Source of the DNA: Crossiella sp. CA-258035
GTDB lineage: Bacteria; Actinomycetota; Actinomycetes; Mycobacteriales; Pseudonocardiaceae
Length of the DNA stretch: 64,000 nucleotides
Assembly (NCBI RefSeq): GCF_030064675.1
Contig: NZ_CP116413.1
Span: 2,760,001 to 2,824,000 of the forward strand
Direction: 5' to 3'
This document shows, piece by piece, positions 1 through 64,000 of this stretch (the stretch's first letter is position 1; every line of letters starts with the position of its first letter). The position numbers and the translations under genes were made by a program. The notes under the pieces were generated by a model. That model did not search any database. It had not been told where the DNA came from and saw nothing but the letters and a program-made list of their open reading frames with translations.

Positions 1-1
1 G

Positions 2-1162
2 GTCGGCACCATGCTGGCCTTCCTCACCTACGCCCTCGGTTTCGTCGCCCGGCCACTGGGCGGGCTCGTCTTCGGCCACTACGGCGACCGCCTGGGCCGC
101 AAGAAGCTGCTGATGGTCAGCCTGGTCATGATGGGCGTGGCCACCGCGGCGATCGGCCTGCTGCCCACCTACGCCAGCATCGGCATCTGGGCCGCCGTCC
201 TGCTCACCGCGCTGCGGCTGGTCCAGGGCTTCGCCATCGGCGGCGAGTGGGGCGGGGCGGTGCTGCTGGTCAGCGAGCACGGCTCGGCCCGGCACCGCGG
301 GTTCTGGGCCAGCTGGCCCCAGGCCGGTGTCCCGGTGGGCAACCTGCTGGCCACCGGCGTGCTCGCGGTCCTGGCCGCGACCATGGACGACGCGGCATTC
401 GAGAGCTGGGGCTGGCGGATCCCGTTCCTGCTGTCCGCGGTGCTGATCATCCTCGGCTACTGGATCCGCTCCTCCATCGAGGACGCGCCCGTGTTCACCG
501 AGGCCCGCGCGAAGGCCGAGGCCCAAGGCGGGCCGAAGCGGGCGCCCGCGCTGGAGGCGTTGCGGCGCTACCCCAAGGAGATCGGCATCTGCATCTCGGC
601 GCGGCTGGTGGAGAACATCTCCTACTACGTGCTCACCGCGTTCGTGCTCACCTACGTCACCACCCACCTCAAGCTCGACAAGAGCCTGGTGCTCAACGCG
701 TTGCTGGTGGCCAACGTGGTGCACCTGGTCGCCATCCCGGCCTTCGGCGCGCTGTCGGACCGCCTCGGCCGCAAACCGGTCTACCTGGCGGGCACGATCG
801 GCATGGGCCTGTGGGCGCTGGTGTTCTTCCAGTTGCTGGACACCCGCAACGCCTGGCTGATCACCCTGGCCATCGCGGGCGGGCTGATCGCGCACGCGGC
901 GATGTACGGGCCGCAGGCGGCGTTCTTCGCCGAACAGTTCGACACCAGCGTCCGCTACTCCGGCACCTCCATCGGCTACCAGGTCACCTCCATCATCGCC
1001 GGCTCCCTGGCCCCGCTGATCGCCACCGCCCTGCTCACCAGCTTCGGCGGCCCCGCTCCGGTGGCCCTCTACGTCGTCATCGCCGCGATCATCTCCACCG
1101 CGGGCGTGCTGATGGCCACCGAAACCCGTTCCCGCGACCTGGCGGAGGTGCCCGCCCGATGA
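2..1162 (+). CDS. MHS-family MFS transporter, 5'-truncated by window edge
   Basis: This is the C-terminal ~385 residues of a metabolite:H+ symporter of the major facilitator superfamily (MHS/ShiA/ProP type). It would import an organic acid, polyol or similar solute across the cytoplasmic membrane. The hallmark MFS loop between TM2 and TM3 is visible (GDRLGRKK at about residues 25-32), with a second copy in the other half (SDRLGRKP). Hydrophobic segments alternate as expected for ten remaining helices. The reading frame is open to the window edge, and family members carry about 40-60 more N-terminal residues, so the first ATG (position 11) is internal. It overlaps the CoA-transferase gene by ATGA. 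Co-transcription with an acyl-CoA transferase suggests uptake of an organic acid used by that enzyme; this is inference. Confidence 0.85.
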
Positions 1163-1812
1163 GTCTCACCCGCGCGCAGATGGCCGCCCGCGCCGCCCGC
1201 GAGCTGCCCGAGCACGGCTACGTCAACCTCGGCATCGGCCTGCCCACCCTCATCGCCGACCACCTGCCTCCCGGCAAACACGTTGTGCTGCAGTCGGAGA
1301 ACGGCATCCTCGGCGTCGGCCCGTACCCCGTCGACGGCGCCGAGGACCCGGACCTGATCAACGCGGGCAAGGAGACCGTCACCGTCCAGGCCGGCGCGTC
1401 CTACTTCGACTCCGCGCTGTCCTTCGCGATGATCCGCGGCGGCCACATCGACGTCGCCGTGCTCGGCGCCATGCAGGTCTCGGCCACCGGTGACCTGGCG
1501 AACTGGATGATCCCCGGCGCCATGGTCAAGGGCATGGGCGGCGCCATGGACCTGGTGCACGGCGCGAAGAAGGTCATCGTGCTGATGGAGCACACCGCCA
1601 AGGACGGCGCCGCGAAGCTGGTGCGCACCTGCACCCTGCCCACCACCGGCCGCCGCGTCGTGCACCGGGTGATCACCGACCTCGCGGTCATCGACATCAC
1701 CCCCGACGGCCCGACCCTGCGCGAGCTCGCCCCCGGCATCAGCGTCCCCGACGTCCAGGCCGCCACCGAAGCCGACCTGCACGTGCCCGCCTACCTGGGC
1801 GCCATGCGGTGA
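1159..1812 (+). CDS. CoA transferase subunit B (3-oxoacid/acyl CoA-transferase, beta subunit)
   Basis: This 217-residue protein is the beta subunit of a family I CoA transferase of the succinyl-CoA:3-oxoacid (ScoB/PcaJ/AtoA) type. It moves CoA from one acyl-CoA to an organic acid. The family signature with the catalytic glutamate, SENGILG, is at residues 46-52 (Glu47), and the N-terminal NLGIGLPT motif is intact. Length matches the family. Its ATG overlaps the stop of the transporter, and its stop overlaps the next GTG. The alpha subunit is not visible here and would be expected upstream of the window. The substrate (acetoacetate, 3-oxoadipate or other) cannot be decided from this sequence. 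Confidence 0.9.
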
Positions 1813-2075
1813 CCGGCACAAGATTCTCCTGGGACCAGGAGCAACGGACCGCCGCCCGCTACGCCGCCCGCCACCTCCCACACCCCCACCACCACGCCGA
1901 CCCAGCCGAGTTCGGCGTGGTCTGGGCCAACATGGCCCGCGGCTTCCACCTCGGCGAGCTCCGTGAACTGCCCCGGCTGGCGGAGGCCTTTCACGAGTGG
2001 CTCAACGAGTTCCGGCCGGCCCGGCCGCGGTGCACAACGCGGATCCGCCTGACCGACCGCTCAGCTCGCGGGTGA
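1809..2075 (+). CDS. hypothetical small protein
   Basis: This 88-residue reading frame starts at a GTG that overlaps the CoA-transferase stop (GTGA), so translational coupling is plausible. It is rich in His and Arg (a His cluster at about residues 24-29), with no membrane segment or recognised domain. The last 15 bp overlap the 3' end of the convergent methyltransferase gene, so its C-terminus may be unreliable. I do not recognise a family. It could be a genuine small partner of the CoA-transferase operon or a GC-rich open frame. Confidence 0.45.
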
Positions 2076-2612
2076 CCCGCGGTGGACCGAGACGGCGTAG
2101 TCGCCGCCGGTGAACGGCTTCCGGTCCCAGGTGGCGTAGCGCTCGAGGAGGGTGAGCCCCGCGGCCGCGCAGTGGGCGTCGTAGTCCTCGGCGGTGTAGC
2201 CGCGGTCGAGGGAGAAACCCGCGATGAGCACGCCGCCGGTCGCGACGTGGTCGGCCACACCCGAGACGAGGGCCTGCTGGGTGCCCTCCGGGGTGAACAG
2301 GGGGACGTTGCCCGCCATGACGACGACATCGAAGCGGCGGTCGAGGGCCAGGTTCGTGAGATCGCGGCGGTGCCAGGTGACCTGTGGCGCGCGTTTCCTG
2401 GCCACCTCGAGCATGGAGGCGTCCACATCGACCCCGACGACCTCGATGGCGTGCCGGGCCAGCTCGATGGCGACCCGGCCGGTGCCACAACCCGCGTCGA
2501 GGACCGAGCCCGGCCGGTAGTCACGGACGAAGTCGGCCTCGCCGTGCACATCGGCGCCAGTGCCGGCCAGGCGGTCGAAGCGGCGCTGGTAGTCCTCGCC
2601 ATCCCAGGTCAT
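2061..2612 (-). CDS. class I SAM-dependent methyltransferase
   Basis: This 183-residue Rossmann-fold methyltransferase has motif I VLDAGCGTGR at residues 37-46, an acidic residue ending strand 2 (VVGVDVD) and a motif IV-like FDVVVMAG segment. It resembles the UbiE/Methyltransf_25 group of small cytosolic enzymes. The ATG at 2612 is preferred to an upstream start at 2699 because conserved sequence begins with MTWDGEDY, and the extra 29 residues are low-complexity and lie in the intergenic region. The acceptor substrate is unknown. It is convergent with the small gene to its left. Confidence 0.8.
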   Translation of the reverse strand: MTWDGEDYQRRFDRLAGTGADVHGEADFVRDYRPGSVLDAGCGTGRVAIELARHAIEVVGVDVDASMLEVARKRAPQVTWHRRDLTNLALDRRFDVVVMAGNVPLFTPEGTQQALVSGVADHVATGGVLIAGFSLDRGYTAEDYDAHCAAAGLTLLERYATWDRKPFTGGDYAVSVHRGSPAS

Positions 2613-2725
2613 GAGGACCACCTTGGCACAGGACCGGGGTGGGTCAGGGACAAACCCTGATGGCAGGACGCCGGGCCGAGGGCACCATGGTCGTGTCAAG
2701 GCAGTTCCGCAGCACGAGGAGAATC

Positions 2726-3016
2726 ATGAGCGAGCCCAACTCCGAGTCCACCCGTTCCGCCGCCGACTCCGTGGTCGACGCCGTTCGCGGGCTGGTCAGC
2801 GAAGGCATCAACCGTCGCGTGGTCGTGCGTGACAGCAAGGACGACGTGGTTCTGGAGGTGCCGGTGGCCATCGGCCTGGTCGCGGCGCTGGCCGCTCCGG
2901 TGGCGATGACGATCGGCGCCGGCGTCGCCCTGGTCGGCAAGTGCGGCATCAAGCTCGAGAACCGCCAGCAGCCCGGCGCCGCACCCGCGACGACGGTCGA
3001 CGCCGAGCGGGTGTAG
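2726..3016 (+). CDS. DUF4342 domain protein
   Basis: This 96-residue protein fits the DUF4342 pattern: an N-terminal amphipathic helix, a strand of alternating charged and hydrophobic residues (RRVVVRDSKDDVVLEVPV), then a glycine/alanine hydrophobic hairpin and a short cationic end (KCGIKLE). The start at 2726 has a good ribosome-binding site (GAGGAG about 7 nt upstream). DUF4342 proteins are small, widespread and of unknown function; the hydrophobic central segment suggests membrane association. It stands alone between a divergent methyltransferase and a convergent HTH operon. Confidence 0.75.
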   Translation: MSEPNSESTRSAADSVVDAVRGLVSEGINRRVVVRDSKDDVVLEVPVAIGLVAALAAPVAMTIGAGVALVGKCGIKLENRQQPGAAPATTVDAERV

Positions 3017-3193
3017 TCAGCCAAGGGCACCGCAACGACGACGGCCCCGCCCGCACCAGCCAGGCCTGGCCCCACCGAGAACCAGCGAGACCCTTGCACC
3101 GCAACGGGTCCGCCCGCTTCCGGTGGGGCTGGCACAGGCTGCCCCCGGGTGGGGCCGAACGCATGCGTGAAATCATCCTGTCGCAGCCGTACG

Positions 3194-4384
3194 TCAGTCA
3201 GGCGTTCTTGCCTCAGGCGGATCAAGGACTGAGCCAGGGTGGGCCCGCCCATGGTGATCGAGCCCACCACGGTGCTGATCTCGGTGCTCTCGCAGGCTGG
3301 ACCTGGCAGTTTCCAGCGGCACCGACACCTCCTCGACACCTCGCCTACGCTCCTCGCCATTCTCCCGCCGGGAGAACCAGGTGAGCACGGCCACCCAGGC
3401 CACGACCAGTCCCGCCGTGGCGATCGCAACGCAGGCCGCGATCCTGCCTCGGTCATCAACAACCAGATGCACGATCACCACCGCGGCCGCCACGAGCACC
3501 GCCCCTGCGACCATCCCCACCCGCCTGCTCTGCCGCGCGGATCGGGACGGCACCACCTCGATGTTGACCACCTGAGGCTCCCAGGCGGCGGCCGGCACTG
3601 GAGTGCTGGTCTGCGTGGAGTCCTTCTCCCCGGACGTGTCCACCTCGGCGGTAACCGGTGGTGCAGCGGAGCTCTCGCGGCCCTGGTCATACAGGTCGGC
3701 CCACACCCGCATGACCTGCGTGACCGCGTGTTCGTCCAGGCCGCATGCCTTCACGAACCGACGTACCTGGTCGCTGTTTTGCGGCAAGACCGTCCGGTTG
3801 CGGTCGAGCAGGTTGTACAGCGAGGACTTCGGGATGCCCGAACGCCCGGCCAGCCGAGACCGATTGGCACCGGAGCGGTGCTGCAACGTGCGCAGCAGCG
3901 CCAAGAACTCCGCCACGGTGCTGGCCTTCAGCTCTGTCGCCGAGGTCGGCGCCTCGGCTCGGTGGGCATTCGGCCCAGGAGGGATGGCGGCACCGGCGTT
4001 GGCTCGCCTGCCCTGGAGTCGGACCTCGTCCTTGTGCAATCCGTCGCGGTTCCGAAGCGGCAGGGCGGTTCTCATCGAACCCAGGACCTCGACCAGCGTG
4101 ACGCGGTCAACCCCCATCGAGGCCAACTTCTGAGCCACCGCCTCCAGTTCGATCATCTCCACCTTGTCCGGCCGGGTATCGCGCTGCCGGACGGGCAAGT
4201 ACATGCTGGTCGCGATGCCGGGCCGGCCGAACAGCCTGCGCTCATGAGCGCGGAGCCACTCCCGGATTTCGGCCACCGGCACGAGGAGTTGTCCCAATTT
4301 GCTCGGCAGGATGGCCTCTGGCCCAGGACTCATGCGGATCGCACCGGAGCTGAGGCCCTGCGCGGACGGATAGCCGCCGGTCAT
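3194..4384 (-). CDS. HTH-domain membrane protein (putative regulator)
   Basis: This 396-residue protein has a central helix-turn-helix-like segment of XRE character (about residues 165-215, around SRLAGRSGIPKSSLYNLLDRN) and a later hydrophobic pair of segments (about residues 285-345). That suggests a DNA-binding or HTH-fold cytosolic domain anchored in the membrane. The ATG at 4384 overlaps the stop of the upstream small membrane gene (ATGA), so the two form an operon. An earlier in-frame start at 4504 would place 40 Arg-rich residues inside the upstream gene and is not used. Similar HTH-TM proteins in actinomycetes are uncharacterised, so a regulatory role is inference. Confidence 0.6.
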   Translation of the reverse strand: MTGGYPSAQGLSSGAIRMSPGPEAILPSKLGQLLVPVAEIREWLRAHERRLFGRPGIATSMYLPVRQRDTRPDKVEMIELEAVAQKLASMGVDRVTLVEVLGSMRTALPLRNRDGLHKDEVRLQGRRANAGAAIPPGPNAHRAEAPTSATELKASTVAEFLALLRTLQHRSGANRSRLAGRSGIPKSSLYNLLDRNRTVLPQNSDQVRRFVKACGLDEHAVTQVMRVWADLYDQGRESSAAPPVTAEVDTSGEKDSTQTSTPVPAAAWEPQVVNIEVVPSRSARQSRRVGMVAGAVLVAAAVVIVHLVVDDRGRIAACVAIATAGLVVAWVAVLTWFSRRENGEERRRGVEEVSVPLETARSSLREHRDQHRGGLDHHGRAHPGSVLDPPEARTPD

Positions 4385-4647
4385 GGTGTCTGCTCGCCAC
4401 CGCTGGCCAGCGCCGCCGCCGCGGCGGTGCGTAATCGGCCCAGCACCCGCGCGCTGCCGAAGAGCGCGCCCCAGACCAGCAGCGGTGTGCCGAAAGCCCA
4501 CCACAGGTCATGACCCAGGCTGTGTAGCCACGCGCCCATGCCCATGATCACGCCGAAAACCGTCACCAGCGGCATGGTCACCGGCGCGCCGACGGGGGTG
4601 GGGGGACGATCCGGCGCGGACGCCGGGTAGGGAACAACCGACCCCAT
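4381..4647 (-). CDS. small membrane protein
   Basis: This 88-residue protein has a Pro-rich N-terminus, two hydrophobic segments (about residues 23-45 and 48-68) and a short Arg/Ala tail. It is the first gene of a two-gene operon with the HTH membrane protein (ATGA overlap at 4381-4384). A GAGGAGGG stretch just upstream of the ATG is a strong ribosome-binding site. No family recognised. Confidence 0.6.
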   Translation of the reverse strand: MGSVVPYPASAPDRPPTPVGAPVTMPLVTVFGVIMGMGAWLHSLGHDLWWAFGTPLLVWGALFGSARVLGRLRTAAAAALASGGEQTP

Positions 4648-4883
4648 GGGGCCCTCCTCAACGAGACATCATCTGACCCGTCACCACATGCGGTGACGGG
4701 TCAGACCGATCGGCCGTGAAACGAAGGCGATGCTCCCGGCAGAAACAGCGGCAACCGCTTCTTCCCGGGCGTCACGATTGGCGTGACGCGTCCAGGGTTT
4801 CAGACTCCGCGCCTCCGATCAAACGATGCGGGCAATTTGCGGCGCGTGGTCCGCCTTTCCGACGTTCTCGATTTTCCCAACGA

Positions 4884-5007
4884 TTCCAATGGAACACCAA
4901 AACGCGCGTTCTGGGTCGCGTCAGCCTGGCATAACTCGCCGTTTCGGCAGGTAGAGGCGTTCCAGTGTTCCAACGGGACTGCCAACCGGTACACGGGACC
5001 GTAGTAT
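4884..5007 (+). promoter_or_regulatory. inverted GTGTTCCA repeats and candidate promoter
   Basis: Two copies of an approximate 14-bp element occur in opposite orientation at 4884-4897 and 4971-4984 (GTGTTCCA followed by a G-rich half). A promoter-like pair follows on the plus strand: CTGCCA at 4979-4984 and TAGTAT at 5002-5007, with 17 bp between them. The right-hand repeat overlaps the -35 box, as an operator would. The minus-strand operon starting at 4647 lies on the other side, so the region may control both directions. All functional statements are inference from sequence pattern. Confidence 0.35.
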
Positions 5008-5013
5008 GGGTTC

Positions 5014-5088
5014 ATGGTCCCCGGTCGCGGGGGTCAGACACTCAGCGAGACCCTTGATGTAACCACCGATCGGCCAGTCAAGGACTGA
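5014..5088 (+). CDS. candidate leaderless 24-residue micro-ORF
   Basis: An ATG lies seven bases after a TAGTAT box, exactly where transcription would start, so the message would be leaderless. The frame encodes 24 residues (MVPGRGGQTL... ending DRPVKD) and its TGA runs directly into a GC-rich hairpin (5087-5118) that could end transcription. The arrangement promoter, micro-ORF, hairpin is compact and self-consistent. The peptide has no signal sequence and I do not recognise a family. It could equally be a small RNA. Confidence 0.3.
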   Translation: MVPGRGGQTLSETLDVTTDRPVKD

Positions 5089-5118
5089 ACGGCCTCCTGC
5101 GGCAACGGGAGGCCGTTC
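5087..5118 (+). terminator. GC-rich hairpin after micro-ORF
   Basis: Perfect 11-bp inverted repeat: GAACGGCCTCC at 5087-5097 and GGAGGCCGTTC at 5108-5118, with a 10-nt loop. It is followed by a pyrimidine-rich CTATCTCTC rather than a clean T-run. It is probably a terminator for the micro-ORF unit. Confidence 0.5.
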
Positions 5119-5699
5119 CTATCTCTCAAATATCTAGACATCCCAGCTTCTAACCGTTGCCCACCGGTCGCATTGCTATTCGCGGACCCGTGCCCTGGGT
5201 GGTGAGCCGGGCGAGTCCGCCGCGGACACGGGGCCGCGCGGTCGGCTCGCACCCCGCGGCGCGCGACAGCCACCTCCGCTGCTCCTCACTCACCAGCGAG
5301 ACCTCCGGGCATGTCCTGGCGCACCGCGGCCAGCGCGACGGGCGCGGGGGGCAAGGTGGGCGAGTTGTTGCCAGGCAAGTCGGACGTGACCGCCAGCCTG
5401 GTAGTGCAGGCCAAGACCATCCACGGCGGCATCCACTGCCACCACCACGTCGCGATGGGCGGCCGGTCACGCTATCGACTGGACCCCGCCGAACCGGAGC
5501 CTCGTGGTCGAGTTCACCGGAGGCGATGCGGAACTGGCCGCCCTTCAGCCCACGGGTATCACCGATCGCGGCATGCGACTGCCCGCTCTGTCCTCGACTG
5601 ACATTGACCCGCATCGGCAGCGGATGGCAGCGCCCTTCCCACAACGCGATCCAGGCATGCGAAACCAAAGCATTGGCGTCGCTGCGCCGCATCGCCACC

Positions 5700-5935
5700 C
5701 TGGGCACTTCCGGATCACCCCGGAGCTCAAGCGCGCCGGCAACGCCCGTGAAGCCATCCGATTCATCCAGGACGCGCGCGCAGGCCGGTTTCGAGGTCGT
5801 CGACCGTATCGAGGCCCGCTGGACAGCCAACGACGAGATCCGCGAGGCCATCCTGGAACACCACACCGACATCGCCGCAGCCGTGCTCGCCAAGATTCTG
5901 GAAGAAGCGGACTCCACTTCCAGTGGCGGCCGCTT
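5700..5935 (+). pseudogene. remnant of isoleucyl-tRNA synthetase C-terminal domain
   Basis: Two adjoining frames together read like the tail domain (DUF5915) of IleRS. Up to about 5775 one frame gives ITPELKRAGNAREAIRFIQD. After a GCGCGCGC run at 5773-5780 the next frame continues with QAGFEVVDRIEARW and an AILEHHTDIAAAVLAKILE segment, matching the family order TPEL...GL.R..IR..Q..R...G..V.DRI...H...I..E.LA. No catalytic core (HIGH/KMSKS) is present nearby. I read it as a decayed fragment with a slip in a dinucleotide run. The remaining sequence between 5119 and 5700 shows no convincing gene. Confidence 0.45.
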
Positions 5936-6109
5936 CAATCCACCGCGACGATGACCTCGGCCTCACGTGCAGCTTCGGCGAGTTACCAGCAGAAGCCAGA
6001 GGGCGCACGCGGTGATTGTAGAGCTTATGGTCCCGGCCGACGGTATGACGTCGAACCGGCAGCAGTCGGTTAAAGATGGGTACCAACGACACGGCGTCGT
6101 TTGCGAGAT

Positions 6110-6823
6110 TCAGTCGTCAGTGCTGGCGAGCGCCGTGCGCAGTTGGGCTGCGCGCGACATTGCGATCGAACCGGGCAGCGTCTCGAGGATTGCGTGTGCT
6201 TCTCGCCAGTACTTTGTCGCCTCCTGATGGCGTCTCCACGCGTAATATGTGTCCCCGATGTCTGCCAACGTCATGGCATTGCATCGAGGGTCGTCGAATT
6301 CCTTGTAGATAGTCAGCGACTTCTGATAGCAAGTCAAGGCTTCGTCTAGTTGCCCGATTTCTTGATAGCTATGGCCGAGGTTAATCAACGTGCGGCCCTC
6401 GCCATGCTGGTCACTTACTTCGCGATGTATTTGAATGGAGTGTAGAAAGCAGTCTCGAGCCTTATCGTGCTCTCGGAGGTTCCGATAGACGATGCCGATG
6501 TCGGTCAGGGTGCGGCCTTCGCCGTGTCGGTCCCCAAGCTCCCGGCGGATACTCAGGACTTGCAGGTGACAGTCGAGTGCGTCATTGAATCGGCTGAGAG
6601 CCTGGTAGTCGGCGCCAAGTCCAGCCAAAGTGCTGGCTTCAAGGTTGCGTTTACCCAATTGCTGGCGAATTTCCAGCGCTTGGCGGTGATAATCGATCGC
6701 CTCGTCGAGTCGATCGAGGTCGCGGCAGACCGAGCCGAGGTGACTGAAGGCCCGGCTCTTGCCGAGAAGGTCGTCGATCTCATGGTAGATTTCCAGGGAT
6801 TGTTGTAGGCAGACTACTGCCAT
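6110..6823 (-). CDS. TPR domain, frameshifted C-terminal half of NLR-like protein
   Basis: This 237-residue frame is composed of 40-residue tetratricopeptide repeats (five to six copies, e.g. EGRTLINLGHSYQEIGQLDEAL). It follows the NB-ARC gene on the same strand in another frame. The upstream gene ends its first TPR at ALRDQAQFD and this frame resumes with AVVCLQQSLEIY, exactly the continuation expected for a TPR helix pair. Therefore the two were one gene of about 775 codons. A 2-bp loss (GATGAGGCA to GATGGCA) near 6823 would explain it. Codon use here is less GC-rich than the neighbours. Independent translation from the internal ATG at 6823 is possible but has no good ribosome-binding site. 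Confidence 0.7.
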   Translation of the reverse strand: MAVVCLQQSLEIYHEIDDLLGKSRAFSHLGSVCRDLDRLDEAIDYHRQALEIRQQLGKRNLEASTLAGLGADYQALSRFNDALDCHLQVLSIRRELGDRHGEGRTLTDIGIVYRNLREHDKARDCFLHSIQIHREVSDQHGEGRTLINLGHSYQEIGQLDEALTCYQKSLTIYKEFDDPRCNAMTLADIGDTYYAWRRHQEATKYWREAHAILETLPGSIAMSRAAQLRTALASTDD

Positions 6824-8438
6824 CGAATTGCGCCTGATCGCGAAGGGCAGACCCGAGGTTTATCAGGGCAAAGCCCTCGCCCTGGCGGTCGCGAAGGCGG
6901 CGGGCGGCAAGCAGTGCAAGTCGATGGGTAGCTACCCAATCGGTCCAGTGCTTGCGCAGGTGGAAGTAAGGATACAGGGCGAGCGGTAAGTGCAAGGCGC
7001 AGTGACTACGGCCTGTGTTGTGTGCGAGTGTGACAGTTGTGAGGAGGTTTGGATACTCGGTGTCCAACCATTCTATGGCTTCCTTCCAGGTTGTGACTTG
7101 ACCTCCCTCTTTCGCGTGCTGAGTATGCGCTCCAAAATGTCGCCCAGCTTCCTGGGTGTTGGTCAGGTAGTAATTGATCAGGCGTTCCAGCGCTGGCTCC
7201 TTGGCGGGATCTTGGGAGATTCGTTCTGTGGCATACACGCGCACCAGGTCGTGCATGCGCCAACGGCCACGAGCACTCCCTGGGAGCAGCAGGTGCGCGC
7301 GGCGCAGTTGGCCGACCAAGCGCCGGGTCTCGACGGTTGGTCGGTTCGCGAGCGCGGCGGCGGCCTCCGTGCTGATCTCCGGGCCTGGGTTGAGAGCGAG
7401 CAGGCGAAACAGCTGCGCCGGTTTCTGGCCGAGGTGTTGGTAGGACAAGTCAAATGCCGCTCGGACGCTGAGACTTCCGTCGTACTCAAGTTCTTCGAGA
7501 CGGTTGTGCTCAGCAGCCAGGGCTTCGGTCAGTTCGGAGACCGGTTGGTCGGGGTCGGCGCCCAGCAGTGCCGCAGCGATGCGAACCGCGAGGGGGAGCC
7601 CTCCACACAACTGCCCAAGCCGGTCGGCGGCTCCTGGGTCGGCGCGGACACGGTCGTCCCCAGGGTGAGCAGCAACCAGTTCCTGCTGGAGCAGGTCGAT
7701 TGCCTGCTCGGCCGACAACACGTCAACATCGAGAAGCCTAGCGCCGTCCAGATCGGCGAGGCTGTGCCGACTGGTTATCACGACACGGTGCCCGTCGGTG
7801 CCCGGCAAGAGCGGACGGACCCGGTCGGAACTGGAGGCGTTGTCGAGCACGATGAGCATGCGCTGGCCAGAAGCGTGACGTTGGGCGAGCCGGGACCGCC
7901 AGAGTCGTTCCCGATCGGACTGGTCGGCTGGGATGTGTTCGCTGGGAGTGCCGAGCGCACCAAGCAGGCTGGCCAACGCGGCCGATGGCAGTACCTGCCG
8001 TTCGGGCGCGTCATAGCCACGCAGGTCAACCATCAGCACGCCGCCTGGGAACCATCCGGCAGCGATCGCGTCGTGGGCGGCACGGACGGCGAGTGTGGTC
8101 TTGCCTACCCCGGCCAGGCCGGCAACGGCCGAGACAACCACAGACCCGCCAGGGGAGTTCGCTCCTGCTGGGTCGAGGGCGTTGGCCAGCCGGCCCAACT
8201 CGACACGTCGGCCGACGAAGACCGCTTGTGCCGGCAGCCCCGTGACCGCGACCGGCGTTGCAGTCGGCAGGGATACCGCGATGTCTCGGCCCTGAACCAC
8301 ATTTCCCATCACGGTGCCGCTGATCTCGTTTCGCGCGCCAGGCCGTTCGACCACGCGACCCAGTGTCGCAACACCATCGCCCCGATAGAACAGACTGCTG
8401 CAGGCGTCGCCCAGTTGCCCCAAGGCTGGCGGTCTCAT
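6780..8438 (-). CDS. STAND/NB-ARC ATPase (NLR-like), truncated by frameshift
   Basis: This 552-residue protein has an N-terminal low-complexity region containing NEISGTVMGNVVQG (residues 37-50). The NB-ARC ATPase follows, with Walker A GLAGVGKT (107-114), Walker B MLIVLDN (about 194-200) and an RNBS/sensor TSRH. Then come a GLPLA motif (about 279-283), a winged-helix region and the start of TPRs. It belongs with the AfsR/SARP-like and NLR-like STAND proteins but has no SARP DNA-binding domain. The N-terminal motif resembles the short amyloid-type signalling motifs (RHIM/BASS-like) known at NLR N-termini in actinobacteria. Its TPR half lies in another frame (6110-6823), so the gene is probably inactive or needs frameshifting. 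Its ATG overlaps a 67-codon upstream frame (ATGA). Confidence 0.8.
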   Translation of the reverse strand: MRPPALGQLGDACSSLFYRGDGVATLGRVVERPGARNEISGTVMGNVVQGRDIAVSLPTATPVAVTGLPAQAVFVGRRVELGRLANALDPAGANSPGGSVVVSAVAGLAGVGKTTLAVRAAHDAIAAGWFPGGVLMVDLRGYDAPERQVLPSAALASLLGALGTPSEHIPADQSDRERLWRSRLAQRHASGQRMLIVLDNASSSDRVRPLLPGTDGHRVVITSRHSLADLDGARLLDVDVLSAEQAIDLLQQELVAAHPGDDRVRADPGAADRLGQLCGGLPLAVRIAAALLGADPDQPVSELTEALAAEHNRLEELEYDGSLSVRAAFDLSYQHLGQKPAQLFRLLALNPGPEISTEAAAALANRPTVETRRLVGQLRRAHLLLPGSARGRWRMHDLVRVYATERISQDPAKEPALERLINYYLTNTQEAGRHFGAHTQHAKEGGQVTTWKEAIEWLDTEYPNLLTTVTLAHNTGRSHCALHLPLALYPYFHLRKHWTDWVATHRLALLAARRLRDRQGEGFALINLGSALRDQAQFDGSSLPTTIPGNLP

Positions 8439-8638
8439 TCGGGTGTTCGAGGGCTGGCGGGTTGGCGGGTGTCGTGCTCGCGGCGCGGTGCCTCCATGAC
8501 TGTGCCGCCTTCCATCGCCATGTCTACCTGGTAACCACCTCCGAGCCCGGTCTGCACCAGTTCAGCCATTGATCTCCGCAAGCGCATCGAGGTTCGAGCC
8601 TGTTCGCGTGTCGCGGGGACGGGAGCGGCGTCCGGCAC
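8435..8638 (-). CDS. small protein coupled to NLR-like gene
   Basis: This 67-residue frame has a stop that overlaps the NB-ARC start (ATGA), so translational coupling is likely. It has an Arg/Met-rich helix (about residues 10-25), a Gly-rich stretch (LVQTGLGGGYQVDM) and an acidic-basic tail. NLR-like genes in actinobacteria often have small effector or adaptor partners immediately upstream, and this is the only candidate here. No known effector domain is recognisable. Confidence 0.4.
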   Translation of the reverse strand: MPDAAPVPATREQARTSMRLRRSMAELVQTGLGGGYQVDMAMEGGTVMEAPRREHDTRQPASPRTPE

Positions 8639-9223
8639 CGAGATGGCGCTGCTGCCAGCTCGTCCGGACTTGCCCCTAAAGGCTGTGGTCTACCGCGGCA
8701 AGATCCTCAATGCGCTCAGAAGGCTGCTCGACGCGGCACCAAGCCCGACTGGCCACCTCTCCCATGAGTGTTCTGCTGTTGCCGAACTCCGTGGCCTCGA
8801 CCCCGCAGCAGCCGCCCGGGAACACCGCAAACTCCGGACCGCCCGGCCTCGCTGGAACGGCATCCGACTGCCTGAGCTCGGCGCAGCGCATCCCGTCCGA
8901 TCGACATCGCCCCGTGGCGAGCGTGCCCTCGCAACCGACGGCACCGAGTGGTCGCGGAGGCCGCTGCCGGCGCGACCGGAACCGGTCGCCGCACTAGGCG
9001 ATCCGGGTGACGTTGACCGAAGCCGCCCGGGTAGGCGGCCGCTCAACGCCAGGGAGCGCAGGAAGTTACTATTTCGCCGTACTGGGGGCTCAACGGACGG
9101 CGCCGGGTTGTCACGAACCTGATCACGGCGGTTCTCTGCAAGCGGCATCGCACGGCTGCGCGAGGCAGCTCACCGATGTGCGCCCAGCGCAGCAGCAGCG
9201 CGGCCATTCTGAATGGGGGACCG
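8639..9223. other. gap without a convincing gene
   Basis: A 159-codon plus-strand frame (8643-9122) is open, but its composition is Arg/Pro-rich without a domain, with weak third-position bias and no ribosome-binding site that decides a start. I see no RNA gene or strong hairpin. The stretch presumably holds the promoters of the divergent NLR-like and PknH-like units. Confidence 0.4.
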
Positions 9224-10054
9224 ATGAACCAGCCACCACCGGCCGGAGAGTTACCACAGGAACCGGAGACGAGCGGGCTTCCCGCCGCTGAGCAGCAGCC
9301 TCCCACAGCGGAAGAACCCACCACACCAGGCGCCGGCCCTCAGCCACCACCACCCGCACCCGCACCCGCCGCGCAGCCGGCCCCCGCCCGGCCGCGCAGG
9401 CGCCTCTGGTGGATCGCCGCCGCTGTCGTGGTCGTCCTGGTGGCGGCAGCGGGTGTCACCTGGTGGACGTGGCCCTCGGGGATGAGCGCGGTGCCGGGCA
9501 CGGTGCAGGCCAGCGTTCTGCCGGCCGAAGACGTCAGCAAGGCGCTCGGGCAGACCTTGCAGTCCCAGAACGGCATCAGCGAACCACCACCGGCGCTGAC
9601 CGCCGACCCGCTGGAGTGCGCGGTGGCGGTCGGCCCGGCCACCCGGGCCGTCTACGCCGACGGCTGGACGAGTTTCGGGTCGGTGACCTACCAGGACTCC
9701 GATACCCAAGCCGACCACACCGTCACCCAGGTGATCGGCCTGTACCCCAGCAGCGACCACGCCCGCCAGGTCTTCGCCACCTTGACCAACGGCATCGCTA
9801 ACTGTCCCACCGCGGTGCGGGCAGGCGGGGCGGCAAGCCAGCGCGCCTCCCAGTGGACCTACGAACTCCACGCCGCCACCGCGGAGGCGGTGAGCTGGGT
9901 CGCGACCCAGGACGCCGGCGACGGCTGGGCCTGCCACCGGCAGGCACGGCTGAAAGAGCGCGCCGTGCTCCAGGTCGCGGTCTGCCAGGCCGGTGACAGC
10001 CGTCAGGTCGCGGCCACGATCGCCGACCAGCTCGTCAGCAGAGTGAGTGGGTGA
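9224..10054 (+). CDS. membrane-anchored PknH-type extracellular sensor domain protein
   Basis: This 276-residue protein has a Pro/Ala-rich cytoplasmic N-terminus (1-58), an RPRRR stop-transfer signal, one TM helix (about 61-82) and an extracellular domain resembling the PknH C-terminal sensor. Four cysteines are placed as in that family (DPLECAV, ANCPTA, GWACHRQ, VAVCQAG), two disulfides expected. There is no kinase domain. Start 9224 has a GGGGGA ribosome-binding site; an upstream start at 9176 is less likely. Its stop overlaps the GTG of the nuclease-toxin gene, making it the first gene of a three-gene cassette. It may sense a ligand or act at the surface together with the toxin; this is inference. 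Confidence 0.75.
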   Translation: MNQPPPAGELPQEPETSGLPAAEQQPPTAEEPTTPGAGPQPPPPAPAPAAQPAPARPRRRLWWIAAAVVVVLVAAAGVTWWTWPSGMSAVPGTVQASVLPAEDVSKALGQTLQSQNGISEPPPALTADPLECAVAVGPATRAVYADGWTSFGSVTYQDSDTQADHTVTQVIGLYPSSDHARQVFATLTNGIANCPTAVRAGGAASQRASQWTYELHAATAEAVSWVATQDAGDGWACHRQARLKERAVLQVAVCQAGDSRQVAATIADQLVSRVSG

Positions 10055-11790
10055 GGATGAAGCGCCGCAGTTCCCGCACCGTGCTGTTCTTCAAGCGTGC
10101 CTTGGCCGTCCTCTCCGTGGCCGTGCTGGTTCTCCTGCCCGGCGCGGCAGTGGCGGCCGCCGACACCGCCGTGCTGGCGCCCCCTCGCCCTGGCGGGATG
10201 GACCTCGTCGGCCAGCTCGACCCCAAGTTCCTCGCTGAGCTCAAGGCGATCGAGGCAAAGGTGCTCCGGGAGCAGGAGCAAGGCCGGCAGCTGACCCAGC
10301 AGAAGCAAGCCGAAGAAGCCAAGATCCAGGCCCACAACCAGAAATCCGCCGCGGTCCAGCAGAAAGCGGCTGGCTGGAACGGCAAGGCCGCCGCGCTGAA
10401 CCAGCAGGTCGCGGCCCTGCAGGTGCGGATCAACGCGCACAACGCCAAGCCGAACACCTTCCGGCTGCCCCAGCAGCAAGCGGCGTACGCGGCCTACAAC
10501 GCCGAAGCCGCCCAGCTCCGGTCCGAGCAGAGCCAGATGCAGGCCCGGCAGAGCGCACTCAACGCCGAGAAGGCCGCCACCACCGCTGAGCAGAACCAGG
10601 TAGCCAGCGAGGGACAGCAGCTCGAGCAGGGGAAACAGCAGCTCAACCAGCGGATCACGGCCCACAACAACGGGATCGCCACCCTGCAGTCCCAGATGCG
10701 GAACCTGCTCGAACAGGCTGCTGCCGCGCTCCAGCAGGCCGCGACGGCGCCGCAGAACGACGGCCCAGCAGCCGATCTGGCGGCTGGCGGTGATCAAGGA
10801 CGGCCCGCGAAGGTGTCCGCGGACACCGGGCGGGCCGGCAACGACGGCGGTGACCCCAGCTCTCCGAAAGCCGTCCGCGACGCCCTGACCCAGTACGGCG
10901 AAGCCAATGGCGTCACCGTCCATCCGCAGCCGGTGCGGGTGCTGCTCACCCCCGGCACGGTGAAGCGACTCACGCCGGACAAGGCGGCGGGGCTGTCCCC
11001 CCACCGTTCCTACGACGGCCTGATCTTGAACCCGGGCGGCACGTTCACCGCGCTGGAGGTCGTGGCTCCCGGATCCTCGCCGGATCCCGTGTCCCAGGCG
11101 ATCAACGCCGGCGGGCAGGCCACCGCCTTCGTGGACGGAAGGATGCTCAACATCATCCGGGTCCAGAGCGTGCCCGGTGGCCGTCCCACCGGGCGACGGC
11201 CCGAAAAGCGGGTCGACTGCGGCCCGCAGGGCTGGGACCGGATCCAGAACACCGATGCCAGCAACGGACACCGCGCCCAGGGGATCACCGCGTGCCTGAA
11301 CCGCGGGTACCTGGCCAGCCACACCGGCACCCCGGCCAGTGCGCAGCCGCCCGGCTACCAGTGGGCGCAGAGCTTCGCCACCAGCAAGGGCCTGAGCCAG
11401 ACCCGCAACATCAACGCCTGCCACCTGCTCGGCAAGCAGCTCGGCGGGTCCGGCAGCGACCTGCGTAACCTCTCGCCCTGCGCACGCAGCGCCAACGCCA
11501 GTCAGCGAGATTCGCAGCAGTACCGGTTCAACCACATGGCTATCTGGGAGAACCAGATAAAGGCTGTGATCGACTCCGGCGACGCGCAGGTGTTGTACAG
11601 CGTGACTCCCCGGTACTCGGGCAACAGAACGGTCCCCACGAGCTACCACATGACGGTGCAGGGCACCTATCCCGACGGGACCCCGGCACTCAGCCTCAAC
11701 GCCATCGTGCCGAACATGCTTTCCAACGGGTACAACCTGGGCACCCAGACAGACGCGGGCACACCGGTCCCCACCGCCGGAATGCCGTGA
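10051..11790 (+). CDS. secreted coiled-coil protein with C-terminal DNA/RNA non-specific endonuclease domain (toxin)
   Basis: This 579-residue protein begins with a Sec signal peptide (about 1-37: basic start, hydrophobic core, AVAAADT). A long Gln/Ala/Lys coiled coil (about 57-232), a disordered linker and a middle domain (270-380) follow. The C-terminal domain resembles Endonuclea_NS_2 nucleases: INACHLLGKQLGGSGSDLRNL at about 454-474, where His458 and Asn473 are the expected catalytic and metal-binding positions. ENQIKA and PRYSG strands follow at 500-525. This modular layout is typical of polymorphic toxins. Its GTG overlaps the previous stop (an ATG two codons on is also possible). The gene 21 bp downstream encodes a SUKH-type immunity protein, which supports a toxin role. 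Confidence 0.75.
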   Translation: MRMKRRSSRTVLFFKRALAVLSVAVLVLLPGAAVAAADTAVLAPPRPGGMDLVGQLDPKFLAELKAIEAKVLREQEQGRQLTQQKQAEEAKIQAHNQKSAAVQQKAAGWNGKAAALNQQVAALQVRINAHNAKPNTFRLPQQQAAYAAYNAEAAQLRSEQSQMQARQSALNAEKAATTAEQNQVASEGQQLEQGKQQLNQRITAHNNGIATLQSQMRNLLEQAAAALQQAATAPQNDGPAADLAAGGDQGRPAKVSADTGRAGNDGGDPSSPKAVRDALTQYGEANGVTVHPQPVRVLLTPGTVKRLTPDKAAGLSPHRSYDGLILNPGGTFTALEVVAPGSSPDPVSQAINAGGQATAFVDGRMLNIIRVQSVPGGRPTGRRPEKRVDCGPQGWDRIQNTDASNGHRAQGITACLNRGYLASHTGTPASAQPPGYQWAQSFATSKGLSQTRNINACHLLGKQLGGSGSDLRNLSPCARSANASQRDSQQYRFNHMAIWENQIKAVIDSGDAQVLYSVTPRYSGNRTVPTSYHMTVQGTYPDGTPALSLNAIVPNMLSNGYNLGTQTDAGTPVPTAGMP

Positions 11791-11810
11791 CCGGGGCGAA
11801 GGAGCACTGA

Positions 11811-12353
11811 ATGAGCTCGGCAGCCGATGTGGACATCCTGATGCGGCTCATGCCACCGCCGCCCACCGGCGGGCCACACCTCGACTGGGCGGAGATCGCC
11901 CGGTCGTGGCAACGGCCGTTCCCGCCCGACTACCAGCGATTCATCCAGGCCTACGGCGCCGGGACGGTTGAGGACTTCCTGGAGGTCGTCCCCCCACAGC
12001 CGAAGGCGCCTCTGCACGAGGCCGGCTGGGACGGCATGGTCCACGAGACGGGCAACGCGGAGGACACCTGGGACATGGCGTTCAAGTCCCCCGAGCTGGC
12101 AGGGACGTCCCCGTCGCTGATCACCTGGGCAGCCTCCAGCGGTGCGGACATGTTCTGCTGGGACGCCACCGCGACGGATCCGGCGGAGTGGCCGGTGCTG
12201 GTGTTCGACCGTGGCGAAGGCAAGTTCAGCCGCTACGACTGCGGCATGGCCGAGTTCCTCACCCGCACGCTGCGGGCCGATTTCCCCACCAGTCCCCTGG
12301 ACGGGAACACCGTCCTGTGGGGCAGGGGAACGGCGACCTGGAAGCAGCTGTGA
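11811..12353 (+). CDS. SUKH/SMI1-KNR4 family immunity protein
   Basis: This 180-residue cytosolic protein shows the SMI1/KNR4 (SUKH) signature: an N-terminal helix with DWAEIARSW, the LP.DY motif as PFPPDYQRFIQAYGAG (about 41-56), FLEVVPP, and later WPVLVFDRG strands. SUKH proteins are immunity factors for nuclease toxins in contact-dependent and polymorphic toxin systems. The start has an AAGGAG ribosome-binding site. It follows the secreted nuclease by 21 bp in the same direction, the usual toxin-immunity order. The cassette ends just before the element's left attachment site, so it is chromosomal rather than element cargo. Confidence 0.75.
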   Translation: MSSAADVDILMRLMPPPPTGGPHLDWAEIARSWQRPFPPDYQRFIQAYGAGTVEDFLEVVPPQPKAPLHEAGWDGMVHETGNAEDTWDMAFKSPELAGTSPSLITWAASSGADMFCWDATATDPAEWPVLVFDRGEGKFSRYDCGMAEFLTRTLRADFPTSPLDGNTVLWGRGTATWKQL

Positions 12354-12511
12354 CATCCAGCCACTGCTGTCGCGGCGACTGATGCGAACGGAAGCGGCGG
12401 GCTGGCCGACGGTGCACGTGTCCAGCGTGCCGTGAAGCGCGACATGCTGCCCAAATGGTCCCCAACAACGAGCTGTCTAGATCGACTACCGCGATCTTGC
12501 AGAGCAACGAG

Positions 12512-12606
12512 AAAGCCCCGCTGACCTGGCTTGACGCCAGTTTCAGCGGGGCTTTCTCAGACCGTCGGGACGACAGGATTTGAACCTGCGACCCCTTGAC
12601 CCCCAG
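12512..12606. repeat. attL: displaced tRNA-Pro 3' end plus terminator
   Basis: The copy of the att repeat distal to the integrase. Positions 12565-12606 equal nucleotides 33-74 of tRNA-Pro(GGG) on the minus strand, so this is the original 3' end pushed away by integration. 12512-12555 holds the tRNA terminator: AAAGCCCCGCTGA paired with TCAGCGGGGCTTT, with a second small stem in the loop. Identity stops right after CCCCAG at 12606. Leftwards a weaker match to the right end continues to the TCTAGA motif at 12476, 36 bp outside. Confidence 0.9.
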
Positions 12607-12701
12607 GACGTTGGGGTGCCCGCAAGCTGGCAAAACAGACCTCTCCTTGATTGCTGCTGAACTCCTCAACCTGCCGGTTTCGCTGGTGTTGCTGTAGCCG
12701 T

Positions 12702-12721
12702 GGTCCACAGTTGGTCCACAG
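12702..12721 (+). promoter_or_regulatory. candidate arm-type integrase sites, left
   Basis: Two direct copies of GGTCCACAG (12702-12710 and 12713-12721) lie 96 bp inside attL with an 11-bp period. A matching pair in the same orientation lies near the right end (39648-39667). Paired arm-type sites flanking the core are typical of tyrosine-integrase attP sites. Confidence 0.45.
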
Positions 12722-12863
12722 CTGCCCCGATGACATTGCGTCAAGCGCGCGTCTCTCGCCAGGCTGACTGCGCGGCCAGTGTTCGCAGCACTCCGGCTGG
12801 AGCGGCAGAAGTCCGGAGCCTGCTCGGTGGTCTAGAAGGTGACTGTGTCCCCCACGAGTGGAC

Positions 12864-13589
12864 ATGACAACAACTCCAGCCGACACTACCTCTGTGGCGC
12901 TATCTGACATCTCAAGCGACAAGCTCCGCGCCTTGGCTGATGAGGTGGATGCGGCAGCGTCTCTGTTGCGACACGGACAGAACGTGTTGAAGGCGTACAG
13001 GTTCGCCGCTCATGACGCAGACACAGTCTTCGTCTGCCTAGCCGGCGGTGTCGAGAAACTCTTGAAACTCAGCGCGGGTATGAGGTCGCTGCACGACACA
13101 GGGAGATGGCCGTCGAGGGAAGTGATGAAGGACGAATGGGGACACAACATCGTTGAGCTTGACCGATACGTCCGCGCGCTCGTGGGTCAGCATCGATGCG
13201 ACAGCACTGTTCCCGGTCTCATAGCCGAGCTGCTAGCGACTGTCGACGCCGACCCGCATATCAAGAAGATCCTCAGTACGCTCGGTGCCTATGCCCAGGG
13301 CGGGCGATTCTACAATCTCGATCATCTCGCCTCTGCGCCGCAGCCACACACGTCACCGCGAGAACTGTGGGAAGAACTTCACCGAGGGCTCGTCAACGAC
13401 CACCCCGAGTTGCTGAATAAGTTGGCCTCACCCGGCACATCGAAAGAGGCGCGCGCGGCACTGAACGACTACATCATCAACTCGTTCGCCGGTTGGCAAG
13501 AGCTGATCACTCGTGCATGGCGGACAGGGGTGCTCGGCCAAGAAGCGAAGCGATGGGCACCACAGCTAATGCCGCCAAGGCGCTGTTGA
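12864..13589 (+). CDS. hypothetical protein
   Basis: This 241-residue soluble protein appears mainly helical and has no membrane segment. The N-terminal third carries a leucine/alanine-rich helix pair (LRALADEVDAAASLLRHG), followed by segments with EELHRGLVNDHPELL character. No family recognised. A GTG two codons upstream (12858) is an alternative start and neither has a clear ribosome-binding site. It is the first gene inside the left end of the element and its base composition is lower in GC than the transfer operon, consistent with accessory cargo of separate origin. Confidence 0.6.
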   Translation: MTTTPADTTSVALSDISSDKLRALADEVDAAASLLRHGQNVLKAYRFAAHDADTVFVCLAGGVEKLLKLSAGMRSLHDTGRWPSREVMKDEWGHNIVELDRYVRALVGQHRCDSTVPGLIAELLATVDADPHIKKILSTLGAYAQGGRFYNLDHLASAPQPHTSPRELWEELHRGLVNDHPELLNKLASPGTSKEARAALNDYIINSFAGWQELITRAWRTGVLGQEAKRWAPQLMPPRRC

Positions 13590-13615
13590 CGTCGACGAAC
13601 GTGGGCTTTCCGCGA

Positions 13616-14173
13616 TCAATTCGTTAGAGATCGCGCCATCGCTTTTCCTAGTTCGTCGCGCAAGGTGGCCGCGCTCCACTGGTGAGGCATGGCCTCGCGG
13701 TAGTCGACACCGCAGAGGTACCTGCCGACAGGCTGGAACGGGGCCTTTATCCGTGTTCTGAACCACCAGCGCCTCTGGCCGATCACGTCACTGGTACGCA
13801 CAGGGGACAGCAAATGATCACCGGCCACGCTCACGTACACCCGTTCGGTCGTCGTGCCGTCAGAGTCACTCTTGACGAGGTCGAGTTCCCAGACGCGCCG
13901 GAGCACGGTGGGGGTAGCTGCCAAGGTGCTTGTGGCGCGCCAGGAGCCAACAGTGCTCAGCCGGTACGTCTCGTACGTCCAACCCTCGTAGACCGCGGTG
14001 TCGTATTGCGGGATCGAAGGCTTCCCGAGTTCGCGACTGCGGCGAGCGAAGTCGCTGACGAGTCCAGCGATGTGTGCGTGCGCGGCGACTTCGCTCGCCT
14101 CTCGCTCAATGTGCCATCGAGCGGCCTGGGTCTGCTCATCGGCGTGCCGCCGCAGATGGTCATCAAGATTCAC
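13616..14173 (-). CDS. hypothetical protein
   Basis: This 185-residue protein is rich in charged and aromatic residues, with an N-terminal helix (DDHLRRHADEQTQAARWH) and later strand-like segments (RVYVSVAGDHLL, RRWWFRTRIKAPF). No membrane segment or known domain is seen. The GTG at 14173 is chosen because AGGAGG sits 7 nt upstream; the longer frame from 14191 would put that ribosome-binding site inside the gene. It diverges from the gene at 14320 and converges with the gene at 12864. Confidence 0.6.
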   Translation of the reverse strand: MNLDDHLRRHADEQTQAARWHIEREASEVAAHAHIAGLVSDFARRSRELGKPSIPQYDTAVYEGWTYETYRLSTVGSWRATSTLAATPTVLRRVWELDLVKSDSDGTTTERVYVSVAGDHLLSPVRTSDVIGQRRWWFRTRIKAPFQPVGRYLCGVDYREAMPHQWSAATLRDELGKAMARSLTN

Positions 14174-14319
14174 GAAGTACCTCCTACCCACAGTGTCGCG
14201 ATCTCGGCGTTGTTCGTTTCGGGTGCAGGCGGTTCAATGACACCTCCCTGGGTAACAACTTGGCGGTGGTGCAGCCCCGATGACTTCCGTCGAGCGGACC
14301 ACAAGGGTGTGATGGGTCG

Positions 14320-15099
14320 ATGACGATGCCGTCGGAGCACCAAGTATTAGCCAAGTGGGGTGAGATCGGGAAGCTGGCCGAAAAGTTGGTCGCCAGGTCG
14401 AGCACCCCAGACGGGTTTTCTATCCGACCGAGCAGTGCATTGGCCGGAGACGACAGGCACAGCAGTCCGTTTCAGGTCTCCCATGCGGTGAAGACAAGCA
14501 TCACCTCGGCGGTGGATCACCTGCATGCCTTGTGTGCCTTGGTGTTGCGTGCACAGGTACTGCACATTGCTGCTCCGGCCACGCTGGCACGGGGTGCTCT
14601 GGAGTGCGCCGCGACCGCGGTTTGGATCGCCAGCCCGGCCTCGCGGGATGAACGACTCACTCGGACCCTGCAGTGGCAGGTCAAGAACATCAAGGATGGT
14701 GACCAGGCTGCCACCAGTGCCGGGATTGCTGTGCCGACTCCACTTGAGGACCGCCTCGACAAGGTGAAGAACGTCGCTGCGGTCCGGCGTCTGCAGTACG
14801 TCCCGACGATCAAGAAGGGTTACACGAGCACCGAGGCGGTTAAGGCAGCCGAGATGTACCTTCCGTGGCAGTTAGGTGTTCTGCTGCCGTGGAGGCTGGC
14901 GTCCGGATTCGCCCACGGGCGTTCGTGGGCCATGTTGAGCTACGGCAACGTGGTTCAGACGAGCCCCACTGCCGACCCGACCGTGCAGAACCTGGTGGTG
15001 GAAAACGACCTCGGCCGTGCCTTGTTCCTCGGCTTGGCCGCAGCGCATACCGTCAAGGGCGCCGTGGAGGTGTACGAGCAGCGCGGTAGTGCGCCCTGA
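14320..15099 (+). CDS. hypothetical protein
   Basis: This 259-residue, mostly helical protein has a conserved-looking core ARGALECAATAVWIAS (about residues 89-104) and later GFAHGRSWA. These recall uncharacterised actinobacterial helical proteins with a buried Glu/His pair, but I cannot name a family. No signal peptide is seen. ATG 14320 and ATG 14326 are both possible starts. It is divergent from the gene at 14173 with 146 bp between them. Confidence 0.6.
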   Translation: MTMPSEHQVLAKWGEIGKLAEKLVARSSTPDGFSIRPSSALAGDDRHSSPFQVSHAVKTSITSAVDHLHALCALVLRAQVLHIAAPATLARGALECAATAVWIASPASRDERLTRTLQWQVKNIKDGDQAATSAGIAVPTPLEDRLDKVKNVAAVRRLQYVPTIKKGYTSTEAVKAAEMYLPWQLGVLLPWRLASGFAHGRSWAMLSYGNVVQTSPTADPTVQNLVVENDLGRALFLGLAAAHTVKGAVEVYEQRGSAP

Positions 15100-15394
15100 C
15101 GTTTGCATCTAGACCGACAACCGCGTGGTCGCAGAGGCGACGTCGGCGACCCGGCTTCAGTAGTCACCTACCCACGGGTACGAGCGCGCTCCGGCGTGGC
15201 CGCAGGCGGCTCGCGCCCTTGACACCGCTGTGGCCGAGGCCGCCGAGCATGCCTGTGCCGTTCGCAGCAAGTTAGAGATCCGGCCACCCGATCGCGGCTG
15301 ACCAGTCGGCTGCGCGACCTGGAATCACCACGTAGCGTGATGGCCGCTCGTCACGTAAGGTGACTGCCATGGTTCGGCTGCGGGGGCGGCCGAC
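15100..15394 (+). other. mob upstream region, candidate oriT
   Basis: There is no gene in this 295-bp stretch. Just before mobC there are two short hairpins: ATCAC (15324-15328) with GTGAT (15337-15341), and GTCAC (15350-15354) with GTGAC (15360-15364). A relaxase nick region usually lies next to such repeats upstream of mobC-mobA, so this is the best oriT candidate. At 15108-15125 lies an 18-bp TCTAGA motif also found 36 bp outside each att repeat. Confidence 0.3.
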
Positions 15395-15817
15395 ATGGAC
15401 GGTCCGGGGGGACTGTGTGCGATGGATGATCGTTCAGGGCGTCGTCAGCGCCGTGTGGAAGGTGGTTCGCCGAAGCGGATCAACTGCCGGACCACCGAGC
15501 CGACCTATGACCGGCTCCACGCGCTCGCGAAGGCCGCAGGGCTGTCCCTGCCGAACTACCTGATCCAGTCCGGCCTGCGAGACCGGCCCGGTGCGTGGTC
15601 TCTTCGGCAGCAGCGCTGGTGGGCCGAACAGCTTGAAGTGGTCGAAGTCCGGCTGATCCGGATCGGCACCAACCTGAACCAGATGGCGACCGCGGCCAAC
15701 GCGACCGGCGAGCTCCCCGAGGGGCTTTCCGGAGCCTTGGCCTACTTCAACGAGACCCTGGCCAGGCACCAAGCGGTGCTCGACGCGATCGCGCCGGCGG
15801 GAACGCGAGCGGCATGA
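15395..15817 (+). CDS. MobC-like relaxosome accessory protein
   Basis: This 140-residue protein has a basic ribbon-helix-helix-like N-terminal half (RRQRRVEG, then a PTYDRLHALAKAAGLSLPNYL segment) and the conserved MobC C-terminal pattern (VRLIRIGTNLNQMATAAN). MobC proteins bind oriT and help the relaxase open the strand. ATG 15422 (MDDRSGRR) is an alternative start, with a G-rich site also upstream. Its stop overlaps the start of the relaxase gene (ATGA), as in mobC-mobA operons. Confidence 0.8.
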   Translation: MDGPGGLCAMDDRSGRRQRRVEGGSPKRINCRTTEPTYDRLHALAKAAGLSLPNYLIQSGLRDRPGAWSLRQQRWWAEQLEVVEVRLIRIGTNLNQMATAANATGELPEGLSGALAYFNETLARHQAVLDAIAPAGTRAA

Positions 15818-16443
15818 TCGCCAAGGCGCCCGAGAACGGGAAGCGCGGTAGCCACACCTACGGGCTGCTGCGTTACCTGTTCTCGCCGGGCAAGGCCAAC
15901 GAGCACACCAACCCGCACCTGGTGGCCGCCTGGGACCCGGAGTGGCTGAGCGGCGGGCGGTTCGCCGACCGGGTTGGCCGGCGCGGGGGAGTAGCAACGC
16001 TCGCCCGGCAGGTCGACGCGGCAATGACCGGCCACGAGGTCGAAGTGCCCGGCGGCCACGTCTACCACGTGGTGCTCGCGGTGCCCCGCGTTGACGGGGT
16101 GCTCGGCGACGAGACCTGGCGCGAGCTCGCCGAGTCCGCGATCGAGCACATGGGCCTGGGGCCGGACCGGAGCGGCTCCGGTGGTTGCCGGTGGGTCGCG
16201 GTGCACCACGGGCTGTCGGCCGAGGGCAACGACCACGTGCACCTGCTCGTCAACCTCGTTCGCGGGGACGGGCGGATCGCGAGCACCTACCGGGACTGGC
16301 CGCGGTGGCGAGCCTGGTGCCTGGAGGCTGAGGAGCGGCTAGACCTGACCCGGACCGCGCCGGCGGGTTCTGGCCGGAAGGCCACCTCCCGGGCGGAGCT
16401 GCAGCGGGCCAAGCGGCGAGGCGGTCAAACCGACCGCGAGTGA
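15814..16443 (+). CDS. MOB-family relaxase, N-terminal nuclease part (ends at in-frame TGA)
   Basis: This 209-residue part holds the relaxase catalytic domain of actinobacterial MobA/VirD2-like enzymes: an N-terminal TYGLLRYL segment, YHVVLAVP (about 84-91) and the metal-binding HVH motif at 141-143 (GNDHVHLLVNL). The frame meets TGA at 16441-16443 after QTDRE. The next codons in the same frame (LTALVHTAAAQAGSEHEFL) continue the normal family sequence. The stop is therefore a nonsense change or a read-through site, not the natural end. It is translationally coupled to mobC. If no read-through occurs, the element keeps a truncated nuclease without its C-terminal domain. Confidence 0.75.
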   Translation: MIAKAPENGKRGSHTYGLLRYLFSPGKANEHTNPHLVAAWDPEWLSGGRFADRVGRRGGVATLARQVDAAMTGHEVEVPGGHVYHVVLAVPRVDGVLGDETWRELAESAIEHMGLGPDRSGSGGCRWVAVHHGLSAEGNDHVHLLVNLVRGDGRIASTYRDWPRWRAWCLEAEERLDLTRTAPAGSGRKATSRAELQRAKRRGGQTDRE

Positions 16444-16497
16444 CTCACCGCGCTCGTTCACACCGCGGCCGCCCAGGCCGGCAGCGAGCACGAGTTC

Positions 16498-17400
16498 TTG
16501 GACCTGGTGAAGGCCGTTGACGTTCGCGTCGCACCGCGGGTCGTCGCTGAGAAGGTGGTCGGCTACAAGGTGGCGCTGGAACCAGTCGGCGCTGCAACGG
16601 AGCCGTTCTGGCTAGCCGGATCCAGTCTTCGTCGCGACCTGTCATTGCCGCGGTTGCGCGAACGTTGGGGACCGCCTACCTCCGCGTGGGAAGCGTTCGA
16701 GGTGCGGATCTGGTCGGGCGAGGTGGAGCGTGGCTACGAGGCGGCCGCGCCGCACAACTACTGGCGGTCGGTGATGAAGGCGTTGGAGGGCGCGGACATC
16801 GAACTTAGGGACTGCCTGGGCCTGCCAGGCCCGGAACGTTGGCACCGGGTGGCCGCGCAGCTGGCGGACATGACCGCGGTGCTGGTGCGGTTCGAGCCGC
16901 TGGACACACAGCTGCGCCGAGCACATGAGCAGCTTGCCCGCGCGGCGCAACTCCCTCGCGTGCGCATCCGGGAGGCGGGCCATAAACGGGCTATCGTGCT
17001 CCCGCTGCTTGTGCGCGCGACCAGGATGGCAGCGGTTGCGAAGAGCCCGACGCCGATGGTGTTCGTCGGCGTGCTGCTACTGGTGTACGGCTTGATCCGG
17101 GCGCTGATGGCGATGGCCGACCGGTATCAGCTTCGAGCCTCTGCTCGGCAGCAGGTCGCGAGCGCAGTGCAGGCGCTGGCGGCGCATCCAAAGATCCAGG
17201 AGGAGGCCGCAAGGCCGTCCGTGTCCGGGGAGAACGCGGACGAGACAGCACCCGACTTCAGCAGCGTCAGGCCCACCGTGCGCGCTGCACGTGAGGACCC
17301 CCGGCCGGCACCTGCCGGTGTCGGCCGGGCTTCCCAGCGCGCGGGGCCGACAGTTCGGCCCCCGGCAGCGGCCTCGGCCCGCCGAACTCAAGCGCGTTGA
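16498..17400 (+). pseudogene. relaxase C-terminal part after in-frame stop
   Basis: The same reading frame as 15814-16443 continues without any frameshift. It gives the relaxase C-terminal region (EHEFLDLVKAVDVRVAPR, VVGYKVALEP, a WLAGSSLRRDLSLPRLRERW stretch), a helical domain, one hydrophobic segment (about codons 180-200 of this part) and a Pro/Ala/Arg-rich tail. The fused product would have 528 residues, normal for the family. A TTG at 16498 could allow separate translation, but no ribosome-binding site is evident. Continuous homology begins right after the stop at 16444. Confidence 0.65.
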
Positions 17401-17417
17401 ACCCTCTGGGGGGCAAG

Positions 17418-17603
17418 ATGAATGCCGAAGACAGGCAGCTGGATGACGGAGTGGATCGCGATTTCGTCCCGGCGCAGCGCGGGATACCAGATCAAGTGGC
17501 TGCACAGCGTGAGCCAGGTGTGAGCAGCGTACGTGAGTCGATGGACAAGATTGAAGGCCTCTTGGCCACCGTCCTCGCTCTCGCGGAGTCCGAGCGGAAA
17601 TAG
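17418..17603 (+). CDS. small hypothetical protein
   Basis: This 61-residue frame follows the relaxase by 17 bp. A GGGGGGC tract upstream of ATG 17418 is a fair ribosome-binding site; a TTG at 17397 overlapping the relaxase stop is an alternative. The sequence is acidic and hydrophilic with a C-terminal helix (ESMDKIEGLLATVLALAES). No family recognised. It could be part of the mob operon. Confidence 0.4.
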   Translation: MNAEDRQLDDGVDRDFVPAQRGIPDQVAAQREPGVSSVRESMDKIEGLLATVLALAESERK

Positions 17604-17859
17604 CCGGACGCGAGCCGGATCGTGGCGAGGTCGTCGAGGGGAGCGATGGCCTCGCCACGGGCGCGGAGAATCCGCAGCGTACGGACGTCGGCGACAAGCT
17701 GACTGCCTGTTTCCGAACCCTAGGTTCGTTGTGTGGTAACAGTATCCAGCCTGGATCATGAGGTAATAGCAGGTAGAGGCATGTCTGGGTCCGCTGTTGC
17801 GGAACAGCGGTGCCTGCGGAGATCGGCCGTGGGCACCGCGCGGTTCTAGCCTGGCCGTC

Positions 17860-18039
17860 GTGGCCAGCACGAACAGCCAGGGCGGCACACCGCGCCGGTG
17901 CCCGGCGTGCGGCCGGGCGCTGCGGCGGGTCTGCCCGGAGTGCAGGACGAGCTGGCTGGACGGCATCGAGCACTGCGCCGGGGCGCGCTTCTGCTCACCA
18001 CACCGCACCGAAAGCGCACCACGCGGCCAGCGAGCCTGA
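17860..18039 (+). CDS. small zinc-ribbon-like protein
   Basis: This 59-residue GTG-start frame has paired cysteines spaced as a zinc ribbon (CPAC...CPEC, then C...FC with a following His). The N- and C-terminal ends are basic. Such tiny zinc-ribbon proteins are common in actinobacterial mobile elements; function unknown. The start is uncertain because the frame is open further upstream to 17797. The 255 bp before it hold no other gene I can support. Confidence 0.45.
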   Translation: MASTNSQGGTPRRCPACGRALRRVCPECRTSWLDGIEHCAGARFCSPHRTESAPRGQRA

Positions 18040-18096
18040 CCTGGCTGGCAAGCCACCCCGCAGCAGGCCGAACCCGCTGCACACCGGCGCGGCCGC

Positions 18097-18450
18097 CTAC
18101 CGCTTAACTCGGGCCCGGATGGCCAGCGCCGCCAAAGCCAGCAGCAACGGACCGAGTGCACGGCCGGCCATGACCGTCCACGTCCCCGCTGCGGTGAGGC
18201 GCTGATCGGTATCGCGGAAGATCACCGAGCCGAGAACGATGCGGATCGCCTTCCCTGCCCGCTCGGCCGTCCACCGCTGATCCGGCGGCGGCGGCACCGC
18301 GGGCACGGGCCTGACCTCCAGCGTGATCGGCTGTGGCCGCTCAGCCACAGCCGCCGGGATCGCACCGGTCACCTGCTGCACCGCGGCCTCTTGCGGCAGG
18401 CCGTAGGTGGTCAGCAGGACGAACAGCACACCGATGGTCGCGGCCAGCAT
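18097..18450 (-). CDS. membrane tail of the pentapeptide-repeat protein, separated by in-frame TGA
   Basis: This 117-residue frame has two hydrophobic segments (about residues 2-18 and 92-112) around a Pro-rich extracellular-looking loop. It lies in the same reading frame as the upstream pentapeptide-repeat gene. Reading through the TGA at 18493-18495 gives TAY-(stop)-LISGYGQRASRAL and then this membrane segment, the arrangement found in full-length actinobacterial pentapeptide proteins, which have Trp at that position. It is therefore the severed C-terminal membrane anchor rather than an independent gene, although ATG 18450 could start a separate product. Confidence 0.6.
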   Translation of the reverse strand: MLAATIGVLFVLLTTYGLPQEAAVQQVTGAIPAAVAERPQPITLEVRPVPAVPPPPDQRWTAERAGKAIRIVLGSVIFRDTDQRLTAAGTWTVMAGRALGPLLLALAALAIRARVKR

Positions 18451-18492
18451 GCCCAGCGCGCGGCTGGCCCGCTGCCCGTACCCGGAGATCAG

Positions 18493-20007
18493 TCAGTAGG
18501 CGGTCAGCAACGCCCGCTCGGCACGCCCGGTGGAGGGAGCGTGCCGGCGCGCTTCCATCTCGCCGTAGTAGAAGTCCCCGGCCCCGGCCTCGTTCTTGCC
18601 GTCCTCGAAGGCCTTGCGCAGCGACCGGTACACCACCGCCAGCCGCTCCGGACCCACTGGCGGGCCCTCGACACCGTCAAGATCGGGGAGGGCCTTGGTC
18701 CAGCCGCCGGACTTGCGCCGTCTGGCGCGCCAAGGGTGTTCCTCGGCCAGCACGCGCCGGGAGGTCCATCGCCACACTGGCGGCCAGGCCAGGCCGGTCT
18801 GCCAGCCGGGTGGCCGGTTGAACGGACTACGGCCTTCCAGGCGCAGTTTGTCCAGCTGGTGGGCTCCGGTGAAGCGGCACCACCGCAGATCCACATCGGC
18901 CAGCGTTAGCTGCGAGACATCGGTCTCCTGCACCGACAGCAGCTGAGGAACCCACAGCTCAAGACCAGCACCGCGACGGCCGGACACACTCACCGGGTCG
19001 GCTCCGTCCCGCTCAGCCACCCACGCGCTGACCTGTTCGCGCTCCGCTGCCACGGTCCAGCCCGCATGGCCGAATGGTGCTGGCGCGCCGCTCAACGAGG
19101 AGGGCGCACCGAAGAACGTGCCCTGCATATCGATCATCGCGTACCGCACGCGGAGCTCAACCCCGTCTTCAAACCGCGTGCCATTGACCCAAATCTTGCC
19201 CGCCTCCACTTCAACGATGGCTCGTTTGGCAAAGGACGCATTCAACGAGAGCGTGCTCGCCACCAGCGGTCCGATCTGGGTGCTCCCGTTGAACTCCGCG
19301 TCGTCGAACTCGGCGTCCCCGCCGAACTTCACGCTGTCGAACCAGGTTTCCCCGCCGAACTTCGCGTCGTCGAACCGGGCGTACCCGCCGAAGTTCGCGC
19401 CGCCGAACCCGGCCTGCCCGCCGAAGTTCGCGCTGCCGAACCGGGCCAGCCCGCCGAAGTTCGCGCCGTCGAACCGGGCGTGCCCGCCGAAGTTCGCGCC
19501 GTCGAACCCGGCCAGCCCGCCGAAGTTCGCGTCGTCGAACCGGGCGTACCCGCCGAAGTTCGCATGGTCGAACCGGGTGTGCCCGCCGAACTCCGTGCCG
19601 TCGAACCGGGCGTCCCCGCCGAACTCCGTGCCGAAGAACCGGAAGACGGGGAGGGCGAGGTCGTTAGAAGTGGCAGTGCCGGTGTGCTGTGGGTCGTCAC
19701 CGGAGAAGAAGCAGTGTCGGAAATCCGCACGGCCAAAGCGAGGAAAGGAGCGGGGCGGATCCTCACCTTCGGACATGCCCGCCAACAGCCGCTGCAGAAG
19801 CCCCGGGGTCAGAGTCGTGCCGCGAAGGTCCACATCAGCCCCAGGAGCGAACCGGCCAAGTGCGGTGTCAAGATGGTCGCCAGCCAGGTGCGCAAGGCAC
19901 TGCTCGATCCCCTCAATCCGCCGACCGGAGCACCGTCCCGCATCCTCGGTGCAGGTAGGCCAGTCGGGAACGAAACGAGGCCTGGCGTTGGTGGTGTCAT
20001 CGGGCAT
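18493..20007 (-). CDS. pentapeptide-repeat protein
   Basis: This 504-residue protein has an N-terminal Cys motif (PTCTEDAGRCSG, then CLAHL; about 18-41) typical of actinobacterial pentapeptide proteins. About eleven decapeptide units of the form FGGxARFDxAN (about 125-240) form a right-handed quadrilateral beta-helix. A second region of less regular repeats follows (to about 400), then the conserved FYYGEMEARRHAPS box (about 478-491). The normal C-terminal membrane segment follows in frame but after a TGA that replaces the expected Trp. Pentapeptide proteins of this class are of unknown function; some mimic DNA. It is alone on its strand between the mob region and the HAD operon. Confidence 0.8.
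   Translation of the reverse strand: MPDDTTNARPRFVPDWPTCTEDAGRCSGRRIEGIEQCLAHLAGDHLDTALGRFAPGADVDLRGTTLTPGLLQRLLAGMSEGEDPPRSFPRFGRADFRHCFFSGDDPQHTGTATSNDLALPVFRFFGTEFGGDARFDGTEFGGHTRFDHANFGGYARFDDANFGGLAGFDGANFGGHARFDGANFGGLARFGSANFGGQAGFGGANFGGYARFDDAKFGGETWFDSVKFGGDAEFDDAEFNGSTQIGPLVASTLSLNASFAKRAIVEVEAGKIWVNGTRFEDGVELRVRYAMIDMQGTFFGAPSSLSGAPAPFGHAGWTVAAEREQVSAWVAERDGADPVSVSGRRGAGLELWVPQLLSVQETDVSQLTLADVDLRWCRFTGAHQLDKLRLEGRSPFNRPPGWQTGLAWPPVWRWTSRRVLAEEHPWRARRRKSGGWTKALPDLDGVEGPPVGPERLAVVYRSLRKAFEDGKNEAGAGDFYYGEMEARRHAPSTGRAERALLTAY
19288..19635 (-). repeat. 30-bp tandem coding repeats
   Basis: About eleven imperfect 30-bp units within the pentapeptide gene, each encoding two pentapeptides (core FGGxARFDxAN). 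The repetition creates long open frames in all other frames of this stretch, which are artefacts. Confidence 0.8.
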
Positions 20008-20163
20008 TGGGCAGTTCTAGGCCAGCACCGTCACGACCGGGAGTGCCCCACACCCCGAATCCCAAAGTCACCCCCAATGGTGCAGCGCGGGTTGACCTTC
20101 GCGAAAGCGGCCCAGTCATCGGTGGTTCGCGACGCTCCAGGAATGCAAACAGCTTCTGAGCAG

Positions 20164-20628
20164 TCACCAGTTCTGCCCGAGCACCGGTTGCCAGGGAAGC
20201 CACGTCGCCTGGTGCATTGGCAGGCCAGCCCGTCGAAGGTGCTCCACCACGCGCGGGTCGTCGTCGACGACAACCGCGATCTCGTGATCCGCGGCGAGCT
20301 GCCGGATCCGTTCGAGCTTGACGAGGCGGGCCGGGCGCTTGTCGTCGGCTTCCTGCATCGCCAGGCGCCCCGAAGGCAGTCCGTGGCGATCCAGCCAGCT
20401 CTCGGTCACACCTCGAAGACGCTCGGGACGTCCGGTGAGCCAGACGATCTCGTGTTCATTGGCGAGCTGACGAGCAAGCGCGGCCCCGTCCGGCAGCAGT
20501 GGGTCGTCGGCAGCGGCGTCGAAGAAGTCCGCCCACCGGGTAGGCGAGTCGCTGTTCAGAAGCGGCAGACGGTGCTGGACATCGGCCACGGTTCCGTCGA
20601 TGTCCAGCACCGCCAGCCGCCTGGTCAT
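20164..20628 (-). CDS. HAD-family phosphatase (polynucleotide kinase/phosphatase-like)
   Basis: This 154-residue protein has HAD motif I DIDGTVAD (residues 9-16), motif II WLTGRPERLR (about 68-77) and motif III/IV VVDDDPRVVE (about 120-129). The sequence after motif I (VQHRLPLL) resembles small HAD proteins related to the 3'-phosphatase domain of polynucleotide kinase. The ATG at 20628 overlaps the stop of the cysteine hydrolase gene (ATGA); the longer frame to 20769 is a shadow of that gene. It is probably a hydrolase of a small phosphorylated metabolite. It is the last gene of a three-gene operon. Confidence 0.75.
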   Translation of the reverse strand: MTRRLAVLDIDGTVADVQHRLPLLNSDSPTRWADFFDAAADDPLLPDGAALARQLANEHEIVWLTGRPERLRGVTESWLDRHGLPSGRLAMQEADDKRPARLVKLERIRQLAADHEIAVVVDDDPRVVEHLRRAGLPMHQATWLPWQPVLGQNW

Positions 20629-21179
20629 CCGGCGTTCGCCAACTTCTCGGTGAACAGGGACTCGGAGTCGATGAGCTGGCGCCGGCCGATGAACCGGCCG
20701 GCGACCAGGAGCCCGGCGTCGTGCGCCTCCTGCCCGGCATGGCTGAACACGGCGTCGCGCACGATCCACGGAGCCAGGCCCCGCTCGAACGCGTCGCAGG
20801 CCGTCTTCAGCACGCAGGACTCGGTCGCGATGCCGCAGATGACGATGTTCTCCCAGCCGTACTTCTCGACGGTCGCGGCACCGTCCTCGGTGAACAGGGA
20901 GTAGATCGGCTTGTCGATCGTCTTGACCGCCCGGCTCGCTGCAGGCACCAGCTCCGCCACGATGTCGGTTTCCGGAGCCTGCTGCATCCGGGACCAGTTG
21001 ATCAGTCGCTCGTAGGGTGATCCGGGGTAGTTGAGGAACCTGGTGAACAGGGTCGCCCCGCCGACCTCTTCCCAGCGCCGGACCAGGTCGACCACGTGCG
21101 GCACGACCGGCGCCGACTTGCTCGACACGAACCCGTACTGCATGTCGACGACGACCAGCACGCTCTTGGCGAGATCCAC
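20625..21179 (-). CDS. isochorismatase-family cysteine hydrolase
   Basis: This 184-residue alpha/beta cysteine hydrolase has the catalytic Asp in VVVDMQYGF (about residues 7-15), the Lys in the TIDKPIYS region (about 87-94) and the nucleophile Cys in GIATESCVLKTA (about 118-129). The family includes nicotinamidases, isochorismatases and N-carbamoyl-amide hydrolases; the substrate cannot be assigned. GTG 21179 has a GGAGGA ribosome-binding site that lies within the end of the upstream regulator gene. It sits between an HTH regulator and a HAD phosphatase, all tightly spaced. Confidence 0.8.
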   Translation of the reverse strand: MDLAKSVLVVVDMQYGFVSSKSAPVVPHVVDLVRRWEEVGGATLFTRFLNYPGSPYERLINWSRMQQAPETDIVAELVPAASRAVKTIDKPIYSLFTEDGAATVEKYGWENIVICGIATESCVLKTACDAFERGLAPWIVRDAVFSHAGQEAHDAGLLVAGRFIGRRQLIDSESLFTEKLANAG

Positions 21180-21183
21180 CTGC

Positions 21184-22359
21184 TCATCCTCCGTCCGTAT
21201 CGCGCAACAGCTCCAGCGCGGTTGTGAGGTGCTTCTCCAACTCGCTCGTCTCCAGCACGGCGGCACGCATGGACGCGTACTGCGCCGTTTCCTGCGGCCG
21301 GGCGATGGTCAGCCGCGACCGTGCCGCCCGAAGCCAGCGCCAGCCGAACTCGACGGGGACAACGGGGTCCTTGCCCCGCTCGACCTGCTCGTGCACATGG
21401 TGGCAGTAGCACCACAACGCCTGGACGAGCAGTTCGCATTCCACCAGGTCGCTCGGCCTCAAGGCTCGGCTCGGCGCGAGCGGGAAGTAGCTCACCCCGG
21501 CCCAGCTCGCGCAGCCGATCGACAAGCCCCTGACCCCGAAGTCGTCGATGCGGCCGTCGTGGAATCCGTCGCGGAGCAGGTGCTGCTCGACCAGTTGGGC
21601 GTGGTGGAGGGAAGGCCCTTCCACGGTGTCGCCCCGGTCCAGCAGGACTCTCGGCATGCTGAGCATCCGCATCGCGGTTTCCAGTTCACTGCCCGTCCAC
21701 AGTGGATGGTGGAGCCAGTAGGCCGACAGCACGTAGTGGGCGATGGGGAGAGCAGAACTCGTGATGGTCCGCAGTCGATCAGTCACCCATGCTCGCGTGT
21801 CGCGATGCGTCTGCCGACGCCACATCGCCAGGCTGGCGATGTTCGGAATTCCCAACGGCTCGACAATGTGGAAAACCACCACGCCCCAGGGAAATGCGTA
21901 GATCGCCCCGCTGCCATTCGGTGGGATGACTTTCCCGGAGTGGCACTCGGTCCACTGCACCGACGACGGTTGCAGTCCTTCGCCTTCAATGACCCGCTTG
22001 GTCAGCTCCTGGCCGAGATACACCGGAACGAACTTGTGGCTTGTCAGGTCACAGTCACCGGAATCGGCCGTGCCTGCAACGAGGCTGCCGAACAGTTCGT
22101 GCGCGGTCGCGCCGTAGGCCTCGCAGTACAGCTGGACGTACAGCTCGTCCTTCACAAGCGAGCGGCCGGTCTCGTGGCGATAGATCGCTTTCTCCATCGC
22201 AGCCAGCGGTGGCGTTCGGAGATCGAGGCGGCGACCGATGTCCTCAAATTCCTTGGCCAGCCTCGGCCGTCCCCAACCTCGCCTCTCTCGCTCGGCCACC
22301 AGCACCAGGTTCGGCGTCGGCGGCTTGCCTGCCCCCGTTTGCCCGGCGTCCATGGACAT
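21184..22359 (-). CDS. HTH regulator-like protein, first gene of hydrolase/HAD operon
   Basis: This 391-residue protein has an XRE-like helix-turn-helix region (about residues 22-95) containing RRGWGRPRLAKEFEDIGRRL and MEKAIYRHETGRS, and a long C-terminal domain without recognised motifs. The layout recalls Streptomyces HTH proteins with large ligand-binding-like C-termini. The gene ends 4 bp before the cysteine hydrolase start, so the regulator, hydrolase and HAD genes form one operon. Role as regulator of the two enzymes is inference. ATG 22353 is an alternative start. Confidence 0.65.
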   Translation of the reverse strand: MSMDAGQTGAGKPPTPNLVLVAERERRGWGRPRLAKEFEDIGRRLDLRTPPLAAMEKAIYRHETGRSLVKDELYVQLYCEAYGATAHELFGSLVAGTADSGDCDLTSHKFVPVYLGQELTKRVIEGEGLQPSSVQWTECHSGKVIPPNGSGAIYAFPWGVVVFHIVEPLGIPNIASLAMWRRQTHRDTRAWVTDRLRTITSSALPIAHYVLSAYWLHHPLWTGSELETAMRMLSMPRVLLDRGDTVEGPSLHHAQLVEQHLLRDGFHDGRIDDFGVRGLSIGCASWAGVSYFPLAPSRALRPSDLVECELLVQALWCYCHHVHEQVERGKDPVVPVEFGWRWLRAARSRLTIARPQETAQYASMRAAVLETSELEKHLTTALELLRDTDGG

Positions 22360-22524
22360 CTCTGGTGTCCCCCTGTGTCCTCGCTGTCGTCTGTTCGCTC
22401 TGTCCTCTTTGGTCGATTCTCAGATCATGCGAGCAACTACCGAATCAACTACCGCAGCTGGCCCCGCCGGTTCGTCGGGCGCCGGCGGCTCAACGGTGCC
22501 AGTGCGGTGCCAGGCCTGGCGATG

Positions 22525-22938
22525 TCACCGCGGTTCATCGGGCCGGGTTTCCTTGCCTGCAGCGGAATCGCTTTGGATCGCGGCCTTCAAGGCGCGCAGT
22601 TCTACGAGCTCGGCCTCGTGGCGCTCCACGATGTCCCGCAGGTTCTTGAACTCCGCCACTACGGCACGAAGCGTGGGGACCATCAGATCGCTCCCGGCCG
22701 CTTCGCCCGGGTCTTTCCCTTCCAGGACCAGCGACAGGTGGTCGCTCGGCCATTCGAGCGCCTCGGACATCGCGGCCAACGTCCGCTTGGGACGGTCCCG
22801 CGAAGTCAGATTGAGCTGCAACTCTCGGACGGTCTGCAGGGCCAGACCCGAACGCGCCTTCACCTCAGCCTGTTTCAGGCCAAGTTCCTCCATCCGGGTG
22901 GTGATGGCCCTCGAGACGGCAGCCCAGTCCTTCGCCAT
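22525..22938 (-). CDS. cI-like XRE repressor of the element
   Basis: This 137-residue protein has an N-terminal XRE helix-turn-helix (about residues 8-65: MEELGLKQAEVKARSGLALQ) and a C-terminal coiled coil (about 85-125) for dimerisation. It diverges from the excisionase/transfer operon across a 217-bp region rich in GCTAGC/TTAGCGCTAA palindromes. Placement matches the KorSA/ImmR-type repressors that keep AICEs and similar elements integrated. An AGGAGG-like AGGAGGTTGC lies just before the ATG. Its likely targets are the palindromes over the divergent promoter. Confidence 0.75.
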   Translation of the reverse strand: MAKDWAAVSRAITTRMEELGLKQAEVKARSGLALQTVRELQLNLTSRDRPKRTLAAMSEALEWPSDHLSLVLEGKDPGEAAGSDLMVPTLRAVVAEFKNLRDIVERHEAELVELRALKAAIQSDSAAGKETRPDEPR

Positions 22939-22968
22939 GCAACCTCCTGACCTGCTGAGTTCAGTACT

Positions 22969-23046
22969 AACGCTAGCGCGTCGCTAGCGTCCTGGCGCTC
23001 CTGAGGTCCCCGCTTAGCTTGACGGTGCTAGTTTTAGCGCTAATCT
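22969..23046 (+). promoter_or_regulatory. divergent operator/promoter region with GCTAGC and TTAGCGCTAA palindromes
   Basis: AACGCTAGCG and TCGCTAGCGT form adjacent palindromes at 22969-22990. A plus-strand promoter follows: TTGACG at 23019-23024 and TAATCT at 23041-23046, 16 bp apart. The perfect palindrome TTAGCGCTAA (23034-23043) overlaps the -10 box. A repressor bound there would block transcription of the excisionase/transfer operon, while the first pair sits over the repressor's own start. Confidence 0.55.
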
Positions 23047-23067
23047 CAGCACTAGCAATAGTTGCTG

Positions 23068-23130
23068 GTGTCGCTGACACAGCCACAGACAGCAGAAAGC
23101 CCTGGTGACGCGGACAAGGCGTCACCAGGG
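23068..23130 (+). promoter_or_regulatory. 5'-leader hairpins before excisionase gene
   Basis: In the ~100-nt leader are GTGTC-gct-GACAC (23068-23080) and a perfect 11-bp hairpin, CCCTGGTGACG (23100-23110) with CGTCACCAGGG (23120-23130) and a 9-nt loop. No T-run follows, so it is not a standard terminator. It could be a protein-binding palindrome or an RNA element. Confidence 0.4.
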
Positions 23131-23155
23131 CACACATCGAAGCTTGGGAGCCAAG

Positions 23156-23386
23156 ATGCAGGACAACGCTACTCCCCGGATGTTCCGGGTGAAGGCCGTG
23201 GCCGAGCAGCTGGACGTCTCGGTCGCCACGATCTACCGAGCCATCGAGAACGGTGAGCTCTGCGCGGTCCGGATGGGCACGGGTAAGGGCGCGCTGCGCA
23301 TCCCCGAGGACGCCATCGCCGAGTACATCAAGAGGTGCAAGCAGGCCGCGGCCACCGCCATGTCGGAGCCGAAGGCGGTGGCGTGA
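23156..23386 (+). CDS. excisionase-like HTH DNA-binding protein
   Basis: This 76-residue winged-helix/AlpA-like DNA-binding protein follows the excisionase pattern: FRVKAVAEQLDVSVATIYRAI, then a wing with RMGTGKGALRIPEDAIAEYI. In AICEs such proteins act as Xis with the integrase or as transfer-operon activators; here xis and int are at opposite ends of the long operon. The start at 23156 has GGGAG 8 nt upstream; an upstream ATG at 23105 falls in the leader hairpin and is rejected. The stop overlaps the WhiB-like start (TGATG). Confidence 0.7.
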   Translation: MQDNATPRMFRVKAVAEQLDVSVATIYRAIENGELCAVRMGTGKGALRIPEDAIAEYIKRCKQAAATAMSEPKAVA

Positions 23387-23730
23387 TGACCGCCGAGGAA
23401 CGCCTCCAGCGCGGCAGCGAGTTGTGGCGGCTGCTGGGTCAGCTGCGGGCCGAGGACTTCGGCGGGCACGCCGAGTGCGCCGGAACCGATCCCGAGTTGT
23501 TCTTCCCGTCCACCACCTTCGAGGGCCGGACCTTGGCCAGCGAGACCGAGAGGGTCGAGCAGGCCAAGGCGATCTGCGGCCGGTGCGAGATCGCCGAGTC
23601 GTGCCGGGACTTCGCCGTCCGCACCGGGCAGCGGGGGATCTGGGGTGGCACCGACGAGCTGGACCGCGCCGAGCTCCGCCAGGCGCAGCCTGCGGTGGTG
23701 CCGGTGTCCGAGCTTCCGGCGGTGGCGTGA
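23386..23730 (+). CDS. WhiB-family iron-sulfur transcription factor
   Basis: This 114-residue protein has the four WhiB cysteines (Cys31, Cys64, Cys67, Cys73 in CxxC...C spacing) that hold a [4Fe-4S] cluster. The G(I/V)WGG turn is at 84-88, followed by an acidic-basic stretch. WhiB-like proteins bind the primary sigma factor and respond to redox or nitric oxide. Within the element it probably controls the transfer operon it belongs to. It starts and ends with 1-bp overlaps with its neighbours. Confidence 0.85.
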   Translation: MTAEERLQRGSELWRLLGQLRAEDFGGHAECAGTDPELFFPSTTFEGRTLASETERVEQAKAICGRCEIAESCRDFAVRTGQRGIWGGTDELDRAELRQAQPAVVPVSELPAVA

Positions 23731-24098
23731 TGCTGACCGTGACCTTGTGCGTGATCGCATCCTGCGACACCTGCTTCGCCCAGCCGAACATCACCTCCGG
23801 CAAGAACCACTTCGACACCGAGTCCGCCGCGCTGGCCACGCTGGCGAAGTTGGGTTGGTGGGCCACCGCGACCGGTGCGCTGCTGTGCCCGGCGTGTGCG
23901 ATGGACGCCGCGGAGCGGCTGTGCCAGCAGCGCGGGCACTTGTGGGCGCCGTGGCGTCCGTGCTGGTGCCACGGCAAGTCCCTGCCCCACACCACGCCGG
24001 GTCGCCCGGCGGTGTGCGGGGGCGAGCTGCGCTGGTGCGCCCGCTGTCAACACGGTGAAACTCGCTTCCCGGGCACGGGCACCAAGGCGGTGGCCTGA
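23730..24098 (+). CDS. cysteine-rich hypothetical AICE protein
   Basis: This 122-residue protein has at least ten cysteines in CxxC or near-CxxC pairs (CDTC, CPAC, CWCHG, CARC), suggesting one or two zinc-binding folds. No family name can be assigned. The start overlaps the WhiB stop and the end overlaps the next ATG, so it belongs to the same operon. Similar small Cys-rich proteins commonly accompany WhiB genes in actinobacterial elements. Confidence 0.65.
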   Translation: MLTVTLCVIASCDTCFAQPNITSGKNHFDTESAALATLAKLGWWATATGALLCPACAMDAAERLCQQRGHLWAPWRPCWCHGKSLPHTTPGRPAVCGGELRWCARCQHGETRFPGTGTKAVA

Positions 24099-24415
24099 TG
24101 AAGCGCCCGGCCACGGCCCGCCACGTGGTGGCGGAGGCGGGCAAGCGCCTGCTGCACGCCGTCACCGGCGTGCTGAGCATGCTGTGGCTGCTGGTCGTGA
24201 TCGTGGTGCTGTGCTCGCTGCCCGCGGCGCTGATCGCGGTGGTGGGCTGGCTGATCGCCCCGCAGTCCTGGCACATCGCGGTCGTGCTGGCCGCCGTGCT
24301 GGTGGAGTACCTGGCTCTCAAGCAGGTCCTCTTCGGGGCGTGGCGCCCGGAGCGGGTCGTCGCGGCGGCGCCGCGGACCCGGCGCGCCCGGGTTCGGGAA
24401 GGCGGCAGGCGATGA
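24098..24415 (+). CDS. small membrane protein of transfer operon
   Basis: This 105-residue protein has a basic N-terminus (MKRPATARH), two strong hydrophobic segments (about 25-52 and 58-80) and an Arg-rich cytoplasmic tail. It is tightly overlapped with both neighbours. It resembles the small Spd-type membrane proteins that help plasmid spreading within mycelium, by size and position only. Confidence 0.6.
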   Translation: MKRPATARHVVAEAGKRLLHAVTGVLSMLWLLVVIVVLCSLPAALIAVVGWLIAPQSWHIAVVLAAVLVEYLALKQVLFGAWRPERVVAAAPRTRRARVREGGRR

Positions 24416-24705
24416 CCTCCCCGTTCCGTGGTGCCTTCGCCCCGCTGCGCTGGCTGAGCCAGCTGGTGGCCATGTCCATCGTCCCGGTCGGGCTGTTCCT
24501 GCTCGCCTACTGGCTGCTCGATCGCACCGGGATGCCCTTCTGGCTGGTCGCGGTGACCGTCGGGTTGTACGAGATGTTCGTGCTGTGGGCCTGGTGCACC
24601 GCGGTGGCCGGCCAGCTGCGCTCGCTGGCTCGCGGCCCGCACGTCATCCGCACCCACACCCGCCGTCCCCGGCGCCGCCGCAACATCGGTGAGGAGGAGC
24701 TGTGA
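24412..24705 (+). CDS. small membrane protein of transfer operon
   Basis: This 97-residue protein has two hydrophobic segments (about residues 12-37 and 42-65) and an Arg/His-rich C-terminal tail (RTHTRRPRRRR). Its ATG overlaps the previous stop and its stop overlaps the next GTG. Paired with the preceding gene it looks like a spread-protein module. No named family. Confidence 0.6.
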   Translation: MTSPFRGAFAPLRWLSQLVAMSIVPVGLFLLAYWLLDRTGMPFWLVAVTVGLYEMFVLWAWCTAVAGQLRSLARGPHVIRTHTRRPRRRRNIGEEEL

Positions 24706-25757
24706 GCATCTACGTCGACTACAAGGCCCAGCGCACCACCGCGGCCGCCAACGCCGCCGTGCAGGTGGCCGAGGCCAAGCTCCGCCAGGCCCAGGTCCAG
24801 GCCCAGATCGAGCAGGACACCCGCGACCGCAAGGCCGCCCGCGAGGCCGCGGCCGCGCAGCAGCGGTGGCTGGCCAAGCAGGCTCGCCGCCAGGCCCGCC
24901 GCGCCACCCTGGCGCGGGTGCTGGCCGGGCTGCGGCAGGGAGTGGCGGCCAACCTGGGGTTCCTGCTCGGGCTGATCGCGATGGGCGCGCCGATCGTGCT
25001 GGCCTGGACCGGGCAGGGCGAGGCCGCGATGAACACCCTGGGCTTCGGCGTGCTGGGCCTGTTGATGCCGGTGGCGGTGGAGGGCGGGGCCTGGTACCTG
25101 GCCTTCCTGACCCACCAGGCCCTGCTCGCCGGGCGCCCGACCGGGTTGCTGCGGGTGGCGACCTGGGTGTTCGCGCTCATCGCCGCCGGGCTGAACCTGG
25201 GGCACGGGCTGGCCGAGGCCAACCCGACCAAGGGCATCGGTCTGGCGCTGTGCTCGCTGTTCGGTCCGGCGCTGTGGGAGCTGACCGTCATCTCCCGCCA
25301 GCGTGCCCTGGCCGGCCGTTCCGGGGCGCAGATCCGCACCGCGCTGTGGCGCCGTCTGCGCTACCCGCGGCTGTCATGGGCCGCGGCCAGCATCGCCGCC
25401 GCCCGGGGTGAGGGGGTTACCCCCGAAGCCGCGTGGGAAGCGGCGTGGATGGACCGTTTCGGGGTCGGCCCGGCCGCGTCGCGGCGGGACCGGCGGCTGG
25501 GCAAGGCGATCGTGAAGGCCAGCCGTAAGGCCGACCGTAAGGCCGCCCGCAGCGGGGCGTTCATGATCGTGGGCGGGGTCATCCTCCGCGCCGACATGGC
25601 CACGCTGGCCGAGCTGTCCACGGTGGACTCCGGTACGGGTTACCCCGCCATCGTCCAGCAAGAACTCTCCCCGGCCGCTGCCGATCTGCTGGCCCGGACC
25701 CGGGAGGCGATCACGGTGGGGGAGCTGCCGGTAACCCCCTCGGCCAAGGCCATCTAG
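24702..25757 (+). CDS. SpdB-like/DUF2637 membrane protein (ends at in-frame TAG)
   Basis: This 351-residue protein starts with an Ala/Gln/Arg-rich coiled-coil helix (about 12-70). Four hydrophobic segments follow (about 80-185, including ANLGFLLGLIAMGAPIVLAW and GVLGLLMPVAVEGGAWYLAF) in the DUF2637/SpdB pattern. A long basic C-terminal cytoplasmic domain completes it. Such proteins act in intramycelial spreading with TraB. After the TAG at 25755-25757 the same frame continues with KHLGGGMDLAREVRDILAAEG to 25871. That reads like the normal C-terminal helix of the family, so the stop may be a nonsense change. Confidence 0.7.
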   Translation: MSIYVDYKAQRTTAAANAAVQVAEAKLRQAQVQAQIEQDTRDRKAAREAAAAQQRWLAKQARRQARRATLARVLAGLRQGVAANLGFLLGLIAMGAPIVLAWTGQGEAAMNTLGFGVLGLLMPVAVEGGAWYLAFLTHQALLAGRPTGLLRVATWVFALIAAGLNLGHGLAEANPTKGIGLALCSLFGPALWELTVISRQRALAGRSGAQIRTALWRRLRYPRLSWAAASIAAARGEGVTPEAAWEAAWMDRFGVGPAASRRDRRLGKAIVKASRKADRKAARSGAFMIVGGVILRADMATLAELSTVDSGTGYPAIVQQELSPAAADLLARTREAITVGELPVTPSAKAI

Positions 25758-25937
25758 AAGCACCTCGGCGGGGGCATGGACCTGGCCCGCGAGGTCCGCG
25801 ACATCCTCGCCGCCGAAGGCCCGGAGGTAACCCCGCACCCGGCGTACGCCCCGCGCCCGGCCATCGCCTGAACCACCGCACCACCTTCGTCCATTCCGGA
25901 CACCACACCCGCATCACCGACCCGTGAGGGGACAGCC

Positions 25938-26264
25938 ATGCCCGAAACCACCACCACCACCACCGAGATCCCGCACCCGCGCCAGCTGCTGAACTTGGCC
26001 GCCGCAGCCCTGGAAGGCTTGCGCGACAACATCGCTTACCACCCGCAGGTGCGCCGCCAGGCCAGCCTCTACAACGACCTCGCCGAGCTGGTGTGGCACT
26101 GGAGTCCGGAACCGGGGCTGGTCGCCGAGGTCGTGAAGCTGCTGGTCGGCCACCCCCACAACTGGCGGGTGATCTTCGCCGACGACGTCGACAGGCGCCT
26201 GGCCCTGGCCGAGAGCTACCTCCAGCTGGCCCGCACCTCCGCGCTGTTCAACTCCCGCTCCTGA
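25938..26264 (+). CDS. hypothetical AICE protein
   Basis: This 108-residue soluble, mostly helical protein has a Thr-rich start (MPETTTTTT), then RQLLNLAAAALEGLRDN and a C-terminal helix rich in Leu/Ala. The ribosome-binding site GAGGGGAC is 7 nt upstream. No family is recognised. It belongs to the block of small conserved proteins between the SpdB-like and TraB genes. Confidence 0.65.
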   Translation: MPETTTTTTEIPHPRQLLNLAAAALEGLRDNIAYHPQVRRQASLYNDLAELVWHWSPEPGLVAEVVKLLVGHPHNWRVIFADDVDRRLALAESYLQLARTSALFNSRS

Positions 26265-26301
26265 CCCACCGTCCACTGTGTACTGAAAGGACCTGATTCC
26301 C

Positions 26302-26673
26302 TTGACTGGCAAGCCTTTCACCCTCGGCGACGTCGAGCTGTTCTCGGCTTCGTCACTGCGGGACTACTGCAACAACGCCCGGCTGCTGATCCGCCCGCTG
26401 CACCACGAACTGCTCATCGCCTCCGAGGAGCTCCAGGCCGCCCTCTCCGAGGTCCCCGGCGGGCACTGGGCCGCGATGGGCGTGGACCAGAAGGTGCGGG
26501 CGCGGCTGGTGGCCAAGCACCTGCGTCACGCCGCCGAGGGCGTGGAACTGGTGAGCGCCAACGTGGTCCGCACCTACCTGAGCTACCGCAAGCACTTCCA
26601 GCCCGGCGTCCCCCCGGCCCGCAGGAGGCCGGTGTTCGACCACGACGACCGCCCCGACGGCTACGCCGCCTAA
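26302..26673 (+). CDS. hypothetical AICE protein preceding TraB
   Basis: This 123-residue protein is helical and acidic-basic mixed, with a conserved-looking SLRDYCNNARLLIRPLHHEL segment (about 18-37) and LVAKHLRHAAEGVEL. The start is a TTG supported by GAAAGGA 10 nt upstream. It directly precedes the translocase gene and may assist it. No known domain. Confidence 0.65.
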   Translation: MTGKPFTLGDVELFSASSLRDYCNNARLLIRPLHHELLIASEELQAALSEVPGGHWAAMGVDQKVRARLVAKHLRHAAEGVELVSANVVRTYLSYRKHFQPGVPPARRRPVFDHDDRPDGYAA

Positions 26674-26736
26674 CCCCCTCCTCTCCGGTCCCTCCGGGCC
26701 GGTGACCTGGATGAATCCGCAGAAAGGAGCAGCAAG

Positions 26737-28716
26737 ATGAGCAGGAAGAAGAACTGGGCCCGCGGCGGGTTCACCAGCGTCACCGGCCTGAACGAGGCCG
26801 ACCGCTCCCGCGCGGCGGCCTACCTGCCGCCGTGGGCGGCCGGGCTGGGCCTGTACCCGGCCTCGCTGATCTCCCACTACGCCGCCTCCGCCCCGGAGGC
26901 GCTGCCGTGGGTCTCGGCCGGGATGGCCCTGGCCGGCGGTGCGCTGACCGGGGTGACCTGGCTGGCTGCCTCGGCTCGTGCGCAGGTCACGCGCATCCAC
27001 AGCACGCTGACCACCGGGCTGGCCAGCCTGTGGTTCACCTCCGCGACCATCGCCGATCCCACCGAGCCGGTGCTGTGGGGCTCCTGGGCCATCGCGGCCC
27101 CCGCGGTGGCGCTGTCCTGGAACATCCGCCACCTGCTCCGCAACAGCGGCAGTGAAACCGCTGGTGGGGGCCTGTTCGAGAAGGTCAAGCTGGCCGGGGT
27201 GCAGGCCCGCCAGATCGAGGTCGCGCCGGGCCGGGTCACCGCCCAGCTGCAGCTCCCGGCCGGGGAGATGACCGTGGCCGACGTGCAGGGCGCGACCGGG
27301 CAGATGGCCTCGGCCATGCGCCTGCCGGGCAACTCCGTGCGCATCGCCCCGGACCCCGATGACGCCTCCCAGGCGAAGATGACCATCGTCCCGGTCGACC
27401 TGCTGCGCCACCCCCGCCCCTACCCCGGCCCGTCGGCCCCGGGCGGATCGATCACCGAGGCGCTGGTGGTCGGCACCTACGAGGACGGCCAGCCGCAGTG
27501 CCTCTACCTGCCCGGATGCAAGGCCACCCGCCGCAACGCCACCCACGTGATCGTGCAGGGCATGAACGGCAGCGGCAAAAGCCACGGGGCGAAGTTGTGC
27601 TGGACGGAGATCCTCACCCGCCGCGACGTCAACCTGGTGGTGATGGACCCCTCCAAGGGCGAGCAGACCGTGGGGTTCCTCGGCGAGCACACCCCGGTGG
27701 TGATCGGGCAGAACAAGTGCGCCGACCTGATCACCCGCATCACGGACCTGATCACCGAACGAGCCACTGACCTGGGCCGATGGGGCTATGACCAGTGGAC
27801 CCCGGAGGTCTATGCCAAGCACGGCATGCCGTATCTGGTGATCTGGGTCGAAGAAGCCCCGCGTGTGCTGGAGGACGCCAAGACCCTGGCCCGTATCGCC
27901 CAGGAAGCCCGCTCGGCCGGCATCTCCCTGGTGCTGTCGCTGCAGAAGGCCAGCTTCCGGCAGATGCCCACCGATGTCCGCTCCCAGCTGGGTGCGGTGT
28001 GGTGCTTCGGGGTGAACAGCATCGAAGACGCCGCCTTCACCCTCTCCGACGAGCTGATCGAGGCCGGGGCCAACCCCGCGGCCTGGAAGAACCGCAAGCC
28101 CGGCGCCAACTACCTGGAAGCCCCCGGCATCGAGGAGGAGCGCTTCACCGTCCCGGGCAGGACGTTCGACGGCCAGGACGACGAGCTCGCCCAGGTCATC
28201 GCCGCCACCGCACACCTGCGCGCCCCGCTGCACCCGGCCGTGGCCCGCCACCTGGGCCTGTCCACCCCCATCCCCGGCGCCGCCGGTGCCGCAAAACAGC
28301 AGGGAGGAGCCTTGTCGGCCACCTTCACCCCCAGCCTGGACCCCCTCGACCGCGAGCTCAGCGACGCGGAGGAGAACACCCCGCTGACCGGCCCGGCCAA
28401 CCACGAACCCGACCTGGAGGTCGACCTGGACGCCGAGCTGCCCGAAGCCGACGAGACCCCGTTCGGCCGGCCGCGCCCGACCAAGCAGGAGGTCCGCAAG
28501 TTCATGGCCGACCGCATCACCCAGCTGGTCAAGGAGGGCAAGACCCGGATCACCACGCGGGACTTCCCCGACCCGGAGCGCTACCTGGGCCGCACCCGCG
28601 GCTGGGTCTCCGGGGAGCTGGCTCGCCTGGCCGCCCAGGGCCAGCTGCGCGAGATCGGCGAGGACAACCGCGCCGTCGTCTACGAGATCCCCACCCGCGA
28701 CGCTCACGCAGCGTAG
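26737..28716 (+). CDS. TraB-type FtsK/SpoIIIE DNA translocase (conjugation)
   Basis: This 659-residue conjugative translocase moves double-stranded DNA between hyphae, the transfer mode of Streptomyces plasmids and AICEs. The N-terminal region has three to four hydrophobic segments (about 32-130). The FtsK-like ATPase has Walker A GMNGSGKS (275-282) and Walker B YLVIWVEE (366-373), then QEARSAGISLVLSLQK and LSDELIEAGA motifs. An acidic linker (520-575) leads to a C-terminal winged-helix domain (about 585-655) that would read the transfer site. AAAGGAG precedes the ATG. It is the only transfer ATPase in the element. Confidence 0.9.
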   Translation: MSRKKNWARGGFTSVTGLNEADRSRAAAYLPPWAAGLGLYPASLISHYAASAPEALPWVSAGMALAGGALTGVTWLAASARAQVTRIHSTLTTGLASLWFTSATIADPTEPVLWGSWAIAAPAVALSWNIRHLLRNSGSETAGGGLFEKVKLAGVQARQIEVAPGRVTAQLQLPAGEMTVADVQGATGQMASAMRLPGNSVRIAPDPDDASQAKMTIVPVDLLRHPRPYPGPSAPGGSITEALVVGTYEDGQPQCLYLPGCKATRRNATHVIVQGMNGSGKSHGAKLCWTEILTRRDVNLVVMDPSKGEQTVGFLGEHTPVVIGQNKCADLITRITDLITERATDLGRWGYDQWTPEVYAKHGMPYLVIWVEEAPRVLEDAKTLARIAQEARSAGISLVLSLQKASFRQMPTDVRSQLGAVWCFGVNSIEDAAFTLSDELIEAGANPAAWKNRKPGANYLEAPGIEEERFTVPGRTFDGQDDELAQVIAATAHLRAPLHPAVARHLGLSTPIPGAAGAAKQQGGALSATFTPSLDPLDRELSDAEENTPLTGPANHEPDLEVDLDAELPEADETPFGRPRPTKQEVRKFMADRITQLVKEGKTRITTRDFPDPERYLGRTRGWVSGELARLAAQGQLREIGEDNRAVVYEIPTRDAHAA

Positions 28717-28903
28717 CGCGCAGCGGGCGGGCGGGCACGTAGCTGACGTCAGACGTCAGACGCGCCCGCACCCCCGCCCAAGGCGCGCGCGTGCGCGGGC
28801 GCGCGCGATACGAGTTTCATAACAGTGTTTTGACGTCAGGCCGGACCACCCCGGCCCGACCCCGCACACCCTCATATCACTACAGAGAGTTACGGAGAAC
28901 GTG
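28717..28903 (+). promoter_or_regulatory. post-traB repeat region, candidate transfer locus (clt)
   Basis: The 187-bp gap right after the translocase gene holds three copies of GACGTCAG (two overlapping at 28745-28759, one at 28832-28839) and an alternating GCGC block (28782-28808). It also holds a short AT-richer stretch (GTTTCATAACAGTGTTTTG). TraB-type proteins bind short repeats near their own gene, so this is a plausible clt or promoter region. Confidence 0.3.
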
Positions 28904-29446
28904 ATGCACAGACCGACCTACGTGATCACCGACCTGCCCGAGGAAGACACCCCCGGCCCCGCCGGCACCCCGGCCGCCAAGCCCGTCCCGGACCTGGCCG
29001 CCGAACTGTCCGAGGCCCTGCGGGGCGTGGCCGCCGAGCACGGCCGCGCCGATGTCAAGGCCGGGCAGCTGCTGGGGCTGTTCACCGCGGTGCTGGCCGG
29101 AACCATCGCGCTGACCCGCGCCGAGGTCTCCGCCTTCGCCAGCGTGCTGCTGTCCCTGGCCGTCATCCCGGCCACCGCCGCGGTGGGCCTGCTGCTGTGG
29201 GTGCTCTGGCCACGGGTCACCCCGGGCGGGCACGGCTTCCCCCGGTGGGCGCTGTTCACCGGCGAGAGCGCCGAGCACCTGGCCGCCGACTTCGCCGCCG
29301 CCCGCCGCCACGCCGACCGGGTGCTGCCGCCACTGCTGGCCACCCAGTCCGCGCTGGCGGTGCGCAAGTACCGCCGGATCGGCCGCGCGGTGGCGCTGCT
29401 GCTGGCCGCCCTCCCGCTCATCGTCCTGGCCGTCCTGGCCGCCTGA
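28904..29446 (+). CDS. Pycsar-effector-like (PycTM/DUF5706) membrane protein
   Basis: This 180-residue protein has DVKAGQLLGLFTAVLAG opening TM1 (about 49-70), TM2 (about 78-102) ending in LWP, and a helical loop containing SAEHLAADFAAARRH. A RKYRRIGRAV segment comes before the final hydrophobic segment (about 163-180). This order is the pattern of the Pycsar effector TM family. In Pycsar defence a cyclic-pyrimidine-activated effector disrupts the membrane, but no uridylate/cytidylate cyclase gene is near. A transfer, spread or entry-exclusion role is equally likely. ATG 28904 is preferred over GTG 28901 for spacing to GGAG. Confidence 0.55.
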   Translation: MHRPTYVITDLPEEDTPGPAGTPAAKPVPDLAAELSEALRGVAAEHGRADVKAGQLLGLFTAVLAGTIALTRAEVSAFASVLLSLAVIPATAAVGLLLWVLWPRVTPGGHGFPRWALFTGESAEHLAADFAAARRHADRVLPPLLATQSALAVRKYRRIGRAVALLLAALPLIVLAVLAA

Positions 29447-29483
29447 ACCCCCCACCGCCCTCACCAACAAGGAGTCCGCCGCC

Positions 29484-30017
29484 ATGCCCACACCCACCAC
29501 CACCCCAGCCGCGAAGCTGACGCTGGCGCAGCGCCGGGAACGCGAGCACCTGCGGGCCTGCGCCCACGAAGCCGGGCACGCGGTGCTGATGGCCCACTAC
29601 AACCTGCCGATCACCGAGGCCATCGCCACGGTGAACAACCCGATCTTCTTCGACCCGCAGGCCTTCGGCTACGTCAGCGAGGACCACGAGCCCGACGACA
29701 CCCACATCCCGGCCGAGCTCATCGACGACTACATCGTCACCTACCTCGCCGGCGGTGAAGCCCAGGCCCAGTGGATGCACCAGGCCGAGGGCATGGAGCT
29801 CGCGGAGGCCCGCCGCGAGGCCCTCTACAACAGCGGCTCGGACTACGAGGTGGTCCGCCGCTACCGGCGCAACAGCGATCTGAGCCTCGCGCAGTTGCAG
29901 GCCCGCACCGCCGGGCTGGTGCGCCGCCGCTGGGCCGGCATCACCCGCGTCGCGGCCGCGCTGCACCGCCACAAGCGCCTGACCGGCCCGCAGATCCTCG
30001 CCCTCCTCGGCCGCTGA
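29484..30017 (+). CDS. M41-like metalloprotease-domain protein
   Basis: This 177-residue protein has an HExxH zinc motif in CAHEAGHAVLM (His28, Glu29, His32) as in the FtsH protease domain. A YLAGGEAQAQW segment (about 90-100), which matches the third-ligand region of M41 peptidases, and a basic helical tail follow. It lacks the AAA ATPase and membrane parts of FtsH. Homologous short proteins occur in actinobacterial elements. Its substrate is unknown. The ribosome-binding site AAGGAG lies upstream of ATG. Confidence 0.65.
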   Translation: MPTPTTTPAAKLTLAQRREREHLRACAHEAGHAVLMAHYNLPITEAIATVNNPIFFDPQAFGYVSEDHEPDDTHIPAELIDDYIVTYLAGGEAQAQWMHQAEGMELAEARREALYNSGSDYEVVRRYRRNSDLSLAQLQARTAGLVRRRWAGITRVAAALHRHKRLTGPQILALLGR

Positions 30018-30053
30018 ACCCACCCCGCCTCGTCGTTTCCGAAGGAGCACGCC

Positions 30054-30491
30054 ATGACCACCACTACCGTCCAAGACCGGCACCGCCGACTTCTGCAGGT
30101 CACCACCGACGTGACCGCCTGGCTCAACGCCCACCCCGACCTCATCGAGGTCTACTCGGTCGACATCACCTGCTACAGCAGACCTGCCTTCGCTGCCCAG
30201 GTGCACATCCACACCAACCTGACCAGGTTGACCGGGCTGCTGGCCGCCATCCCGCAGGCCGCGGTGACCGCCCACGCCACCAACGACGGCGTGCACGTGA
30301 AGATCGCCTTCACCACCGGCGCCGACAGCCTGATCGTGCTGCTGGTGCTCTTCGCTGGTGAGGAAGCCCGCGCCCTGGCCGACACCGCCGGACTGGCCTA
30401 CCCGGCACGGCCCGAGCAGGCCGCCATCACCACCGACACCCTCGCCGCCGCAGCCGCGGGCACGACCACCGGGCAGGCCGACCATGGCTGA
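30054..30491 (+). CDS. hypothetical AICE protein
   Basis: This 145-residue soluble protein has strand-rich central sequence (IEVYSVDITCYSRPAFAAQV, VHVKIAFTTGADSLIVLLVL) and an Ala/Thr-rich end. AAGGAG precedes the ATG. The stop overlaps the next gene by 8 bp. No recognised domain. Confidence 0.6.
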   Translation: MTTTTVQDRHRRLLQVTTDVTAWLNAHPDLIEVYSVDITCYSRPAFAAQVHIHTNLTRLTGLLAAIPQAAVTAHATNDGVHVKIAFTTGADSLIVLLVLFAGEEARALADTAGLAYPARPEQAAITTDTLAAAAAGTTTGQADHG

Positions 30492-31239
30492 GCTCTCCAC
30501 CCCGGCCGTGATCGTCAACCTCGACGGCGCCCAGGCCACGCTGGCCCGGCTCAACCGGGCGCTGGTCCAGCGCCCGGCCCGGCACACCCCGGCCTGGATC
30601 GCCCGCGGGCTCACGCACCTGGTGTTCCTGCCGCAGGTTGCGCGCCAGCTGCTGGAACGCCCGCAACTCGGTTCCTGGCTGCGGGAGCTCACCCCGGACA
30701 ACCCCGACCAGCACACCAAGCTAATCGGGCTGGTGCAGCACGGCCATTCCCTGCTCACCACCCTGCCCGGAGACCTGGAGCACCTGGCCCGCTGGTTCGA
30801 CCAGCTCAGCACCGGACGCACCGCCTACGCCGTGGCCGAGCCGCAGCGGCAGGGCTGGCTGGACCTGAATGACCCCACCCCCAGCTCCCGCGACCGGAAC
30901 ATGTCGCTGCAGCTCGCCGACGCTGAACAGAACCTGCGGAAGGCGATCACCACTGGCCACGGCCGCCCCAGCGTCGTTGACCTCGCCCTGGAAGCAACGC
31001 TGCTGACCCACCTGGGCTCCTGCCTGGCCAGCGGGGCTCAACTCCTCCGCCACATCCAGGCCTTGGTCGAGCACGCCGCGGCCGGCCCGCAGGACCAGCG
31101 CATCGCGCACCGCCTGGGCGAGCAGTTGCCCGCCGAGCTGGCTGACAACGCGCAGTGGCTCGACGGGGCCGCCACCAGCCTCATCCAGGCCGCCCGCCTC
31201 GCCCGGGAGTTCGCCATCAGCGGGGGCAGCGATGCCTGA
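30484..31239 (+). CDS. hypothetical AICE protein
   Basis: This 251-residue, predominantly helical protein is rich in Leu, Ala and Arg with no membrane segment. A repeated helix-pair architecture is suggested by LEHLARWFDQLS and LTHLGSCLASGAQLL. It overlaps the previous stop by 8 bp and runs into the next unit. No family recognised. Confidence 0.6.
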   Translation: MAELSTPAVIVNLDGAQATLARLNRALVQRPARHTPAWIARGLTHLVFLPQVARQLLERPQLGSWLRELTPDNPDQHTKLIGLVQHGHSLLTTLPGDLEHLARWFDQLSTGRTAYAVAEPQRQGWLDLNDPTPSSRDRNMSLQLADAEQNLRKAITTGHGRPSVVDLALEATLLTHLGSCLASGAQLLRHIQALVEHAAAGPQDQRIAHRLGEQLPAELADNAQWLDGAATSLIQAARLAREFAISGGSDA

Positions 31240-31276
31240 CCCCGACCACCCCCTCCCGCAGAAGGGACAGCCGTCG

Positions 31277-32062
31277 ATGACCTTGCCCACCGCCGCGCTG
31301 CGCGCTGCCCGCGAGCACCTCAACCACGGGCTGGGCCTGCTCTCCACCCGGCACCTAGCCCACCCGCCCGCCGATCTGGCCGAGGCCAGCGAGCACCTGC
31401 GCTACCTGGTGTTCACTCTCCGCCGCCTGTTCGACCAGCACGCCGATGAGGCTGGCTTTCTGCTCAGCCGCCGCGACTCCGACACAGCCGCCTTCACCCG
31501 GGCGCAGCTGCACCCGGTGCAGCGGGTGCTGGAGACCGCGCAGCAGTTGCGCCCCGAGCACAGCATCGCCCTCTTCGCTGTGGCCAGCGGTGGGAACAGC
31601 TACCGCCAGCTCGAGCGGGACCGTCGCACCGGCCACCTGGAGCGGCTCGCCCCATTCCCGGCCGACCTGCGGGTGCACCTGGACCGCACGGACCGGCCCT
31701 CGCCGGCCACCCGGCAGGCCATCGCCGCCCTGGCCGCAGCCGAGGACGCCGGTTACGTGGCCACCGGCAACTACGGTCACACGCGCCCACCGGCCAAGGT
31801 CTCCCAGTCCATGCACGAGATGGCCGAGGTCTACCGCGCCGCCGCAGCGATCGCCGAGCTGATGCAGCAATGCGCCTGGCACCACGACTGGTCCGGCCGC
31901 AACGACGTGCCCCTGGCCACCCACCTGGACCCGGTCCGGCAGTACTGGCACAAGGCCAAGACCGCCCTGGGCGTGCAAGCCGCGGCCGCCACCGAGCACT
32001 CCGCCGCCCTGCTGCACCTGGGTCGCGCCCTCCCGGGCCTGGCCACCCGCTTCTGGGGCTGA
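31277..32062 (+). CDS. hypothetical AICE protein
   Basis: This 261-residue helical protein has SEHLRYLVFTLRRLFDQHADEA near the N-terminus and a C-terminal AALLHLGRALPGL helix. ATG 31277 is chosen because GAAGGGA lies about 8 nt upstream; an ATG at 31232, overlapping the previous stop, would add 15 Pro-rich residues. It resembles the preceding protein in general helix composition, possibly paralogous, but I cannot show that. Function unknown. Confidence 0.6.
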   Translation: MTLPTAALRAAREHLNHGLGLLSTRHLAHPPADLAEASEHLRYLVFTLRRLFDQHADEAGFLLSRRDSDTAAFTRAQLHPVQRVLETAQQLRPEHSIALFAVASGGNSYRQLERDRRTGHLERLAPFPADLRVHLDRTDRPSPATRQAIAALAAAEDAGYVATGNYGHTRPPAKVSQSMHEMAEVYRAAAAIAELMQQCAWHHDWSGRNDVPLATHLDPVRQYWHKAKTALGVQAAAATEHSAALLHLGRALPGLATRFWG

Positions 32063-32114
32063 CAGGCCTCGCCCGCTTCCCGTCCCGCACTGTCTGGAAA
32101 GGACACCGCATCCC

Positions 32115-32465
32115 ATGAGCAAGTACGTCGAAGCCGCCGAGCAGGCGCACAAGGCCCTGGCCGAGCTGGTCAGCATCAGCCCCGTCGGCCAGAAGCCCGA
32201 GCAGCTGGCCGCGGCCGTGGACCGGATCGCCGACATGGCCAGCGCGCTGCGCTGGACCGCGGACAACCTGCGCCGCAGCAGCGGCAACTCCAAGACCCTG
32301 CGCAACCCGCACATCAACCAGGAGACCGAGGAGTTCCTGGAGGCGGTGCAGACCCGGCTGACCACCTGCATCGAACGCGGCCGAAGCGCGGCCCGCGCCT
32401 GGAGCGGTGTCCGCGACCACCTCTACGACTTCGCCGCGGCGTGCCCGCCGCACTTCCGCCTCTAA
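32115..32465 (+). CDS. hypothetical small AICE protein
   Basis: This 116-residue helical protein has AEQAHKALAELVSIS, a central MASALRWTADNLRRSS helix and an aromatic C-terminus (DHLYDFAAACPPHFRL). GAAAGGA precedes the ATG. Probably cytosolic; no recognised family. Part of the same long operon. Confidence 0.6.
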   Translation: MSKYVEAAEQAHKALAELVSISPVGQKPEQLAAAVDRIADMASALRWTADNLRRSSGNSKTLRNPHINQETEEFLEAVQTRLTTCIERGRSAARAWSGVRDHLYDFAAACPPHFRL

Positions 32466-32508
32466 CCCGCGCCCGCAGAACCCTTCCCACCCCAGAAAGG
32501 CACCCGCT

Positions 32509-32856
32509 GTGAGCACTTTCGCCTCGACCCTGTTCGACGCCGAGCACCTGGTCGAGCAGGCCCGCAACCGCAAGAAGGCCCGCCCGGAATACCCCGGCAA
32601 CCTCGCCTCCGCACTGGCCCGGCTGATCCTGTTGCTGGAAACCCTCCAGGGCCTGAGCACCGACTTGGCCCAGGACGTCCTCAAGGCCGGTGAACAGCCC
32701 ACCGCCCGCGGCACCCAGGACCGCCTCGGCGCGATCCGCGAGCACTTCCTCTCCGTCGCCCGCCAGCTCCGCGCCGCCGAGTCCGCCGTCGAGCAGGCCA
32801 TGGAGCAGCTCAACGAGGTGGGCAAGAAGACCCGCGACACCGAGTTCCGCATCTAA
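32509..32856 (+). CDS. hypothetical small AICE protein
   Basis: This 115-residue frame starts at GTG 32509 with AGAAAGG upstream; the longer frame from 32407 overlaps the previous gene and is not used. The sequence is helical with heptad-like LARLILLLETLQGLSTDLAQ and a C-terminal VARQLRAAESAVEQAMEQL coiled coil, so an oligomeric protein is likely. Function unknown. Confidence 0.6.
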   Translation: MSTFASTLFDAEHLVEQARNRKKARPEYPGNLASALARLILLLETLQGLSTDLAQDVLKAGEQPTARGTQDRLGAIREHFLSVARQLRAAESAVEQAMEQLNEVGKKTRDTEFRI

Positions 32857-32941
32857 GCCCGCTACCAGCTTCGGGCGGGCACCCGCCGGCCAGACCGCGC
32901 CCGGGTGCCCGCCCGACCCCACCACCACCGTGGAGAACCCC

Positions 32942-33772
32942 ATGACCAGCACGCTGATCCCGGTCACCATCCGCCGCAGCAGCTACCAGCCGCCCACCCC
33001 GGTCTACGGCGAGCCCACCGCCCACCCGGCGCTGGTGATCGTGCCGATGGTCGACACCTCCCACCGCTACACCGGCACCTGGTGCGTCCTGCACGCCCCC
33101 AGCGGCCGCTTCCTCACCGGCGCCAACCACCTGCCCCTCGGCTACATCCGCCAGCTCGGCGCGATGCTGGCCACCTCCGGAATCGACTGGCCCCGCCCGG
33201 AGAAGGAATTGCAGGGGGACCTCGGCGTCCGGCGGCTGTGCCGCGAGCTCCAGGAGGAGGCCGAAGCCGCCCACGCCGCCGGGGAAGTCCTCGGCGCGAC
33301 CGCGCAGTCGAGCTGGCAGCTGCTGCCGCCGTTGTGGCGCATCCTCACGCCCGACGGCCCCCTGCCCGACGAGTTCGACCTCGACGAGTTGCCCGCGGTC
33401 TTTGCCACCTACGAGCAGGCCGTGGCCGCGCTGGCCGACCGGGAGCAGGTCCACCACAAGATCGTGGCCATCTCCCGCACCCAGCAGTGGGACCCGCCGG
33501 TGGCCGCGGAGCTGCCGAACTACCTCATCGCCCGCGACACCCAGCCCAGCTGGCAGCTGCGCTGCATCTCCCCGATCTGCGCCAGCCGGGGCGAGACCGG
33601 CCACGCCGAGACCCTGCCCTACCCCGACCCCGACCGGGCGGTGATCGAGCTGGAAGCCCTTGGCGAGCTGTGGCGCCCGGCCGGGCCGCGACGCTGGGTC
33701 TGTCCATGGTGCGCCGCCGAGTTCGCCCTCAACGCCCCCGCCTACCTCGATGCGATCTGGAGCGCGGCATGA
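32942..33772 (+). CDS. hypothetical AICE protein with C-terminal zinc-finger-like cysteines
   Basis: This 276-residue protein has an N-terminal strand-rich domain (ALVIVPMVDTSHRYTGTWCV, GRFLTGANHLPLGYI), a helical centre, and a C-terminal segment with CISPIC and CPWC pairs that could bind zinc. The stop overlaps the MazG-like start by ATGA. No known family; the order suggests a functional pair with the MazG-like protein. Confidence 0.6.
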   Translation: MTSTLIPVTIRRSSYQPPTPVYGEPTAHPALVIVPMVDTSHRYTGTWCVLHAPSGRFLTGANHLPLGYIRQLGAMLATSGIDWPRPEKELQGDLGVRRLCRELQEEAEAAHAAGEVLGATAQSSWQLLPPLWRILTPDGPLPDEFDLDELPAVFATYEQAVAALADREQVHHKIVAISRTQQWDPPVAAELPNYLIARDTQPSWQLRCISPICASRGETGHAETLPYPDPDRAVIELEALGELWRPAGPRRWVCPWCAAEFALNAPAYLDAIWSAA

Positions 33773-34584
33773 CCGAGCACGCCACCCACCCCGTCCTCAA
33801 TCCCGCCGATCTGGCCCAGGCCCTGGTGGAGCTGCTCACCGTCGGCCAGCACTTCGACGCCGCCGCGCCCGCGGTGCTGACCGCTGTTGGGGCCGAACGC
33901 CAGCGGCAGCGCGCCAAGCACGGCCCGCACGCCCCGGACTCGCCGTCGATGAGCAACCACCAGCGCCTGGTGGTGCTGATGGAAGAGGTCGGTGAAGTCG
34001 CCCGCGCGCTGACCCACGACGGCAACCCGGCCGAGCTGTGCGCCGAGCTGGACCAGGTCGCCGCGATCGCCTTGGGCTGGCGGGAGGCCCTCACCGACGA
34101 CACAGCCGAACCCGCTCCTGCTGGTGAGGAGCGGGAATGGGCCGTGCGGGACCCGGAGCTGCTGGTCCTGGTCCACCGCAGTCGGGAAGCCGCCCTGCGC
34201 GCGCTGTCGTCCATGCCCGGCGCGGAGTTGGTCACCCGCAGAAAGGGTGAGCGGACCTGGACCGCGGCGCCTACCGGCGAGCACGGAAACGCCGCCACCC
34301 CCGCGGTCCTGGCCGAAGTCGGTCGGGCCCGCCGCGAGGCCAGCGCCCTACGTCGGCTGCTTCACCACCGCCCGCGTACCGACTCGGACTGGCTGCTCAT
34401 GCTCACCGCACAGCTGGGCGAGATGACCCGGCTTCACCGCGGTGACTGCACCCCGGAGTTCCGCCGCAGCGCCCTGGCCACCCTGGTCGCCCTGGGACTG
34501 GCCTGGCTGGAGACCACCGCCGAGAAAACCCCGCAGCAAGACCTGCCGACCCACGAGCCGTCACGGGAGGCGGAGACGTTCTGA
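33769..34584 (+). CDS. MazG-like nucleotide pyrophosphohydrolase-fold protein
   Basis: This 271-residue protein has the MazG-like four-helix core at about 35-108: LVVLMEEVGEVARAL with the ExxE acid pair (Glu72/73, Glu76) and AELDQVAAIALGW for the second acidic helix. The second motif lacks the usual D at the ExxD end (Gln96 there), as in a subgroup common in actinobacterial elements. Catalysis on (d)NTPs is therefore uncertain. A second helical region follows (about 180-265). MazG-like proteins in mobile elements may clear damaged or alarmone nucleotides. Confidence 0.65.
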   Translation: MTEHATHPVLNPADLAQALVELLTVGQHFDAAAPAVLTAVGAERQRQRAKHGPHAPDSPSMSNHQRLVVLMEEVGEVARALTHDGNPAELCAELDQVAAIALGWREALTDDTAEPAPAGEEREWAVRDPELLVLVHRSREAALRALSSMPGAELVTRRKGERTWTAAPTGEHGNAATPAVLAEVGRARREASALRRLLHHRPRTDSDWLLMLTAQLGEMTRLHRGDCTPEFRRSALATLVALGLAWLETTAEKTPQQDLPTHEPSREAETF

Positions 34585-34661
34585 CCCGCTGGCCCCCTGG
34601 GCGCTCGCACGCGCCCAGGGCACCGAGTTCGCCGTCACCACAACACGGAAGGAGCAGGCCC

Positions 34662-35225
34662 ATGGACCGCCACTGGCACCCCGATGCCGAGGTGCCCGCC
34701 TACGGCAGCCCGGCCTGGCACGCCCTGCCGGAACAGCACCCGCATCGCCACCGCGCCCTGCTGCTGGCCGCCGAAGCCTGGCGCCGCTACTGGAGCCCGG
34801 AGATGGTCACCCTGCGCGCCGAAGAGGCCGAGCAGCAGATCCGGGCGCGGTTGCGCGCCCTGGCCTTCGAGCTGTCGGAGGCCATGCCCGCGCGCTTCAT
34901 CATCGGCCCGTCCTACCGCGAGCTCGCCGCCCGCCAGATGCTGCGCAGCATCCTGCGTTGCGGCCAGCCCGCCTGCACCGAACTTATCGAGATCACCCAC
35001 CCGTTCCCGGCCCGCTGGCTGGACACCGACGGCTACCCCGCCCCAGCCGCGGTGCGCTGCCCGGCCCACGACACCCCCGGCATCGCCGACCAGGCCCCGG
35101 AATCCGGGGTCCGATCACCCCGGGCCGGTGCCGTCAGGCCGTCTACGGCCCTCTCAGCGCCTCACTCCCAGGGCGCCTCCCGGCCTGCGCGTGACCGCCT
35201 GGCTGCCGAAGGGACTGCGGCATGA
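34662..35225 (+). CDS. hypothetical AICE protein
   Basis: This 187-residue protein begins with a His/Trp-rich segment (MDRHWHPDAEVPAYGSPAW), has an amphipathic centre (EEAEQQIRARLRALAFELSE), and a CGQPAC...RCPAH set of Cys/His that may bind metal. It ends in a Ser/Arg-rich tail that looks disordered. The stop overlaps the start of the DpdA-like gene (ATGA). AAGGAG precedes the ATG. Function unknown. Confidence 0.6.
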   Translation: MDRHWHPDAEVPAYGSPAWHALPEQHPHRHRALLLAAEAWRRYWSPEMVTLRAEEAEQQIRARLRALAFELSEAMPARFIIGPSYRELAARQMLRSILRCGQPACTELIEITHPFPARWLDTDGYPAPAAVRCPAHDTPGIADQAPESGVRSPRAGAVRPSTALSAPHSQGASRPARDRLAAEGTAA

Positions 35226-36061
35226 GGGCGCCGACGTTCCTGCTGGGCACTCACCAGCCCAGCTGGTTCCCCCACGCCGGGGTGCCGCTGTTCGTCTCTG
35301 ACAGCCGCCTGCGCGCCCGGCGTACCTTCCCCCGCGCAGCTGCGCCCTGGTGCCTGGACTCCTCCGGGTTCACCCAGCTCCAGCAACACGGCCGCTGGAC
35401 CTTCACGCCTCAGCAGTACCTCGACCGCGCGCTGCGCTACAGCGAGGAGATCGGCCGCCTGCACTGGATCGCCCCAATGGATCACATGTGCGAGCGGATC
35501 GTGCGTCACGGGGGCCGCCTGGGCCGCATGGTCTTCGCTGGCACCGGCCTGTCCACCGAGACCCATCTGAACCTGACCGTGGACAGCGTCGGACAACTGC
35601 GCGACCTCGCCCGCGGGCGGGTGCACGTCATCCCCGTGGTGCAGGGCGACCAGCAGGCCGACTACGAACGCTGCGCGCTGTTGTACGAGCAGGCCGGGTT
35701 CGACCTGACCCGCGAACCGGTCGTGGGGCTGGGGTCTGTTTGCCGCAGGCAGGGAACGGTTGAGGCGCACCGGATCATCCAGGCCCTGCACGCCCACGGC
35801 ATCGGCAACCTCCACGGCTTCGGCGTCAAGACCCTCGGCCTGCTCCGCTACGGCCATCTGCTCACCTCCGCCGACTCCCTGGCCTGGTCTGAGGATGCTC
35901 GCCGCAAGCAGCACCCGGCCTGCGGACACATCCACCCGCGCGGGGGCAAGAACTGCGCCAACTGCCTGCCCTACGCCCTCGCCTGGCGCGAACGCCTGCT
36001 GTCCCGCCTGGCCACCACGCCCCGGCAACTCGATATCTGGGACCAAGGGGAAGCAGCATGA
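35222..36061 (+). CDS. DpdA/TGT-like transglycosylase-fold protein
   Basis: This 279-residue protein resembles the TGT-like enzymes that exchange a base for a 7-deazaguanine. The DSGGF motif of TGT appears as CLDSSGFTQL (Asp46), GLGSVCRRQ (169-177) replaces the TGT GG-avG loop, and TSADSLAWS (Asp218) fits the nucleophile position. The zinc site appears as CGHIHPRGGKNCANC (Cys234, Cys245, Cys248 and His). This is the layout of phage and element DpdA relatives rather than bacterial tRNA Tgt, which is longer. No dpdB/C or queuosine-precursor genes are nearby. It might modify element DNA using a host precursor, or act on RNA. It lies directly before rep and overlaps it. Confidence 0.7.
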   Translation: MRAPTFLLGTHQPSWFPHAGVPLFVSDSRLRARRTFPRAAAPWCLDSSGFTQLQQHGRWTFTPQQYLDRALRYSEEIGRLHWIAPMDHMCERIVRHGGRLGRMVFAGTGLSTETHLNLTVDSVGQLRDLARGRVHVIPVVQGDQQADYERCALLYEQAGFDLTREPVVGLGSVCRRQGTVEAHRIIQALHAHGIGNLHGFGVKTLGLLRYGHLLTSADSLAWSEDARRKQHPACGHIHPRGGKNCANCLPYALAWRERLLSRLATTPRQLDIWDQGEAA

Positions 36062-37626
36062 GCACCGCCGAACAACCCACCACCGCGAGCCCAGCGCGGC
36101 CCCTGCACGCCGTCCCCACCCCAGCCACCACCAGCGGGCCGCCCGGGCCCGGGTGGGAACCGCCGATCGACCTCGGCGCCGACCACACCCTGCCCCCGTT
36201 CCCGATCCACGCCTTCCCCGGCTGGCTCGGCGACCAGGTGGCCGCAGTGTCCACCGCCACCCAAACCCCGCCCGACCTGGCCGGATGCATCGCCCTGGCC
36301 GCGCTGTCCACTGCCACCGGAGGCCGCGCCCTCATCCAGGTCCGCCCCGGCTGGGAGGAACCCGCCAACATCTACACCGTCCTCGTGCTGCCGCCGGCCT
36401 CCCGCAAGACCGGGGTGTTCCGGGCGATGACCGCCCCGCTCAAGCGCGCCGAACGCGAGCTGGTGGAAGCCCGTAAACAGGACATCCAGGAAGCCAAGGT
36501 CGCCCGCGCCGCGGCGATCGCGGCCAAGGAGAAGGCCGAGCGTGCCGCCGGGGACGCCGCCCCTGAGCTCCGGGACGCCAAGCTCGCCGAAGCGCTGGAA
36601 GCCGCGATGCAGGCCGAGGAGATCGAGATCCCAGCCGAACCGCGGCTGCTGGCCGATGACATCACCCCTGAGCAGACCGCCACCCTGCTCTCCCAGCACG
36701 GCGGCCGCCTGGCCGTGCTCTCCGCCGATGGCGGGCTGTTCGCCACCCTGGCCGGCCGCTACTCCGGCTCGCCGAACCTAGATATCTTCCTCAAAGGCCA
36801 CGGCGGCGACACCCACCGCGTCGACCGCGGTGGGCGCCCCACCGAATACATCGAGCGCCCGGCGATCACCCTCGGGCTGACCGTGCAACCGGCGATCATC
36901 GACGAGCTGTCCAAGACCAGCCTGTTCCGCGGCACCGGCCTGCTCGCCCGGATCCTGTTCTCCGTCCCGGTCAACACCGTCGGCGGACGCCTCATCGGCG
37001 CGCCCCCGGTCCCCGAACAGGTCGCCGCCCGCTACGACCTCAACATCGGCCGCCTGGTCCACGCCATGGACGGCTGGAACGACCCGGCCCGGCTGGCCTT
37101 CACCGCCGAGGCCGACGCGCTGATGATGGAGCTGGAAACCGAGATCGAGCCCAAGCTCCACCCCCAGCGCGGGGAGTGGGCCTCGGTGGGGGACTGGGGC
37201 GGCAAACACGCCGGGTCCACCGCCCGCCTCGCCGGGCTGCTGCACGCCGCGGCCCACCCCCAGGACTGCTGGACCCACCCCATCACCGCCGACACCTTCA
37301 CCGCGGCCTGGACCCTCGGCGACTACTTCGCCGCCCACGCCTTGGGCGTGTTCGACCGCATCGGCGCCGACCCCCAAGTGGACGCCGCGCGGGCGGTGCT
37401 GGCCTGGATCACCGAGCACGGCCCGGACCGGGTGACCAAGCGGGAGATCTTCAACGCCCACCGCTCCCGGTTCAAGCGCGTGGACGCCCTGGACCCGGTG
37501 CTGGCGTTGCTGGAAGAGCACGGCCACCTCCAGCGCGCCCCCGAACCCGACCGCCCTGGGCGGGGCCGGCCGCCGTCGCCGACCTTCTTCGTCCACCCCG
37601 TCCACCGGCGGGAGGCGACCCGGTGA
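36058..37626 (+). CDS. DUF3987-type replication protein (rep)
   Basis: This 522-residue protein matches the DUF3987 helicase-like family found in replication modules of AICEs and phages. After a Pro/Ala-rich start, DLAGCIALAALSTATGGRALIQVR and ANIYTVLVLPPASRKTG (about 75-120) form the first domain, the latter standing where a Walker A loop is expected but lacking GK(S/T). A long Ala/Lys/Glu coiled coil (about 130-180) precedes SADGGLFATLAGRY and ARILFSVP, and a C-terminal winged helix (VTKREIFNAHRSRFKRVD) ends it. It probably initiates element replication. The candidate origin lies directly downstream. Confidence 0.75.
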   Translation: MSTAEQPTTASPARPLHAVPTPATTSGPPGPGWEPPIDLGADHTLPPFPIHAFPGWLGDQVAAVSTATQTPPDLAGCIALAALSTATGGRALIQVRPGWEEPANIYTVLVLPPASRKTGVFRAMTAPLKRAERELVEARKQDIQEAKVARAAAIAAKEKAERAAGDAAPELRDAKLAEALEAAMQAEEIEIPAEPRLLADDITPEQTATLLSQHGGRLAVLSADGGLFATLAGRYSGSPNLDIFLKGHGGDTHRVDRGGRPTEYIERPAITLGLTVQPAIIDELSKTSLFRGTGLLARILFSVPVNTVGGRLIGAPPVPEQVAARYDLNIGRLVHAMDGWNDPARLAFTAEADALMMELETEIEPKLHPQRGEWASVGDWGGKHAGSTARLAGLLHAAAHPQDCWTHPITADTFTAAWTLGDYFAAHALGVFDRIGADPQVDAARAVLAWITEHGPDRVTKREIFNAHRSRFKRVDALDPVLALLEEHGHLQRAPEPDRPGRGRPPSPTFFVHPVHRREATR

Positions 37627-37641
37627 ACCCCCAGACCCCCG

Positions 37642-37961
37642 CGCAGAAACCGCACAATACGCAGAAATCCCAGAACCAGGCCGTTGTCGCAGCTCAGACA
37701 CACTGGGTCGTGATCTTGGTGTCGGTGACGCAGAATTCCGCAGAATTCCGCACAAATACCCGAGCGCCCCGGCGGCCCGGTCCGGCGCGGGCAGCCGCCA
37801 CCGGCCCGGCGTTCACCCGGTTGGCCCAGCGGGAGGGATCGGTGGGTATTTGTGCGGTATTTCTGCGGAATTCTGCGGTGATCACCCAAGATCACTTCGC
37901 AAGGCCGCTACCAGGCCGAACAGGGTGCCTCGGGGATTTCTGCGTATTCTGCGGTTTCTGC
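37642..37961. other. candidate replication origin: concentric inverted repeats of 9-10-bp iterons
   Basis: Four arms share one centre (about 37802). The outer arms 37643-37671 and 37933-37961 match as an inverted repeat at 28 of 29 positions. The inner arms 37710-37761 and 37844-37895 are an imperfect 52-bp inverted repeat. Each arm contains three tandem units of the form CGCA(G/C)AA(W)(W)C, spaced 9 bp in the outer and 10 bp in the inner arms, giving twelve units in all. Iterons next to rep are typical of origins. A 127-codon GTG frame (37623-38006) crosses the region but has no protein-like features. Confidence 0.6.
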
Positions 37962-38002
37962 GGGGCCTCCCCGGCCCCCGGCCCGCTCGCCGGGTGGCCG
38001 CG

Positions 38003-38407
38003 GTGAGGCGCTACCGAGTGGCCGCCGACTGCCACGACCCCCACGCCCAGCGGCACCCGATCCCCACCTACGCCTGGGGCCGGGCACCGGATCACCTCGT
38101 GACCCGCCGCCAACTCCGCGCCGCCGGATGGAGCCCCGGCCAGCACGCGGTCGCGCAGATGCTGCGCCCGCGCAAGCGCCGGCCGACCGAACCACTACGG
38201 GCGTGGCTGTACGACATCGAGGCCGCCGTCCCCAAGCGCGTACCGACCGCGGCGCAGCTGGCCGCGCTCGACAAGGCGCTGCGCGCCCGCCGGACCTGTC
38301 CGGCCTGCGAGCGGGACGTCGGTTACTGCCTGGCCAGCTCCTGGCCCTGCCTTGGCGACTGCCTGGACTGCGCCGCAGTAGCCGGACGACTTCAACTCGC
38401 TGCCTGA
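38003..38407 (+). CDS. RRQRL-motif zinc-binding AICE protein
   Basis: This 134-residue protein starts at GTG 38003, just after the origin-like repeats. It contains the RRQL box (TRRQLRAAGWSPG, about 35-47), RKRRP and a C-terminal cysteine cluster (CPACERD, YCLASSWPC, CLDC) expected to bind zinc. It belongs to the RRQRL-motif zinc-binding protein group often found between rep and int in AICEs. Its role is unknown; position suggests replication or excision control. The longer frame from 37850 runs into the inverted repeats and is not used. Confidence 0.7.
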   Translation: MRRYRVAADCHDPHAQRHPIPTYAWGRAPDHLVTRRQLRAAGWSPGQHAVAQMLRPRKRRPTEPLRAWLYDIEAAVPKRVPTAAQLAALDKALRARRTCPACERDVGYCLASSWPCLGDCLDCAAVAGRLQLAA

Positions 38408-38440
38408 ACGATTACCTGAACAGCAAGGAAGGAAGCCGCG

Positions 38441-39682
38441 ATGACCGGCAACAAGCAGGCCAAGAACTGGCCTCCCATCGGCGTCAAGCTGTCGGTGGAC
38501 ATCGAGAACATCCCGGCCAGCCGGGTGCCGTTCCGAGCGCGGGTCCGCTGGCATGACCCAGGAGCTGCCCGGCGTCTCTCCCTGTCGGAATCCTTCGAGA
38601 CAGAGTCAGCGGCCAGTGACTGGATCGCCGGTGTGGAGGGCTACGTCGCCGGTGGCCAGGATCCGCGGTTGGCCCACATCGCGCTGGCCGCGTACGGAGA
38701 CCTGAAGGTGAAGGACAAGAGCAACATCGACCTGGCCTTCCGCGGCCTGGCTGGCAAGACCCTTGACCCTTACCTTGCCGGGTGGCGCAAGAGAATCGTT
38801 CCCGACCTCGGTCACCTCGCCGTCGGCATGATCACCCGAGGCGTGGTCGACCGCGCCGTGCACAGCTGGATCGCCGACGAGTGCAGCAAGAGCACGGTCA
38901 AGAACACGATCGCGGCCCTGGTCCGAATCATGGAACAGGCCTGCCGAGACGAGACCATCACGCGGAACCCAGCGCGCATCACCGGATGGCAGCGCGAGTA
39001 CATCCAGCACGAGGACGAGCTGGACGATCCGCGCTCGCTCGCGCTTCCGAGCTGGGAGGTGTTGACCCGCTTGGCCGACTCGCTCGTCGCGCACTCGGCT
39101 GGCCAGTACAAGGGATGGGGTGATGTCGTCGTGTTCGCCGCGTGCGCCGCAGCGCGTATCGGCGAGGTCTCGGGCTGCCGGGGCAAGGACATCGACACGC
39201 GAACATGGGAGTGGAACATTCGGCGCCAGACGACGCCAGGTCCTGGTGGACTGACCGACAAAGGCACCAAAGGCCGCCGTGCGCGGAAAGTGCCGATCAT
39301 CAGGGAAATCCGCGAGCTCGTGCAGCGACGCATCGACCAGACCAACGGCGAGAAGAACGCTCGGGTCTTCGTGGGTCCGCGGGGCGGCCGAATCTCCACC
39401 GCGGTCTTCCGCGATGCGACCCACTGGGACGAGGTGGTCACCAAGATGGGCTTCGAGCATCTGCGCCGCCACGATTTGCGGCACACCGGGCTCACCTGGC
39501 TCGCCGACGCCGGCGTTCCCGTTCACCACCTGCAAAAGATCGCCGGGCACGGCTCCCTCACCACGACCCAGCGGTACCTGCACCCAGATGGGCAGTCCGT
39601 CACGAATGCCGGGGAACTGCTGTCTCAGCACCTCGGAAACGGCAGCAGGTCCACAGCTGGTCCACGGCTGCGCGCGGTCTAG
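38441..39682 (+). CDS. int: tyrosine integrase
   Basis: This 413-residue phage/AICE-type tyrosine recombinase catalyses integration at tRNA-Pro. An N-terminal AP2-like arm-binding region (about 10-75) and SAM-like core-binding domain (about 100-190) precede the catalytic domain. Its residues are Arg239 (AARIGEVSG), His344-x-x-Arg347 (HDLRHTG), His370 (AGHGSL) and Tyr379 (TTQRYLHPD). The gene ends 31 bp before the right att repeat. The AAGGAAGGA ribosome-binding site is clear. Candidate arm-type repeats overlap its last codons. Confidence 0.95.
   Translation: MTGNKQAKNWPPIGVKLSVDIENIPASRVPFRARVRWHDPGAARRLSLSESFETESAASDWIAGVEGYVAGGQDPRLAHIALAAYGDLKVKDKSNIDLAFRGLAGKTLDPYLAGWRKRIVPDLGHLAVGMITRGVVDRAVHSWIADECSKSTVKNTIAALVRIMEQACRDETITRNPARITGWQREYIQHEDELDDPRSLALPSWEVLTRLADSLVAHSAGQYKGWGDVVVFAACAAARIGEVSGCRGKDIDTRTWEWNIRRQTTPGPGGLTDKGTKGRRARKVPIIREIRELVQRRIDQTNGEKNARVFVGPRGGRISTAVFRDATHWDEVVTKMGFEHLRRHDLRHTGLTWLADAGVPVHHLQKIAGHGSLTTTQRYLHPDGQSVTNAGELLSQHLGNGSRSTAGPRLRAV
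39648..39667 (+). promoter_or_regulatory. candidate arm-type integrase sites, right
   Basis: GGTCCACAG (39648-39656) and GGTCCACGG (39659-39667) are direct repeats with an 11-bp period, inside the 3' end of int and 47 bp before the att repeat. They match the pair at 12702-12721 in sequence, spacing and orientation, as arm sites of one attP would. Confidence 0.45.
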
Positions 39683-39713
39683 ATCAACAAACGCGATCTT
39701 CACACAACAGCAA

Positions 39714-39840
<127 letters not shown>

Positions 39841-40391
39841 GTCTTGCTTCGTTCTCTCGAACGTGATGAAGCCTAGCGCACCGCACCGCCCACCCGGAAA
39901 TCGGGGGTCGCCGAGGTGATCTTGACTCGCCCATGACCCCGCCTCCCGCTCCCCAAAGCCCACACCGCTGCCGGACCGGGAAGTTCAAAGAAACCCCTGA
40001 CCTGCGACAACACCGCACTGCACAACTGAACCGCTGGCGAACCCCTCCGCGAAGCAGTGATGCTGCCCCCGGTTGGCCGGTGACGCTTGCTGGGGAATGG
40101 AGTCGTCGGTTCAGTTGGTGCACGGCCGCGGGAACCCCCACCCGCCGGAGCGCTCGTCCCACCCCCTCGGGGCGAACTCCCGTCGTGTCGCCGGCTGGCG
40201 GAGGTCAACCATGGGAAGCCGTGGGCGCGGGATCCCTGGCTGGTGCGCCACGCGCTGACCCCGTGCGCGCGCCTGCCCGGTGGACCCCTCCTCGACAATC
40301 CGCCGGCCTGCGCCCGCGGCTACCCCCTTGTGCCAACGCCCTGTGACTGGCCAGGGAGTTCCGGGGCGGGAAAGTGTGTCCGGCGGGACCA
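39841..40391. other. intergenic stretch upstream of tRNA-Pro and LuxR gene
   Basis: No gene is supported here. Several overlapping open frames on both strands lack ribosome-binding sites and protein-like composition. It presumably holds the tRNA promoter near the left end. Confidence 0.4.
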
Positions 40392-40424
40392 TTGACAGCT
40401 CGTTGACGCCTCGTTGACAGCCCT
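40392..40424 (+). promoter_or_regulatory. three 11-bp direct repeats, SARP-type operator
   Basis: TTGACAGCTCG, TTGACGCCTCG and TTGACAGCCCT follow without gaps at 40392, 40403 and 40414. Heptamer repeats with 11-bp period just upstream of a weak -10 are the known target form of SARP regulators. The last heptamer ends 8 bp before TTTGCT (40429-40434), 35 bp before the gene start at 40469. Two SARP genes lie just downstream. Confidence 0.55.
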
Positions 40425-40468
40425 CCGGTTTGCTTGTCGCCGAGGGGACGAGAAAAGGGGCCGCCGCC

Positions 40469-41191
40469 ATGACCATGAGCTTGAGCTTGTCGAACCAGGT
40501 TGAGAACACCGCGCTGAAATCCGTTGTTCCGGTGGCCGGTTCGCGGGCCGCGGAACCGCGGGACCGAATTGCCGTCGCGGTTCGGGTGGATGACCGGTTG
40601 CTGGCCGCGGAGCTCGTTCCGCAACTCGCGTTGTCGCCGGACCTGCATCTGCTCGCTGTGGGTGAGAGCGCTCCAGCGGATGTGGTGCTGGTGCTCGGCA
40701 ACGCTGTCACCGACGAGATGATCGACGGTCTGGCCGCCATGGCCGAACGTGCCGAGAACGCCGCGCAGCGGGTGGTGCTGGTGGCCGGGCCGCTGCGGGA
40801 GCGGCACCTCAGCCGGATCTTCGGCGTCGGCGTGGTCAGCATCCTGCCCCGGCGCGACATCACCGCGCGCCTGGTCATCCGTGCTCTCGTGGCCACCAAG
40901 GCCGGTGGGTCGGTGCTGCCGGAAAAGCTGACCCGCTGGCTGGCTGACGAGGCCCGCGGCTTCCAGAGCGACCTGCTGGCCAAGCAGGGGCTCACCTCTG
41001 GCGGGCTGACCGCGCGGGAGGTCGAGGTGCTGCGGCTGATCGCCCAGGGCGAGGACACCGCGCACATCGCCGCGCAGCTGAGCTACTCCGAGCGCACCAT
41101 CAAGAAGATCATGCAGGACCTGCTCTCCCGGCTGGAACTGCGAAACCGCGCGCACGCGGTCTCCTACGCACTGCGCGTCGGGGCCATCTGA
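40469..41191 (+). CDS. LuxR-family transcriptional regulator
   Basis: This 240-residue protein has an N-terminal receiver-like domain (about 40-140) without the conserved phospho-acceptor Asp pattern and a C-terminal GerE-type helix-turn-helix (about 178-238: LTAREVEVLRLIAQGEDT, SERTIKKIMQDLLSRL). It is probably a non-phosphorylated or atypical response regulator. Start 40469 is supported by AAAGGGG 9 nt upstream; the ATG-proximal frame to 40430 lacks a site. A SARP-like triple repeat precedes it. Confidence 0.85.
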   Translation: MTMSLSLSNQVENTALKSVVPVAGSRAAEPRDRIAVAVRVDDRLLAAELVPQLALSPDLHLLAVGESAPADVVLVLGNAVTDEMIDGLAAMAERAENAAQRVVLVAGPLRERHLSRIFGVGVVSILPRRDITARLVIRALVATKAGGSVLPEKLTRWLADEARGFQSDLLAKQGLTSGGLTAREVEVLRLIAQGEDTAHIAAQLSYSERTIKKIMQDLLSRLELRNRAHAVSYALRVGAI

Positions 41192-41274
41192 TCCGGCCAT
41201 TTCCCCTATCCCGGGCGAAATAGACCGGATGTGCGGGGGATTACACTCGAGTTCCAGGCAGCAAGGGGAGCTCA

Positions 41275-44256
41275 GTGAAGCAGGGTCTGGCATTCGCACT
41301 GCTCGGGCCGGTTCGTGCCTGGCGCGACGGAGCCGAGCTGAACCTCGGTTCCCCGCAGCAGCGGCTGACCCTGGCCACCCTGCTGCTGGCGCAAGGGCGG
41401 GCGGTCCCGGTCGAGGAGATCGCCGCCGCCCTGTGGGGCGCCGCCGTGCCCCGCGCCGCCCGCGGCACCATCCGCACCTACGTGCAACGGCTGCGCCGGG
41501 TGCTGGAGACCGCTGACGGCGAACCGGTCATCGTCTCCGCCGGTGGCGGCTACGCGGTCCGGGTGCCCGAGGAGGCCACCGACCTGGGCCGGTTCCGCCG
41601 CGCCGTGCGCGCGGCCGAAGCGGCCCGCGACCGCGGCGAGGTCAAAGCCGCGGCCGGGCTGTACAAGGAAGCCGTCGAGGAGTGGGACGGTGAGCCGCTG
41701 GCCGGGCTGCACGGCGAGACCGCCGACGCCGAACGCGCCCGGCTGCGCCGCCGCAGGATCGGCGTAGTGGAGGAGCTGGCCACCCTCGAACTGGAGCTGG
41801 GCCGCTGTCCCGACCTGGTCGACCGGCTCGCCGCCGAAGCTCAGGCCGAACCGCTGCGCGAGCGGCTGCACGAGCTGCTCATGCTCGCCCTCTACCGGGC
41901 AGGCCGCCAGGCCGAGGCGCTGACCGCCTTCGACACCCTGCGCAAGCTGCTGGCCGAGGAGCTCGGCGTCGACCCCGCGCCCAGCGTGCGCGAGCTGCAC
42001 CACCGCATCCTGCGCGCCGACCCCGAACTGCTCGGCCAGGCCCGGCCACGACCGGCCCCGCCGCAGGCCGCGCCCGCGGTCACCCCCGCCCAGCTGCCGC
42101 CGGACCTGCCCGCCTTCATCGGCCGCGAGGACGAGCTGGCCGCGCTCACCGTGCCCGAGCAGCCCGACCGGCACTGCCCGGCGGTGGCCGTCGTGCACGG
42201 CACCCCCGGCGTCGGCAAGACCACCTTCGCCGTGCGCTGGGCGCACCGGGTGGCCGCGCGGTTCCCGAACGGCCAGCTCTACGTCGACCTGCGCGGCTTC
42301 GAACCCGAAGGCGTCGCGGTCGAGCCACGCGAAGCGGTGTGGGGCCTGCTGGACGCCCTGGCCGTGCCCACCCAGCTGCGCCCGGACGGCCTGGACCCAC
42401 TGACCGCGCTCTACCGCAGCGTGCTCGCCGGACGCCGCTGCCTGATCCTGCTGGACAACGCCCGCGACACCGCCCAGGTGCTGCCGCTGTTACCCGGCAA
42501 CCCGAACTGCTTCGTGCTGGTCACCAGCCGGGTCGAGCTGTCAGGGCTGGTCGCGGCCACTGGCGCGCACACCGTGGCGCTGGACATCCTCAGCGAGGAG
42601 GAGGCCACCGGCTTCCTGGCCCGCCGCCTCGGCCAGGCCAGGGTCGAGGCCGAACCGGCGGCGGTGCGCGAGATCATCGCCGCCTGCGCCCGGCTGCCGC
42701 TGGCGCTGGCCGTGGTCTGCGCCCGCGCCGCCTACCACCCGGCGTTCAGCCTGGCCGCGGTCGCCGAGGAGCTCGACGCCGCGCGCGGCGGACTGGACGC
42801 CTTCACCGGCGCGGACAGCCGCACCGACGTCCGCTCCGTGCTGTCCTGGTCCTACCGGGCGCTGTCGGTGCCGGCCGCCCGGCTGTTCCGGCTGCTGTCC
42901 TTCCACCCGGCCACCAGCGTCGACCTGCGCGCCGCGGCCAGCCTGGCCGGTCTGCCGGCCGCCCGCGCGCGGGCCCTGTTCCGCGAGCTGACCGCCGCGC
43001 ACCTGGTCGCCGAGGTCGCCCCCGGGCGCTTCCACACCCACGACCTGCTGCGCGCCTACGCCCTGGAGCTGGTCTCCGTCCAGGACAGCGCCGCCGACCA
43101 GCGCGCCGTGCTGCGCCGCGGCCTGGACTACCACCTGCACACCGCGCGCACCGCGGCCCGGATGCTCTCCGCGCACCAGGACCTGCCCGCGCCCGGCGAG
43201 ATCGACCCGGCGGTCAGCCCGCGCGGTTTCGCCAGCTACGAGCAGGCCCTGGACTGGTTCATCCTGGAACACGCGGTGCTCATCGGCCTGGTGCAGCGCG
43301 CGGCCGCCGCCGGGTTCGAACAGCACGCCTGGCAGCTGGCCTGGATGATGCGGCACTACCTGGACTGGGCCGGGCACTGGCGGGACCTGGAGACGGTGCA
43401 CCGGACCGCGCTGCGGGCGGCCACCGAGGCCGGCGACGCGGCCGGGGTGGCCTACGCCCGCCGCGGCCTGGCCAGGATCGAGGCCCACCACGGCCGCTTC
43501 GCCCAGGCCAGGGCGCTGCTGGCGGAGTCGCTGACCGGGTTCACCATCGCCGGGGACACCCTGGCCCGCGCCTACACCCACCGCCAGGCCATCGGCGTCC
43601 GCCAGCTCGAAGGCGACTACGCCGGAGCCCTGGAGGAGGCCGCCGCGGCGCTGGCCCTGTTCCGCGCCGCCGGGTCCGCGGTCGGTGAGGGCGCCGGACT
43701 GCTCGGCCTGGCCGCCAGCCAGACCCGCCTGGGCCGCCACGAGGACGCGCTGCTCTCCGGCCGCCGGGCCCTCGACCTGCTGATGGCCGCCGGCGACCTC
43801 TACGACCTGGCCCTGGCCCTGGACGTGCTGGGCCGCGCCAGCTCCGCGCTGGGCCGCTTCGCCGAGGCCGCCGACTACCGCGAGCGCGGTATCGAGCTGT
43901 CCCGCTCGATGGCCAACCGCGGCGACTTCGTCACCTCGCTGCTGCACCGCATGGTCACCTCCGCGCTGATCTACCTCAGCGAGGCCCGCCACCTGGCCGG
44001 TCAGACCGAGCGGGCCAACCGGGCGCTGCGCGAGGCGCTGACCCGGCTGCGCGAGGAGCTCGACGAGCCCTACCTGGTCGTCGGCGGCGCGGACGGCGCC
44101 ACCGACGCGGCCCTGCGCGAGGTGCTGGCCACGCTGGCGGAGTTCCTGGCCGAGCCGGACGAGGGCGCGGACTGGTACGAGCGGGCGGGCACGGTGCTGC
44201 ACAAGGTGGTCAGCACCGCGGAGGAACTGGGTCTGGGCGCGTACCTGTCCGAATGA
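41275..44256 (+). CDS. SARP/AfsR-type regulator with BTAD, NB-ARC and TPR domains
   Basis: This 993-residue pleiotropic regulator has an N-terminal OmpR-type winged helix (about 5-95) and bacterial transcriptional activation domain (about 100-250). A STAND ATPase follows, with Walker A GTPGVGKT (about 308-315), Walker B LILLDNA and GCPLA-type LPLALAVVCARA. A TPR-like region extends from about 620 to the end. The GTG start has AAGGGGA upstream. Such proteins activate secondary-metabolite or morphological genes in response to ATP and kinase signals. Its 3' end overlaps the next, convergent SARP gene by 47 bp. Confidence 0.85.
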   Translation: MKQGLAFALLGPVRAWRDGAELNLGSPQQRLTLATLLLAQGRAVPVEEIAAALWGAAVPRAARGTIRTYVQRLRRVLETADGEPVIVSAGGGYAVRVPEEATDLGRFRRAVRAAEAARDRGEVKAAAGLYKEAVEEWDGEPLAGLHGETADAERARLRRRRIGVVEELATLELELGRCPDLVDRLAAEAQAEPLRERLHELLMLALYRAGRQAEALTAFDTLRKLLAEELGVDPAPSVRELHHRILRADPELLGQARPRPAPPQAAPAVTPAQLPPDLPAFIGREDELAALTVPEQPDRHCPAVAVVHGTPGVGKTTFAVRWAHRVAARFPNGQLYVDLRGFEPEGVAVEPREAVWGLLDALAVPTQLRPDGLDPLTALYRSVLAGRRCLILLDNARDTAQVLPLLPGNPNCFVLVTSRVELSGLVAATGAHTVALDILSEEEATGFLARRLGQARVEAEPAAVREIIAACARLPLALAVVCARAAYHPAFSLAAVAEELDAARGGLDAFTGADSRTDVRSVLSWSYRALSVPAARLFRLLSFHPATSVDLRAAASLAGLPAARARALFRELTAAHLVAEVAPGRFHTHDLLRAYALELVSVQDSAADQRAVLRRGLDYHLHTARTAARMLSAHQDLPAPGEIDPAVSPRGFASYEQALDWFILEHAVLIGLVQRAAAAGFEQHAWQLAWMMRHYLDWAGHWRDLETVHRTALRAATEAGDAAGVAYARRGLARIEAHHGRFAQARALLAESLTGFTIAGDTLARAYTHRQAIGVRQLEGDYAGALEEAAAALALFRAAGSAVGEGAGLLGLAASQTRLGRHEDALLSGRRALDLLMAAGDLYDLALALDVLGRASSALGRFAEAADYRERGIELSRSMANRGDFVTSLLHRMVTSALIYLSEARHLAGQTERANRALREALTRLREELDEPYLVVGGADGATDAALREVLATLAEFLAEPDEGADWYERAGTVLHKVVSTAEELGLGAYLSE

Positions 44257-47170
44257 GACGGGCGATCCGCTCGACGTCGCCCCGCTCACCCGGCGGCAGC
44301 GGCGCGCCCACCGAGGCCCGCAACCCGGTGGCCCGCGCCAGCGACTCGGCCGCCAGCTGACGGTCCCCGGCCAGCGCGTGCGCGCCCGCGAGTCCTTCCA
44401 GGGCCAGCGCGACCGCCCTCGGATCACCGACCGCCTGCGCGGCCGCGAGCCCTTCCCGGTGCAGGGCAAGGCATTCCGCCGCCTGACCACGCTGCTCGGC
44501 CAGGAAACCCAGCTCGGCCAGGATCAGCGCGACCCCGGCCGCGCCGTCGAAGCGGCGGCACCAGTCCAGCCAGCTCCGCAGCCACCGCTCGGCGGCCGCG
44601 AACTCGCCCCGGCGGCGCGCGATGAGGCCCAGGCCGACCTCGGCGAACTGCCTGCCGCGCTGATGCGACTGCTCGGTGGCCAGCCGCGCGGCCACGGTGT
44701 GCAGCTCTTCCGCGCGCGCCAGCTCGCCGGTGAGCAGGGCCAGCCGGCCGAGACCGGCGTACTCGTAGGCGGCCTCGGTCCACAGCCCGAGCGACTCGGC
44801 CAGCCGCAGCGCCCGCTCGTGACCGCGCGCCGCGGCCGGGTAGTCGCCGCCGATCTGGGCGAGCAGGGTGTCGATCTGCCCGGCCTTGAGCTGTCCCCAG
44901 CGGTCGCCGAGGTCGAGGAACCGGGCGGCGCACTCGGCGCCCAGCGCCCGCGCGGTGGTCAGGTCGCCCGCGGCCAGCGCCAGGGCGGCGCGGGTGTGCA
45001 GGGTGGCGGCCGCGCCCCAGCGCTCGCCCGCGGCGGTGAACGCGGCGTGTGCCCGCTCGGCCCAGGCGGCGGTGGCCGCAGGCGGCCCGAAGTCGCTGCG
45101 CGCCAAGCCGAGGAACCATTCCAGGTGGGTCCGCCTGCTCTCCTGGGCGATGGGGGAGAGGTCGGGGTCGGCGGGTTCGGGCAGGTCCGGGTCCCGGATG
45201 AGCAGGGCGAAGGCGGCCACCCACGCCGACGCCTCGGCCCGCACGGCGTCGGTGTCGTGGCCGGGCGTGTCGAGCAGCGCGGTGAGGGTGCGGTGAGCCT
45301 CGCCGTAGCGGCCGCGCAGATACCAGTACCAGCCCAGCGCGTTGGCCAGCCGCAGCGCGGCCGGGGCGGGACCGGTGAGCGCGCGGCGCAGGTTGGCCGA
45401 CTCGATGTCCAAGCGCCGCAACCAGATCCGCTGCTGCGGGCCGCGCAGGTGCCGGTCGGCCTCCTCGGCCAGGGCCAGGTAGTGCGCCTGGTGCCGCTGC
45501 CGGAGCCGCTGCTGTTCGGCCGGGTCTAGCTGCTCGGCGGCGAAGGCCGCCACGGACTCCAGCAGCCGGTAGCGCGGGCCGTCCGCGGTCTCGGCCATCA
45601 CCACCAGCGAACGATCCACCAGGCCCGCCACCAGGTTCAGCGTCCCCGGCAGCGCGCAGACCGCCTCGGCCGCGGCCAGGTCGCCGCCGTCGGCGAGCAC
45701 GGACAGGCGGCACAGCGCGGCCCGTTCCTGTTCGCTCAGCGGCTGCCAGCTCCAGTCGATCACCGCGCGCAGCGTGCGCTGCCGGGCAGGCGCGCCGCGG
45801 TTTCCGTTGTCCAGCAAGGAGAACCGGTCGTCCAGGCGGTCGGCCAGCGCCCGCACACCGAGCGCGGGCACCCGGGTGGCGGCCAGTTCCAGTGCCAGCG
45901 GCAGGCCGTCCAGGCGACGGCAGATGACCGCCACCGCCGCCGGGTCCAGCCGGGCGCCCGGCGCGGCCGCGGCGGCCCGCGCGGTGAACAGCTCGGCCGC
46001 CTCGGCCGGGGCCAGCGGCGGCACCGGGAAGCGGTGTTCCCCAGGCACGGCAAGGGGTTCCCGGCTGGTGGCCAGCACCCGCACCCCTGGCGCGACGGCC
46101 AGCAGCCGGGTGAGCAGCCCGGCTGCCGGATCCAGCAGGTGCTCGCAGTTGTCCAGCAGCAGCACCAGGTTCCGCTCCCGCAGCGCGTCCAGGTCGCGCA
46201 CGCCGAGCACCGCGGTGACCACGTCCAGGACCTCCCCGGCGGCGGCCAGCTCAGCCAGCCACACCCCGTCGGGCGGGTCCAGCCGCCGGGCCGCCTCGAT
46301 GGCCAGCCGGGTCTTGCCGACCCCGCCCGGCCCGGTCAGGGTCACCAGCCGTGCCCGCGCCAGCAGCGCGCCCACCGCGGTCACCGCCTCCTCCCGGCCG
46401 ATCAGCTCAGCCGCGGGGGCGGGCAGGTTGGTGCGCGGCCGGACGGCCAGTTCCGGCGACCGCGTCAGGATCGCCTGGTGCAGGGCGAGCAGTTCGGGAC
46501 CGGGATCCACGCCGAGCTCCTCGGCCAGCCGCCGCCGCAGCTCGGCGTAGGCCGCCAGCGCCTCGCCCTGGCGCCCTGCCCGGTAGAGCGCGCGCAGCCG
46601 GATCCCGTGCAGCCGCTCCCGCAGCGGGTGCCGCGCCACCAGCTCACCCAGCTCGGCGGTCAGGTCCGCGCCCAGCGCCAGCCGCGCCTCGGCGTGGTCC
46701 TCCACGGCGGTCAGGCGCAGCTCTTCCAGACGTCCCACGGTGATCCGGGTGAACTCGGCGTCGGCGAACTCGGCGAAGGCCGGTCCCCGCCACAGCGCCA
46801 GCGCGTCGGTCAGCAGCTCCGCCCGCACCGCGGGCTCGGCACTGGCCCCGGCCTGCTCGAGGAGCGCCTGGAACCGCCACAGGTCCACCGAGTCGGGCTC
46901 GGCGCGCAGCAGGTAACCGGATCCGGTCGAGACGACCAGGTCCCGGCCGATGGCCTTGCGCAGCTGCCAGATCCGGGTCTGCACCGCCTGCGCCGGATCC
47001 GCGGGCGCGCGCTCGCCCCACAGGTCCTCGACCAGCCGGTCCACGCTGACCGGGCGGCCGAGGTGCTGCAGCAGGTCGGCCAGCAGCGCGCGGACCTTGA
47101 CCTCGCGGATCCGCACCGGGCCGCCGTCCTCCGCCCGCACCTCCAGCGGCCCCAGCACCCCGAACCACAC
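44210..47170 (-). CDS. SARP-type regulator with BTAD, STAND ATPase and TPR domains
   Basis: This 986-residue protein has an N-terminal winged helix ([15 protein letters not shown]) and BTAD (about 95-245), then a LuxR/AfsR-like ATPase with Walker A GPGGVGKT (about 280-287) and [10 protein letters not shown] (about 330). Winged-helix and TPR-like regions extend to the end. GTG 47170 has GGGTGAG upstream. It is divergent from an SDR gene across a 52-bp region with GAGCG heptamer repeats, so it likely regulates that gene. It is tail-to-tail with the other SARP, which may be a paralogue. Confidence 0.85.
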
Positions 47171-47184
47171 CGGCTCACCCTATC

Positions 47185-47213
47185 CGGAGCGGACCTGGAG
47201 CGGATCAAGAGCG
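47185..47213 (+). promoter_or_regulatory. three GAGCG heptamers at 11-bp spacing (SARP operator)
   Basis: CGGAGCG (47185), TGGAGCG (47196) and AAGAGCG (47207) are spaced exactly 11 bp, between a SARP gene and a divergent SDR. Known SARP heptamers (TCGAGCG) share the GAGCG core and period. The last heptamer is 9 bp from the SDR start, so a leaderless or very short message is implied. Confidence 0.5.
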
Positions 47214-47222
47214 CACCCGGCC

Positions 47223-48002
47223 ATGGTTGCCACCGTGAACAACACCTACGCAGACAAGAAGGCCGTGGTCACCGGCGGTACCCACGGCATGGGCCGGGCC
47301 GTCGTGCACGCCCTGCTCGACCGCGGCGCCGAGGTCCTGCTCACCGGCCGCAACCCCGCCAACCTGGCCGCCGCCCGCACCGAGCTGGCCGGCCGCCGCG
47401 CGCACGTCCTGCCCTCCGACGCCACCGACCTCGCCGACATCGCCGAGCTGGCCACCCGCACCGCCGACACCCTGGGCCGGATCGACCTGCTGTTCGTCAA
47501 CGTCGGCCTGGCCCGCCTGGAACCCTTCGCCGAGGTCACCGAAGCCAGCTACGACGAGACCTTCGCGGTCAACACCAAGGGCGCGTTCTTCACCGTCCAG
47601 CGCCTGGCCCCGCTGCTGGCCGACGGCGGCGCGGTGGTGCTGACCACCTCGATCGCCGACGAGGGCGGCACCGACATCCTGACCGCCTACTCCGGCGCGA
47701 AGGCCGCGGTCCGCGCCTTCGCCAAGGGCATGGCCAGCGCGCTGCTGCCGAGGAACATCCGGGTCAACGTGGTCGCCCCCGGCTTCGTGGACACCCCGAC
47801 CATGGGCATCGCCGGCCTGTCCGCGGCGGAGCGGGCCGCCTTCACCGCCGAGGGCGACGCGGTGACCCCGATGGGCCGCCACGGCACTCCGGCCGAGGTC
47901 GCCGCCGCGGTGCTGTTCCTGGCCTTCGAGGCCACCTTCACCACCGGTGCCCGCCTCACCGTGGACGGCGGCATCGGCCAGGCCATCAGCCGGCCCCGGT
48001 AG
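47223..48002 (+). CDS. short-chain dehydrogenase/reductase (SDR)
   Basis: This 259-residue classical SDR has the cofactor motif TGGTHGMG (17-24), NVG at 93-95, catalytic Ser143, Tyr156 and Lys160 (YSGAK) and the PGFVDTP segment. It is likely NADP-dependent, given basic residues after strand 2 (TGRN). Substrate unknown. ATG 47223 is used; GTG 47235 is possible. Divergent from a SARP gene, which probably controls it. Confidence 0.9.
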
Positions 48003-48014
48003 CTCAGTCGCGGA

Positions 48015-48995
48015 TCAGTCGGCTGTCGGCGACCACTGCTCGCCCCAGCCGACCTCCCGGGCCGCCCGGTAGTCCGCGCCGTGCCGCTTGGTCACCGTCA
48101 CCTCGGCCAGCCCGTCCGCGCCGGTGCACAGCCGCAGCGACACCAAACCCTTGCGCTTCACCGGATACCGCAGCACCCGGTTCGCCGCCCGAGCGGCCGG
48201 TTCGTTCGCCACCGCGACGTAGGAGAACTTCTCGTCCTCGAAGTTGAGCGTGCCCTCCTTGATCACCCGGTGCGCGCCGAGCCTGGGCAGCCGCGCGGCG
48301 AAGTGGCACCAGTCCCGCCCCGGCGTGATCGGGCAGTCCCGCTGGTGCGGGCACGGCGCGACCACCGAGCGGCCCAGCCCGATCAGCTCGTCCCTGGCCC
48401 GCAGCACCCGCTCGTACCCGGCCGGGGTGCCCGGTTCGATCAGCACCAGCAGCCGCGCCGACCCGGCCAGCCAGCGCACCGTGGCCGCCCGCACCGGCTC
48501 CGGCAGCTCACCGAGCACATAGGACAGTGTCACCACGTCCGCGGCCGGGGCCTCGGCGGCCGGGTCGATCCGCCCGCGCCGCCAGCTGGTGCCGCGCAGC
48601 CGCGCCGACCCGGCCATCAGCTTCCGCCCGAGCGCCACCACTTCTGGGGCCTGTTCCAGCACGCTCAGCTCGGTCAGCGACGGCCAGGTCTCCGCCGCCG
48701 CCCACACCGCCGTGCCGGTGCCGCCGCCGACGTCGACCAGGCTGCGCGGCGCGAACTCCGGCAGCTGCCCAGCCACCTCGGCCAGCGCGGCGCGCACCGC
48801 GGCGTAGGTGCCGGGCATGCGGTACCCGGCGTAGGCGGCCGCGTCCACCGGGCTGACCAGGATCGGCTCGGTCGCGGCCACGCCCTGCCGGTAGCGGGTG
48901 ATCAGCCGGGTGACCGCGCGCGCCAGCTCCGGCTGCGGGAAACCGCGCAGCGCGGTGTCCAATGCGGACTGGAGTTCCTCGGGCAGGGCGGTCAT
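48015..48995 (-). CDS. Rsm22-type small-subunit rRNA methyltransferase-like protein
   Basis: This 326-residue protein has a SAM motif I VDVGGGTGTA (about 88-97) and the Rsm22 cysteine cluster, APCPHQRDCP...DWCHF (about 205-225), thought to hold an iron-sulfur cluster. A C-terminal KFSYVAVA segment is also typical. Rsm22/METTL17 proteins act on the small ribosomal subunit. The start at 48995 (MTALPEELQ) is chosen; the longer frame upstream is Arg-rich shadow. Convergent with the SDR gene. Confidence 0.8.
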   Translation of the reverse strand: MTALPEELQSALDTALRGFPQPELARAVTRLITRYRQGVAATEPILVSPVDAAAYAGYRMPGTYAAVRAALAEVAGQLPEFAPRSLVDVGGGTGTAVWAAAETWPSLTELSVLEQAPEVVALGRKLMAGSARLRGTSWRRGRIDPAAEAPAADVVTLSYVLGELPEPVRAATVRWLAGSARLLVLIEPGTPAGYERVLRARDELIGLGRSVVAPCPHQRDCPITPGRDWCHFAARLPRLGAHRVIKEGTLNFEDEKFSYVAVANEPAARAANRVLRYPVKRKGLVSLRLCTGADGLAEVTVTKRHGADYRAAREVGWGEQWSPTAD

Positions 48996-49107
48996 GGCAC
49001 GGATTCTGCCTTCCCGCCGGCGGCCCTCGGCGTGCGCCTCCGGTCGCGGGTCCCACCGCTCCAGGGTGCCGTTCGCGCCAGCCGCAAGGTCCCGGCCAAC
49101 CGGTCGG

Positions 49108-49761
49108 TCAGGTGGCCGCGAGCCCCGCCAGCTCCGGCGCGACCTTCTCCGCCAGCGAGTGCGCCTGCTCCCGCGACTGACTGGCCAGCTCCCGCAGCTC
49201 GGCCATGGCCGGGTTGACATCGGCCAGGGTCAGCTCGGCGTCGACCACCCGGAGGTCCATCGCGAACACATCGGCCAGGATGCGGTGCAGCCACGGCGTC
49301 CCGTGGTCCCAGCCCTCCCGGGGCGTGCCGGGCCCGTAGCCGCCGCCCCGCGCCACGATCAACGCCGCGGGCCTGCCCTTGAGCGGCTGCTGCCCCGAGG
49401 CCGGGGACAGCCGGGGCTCGGTGAGCAGCAGGTCGATCCAGGCCTTGGCCTGCTGCGGCACCCCGAAGTTGTACAGCGGCGCGGTCAGCAGCAACCCGTC
49501 CGCGCCCAGCAGCTCATCGACCAGTTCGGTGGCCAGCCCGGCCGCCGCCCGGTGCCCGTCAGTCCACTCTTCAGGGGGGGTCCACCCGGTGGCGACGGAG
49601 TTCGCCCAGGCGTCGGCGGGCAGCGGATGCCGCCCGAGGTCACGGCGCGTCACCGGGGTGCCGGGCCGCGCGGCGAGCCAGTGCCGCTCGAAGGTGTCAC
49701 CCAGCGCCCGGCTGACCGAGCCCTCGGTCCGAATGCTCGAGTCCACACGCAGCAGAGTCAT
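49108..49761 (-). CDS. FMN-dependent NADH azoreductase-like flavodoxin-fold enzyme
   Basis: This 217-residue flavodoxin-fold quinone/azoreductase of the AzoR type has SSIRTEGSVSRALGD (FMN phosphate loop, about 8-22), LLTAPLYNFGVPQQAKAWID (about 91-110) and GGGYGPGTPREGWDH. The ATG at 49761 has GGAGGGAAG upstream. It is divergently transcribed from a MarR gene with an operator between them, the usual arrangement for quinone-stress control. Confidence 0.9.
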   Translation of the reverse strand: MTLLRVDSSIRTEGSVSRALGDTFERHWLAARPGTPVTRRDLGRHPLPADAWANSVATGWTPPEEWTDGHRAAAGLATELVDELLGADGLLLTAPLYNFGVPQQAKAWIDLLLTEPRLSPASGQQPLKGRPAALIVARGGGYGPGTPREGWDHGTPWLHRILADVFAMDLRVVDAELTLADVNPAMAELRELASQSREQAHSLAEKVAPELAGLAAT

Positions 49762-49802
49762 CGTCTTCCCTCCAGAAGCGCTGCTCCCCAGAACAGCTGT
49801 CC

Positions 49803-49842
49803 ACAAGATGTTCTGCTCAACAGACCATCTTGTCAACAGAAC
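49803..49842. promoter_or_regulatory. MarR operator and azoreductase promoter
   Basis: ACAAGATG (49803-49810) and CATCTTGT (49826-49833) form an inverted repeat, and TCAACAGA occurs twice 17 bp apart. On the minus strand TTGACA (49837-49832) and GAACAT are 17 bp apart, so the repeats overlap the azoreductase promoter. The MarR product is the obvious ligand-responsive repressor. Confidence 0.5.
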
Positions 49843-49876
49843 GTATCCCCGGCCACAAACGGCATAGGATGAGCAG

Positions 49877-50383
49877 GTGACCCGAAACCACCATCGACCA
49901 GCGCAGTTCGACTTCGGCCTGGCGCTGAGCGCGGTCGTGCGGGGTTACTTCAAAGCCGCCGACCGCGCGGTAGACGACCTGCCCGGCGGCCCCCGCGGCT
50001 ACCAGGTGCTCAGCGCCGCGGCCCGCGGCGAGGCCCCCAGCCAGATCGCCCTGGCCCAGCAACTCGGCGTCGACCGCACCGTCATGACCTACCTGCTGGA
50101 CGACCTGGAACGCGCCGGCTTCGTCGAACGCCGCCCCGACCCCGCCGACCGCCGCTCCCGCCAGATCGTCATCACCGCCCCAGGCCAACAAGAACTCTGC
50201 CGCCTGGAACGCAAACTCAACGCGGTCGAAGACACCGTCCTAACCCCCCTCACCCCCACCGAACGCGAAACCCTCCGCGACATGCTGTCCCGCCTGGCCG
50301 CCTACGCCGGCGACGTCCCCAACGCCTGCCAACTCGCCGAACACACCCTCACCGACCCTTCCAAACCCACCGGCTCCTGCTGA
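49877..50383 (+). CDS. MarR-family regulator
   Basis: This 168-residue winged-helix regulator has GEAPSQIALAQQLGVDRTVMTYLLDD (recognition helices, about 51-76) and the wing ERRPDPADRRSRQIVIT (about 83-99). GTG start with AGGATGAG upstream. Likely represses the divergent azoreductase and itself until a phenolic or quinone ligand binds; this is inference from the family and arrangement. Confidence 0.9.
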   Translation: MTRNHHRPAQFDFGLALSAVVRGYFKAADRAVDDLPGGPRGYQVLSAAARGEAPSQIALAQQLGVDRTVMTYLLDDLERAGFVERRPDPADRRSRQIVITAPGQQELCRLERKLNAVEDTVLTPLTPTERETLRDMLSRLAAYAGDVPNACQLAEHTLTDPSKPTGSC

Positions 50384-50480
50384 CCCACCCGGCCGCGCTG
50401 GTTTTGGCCCTCGGAAGCGGCCCCGCTATGCTCGGCTAGTCGCTTGACCAGCACGTTCGCCGCAGCGGCCGCGCCACCCA

Positions 50481-50570
50481 AGCCGAAGATCAGGACGAGA
50501 AGCAACCTTTTCGGCCGGAAAAGCGTTCCGCAGAGGAAGCGGCGGGCGGGGCGGGGAACACGCGGGCCGG
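50481..50570 (+). repeat. 90-bp dispersed repeat, copy 1
   Basis: Starts AGCCGAAGATCAGGACG, contains the hairpin CTTTTC-ggccg-GAAAAG and CGTTCCGCAGAGGAAGCGG, and ends in a G-rich run. An inverted copy lies at 56113-56208. Here it sits between convergent genes, so the hairpin could end transcription from both sides. Confidence 0.7.
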
Positions 50571-50606
50571 GCCCGGGTCACACGGGTCCGAAGAAGCGGT
50601 GTGGCG

Positions 50607-50727
50607 GCCGGGCGAGCAAGCGGTGTGACGGGCCGGGACGAGCAGGCGGTATGGCGCGGCCGGGGCGAGCAAGAGGTGTGGCCGGGACGAGCAAGAGGCG
50701 TGGCGGTGGCGGCCGGGGCGAGGCAGG
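50607..50727 (+). repeat. imperfect tandem repeat
   Basis: Five degenerate units of about 23-28 bp sharing GCCGGG(G/A)CGAGCA(A)G. No coding role seen. Confidence 0.6.
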
Positions 50728-50821
50728 TCGGCACCGGCAGATCGGCCCTGGGCGGCCCTGGTGGATCGGCATCGCTGAGGCCGGCCGGCACCGGGCAGGA
50801 CGGGCGTCGACGACTCGCGGC

Positions 50822-50878
50822 CCAGCGGTTCGCGTTGCGATCCAGCGGTTCGCGTTGCGGCCCGGCGGTTCGCGTGCG
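50822..50878 (+). repeat. three 20-bp tandem units
   Basis: CCAGCGGTTCGCGTTGCG repeats at 50822 and 50842, with a diverged third unit at 50862; exact 20-bp period. It ends close to the HxlR stop. Confidence 0.65.
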
Positions 50879-50893
50879 CGCTGGTTCGCGGGG

Positions 50894-51208
50894 TCACAGG
50901 TGTTCGCGGCCCCAGGCGCCGAGGGGGCGGAGTGCCTCGTTGAGGGCGATGCCGCGCGGCGTCAGCGAGTACTCGACGTGCGGCACCGGTCCGGGGCGGG
51001 CGTGCCGGTCGATGATCCCGTCGGCGATCAGCTCGCGGAGTTGGTCGGTGAGCACCTTCTCGCTGACGCCGGGCACCAATCGCCGGAGTTCGCCGTAGCG
51101 CTGCGGCTGCTGGCCGAGGGCCCACAGGATGAGGACCTTCCACTTGCCGCTGATGACCTCCATCGCGGCGTCCAGGCCGCAGTGGGTCGGGCGGGTTCGG
51201 ACGCTCAT
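50894..51208 (-). CDS. HxlR-family transcriptional regulator
   Basis: This 104-residue winged-helix protein has the HxlR signature: CGLDAAMEVISGKWKVLILW (about 10-29), RYGELRRLVPGVSEKVLTDQ (about 37-56) and the wing HVEYSLTPRGIAL. ATG 51208 is preferred; the frame extends 14 codons further without a ribosome-binding site. It is divergent from an NADP-dependent reductase gene with 95 bp between starts, so it probably regulates that gene; HxlR proteins often respond to aldehydes or redox stress. Confidence 0.9.
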   Translation of the reverse strand: MSVRTRPTHCGLDAAMEVISGKWKVLILWALGQQPQRYGELRRLVPGVSEKVLTDQLRELIADGIIDRHARPGPVPHVEYSLTPRGIALNEALRPLGAWGREHL

Positions 51209-51303
51209 GTGCGCACCCCCAATCGAGGCCAGGATAACGCCGTGGGGCACGCACTTTGATGTGCGTACTTGAGGTGAATTGCGGGGCGGCCTAGGTTGAA
51301 AAT

Positions 51304-52197
51304 GTGATTACAGTGCTGGGACTTGGTCGTATGGGGTCGGCGATTGCCGGGGCTTTCGTGAAATCCGGGTATTCGACGACGGTGTGGAATCGATCCGGTG
51401 GCAAAGCTGAGCCGCTGGTCGCGCGGGGTGCGGAACGTGCGGGAAGTGTGGCTGACGCGGTGACCGCCAGCGACATTCTGGTGGTGTGCGTCCTCGACTA
51501 CGCCGCGCTGTACGAGGTGCTCGATCCGGTGCGCGGGCAGTTGGCCGGGAAGGTTCTGGTGAACCTCACCTCCGGTCTGCCCAGCGAGGCGCGGGCTGCC
51601 TCGGACTGGGCGCGGGAGTGTGGTCTGCGATATCTGGACGGCGCGGTGCTGGCCGTGCCGCCGGCGGTGGGGCAGCCGCAGACTCAATTGTTCTATGCCG
51701 GTGACCAGCAGGTTTTTCGCGAATGCGAGCCGCTGCTCGGTGCGTTGGGCAGCAGTGTGTACTTCGGCGCGGACCCGGGCAGCGCGGCCAACTTCGACCT
51801 CGCTCTGCTCGGCATTCTGTGGGCCACCCTGACCAGCGCGCTCCAGGGTTTCGCGCTGGTTGGCTCGGGGAAGCGGCTGTTGCCGTTCGCGGAGTCGTGG
51901 CTGACCAATGTGGTGCTGCCCAGTATTCGAGGCGCGGCGAGACAGGTCGACTCCGGTGAATACGGGAATTCGGTGTCCACGGTTTCCCTGAATGCGGCCG
52001 GGCTGGCGAAAATGGTCGAGGCCGGTCGTGAGCAGGGAATAGCGATCGATCTCATGGTTCCCGTCAAGGAATTTCTGGACAAACGGGTCGCCCAGGGATT
52101 CGGTGCGGACAGTCTGGCCAGCATGTTCGAGGTCATCAGGAATCCGGGCGCGCCGACCGGTGCACCGCCTCCAGGCGAGCCAGCTCCTCGTCGGTGA
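51304..52197 (+). CDS. imine-reductase/beta-hydroxyacid-dehydrogenase-like NAD(P) oxidoreductase
   Basis: This 297-residue protein has the Rossmann motif VLGLGRMGSAIAGAF (about 4-18), WNRSGGK for the NADP phosphate (about 28-34) and NLTSGLPSEA. A helical C-terminal dimerisation domain with Asp/Ala/Leu-rich FDLALLGILWATL follows. The pattern fits actinobacterial imine reductases and related beta-HAD enzymes. It starts at GTG and has lower GC at third positions near its ends than its neighbours. Its 3' end overlaps the convergent aldo/keto reductase by 62 bp. Confidence 0.85.
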   Translation: MITVLGLGRMGSAIAGAFVKSGYSTTVWNRSGGKAEPLVARGAERAGSVADAVTASDILVVCVLDYAALYEVLDPVRGQLAGKVLVNLTSGLPSEARAASDWARECGLRYLDGAVLAVPPAVGQPQTQLFYAGDQQVFRECEPLLGALGSSVYFGADPGSAANFDLALLGILWATLTSALQGFALVGSGKRLLPFAESWLTNVVLPSIRGAARQVDSGEYGNSVSTVSLNAAGLAKMVEAGREQGIAIDLMVPVKEFLDKRVAQGFGADSLASMFEVIRNPGAPTGAPPPGEPAPRR

Positions 52198-53038
52198 GCC
52201 GCAGCGACCCCGCGGCGATGTTGGCCGCCAGGTGCTCCGGGTTGCCGGTGCCGGGAATGGCCAGCACGTGCGGCCCGCGCCGCAGGGTCCAGGCCAGCCG
52301 GACCTGTGCGGTGCTCACCCCGCGTGCGGTGGCGATGGCCAGCACCTCGGTGTCCTCCGCCCCGCCCGCGCCGGACTCCTTGCCCGCCCCGGCGATGGCG
52401 AAGAACGGCACGAACGCCACGCCCTGCTCGCCGCACAGCCGCAGGAACTCGTCCTGCCTGGCGGGCGCGCCGATGCCGTACTGGTTCTGCACGCACACCA
52501 CCGGCGCGATCGCCTGCGCCTCGGCCAGGTGGTGCGCCCGCACGTTCGAGATGCCCAGGTGCCGGATCAACCCGGCCGCGCGCAGTTCGGCCAGCGCGCC
52601 GAAGTGCTCTGCGATCGACTCCGGTCCGTGCACCCGCAGGTTCACCACATCGAGGTGGTCCCGGCCCAGCTGCCGCAGGTTCTCCTCGACCTGCCCGCGC
52701 AGCTGCTCCGGGCGCGCCAACGGCAACCACTCCCCGGACGGGTCCTTGCCCGGACCGACCTTGGTGGTGATCACCAGGTCGTCCGGGTACGGCGCCAGCG
52801 CGGTGTTGATCAGCTCGTTGGCCGAGCGCAGCGGCGAGAAGTAGAAGGCGGCGGTGTCGATGTGGTTGACGCCCAGCTCGAGCGCCCGGCGCAGCACTGA
52901 GATCGCGCGGTCCCGGTCGCTGGGGGAGCCGTCGGCCTGGTGGGTCAGGCGCATCGCGCCGAAGCCGACGCGGTGCACGGTCAGGTCGCCGAGGGTCCAG
53001 CTGCCCGCGTCGGCCGCGGTGATCGTTTCCCAGGTCAT
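52136..53038 (-). CDS. aldo/keto reductase
   Basis: This 300-residue (alpha/beta)8-barrel oxidoreductase has HIDTAAFYF (Asp and Tyr of the catalytic tetrad, about 46-54), Lys in VITTKVG and His in VNLRVHG (about 117-123). GNPEHLAANI near the end binds the NADPH phosphate side. An earlier GTG at 53059 is possible. Substrate unknown; likely aldehydes or ketones. Confidence 0.9.
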   Translation of the reverse strand: MTWETITAADAGSWTLGDLTVHRVGFGAMRLTHQADGSPSDRDRAISVLRRALELGVNHIDTAAFYFSPLRSANELINTALAPYPDDLVITTKVGPGKDPSGEWLPLARPEQLRGQVEENLRQLGRDHLDVVNLRVHGPESIAEHFGALAELRAAGLIRHLGISNVRAHHLAEAQAIAPVVCVQNQYGIGAPARQDEFLRLCGEQGVAFVPFFAIAGAGKESGAGGAEDTEVLAIATARGVSTAQVRLAWTLRRGPHVLAIPGTGNPEHLAANIAAGSLRLTDEELARLEAVHRSARPDS

Positions 53039-53144
53039 GCCGGAAGTCTGCCCCGTCACCCGGCCGTGTGTGCCGCCCGCCCTACCGACCGGGTGGTAAG
53101 GCGGAGGGGCGGGCGGCGTCCGCGTGGCCAGCGTGGACCGGTTG

Positions 53145-55526
53145 TCAGCCGGTGCGCGTCGGCTTCGTCCGGGTCGGTGGCGGGGTGGTCGGCCTGGTCG
53201 AGGTCGGCGGCCGGCTCGGCGTCGTGGTCACCGGTCTGCCACCGGCGCTCGTGGTCGGCGGCGGGGGCGCGGCGTTGCGGGTCCGGGTCGGCTTCGGCCG
53301 CTCGCCAGCCGCCTCGACGGCTGGCGGCCGCGGCTGATCGCTGTGCAGGTACCGCCCCTCGACCTCCGGCAGCCCGGCCACCGGCAGGTCGTTCATGATC
53401 CCGCCCTGCCCGTTGTCGCCGTTCATCGCGCGGAACCAGGTGCGCGCCGAGTACTTCCCGCCGTAGATGTACCGGCCCTGCGCACACGGTCGCGGCGGCT
53501 GGTCCGGGCCGCCGTCGCACAGGGTCTGCGGCGCCGAGGTGTCGTCGAAGGTGAACACCGCGGCCGACAGCTGCGGGGTGAAGCCGAGGAAACCGGCCGA
53601 CTTGTGCTCCTGGGTGGTGCCGGTCTTGCCGGCCATCGGCCGGTCCCACTTCACCAGCTTGGCCGCCGTGGTCGCGGTGCCGCCCAGGGTGTCCTTGCTC
53701 AGCGCCACCGTCATCGCGTTCGCCAGCCCCGGCTGCACCGCCTGCTCGCACTTCTGCTCCTGCACCGGAACCGGCTGGTCCTTGCGGTCCAGCACCGCCT
53801 CGACCGGGCTGGGCGGACACCACATGCCCTCACTGGCCAGGGTCGCGCCGACGTTGGCCAGCTCCAGCGTGCTGGTCGGCGTGGGGCCGAGGGTGAACGA
53901 GCCGAAGTTCTGCTCGGCGAAGAACCGGCCGATCGGGCGCTTCTTCCGGTCCTCCGTCGCGGTCATGGTGCCCAGCGTGCGCAGGCCGAGTCGCTGCGCC
54001 ATGTCCACCGCGGCCTTCACCCCGACGCGCTCCAGCAGGTGCACGAAGGTGGTGTTCGGCGACTTCGCCAGCGCGTCCTGCAGGCTCATCCGGGGCGGGT
54101 AGTTGCTGTTCTCGGCGTTCTGCACGCAGTACTTGCGCAGGCCCATCGCGCCCTGCGGGCAGCTGGCCCCGCCGCCGAGGAAGACGTTGGAGACGTAGGT
54201 GCCGGGCACCGGCACCGACTCGTTCAGCGTGCCGCCCTGTTCCAGCAGCGCGGCCGCGGTGAAGATCTTGTAGATCGACCCGGCGCCGTGGTTCTGCGGC
54301 GCGTACGGCAGGCCGAGGGTGGTCTGGTGGGCCTTGCGGTTCAGGCCGTAGGTGCGGTTCGCGGTCAGCGCGACCACGCGGTGTTTGTCCTTGCCGGGCT
54401 TGATGATGGCCATCGCGTTGGCCACGTTCGGGGTCTGCGGCGGGACTTCCTTGTCCACCGAGGCCTTGGCCTTGGCCAGCGCGTTCCGGTCCAGGGTGGT
54501 CTTGATCGTGTAGCCGCCGCGGCGCAGGTCATCCCGCTGGAAGCCGGAGTTTTCCAGGTACTTCAACGCGTAGTCGCAGAAGTAGCCGGGGTCGCCGACC
54601 CCGACGCAGCCGTTGGGCGGCCGCGCGGGTGTGGGCGAGAGGTCGAGGTTGGTCTTCTTCTCTGCCTCGCCGACATCGGCCGGGAGGCGGCCCTGGCGCA
54701 CCATCTCGTCGATGACCACGTTGCGCCGCTCCAGCGCCCGCTCCGGGTGCCGGTAGGGGTTGAGCGCGCTCGGCTCGTTGACGATCCCGGCCAGCAACGC
54801 GGCCTGGGCGACGGTCAGCTTGTCCTGGGTGGTGTCGAAGTAGGCGCGCGCCGCGGCCTGGATGCCGAAGGAGTTCTGCCCGAACGGCACGGTGTTGAGG
54901 TAGCGGGTCAGGATCTCGTCCTTGCTCAGGGTTTGTTCGAGCTGCAGCGCGATCCGCAGCTCGCGGATCTTGCGCGCCATCGACTGCTCCTGCGCCCTGG
55001 TGCGTTCCACCGGGGTCTTGGCCGAGATGTGCGTGAGGTGGTTCTTCACGTACTGCTGGGTCAGGGTCGAGCCGCCCTGCGAGATCCGCCCGGCGACCGC
55101 GTTCGAGATGGCGGCTCGCCCCAGCGCCACCGGATCCACGCCTTCGTGGTCGTAGAACCGGTGGTCCTCGATCGCCACCATCGCCGACTTCACCGTGTTG
55201 GAGATCTCGTGCGCCGGAACCGGCACCCGGTACTGGTCGTAGATGTGGGCGAACGGCTTCCCGTCGGTGTCCAGCAGCGCGGTCATCTGCGGCACCTCGT
55301 CGGCGATCAGCTCCGCCGCGGTCCGATTCACATCATCGCTGGCCAGCACTGCCACCGCGCCCGCGCCCCCGGCGAGCGGGAACAACACGCCCGCGGCCAG
55401 CATCCCGGCCAGCGCGCACAGTCCAACCAGCTTCAACACCCCGCCCGTGACCCGCCGCGACCGGGGCGGCCCCGGATCGGCCTCGTCCAGCAGGGTGTCG
55501 AACGGTGTGCCCGTGGATCCCGTCAT
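53145..55526 (-). CDS. class A penicillin-binding protein (transglycosylase/transpeptidase)
   Basis: This 793-residue bifunctional PBP polymerises and cross-links peptidoglycan. A cytoplasmic start and one TM (about 28-62) lead to a GT51 domain with EDHRFYDHEGVD (about 120-131) and GGSTLTQQYVKN. The transpeptidase domain has the SxxK motif in GAGSIYKIF, SxN in AKSPNTTF and KTGT in AGKTGTTQEH. A long Pro/Thr/Arg-rich tail ends it. The family normally carries such tails. ATG 55526 is used; a TTG 69 bp upstream is less likely. Confidence 0.9.
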   Translation of the reverse strand: MTGSTGTPFDTLLDEADPGPPRSRRVTGGVLKLVGLCALAGMLAAGVLFPLAGGAGAVAVLASDDVNRTAAELIADEVPQMTALLDTDGKPFAHIYDQYRVPVPAHEISNTVKSAMVAIEDHRFYDHEGVDPVALGRAAISNAVAGRISQGGSTLTQQYVKNHLTHISAKTPVERTRAQEQSMARKIRELRIALQLEQTLSKDEILTRYLNTVPFGQNSFGIQAAARAYFDTTQDKLTVAQAALLAGIVNEPSALNPYRHPERALERRNVVIDEMVRQGRLPADVGEAEKKTNLDLSPTPARPPNGCVGVGDPGYFCDYALKYLENSGFQRDDLRRGGYTIKTTLDRNALAKAKASVDKEVPPQTPNVANAMAIIKPGKDKHRVVALTANRTYGLNRKAHQTTLGLPYAPQNHGAGSIYKIFTAAALLEQGGTLNESVPVPGTYVSNVFLGGGASCPQGAMGLRKYCVQNAENSNYPPRMSLQDALAKSPNTTFVHLLERVGVKAAVDMAQRLGLRTLGTMTATEDRKKRPIGRFFAEQNFGSFTLGPTPTSTLELANVGATLASEGMWCPPSPVEAVLDRKDQPVPVQEQKCEQAVQPGLANAMTVALSKDTLGGTATTAAKLVKWDRPMAGKTGTTQEHKSAGFLGFTPQLSAAVFTFDDTSAPQTLCDGGPDQPPRPCAQGRYIYGGKYSARTWFRAMNGDNGQGGIMNDLPVAGLPEVEGRYLHSDQPRPPAVEAAGERPKPTRTRNAAPPPPTTSAGGRPVTTTPSRPPTSTRPTTPPPTRTKPTRTG

Positions 55527-55595
55527 CGCGATCAACCCGCCGTTCGGAGTGCCCAGGTATCTCCCATGGTGGTAGCCCGAGTACCGCACAGGCAA

Positions 55596-56380
55596 CCAAC
55601 TCGATCAGGTGGCGTGTCGCCTACCGCCTGTTGCGGACCGCGTTTCCCGCGGGCGTGGCCTGGGTGCGGACGTGCCAGAGGGTGCCGGGGCGAGCCGAGG
55701 CCAGACGGAGCCAGGCGACGTCAGTCGGGGCTGCGGGCGAGGTGCGTCGAGGCGACGTGCGAGCGTGCCGGGGCCGAGCGGATCGCGGAGCCGGTGGGCT
55801 GTTGCGATGCCCACGGGCTGGGGCGCTGCCCAGGCCGATGCGCGTCGGCACCACTCGAGCCACGCCGACAGCGGCGACGCGACGTCGGCGGCGACACGGT
55901 GACGGCGGCGACACGGCGATGGCGATGCGTCGGCGGTGAGGTGCCGTAGCCAGCGGCGGGTCCGCGGTCCGCCGCGCGACCACCCACCTCGGAGCCGACG
56001 ACCGGGCCGTTGAGCTAGCGCTGGGCCGACGCGTTGTGGCTGTAGCGCCGGGCCTGGGACAGTCGGAGCCCCGAGCCTCGGACAGCCGGGCTCAGCTGTA
56101 CCTGGGCTGTGTCCGGCCCGCGTCTTCCCCGCCCCCGCCCTCCGCTTCCTCTGCGGAACGCTTTTCGGGCCGAAAAGGTTGCTTTCCGTCTTGATCTTCG
56201 CGTCGGCTGGGCCAGCGAATGCCGGTTGAGCCGATCTCAGTCTACCGCGCCGCGAGCGACCGACTCAGCTGCCCCGCCAGCCCCCGTACCCCGGCGGCAG
56301 CCTTCTGAACAGCGAAAACAGTCCGTCGAGCACAGCACAAGCGCGGCCGGGGCATCGCAGCTATCCACAGGCTCAGTCGA
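55596..56380. other. gap upstream of PBP gene
   Basis: No gene is supported in ~785 bp. Contains GGCGGCGACACGG direct repeats (about 55887-55920) and the inverted second copy of the 90-bp repeat (56113-56208). Long frames crossing it are artefacts of Arg/Ala-rich composition. Confidence 0.5.
56113..56208 (-). repeat. 90-bp dispersed repeat, copy 2 (inverted)
   Basis: Reverse-complement copy of 50481-50570, with a 3-4-bp insertion near the AGCCGA end and a few substitutions. The CTTTTC/GAAAAG hairpin and CGTTCCGCAGAGGAAGCGG are kept. Confidence 0.7.
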
Positions 56381-56417
56381 AAAAGTCGAGGACCCCGTCA
56401 CCCGGACGGGGTCCTCG
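56380..56417 (-). terminator. rho-independent terminator of C39-like gene
   Basis: 13-bp stem CGAGGACCCCGTC (56387-56399) with GACGGGGTCCTCG (56405-56417), followed on the minus strand by a T-run (CTTTTTC). It ends transcription of the gene at 56448. Confidence 0.85.
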
Positions 56418-56447
56418 TTCACACTCCATTCGAGTGAGCGGCCGAAG

Positions 56448-57374
56448 TCAGGGCGCCATGGAGAACCAGTTGAACGTCTCCACCATCTGCCGGGTCGTGC
56501 CCACGTAACGCGGTCCGGTCAGCTCCCACCGGTTCACCGTCCGGTAGGTGCCGGGCTTGAGGCTCTCGTCCTCGGCGGTCTCCGGGTTGTCGTCCACCGG
56601 CAGGTACTCGTTGATCACCCGGCGGGTCAGTGTCACGTCCAGCGACTCGTACGCCGACTGGGTCTTCAGGTAGTCGCCGTCGCCGTGGTCCCAGGCGCGG
56701 CCCGGGTCGGCCAGCTTGAGCTGCACCGTGTTGCCGCCGAAGGAGCCCTTGGCCGCGACCACGGTGACGATGTGGCCGCCGTTGCGCTCCAGGCTGCCGG
56801 TCTGGGGGCCTTCCTGGTAGCGGCCGTAGACCAGTTGGACGGGGCCCTCGTTCAGCTTCTTGGCCAGGTCGCCGGAGAAGTCGGCGCTGGTGTGGCTGCT
56901 GGTGTTGCCGGAGGTGGTGGTCCAGCCGGCGTCGCGGGCCTTCTTGGTGGCGATGGTGAAGGCGTTGCGCAGGTTGCCCATGCTGGTGCCGCCGTCGTAC
57001 TTGGCGTCCACGCCGATGCGCCCGATCGAGTTGGTGATGACGTTGTAGTCGGCCTGGTCCTTGGGGTTGAGGTTGCGCAGGTCGGTGGTGAGCCAGCCGA
57101 CCGGGGCGTTCTTCTCGTGCGCCCAGTAGTGCAGCACGTTGTACAGCGAGGCGGGGCCGCAGTGGGCGCTGCCGTTGTTCTCCAGGCCGGCGCGGAACTG
57201 GTCGACGTCGCTGACGCCGCACTGCTTGACGTCGAAGTCGGCGCCGCTGACATCGGTGGAGCGGACGCAGGTGGGCGGGGGAGCGATGTCCGCCGATGCG
57301 GCGCCGGGGAGCGCGGCCATGGTGGCGGCGGTCGCTGCTGCGGCGAGGATCAGGGTGCTGGCCTTGCGGATCAT
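56448..57374 (-). CDS. secreted C39-like papain-fold cysteine peptidase
   Basis: This 308-residue protein has a Sec signal peptide (about 1-28: MIRK..., hydrophobic core, ASADI). The nucleophile Cys is in SAHCGPASLYNVLHYW (about 69-84), His in NGGHIVTVV (about 196-204) and Asp in LADPGRAWD. This fits the C39_2/papain-like secreted group. ATG 57374 has AGGTAGGAG upstream; the frame extends 26 codons beyond without signal features. Probably acts on extracellular or cell-wall peptides. Confidence 0.8.
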   Translation of the reverse strand: MIRKASTLILAAAATAATMAALPGAASADIAPPPTCVRSTDVSGADFDVKQCGVSDVDQFRAGLENNGSAHCGPASLYNVLHYWAHEKNAPVGWLTTDLRNLNPKDQADYNVITNSIGRIGVDAKYDGGTSMGNLRNAFTIATKKARDAGWTTTSGNTSSHTSADFSGDLAKKLNEGPVQLVYGRYQEGPQTGSLERNGGHIVTVVAAKGSFGGNTVQLKLADPGRAWDHGDGDYLKTQSAYESLDVTLTRRVINEYLPVDDNPETAEDESLKPGTYRTVNRWELTGPRYVGTTRQMVETFNWFSMAP

Positions 57375-57486
57375 GGCTCCTACCTTCGGTTTCTCCGCCG
57401 CCCCTCGCGGCGTGATAGGTAGAGCCTGTTCTCCGGGACCCCCCACGGGCATGAGGGGCGACCCCCCAAATCCGCCCCCGACCCCC

Positions 57487-60300
57487 CTACACCAGGGCTT
57501 GTGCCAGGTCCCGGCGGCCGGTGATGCCGAGCTTGGTGTAGATCCGCCCCAGGTGGTTCTCCACGGTCTTGGGCGTCACGAACAGCTCCTGCGCGATCTC
57601 CCGGTTGGCCCGCCCGGCCGCGGCCAGCCCGGCGACCCGGCGTTCGCTGGCGGTCAGCGCCTCGGGGCCGGCGAACACCGGTCGCCGCGGCCGGTCGCCG
57701 AGGGCCTCCAGGGCTTGCACCGCGCGTTGCCGCAGCGCCGCCGAGCCGCAGTCCCCGGCCAGGTCGATGCCCCGGTGCAGCACCTCGCGGGCGTCCCCGC
57801 GCCGGCGCCCGACCCGCAGCGCCTCGCCCAGGTCGACCAGGGATCTGGCCAGTTCCAGCCGCGCCGGGCTCGCCCGCAGCACCGCGACGGACTCGGTCAG
57901 CAGGTCCAGCCGCCGGTCCGGGTCGGCGTGGGCGAGCAGCCGCAGCGCCGCCCCGACCTCGGTGGCCGCGCCCCACCTGCGGGCGATGGCCAGCTGTTCG
58001 GTGGCCAGCGTGCCCGCCTCGGCGGTGTCGCCGAGCAGCATGGCCGCGCGCACCGCGGGGGCCCGCCAGGGGATGGTCGGCGGGTCCAGGCCGGCCTCTG
58101 CCATCAGGTCCCGCTGCCGGGCGGACTCGGCGCGGGCCAGGCGGGGATCGTTGCGGCCCAACGCGATCAGCGCCCTGGGCTCGTGCAGCCAGATGGTCGG
58201 CATCATGGTCGGGCGGTCCGGGTGCGCGGTGTCGAAGCGGTCCAGCGCGGCGGCCGCGCCGTCCAGGTCGCCGCGTTCCAGGGCGGCGTAGGCGGTGAAG
58301 TGGGTGCCGGTGGCGCGCAGGGCGATCACGTGCGGGGCCGGGTCCTCATGGGTGATCGCGGCCAGCGCACCCTCGGACTCGGCGTCCACCGCGGCCACGT
58401 CACCGAGCCGCCAGTTCAGGAACAGTCCCGCGTTGGCCACCATGGCGAACTCCACCGGCGAGCCGTGCGCGCGCACCCGCAGCCGCGCCCGGTCGATCTC
58501 CCGCCGCGCCGGCTCCACACCGTCCGCGGAGATCAGCGCCAGCAGCGCGACCACCCAGGCGACCATGGCCTCGCTGGAGCCGGTGGCGTCGTCGAAGTAG
58601 GCGCCGTTGGCCAGCGCCCGGCTCGCGGTGGCGGCGACCTCGGCGGCGGGGGAGACCTCGTAGCGGCCCATCTGGGCGAGCAGCCCGAGCAGCGTCCGCT
58701 CATCCGGTGTGCCGCCCGGCAGATCGGCGTATCCGCGCAGGTGAGCCGAGGAGCGGTGGCGTTCTTCGGCCACGAACGAGCGGATCACCGCCAGCCGCGC
58801 CTCCAGGTGCAGCCGCCCGGCGTCCCGGTCCCCGGCGGGCCGGGCCCGGATCGCGGCCTCCAGCTCGGCGATGGCGGTGGCCGGGCCGTCGACCACCGCG
58901 GTCGCCGAGGCCGCGGCGGCGAGCAGTTCCGCGTCGGGCAGACCGGCGGCCGCGGCGCGCAGCTCGTCCCTGGCCCGCGCGGCCTCCCCGGTGCGCAGCA
59001 GCGCCCGCCCCAGCTCCGCCCGCAACGCCGGATCGTCCGGGTCCTCGTCCACCGCCCTGGTCAGGTGCTCGGTCGCGGTCCGGGCGTCCCCGGCGGCCAG
59101 CAGCGCCACCGCGGCCCGGCGCAGCACCGCGGCCGCCTCCGGCAGGGTCCCGCGCGGGGCCTGCGCCAGGTGCGCGGCGATCCGGTCGGCCGGCGCGTTC
59201 GCCGCCGCCAGCTCGACCGCGGCCCGCGCGTGCAACCCCCGGCGGGCCACCGGGCCCAGGTCGGCGAGCACTGCCTCGCGCACCACCGGATGCACGAAGA
59301 CCAGGTGGTCCCCGTCGCTGACCAGCACGTTCGCCGCGGCGAGCGCTTCGGCCGCGGCGGTCAGCCCGGCCGGGTCGAGTCCGGTGATCGTCGCCGCCTG
59401 CCACGGGTCGCTGCCCACGCCGAGCACCGCGGCCGCTCCGGCCAGCCGCACCGCCGCAGCGGGCAACCGCCCCAGCGCGGCCCGGAACACCGTGCTCGGC
59501 CCCAGCGTGCCGACCCGCGCCGCCGTCGCCGACTCATCGAGGGGCAGGCCGAGTGCGTCCAGTTCGTCGACCAGAACCCTTGCCAGGAAAGGGTTTCCGC
59601 CGCTGGCCGCGTGCAGTGCCGCGACCACCGCCGGTGCGGCGGCCGGTCCGGGGCGGGCGGCCAGCAGTGCGGTCAGCGCCGCGGCGGTCAGTGGCCGTGG
59701 CAGCACCCGCTCGGCCTGCCGGGACACGCTCAGCTGGGCCAGCGGCCCGGTGTTCTCCGCGGGTGGCCGAGTGGCCACGACCAGCGCGATCGGCAGGTCG
59801 GCGATCCGCCGCGACAGGTAGACCAGGAACTGCGCGGAGGACAGGTCGGCCCAGTGCGCGTCGTCCACGGTGATCAGCAGCGGCCGGGACGCGGACAGGT
59901 CCACCGCCACCCACCACAGCGAGTGCAGGGTGCGGGCCAGCTCCGCCTCGCTCGGGTCGGTGGCCGCGGCGTCCAGCGCGCGCAACGCGTCCCCGGACGG
60001 CCCGGCCAGCAGCGCGGCCCTGATCTCCCCGGTGTAGCGGGAGACCGACCGCTCCACCATCTGCCGCACCACACCCCAGGCCATCGCGCTCTCCAGCGCG
60101 TCGCCGACGGCCTGCAACCGGCCGAAACCGCGTGCCTTGGCCAGGTCCCTGGTGGCCTGCACCAGGCGGGTCTTGCCGATCCCGGCGCGGCCCTCGATCA
60201 GCACCACCCGGCCCTCGCCGCGGGCGGCCGAGTCCAGCGCCGCCTCGATCCGGGAAAGCTCCGACTCGCGTTCCAGGACGGCGGAGTCAGGCGTGCGCAC
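57487..60300 (-). CDS. LAL-type LuxR regulator
   Basis: This 937-residue large ATP-binding LuxR-type regulator has Walker A GRAGIGKT (37-44), Walker B LLITVDDAHWAD (about 135-146), long helical TPR-like middle region and a C-terminal GerE helix-turn-helix (about 880-935: LTASERRVAGLAAAGRANRE, TPKTVENHLGRIYTKLG). Such proteins activate sugar or secondary-metabolite genes. The start is supported by the conserved ERESEL motif just inside. Confidence 0.9.
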   Translation of the reverse strand: MRTPDSAVLERESELSRIEAALDSAARGEGRVVLIEGRAGIGKTRLVQATRDLAKARGFGRLQAVGDALESAMAWGVVRQMVERSVSRYTGEIRAALLAGPSGDALRALDAAATDPSEAELARTLHSLWWVAVDLSASRPLLITVDDAHWADLSSAQFLVYLSRRIADLPIALVVATRPPAENTGPLAQLSVSRQAERVLPRPLTAAALTALLAARPGPAAAPAVVAALHAASGGNPFLARVLVDELDALGLPLDESATAARVGTLGPSTVFRAALGRLPAAAVRLAGAAAVLGVGSDPWQAATITGLDPAGLTAAAEALAAANVLVSDGDHLVFVHPVVREAVLADLGPVARRGLHARAAVELAAANAPADRIAAHLAQAPRGTLPEAAAVLRRAAVALLAAGDARTATEHLTRAVDEDPDDPALRAELGRALLRTGEAARARDELRAAAAGLPDAELLAAAASATAVVDGPATAIAELEAAIRARPAGDRDAGRLHLEARLAVIRSFVAEERHRSSAHLRGYADLPGGTPDERTLLGLLAQMGRYEVSPAAEVAATASRALANGAYFDDATGSSEAMVAWVVALLALISADGVEPARREIDRARLRVRAHGSPVEFAMVANAGLFLNWRLGDVAAVDAESEGALAAITHEDPAPHVIALRATGTHFTAYAALERGDLDGAAAALDRFDTAHPDRPTMMPTIWLHEPRALIALGRNDPRLARAESARQRDLMAEAGLDPPTIPWRAPAVRAAMLLGDTAEAGTLATEQLAIARRWGAATEVGAALRLLAHADPDRRLDLLTESVAVLRASPARLELARSLVDLGEALRVGRRRGDAREVLHRGIDLAGDCGSAALRQRAVQALEALGDRPRRPVFAGPEALTASERRVAGLAAAGRANREIAQELFVTPKTVENHLGRIYTKLGITGRRDLAQALV

Positions 60301-60413
60301 GGCCGGATCGTAACCGCGAAAACCGCCGGTGGAGCCGCTGATACCCCGTGGTGATCAACCTGGGCGATCGCCGTGACCCGGTTGGCCGAACACCGGTCGC
60401 GCGGCAGCGGAGT

Positions 60414-62477
60414 TCAGAGCGCGGCGGCGCCGTCCAGGACCATCCGCCAGTGCACCAGGTTGTGGCAGGTGATCAGGATGTTCGGATGCCACGGCCCGAG
60501 CACCCGCACCTGGTCGTCGAGCACCCTGGCCAGCTCGGTCACCGCCGCCGCCGGATCACCGGCGTGGCCGCGCCAGCGGGCCAGGTTGTGCCGCGTGGTC
60601 AGCGTGTTCGGGTGCCAGGGGCCGAGGGCGAAGATCTGGTCCCGCAGCAGCCGTTCCAGCTCGGTCACCGCGGTCGTGGCGTCGCCGGTCGCGCCGCGCC
60701 AGCGGGCCAGGTCGTGCCGGGTGGTCAGGGTGTCCGGGTGGCGCGCGCCGAGGACCCGCTCCTGCTCGCGCAGCACCGCCGCCAGCTCGGGCACGGTGCG
60801 CGCGTGCTCACCGGCGTGACCACGCCAGCGGGCCATGTTGTGCCGGGTGGTCAGGGCGTGCGGATGGCGTGGCCCGAGCACCCGTTCCTGGTCGGCGAGC
60901 ACCCGCTCCAGCTCCCGCACCGCGCCCGCCGCGTCACCGGTCTCGCCGCGCCAGTAGGCGGCGTTGTGCCGCGCGGTCAACGTGCTCGGGTGATCCGCGC
61001 CGACCAACTGCCGGGTGAGCCGGTGCAGCCGGTGGAACCAGCGGGTGGCCGCGGCGACCTGCCCGCTCTCGCCGAGGCTGTTGCCCGCGTGGAAGAGCAG
61101 CTCGTGCTCGGCGGTCCAGCGCTGGCCCGCGGTGTGCCGGTGCAGCGCCGCGGTGTTCGCCCGCAGCGCCCGCACCAGCGGCAGGTCCTCCTCCACCGGC
61201 GGCCACACCTGGCGCAGCGCGTCCGCGACCAGCTTCGCCCAGCAGGGCAGGCGTTCGCCCAGCTCCTCCCGCGCGGCTCGCTGCACCAGCGTGTGCACCC
61301 GGACCGCGCGGTGCGGCGTGCCGGGGTCGTGGGTCACCAGGTTCATCCGGTGCAGCCCGCGCAGCGCGGTGCGCGCCTGCTCGGCGTCCACCGGTCTGCC
61401 GACGATCTCGCCGAGGTGCTCGAGCACGGCCGGGCTGGTGAACACCGCTTCCGGCGCGCCGTTGGGGTCCAGCACGCTGGCCACGGTCAGCAGCGGCCGG
61501 GCCAGCCCCGCCGGTTCCAGCCGGTCGGCGCGCTCGACCGACAGCGACCAGGCCGCGGCGACCGTGGCCAGGTGCTCATCGGGCAGCGCGTCCCGCTCCG
61601 GCAGCAACGAGTCCAGTCGCCGCCGCCGGTCGGCCAGCCGCGCGCGGTACTGCGCGCAGGTCAGGTCCTGGTCGATGATGTACGCGCTGGCCTGCGCCAA
61701 CGCCAGCGGCAGCCGGCCGAGGTCCTCGGCGAGGCCGTCCGCCCCGGTTAGTAGGCGCGGGGTCCCGGCGAACCTCGCGGCCAGGTAGGCGGCCGCTTCG
61801 GCGGCGCTGAACAGCCCGACGTCCAGGATCCGGCGTCCCGCGCCGCGCAGTGCCGCGTCCCGCCGGCGGGTGGTGGCCAGCACCGGGCCCGGCGGCCACA
61901 GCCCGTTGAGGTCGGCCGGCGCGCGGACGTCGTCCAGGACCACCAGCCAGCGCCGCGGTGTGTGTGCCAGCCAGGCGAGGAAGCGTTCCGCGGCGAGCTC
62001 CGCGCCACCGCCGAAGCCGGTCAGGTCGGCGTAGGCGGAGGCGTAGGCGGCGATCACCGCCTCGCGGGAGTTCGCGGTCACCCAGACGAGCAGGTCCAGG
62101 TCGCCGGAGAGGCGGCGGACGTGGTCGGCGGCGAGCTGGGTCTTGCCGGCCCCGGCGGGACCGGAGAGCACTACCGCGGCCCCAGCCCCGTGGCCATGAT
62201 CGGCACCAGGCCGGTTCCCGCCCTCGGCACCCGGGCCGTTCCCGCTCCCGCTTCCGGTCGCGTTCCTGGCCGCGGGCTCGGTCAGCTCGGCCAGCCGCGT
62301 CCCCTCCGCGCGCGGCTGGAAGCAGTCCGCCCGGGGCGGCACCACCCCGTACCGCCTCGGCCAGCGCGGCTCCGCGGTCGACGCCCCGGCGGCCCCGTGG
62401 AAGTGCACGCCCCCGTGGACCTGCCCCACCATCGCCGCGCCACCCCGCACCCCTCCGGTGAGCGCATTCCTGTTCAC
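60414..62477 (-). CDS. NLR-like STAND NTPase with TPR repeats
   Basis: This 687-residue protein has an N-terminal Gly/Val-rich motif (GGVRGGAAMVGQVHGGV, about 8-24) resembling bacterial amyloid-signalling motifs, then the NTPase: Walker A GPAGAGKT (106-113), Walker B WLVVLDDV (about 176-183) and a winged-helix part. At least four 42-residue kinesin-light-chain-like TPRs (about 500-680, each with RHNxAxWRG) end it. STAND proteins of this plan act as sensors in defence or regulation. No effector gene is recognisable beside it. Confidence 0.85.
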   Translation of the reverse strand: MNRNALTGGVRGGAAMVGQVHGGVHFHGAAGASTAEPRWPRRYGVVPPRADCFQPRAEGTRLAELTEPAARNATGSGSGNGPGAEGGNRPGADHGHGAGAAVVLSGPAGAGKTQLAADHVRRLSGDLDLLVWVTANSREAVIAAYASAYADLTGFGGGAELAAERFLAWLAHTPRRWLVVLDDVRAPADLNGLWPPGPVLATTRRRDAALRGAGRRILDVGLFSAAEAAAYLAARFAGTPRLLTGADGLAEDLGRLPLALAQASAYIIDQDLTCAQYRARLADRRRRLDSLLPERDALPDEHLATVAAAWSLSVERADRLEPAGLARPLLTVASVLDPNGAPEAVFTSPAVLEHLGEIVGRPVDAEQARTALRGLHRMNLVTHDPGTPHRAVRVHTLVQRAAREELGERLPCWAKLVADALRQVWPPVEEDLPLVRALRANTAALHRHTAGQRWTAEHELLFHAGNSLGESGQVAAATRWFHRLHRLTRQLVGADHPSTLTARHNAAYWRGETGDAAGAVRELERVLADQERVLGPRHPHALTTRHNMARWRGHAGEHARTVPELAAVLREQERVLGARHPDTLTTRHDLARWRGATGDATTAVTELERLLRDQIFALGPWHPNTLTTRHNLARWRGHAGDPAAAVTELARVLDDQVRVLGPWHPNILITCHNLVHWRMVLDGAAAL

Positions 62478-63082
62478 GTGTCCTGCCCCCTGCTACCAGG
62501 CGATTTACCTGTACAACCACCACTCGCGAACGAGTGATGGCAGTCACGCTAATGGGTGTGTCAACACGAGTTGCTGGGCGGTCCGCATACTTGGGGTCGC
62601 CGCGCTTGTGCGCGACAAACGGAACAAATCGGGCTCGAATCCGATGGCATCGAGTCGTCTGTCTATTGTGGACACCGTCGGCGCTGGGACTGTCTCGCGG
62701 CGGCCGCGCCGGCGGTCAGCCGGTCGCTCCCGATCGGCGGTCCTCGTCGTCGATATCCGTATGGGTGTCCGGAGAACGCACAACTTCGTTGGGCCGAACG
62801 GGTGCTTCGATGTACCGCCTTTTCCGTACCGCGACCGTTTCGGAAAGTGCGGTGACGAACGCCTCAGCACGGCTTCGCAACGGCGCTCGCGTCTGCGCGC
62901 CAACGGCAACGCCGCTGCTCCGGCGAGGGCGAAAGTTGCTGATCATGATGGGTGCGACCGGCAGAACCGGCTCGCGGCAACCCATCGGAAGTCGAGTGGC
63001 CGAGTCCTATTAGCAGTATTCTTCTCCGATTCGTTACCCTCTCTGTGGGGGTACTTCTCAACTGGCCAGAACGGAGACGTTC
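62478..63082. other. gap of about 600 bp
   Basis: No gene supported. Composition is less GC-rich than around it. Overlapping open frames on both strands lack start signals and domains. Confidence 0.5.
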
Positions 63083-63430
63083 GTGTTCACGCCGCACCCG
63101 GTTCGGCGAAGCCGTATCACCAGTTCGAAGGTCACCTGGCGGGCCGCGATGCCACGCATCGCGCACGGCCCGGCAAGTGCGAACGGGAGTCAGGCCACGG
63201 TCACCGAACCGTCCAACACCACCACTGGGCAGCAGGACCTGTTCGCGCTCGAGCGCGAGCCAGCACAGCCGGTAGATGACCGCGTCGATCTGCCCGTCGA
63301 CGAGTTTCCGCAGGTGGAGCTGACCGGCGAGGACGACGTCCTCCCGCCGGAGATCAGCTTCGAGCTGTTCCTTGAACGCCTGGACGAAGTCCTGCGCGCC
63401 GAGGCCGACGCCAACTCGGTGAGGTCCTGA
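63083..63430 (+). CDS. hypothetical acidic protein
   Basis: This 115-residue GTG frame has GGAGACG upstream. The N-terminal third is basic; the rest is strongly acidic (VDDRVDLPVDEFPQVELTGEDD, then ISFELFLERLDEVLRAEA), with plausible helix periodicity and third-position bias. It could start at a later ATG (63149). No family recognised. Confidence 0.4.
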   Translation: MFTPHPVRRSRITSSKVTWRAAMPRIAHGPASANGSQATVTEPSNTTTGQQDLFALEREPAQPVDDRVDLPVDEFPQVELTGEDDVLPPEISFELFLERLDEVLRAEADANSVRS

Positions 63431-64000
63431 TCCACCAGCCCTGACCCGTTGGCGGGTCGGGAACTTCCCCTCGACGGGCATCGCACCGCCGAGGACGCTA
63501 GCGGTCGCGCCAAGATCACCTGATCTTCCTCAGGCCGCGACCCGGGGGCGCAGGACTACCCCGATCGGGTCACCCAGCACATCAAGCACCTCAGGTTCAC
63601 CCGTTCGGGGCCACTTGCCGGTCACCCGGCCACTGGCCCCGGCGAAGCCGTGCGGCGTTGGCTGGTGCCGGACCACTCCGGCATCGGCCGAGCCGCTCGC
63701 TGGGTCGGGGTGACTGCCCACGTTGGGGTAACTGTCCACATGGGACGGTCGCTTCCGCTTGCCTTCCGCCGGTTGCTGCCTGTCTGCCGCCGCCGCTGTC
63801 TTCCGCCGGTTGGCGATTGGCCCGATGTCAGCGCCAGCGCCGAGCCGGTGTCGGTCGCTGACGAACTCGTGCCGGGTCCGTGATGCGCTGCGCCGCGTGC
63901 CGCCGCGAGCGGGGTGGCGGCGGGCTCCGGAGACGCGAGACGCTTCTGCCGCAAGCGAAATCCGCCGTCAGCGCGTTCGATGGCTGGCGGCGGTCGCGGT
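63431..64000. other. window end without a convincing gene
   Basis: Short frames (for example 63530-63739 minus, 69 codons) are open, but none has a clear start signal or domain. Confidence 0.4.

Follow-up and report, generated by a model that had tools for sequence, protein, structure and literature searches.

Twelve converging units beside a DUF3987 gene as a candidate AICE replication origin in Crossiella

Helicase-adjacent origins and the Crossiella array

Iteron plasmid origins of the Rep_3/RepE type have direct repeats, an AT-rich region and repeated short sites for a winged-helix Rep. In the papers on SaPIbov1, the two iteron sets of the origin are reportedly oriented in opposite directions. 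The available parts of the SaPI/PICI literature place two iteron sets 3' of the helicase gene in SaPIbov1, SaPI5 and EcCICFT073 (PMC6092414, PMC7581432); an AT-rich region lies between the sets, and the PICI-style origin is said, in the text at hand, to occur in no other known replicon. For the putative origin of SCCmec Cch2, the accessible text describes a Primase_Cterm/D5-type helicase whose C-terminal domain binds short repeats just 3' of its own gene, namely three AAGTG iterons in a 23-bp direct-repeat region. In the excerpt available on pRN1, the initiator ORF904 carries a C-terminal winged helix and the origin, a large stem-loop without iterons, is located 3' of its gene (PMC4234260). 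AICEs are elements with Int, TraB, Rep and a tRNA target; in the accessible part of their description, DUF3987 is absent from the Rep families named (RepSA, RepAM and Prim-Pol/RepPP) and no origin such as the one presented below is described (PMC3218068).

We analysed a window, meaning the whole stretch of 64,000 nt, from Crossiella sp. CA-258035 (contig NZ_CP116413.1, forward-strand positions 2,760,001-2,824,000). The window contains an integrated element; it encodes an integrase beside tRNA-Pro, a TraB-like transfer protein and a 522-aa DUF3987 protein, and thus presents the traits that define an AICE, a tyrosine integrase beside a tRNA gene, a TraB/FtsK transfer protein and a Rep (Table 1). 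The match to the DUF3987 profile (Pfam PF13148) reached 346.9 bits against a gathering cut-off of 27. A 30-bp direct repeat (12512-12541 and 39714-39743), both copies of which are outside the tRNA-Pro gene itself, may represent the ends of an element of ~27 kb. Profile scans of 16 window ORFs revealed TraB, a weak relaxase match and Int, with no packaging gene among those 16, and an Rfam scan of positions 37000-39900 returned the tRNA as its sole match. From the ORF list, we also noted an ORF with long pentapeptide-type repeats (xFGGxAxFDxAx; 18493-20007, minus strand) and, from that list only, two large, convergent ORFs for SARP/AfsR-like regulators on the other side of the tRNA, with a 47-bp overlap (41275-44256, plus strand; 44210-47170, minus strand). 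A DpdA-like gene at 35222-36061 (Pfam PF23859, DeoxyPurine in DNA protein A, E 4.4e-67) extends into the 5' end of the DUF3987 gene, and DpdA homologues are found upstream in three related loci as well (L073, L178 and L182). DpdA was discarded as the partner of the array, as it matched in just 2 of the 27 loci with at least ten units, window counted.

A pattern scan of the region 3' of the DUF3987 gene found exactly twelve CGCANAA units, six per strand and converging, the first of which begins 15 bp past the stop codon. The whole 64-kb window has 28 such words on both strands, 12 of them within this 321-bp stretch. The outer pair of triplets is centred at 37802 and the inner pair at 37803, in agreement with an earlier note on this DNA, made from the letters alone, which had reported twelve units in two nested inverted repeats sharing a centre to within one base. 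Its unit spacing of 9 or 10 bp holds for the outer triplets (9/9) and the inner left triplet (10/10) and overlooked an 11 in the inner right one (11/10). The left spacer from outer to inner tier measures 61 bp, the right one 59 bp. Inverted-repeat detection recovered the arms, for example 47 nt at 83% and 23 nt at 96%, plus others, and comparison of the array with its own genome gave the array itself, on both strands, and two short weak matches only.

Table 1. Features of the array and of the element that carries it, in window positions
Feature	Position	Strand	Details
TraB/FtsK-type transfer protein, same element	26737..28716	+	NCBIfam plasmid_TraB 768.6 bits, slightly below the cut-off of 800
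DUF3987 (YfjI-like) protein, 522 aa	36058..37626	+	Predicted MCM-like AAA+ helicase core and C-terminal winged helix; proposed initiator
C-terminal winged-helix region, residues 436-514	37363..37599	+	Unit-covarying residues 465, 466, 468, 472; secondary structure prediction
Outer left triplet	37642..37666	+	Units at 37642, 37651, 37660; 9-bp steps; layout conserved among relatives
Left copy of conserved spacer motif	37683..37696	+	Consensus GTTTNCGCWGGTCA, here GTTGTCGCAGCTCA, imperfect; spacer alignment
Left GTGATCWTGG motif	37710..37719	+	Here GTGATCTTGG
Inner left triplet	37729..37755	+	Units at 37729, 37739, 37749; 10-bp steps
Centre	37756..37849	.	94 bp, 79% GC, not AT-rich
Inner right triplet	37850..37877	-	5' ends at 37856, 37867, 37877; spacing 11/10
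Right GTGATCWTGG motif	37886..37895	-	GTGATCTTGG on the minus strand
Right copy of spacer motif	37908..37921	-	Weak match, GTTCGGCCTGGTAG on the minus strand
Outer right triplet	37938..37962	-	5' ends at 37944, 37953, 37962; 9-bp steps
RRQRL motif-containing zinc-binding protein, 3' of the array	38003..38407	+	NCBIfam NF041638, E 1e-34
Tyrosine integrase of the element	38441..39682	+	Pfam Phage_integrase, E 1.9e-22
tRNA-Pro(GGG), probable insertion target	39766..39840	-	

The array shares with the SaPI/PICI origins its position directly 3' of a helicase-initiator gene and the two oppositely oriented repeat sets. It differs from them in its GC-rich centre, in belonging to a conjugative element with a DUF3987 initiator rather than to a phage satellite, and in the arrangement of triplets in two tiers at fixed distances with an extra conserved motif between the tiers. 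The description of the design as unlike the usual direct-repeat arrays is therefore right with respect to the iteron plasmids, from which the inverted triplets and a helicase-type DUF3987 Rep, not of the Rep_3 type, set it apart, but does not extend to the SaPI/PICI origins, whose two iteron sets 3' of the helicase gene were already on record in the available text (PMC6092414, PMC7581432). A literature search covering DUF3987, AICE origins, SaPI iterons and self-loading or MCM-like helicases gave no such origin for DUF3987 or AICEs among the matches listed, judged by title or start of abstract. As far as the accessible sources go, what is new here is such a candidate origin for DUF3987 and AICEs, while helicase-adjacent origins with two iteron sets were known from SaPI/PICI.

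Conservation of the layout and of the spacer motif

DUF3987 homologues (E 1e-30) occurred in 34 of the 397 order-level genomes, 48 of the 390 family-level ones and 24 of the 394 class-level ones, sets that overlap, and 93 homologue places were fetched after exclusion of partial, split, repeated or more distant ones. A search of genome contigs for related loci gave no match with the single protein; with alignment A1 it gave 301 related stretches and 79 distinct loci, 26 of which were removed as duplicates and 53 kept. The array pipeline was applied to those loci with enough downstream sequence, 145 of 147 (window counted); it replaced a first quick scan with 8 resamplings per locus, which was noisy, some resampled sequences having up to 10 run matches. 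Four or more common-form units follow rep in 78 of the 145 loci, ten or more in 27, and 76 of the 78 arrays converge; the symmetry, whose loss in relatives the earlier note had named as evidence against an origin, is thus retained. Arrays appeared in 0, 1 and 0 of 145 loci in three rounds of order-1 Markov resampling and in 0 of 147, 145 and 146 in three control regions.

We then compared the 23 loci with a clean twelve-unit layout, after manual removal of surplus unit matches (three from the window and one apiece from L063 and L093) and omission of L192. The outer steps are 9/9 in all 23 and the distance from outer to inner tier is 83-87 bp on both sides in 21, with inner steps of 9-11, a centre of 24-122 bp and a centre GC content of 0.65-0.82 throughout. 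The geometry is conserved while the letters of the units vary, which is what a protein assembly would require. The number of twelve is not fixed, since 51 loci have just 4-9 recognised units. By the criteria used, 69 of the 147 loci have no array, an upper bound because units of the GTTGACA type (such as those of L121, L123 and L126) and a few inverted triplets fail the unit score; the array is therefore not obligatory for DUF3987, and elements without it must initiate elsewhere or by another signal. Inverted triplets were found anywhere in the fetched DNA of 4 of 52 array-less loci (L074, L111, L192 and L220) by a search that missed one of three positive controls and so is not sensitive.

Both spacers between the tiers carry GTTTNCGCWGGTCA and, ~12 bp further inward, GTGATCWTGG. 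In the alignment from 21 of the 23 loci, columns reach 2.3 bits, where resampling gave 0.49 at most; the remaining two, the Streptomyces loci L141 and L222, were excluded from these statistics and hold TGACCTGCG, the core on the opposite strand, in their spacers. In contrast to the units, the spacer motif is identical across elements whose units differ, and in the window both of its copies are imperfect. Allowing up to two mismatches, GTTTNCGCWGGTCA follows rep in 23 of 27 loci with at least ten units, in 15 of the 51 that have 4-9 and in 16 of the 67 where no units were recognised, against 0-2 loci per class in control regions. The host genome has eight exact copies (L228-L235), none inside the window and several intergenic, whereas a reversed control pattern gave none. 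At one of these copies, L230, TGATCA is located 13 bp beyond GTTTNCGCWGGTCA, the same distance as in candidate origins such as those of L057 and L063. It is a fair guess that a host factor binds the spacer motif.

Covariation of the units with the DUF3987 winged helix

The DUF3987 protein is predicted to be an MCM-like AAA+ ATPase core with a C-terminal winged helix, which places it within the MCM fold at the level of prediction. Foldseek alone returned no match below E 0.001 for it among the matches listed, and a PDB sequence search with alignment A1 gave three matches, the best at E 0.063, none of them meaningful. The units fall into the word classes CGCA, GACA, CACA and GCCA, in most cases with a variable base and then AA after them. 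We computed the mutual information between unit positions and each of 494 DUF3987 alignment columns in 56 loci; the two covariation sets, 56 of 94 and 22 of 53 loci, comprise those with clear units. The top-ranked columns were residue 466 for n1 and n2, 468 for n0, 472 for n5 and 502 for n8, all of them within the C-terminal winged-helix region, with columns elsewhere close behind for n0 and n5.

The strongest of these associations joins Arg466 to G at n1. In the discovery set of 56 loci, G was present at n1 in 14 of 14 loci with Arg466 against 1 of 42 others, and in the 22 new loci in 15 of 15 against 0 of 7. Over all 78 loci this pairing was the best of 1376 residue states (phi 0.97, runner-up 0.70), with L101 as the one exception. 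The loci are not all independent, the 56 having an effective number of ~24 at 70% identity, and this was addressed with a tree built from residues 28-430 only, on which the rule agrees in 6.9 of 7 independent pairs and disagrees in none (median p 0.016). In a weaker rule, A stands at n2 when residue 465 is neither F nor L; it agrees in ~7 of 9 pairs and disagrees in one (median p 0.07, short of significance). Winged-helix proteins usually recognise DNA by helix 3; residues 465, 466, 468 and 472 sit where helix 2 ends and in the turn preceding helix 3, which we count against our reading. A natural test of specificity is provided by two elements of Streptacidiphilus sp. ASG 303 (L212 and L213), whose helicase parts are 96.3% identical and whose units are CGCA in one and GACA in the other; residue 466 is N or R, and six other winged-helix residues differ. 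The covariation across relatives that the earlier note had proposed as a check was thus found, unit and Rep winged helix changing together, and as in SaPI/PICI the specificity for the iterons appears to come from the C-terminal domain of Rep, here by covariation.

Four loci outside the covariation set (L236, L237, L238 and L239) have GACA-type units after the DUF3987 gene, recognised by eye, and Arg at the aligned place. L236 (NZ_CP107792.1) is a circular Streptomyces sequence of 18,451 bp, recorded as a plasmid; it carries FtsK, a prim-pol, DUF3987 (YfjI), the array, an HTH gene and an integrase, and looks like a free AICE. In L239, a Tsukamurella plasmid, positions 5463-5564 hold the left half of an origin-type array (two triplets, GGACAGAA), the right half being not clear. 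L237, a Streptococcus phage, and L238, a gut phage, have GACAAAA units, which in L237 face outward from an AT-rich middle, opposite to their orientation in the AICEs. A phage DUF3987 homologue was matched by 914 phage records, and among the best 60 of these 54 match in the helicase part.

Function of the array

From the layout, its conservation and the co-change of unit and winged helix, which were computed, we infer binding of the units by the protein and the role of origin. In our judgement the array is very probably the replication origin of the AICE, with the DUF3987 product encoded directly upstream as its initiator, the winged helix of which would read each ~7-bp unit in an opposed loading. 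An origin beside rep, bound by Rep from both sides, had been proposed in the earlier note, and is well supported by these comparisons.

Gene-proximal binding sites are often autoregulatory, and one protein could serve both roles. As the array sits between rep and the integrase operon, it could be an operator or switch by which DUF3987 or another protein controls the downstream int/RRQRL operon, replication beginning elsewhere. We regard this as unlikely: among the 27 loci with at least ten units (window counted), homologues of the window RRQRL protein are found in 12 and of the window Int in 8, within the fetched flank, while the array and DUF3987 remain, and twelve mirror-symmetric units over 321 bp are, in our judgement, well beyond an operator's needs. 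None of the window's downstream neighbours is constant across the 27 loci, and a constant downstream gene as binder of the units was rejected on this ground.

A stem-loop or cruciform origin like those of the pRN1-type prim-pol/helicase initiators, its inverted repeats retained for pairing, seems quite improbable. A single strand of the array does fold (z -10.8), and mirrored units are more alike than other units of the tier (0.854 against 0.706; 0 of 2000 permutations as high). The spacers between the tiers, however, mirror no better within an element (0.450, n=21) than between elements (0.442, n=420) in 21 of 23 loci, so that the arms are not kept complementary there, and the large cruciform of the earlier note is not borne out. 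The likeness of mirrored units is also expected from place-specific preferences in a symmetric complex and the unit shifts in step with a protein residue; a cruciform is unsupported overall and, for the unit blocks, improbable. The array thus resembles the pRN1 origin in lying 3' of the gene for an initiator with a predicted C-terminal winged helix, and differs in having iterons and spacers without pairing constraint.

TraB proteins read short repeats via a winged helix, and the element encodes one, such that the units could be sites of the TraB/FtsK translocase, as in a clt-like transfer locus with TRS repeats. We give this very little credence, since the unit co-changes with DUF3987 residues, at the top of 1376 states, and the TraB gene is 9 kb distant; the window TraB has a tblastn match in only 2 of the 147 fetched loci, which is weak evidence because the upstream flanks span just ~1.5-10 kb. 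Least probable of all are arm sites of the integrase, whose gene is close by, or excisionase sites, which are ~10-bp direct repeats, since attachment probably takes place beyond int as seen from the array (tRNA-Pro 39766-39840; 30-bp repeat at 39714) and the 11 displayed loci in which a small HTH (Xis-like) gene, recognised by eye, directly follows DUF3987 (including L164, L167, L178 and L200, among the genera Nonomuraea, Actinomadura and Herbidospora) are array-less.

For the origin reading, we further infer the rings on each half, the melting site and the direction of unwinding. The C-terminal winged helix of the DUF3987 protein would bind each ~7-bp unit. With two tiers of triplets on each of the opposed halves, initiator subunits would be placed head to head, flanking a short centre rich in GC. 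On each half the MCM-like ATPase cores would then assemble, facing those of the other half; unwinding would start between the halves, and the cores would depart in both directions. Self-loading of this kind has been proposed, in the portion of the source available, for SaPI Rep and SCCmec Cch2 (PMC7581432), the latter also resembling the present case in its helicase C-terminal domain and the repeats just 3' of the gene. Tentatively, the array might be a stoichiometric loading platform, in which the six winged helices of an MCM-like ring would occupy the six units of each half and two rings would load onto duplex DNA facing each other, with no separate loader. This would be a pared-down bacterial analogue of the MCM double hexamer, in which the inter-tier motif would be a second ring contact or a host-factor site. 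The match of six units per half to a ring of six is attractive; it is not required, since loci with six units in total exist.

With its differences, the array would be a counter-example in kind to the restriction of the PICI-style origin stated in the accessible literature, and suggests that such an origin serves conjugative elements too. The Streptacidiphilus pair, with a different reading residue and repeat in one genome, suggests how co-resident elements may avoid mutual interference. DUF3987 is a helicase family known here from actinobacterial conjugative elements, with remoter phage kin; for it these results offer a specific candidate origin, a recognition rule based on a single residue, and what would be a strictly ordered MCM-like loading site, small enough for in vitro tests.
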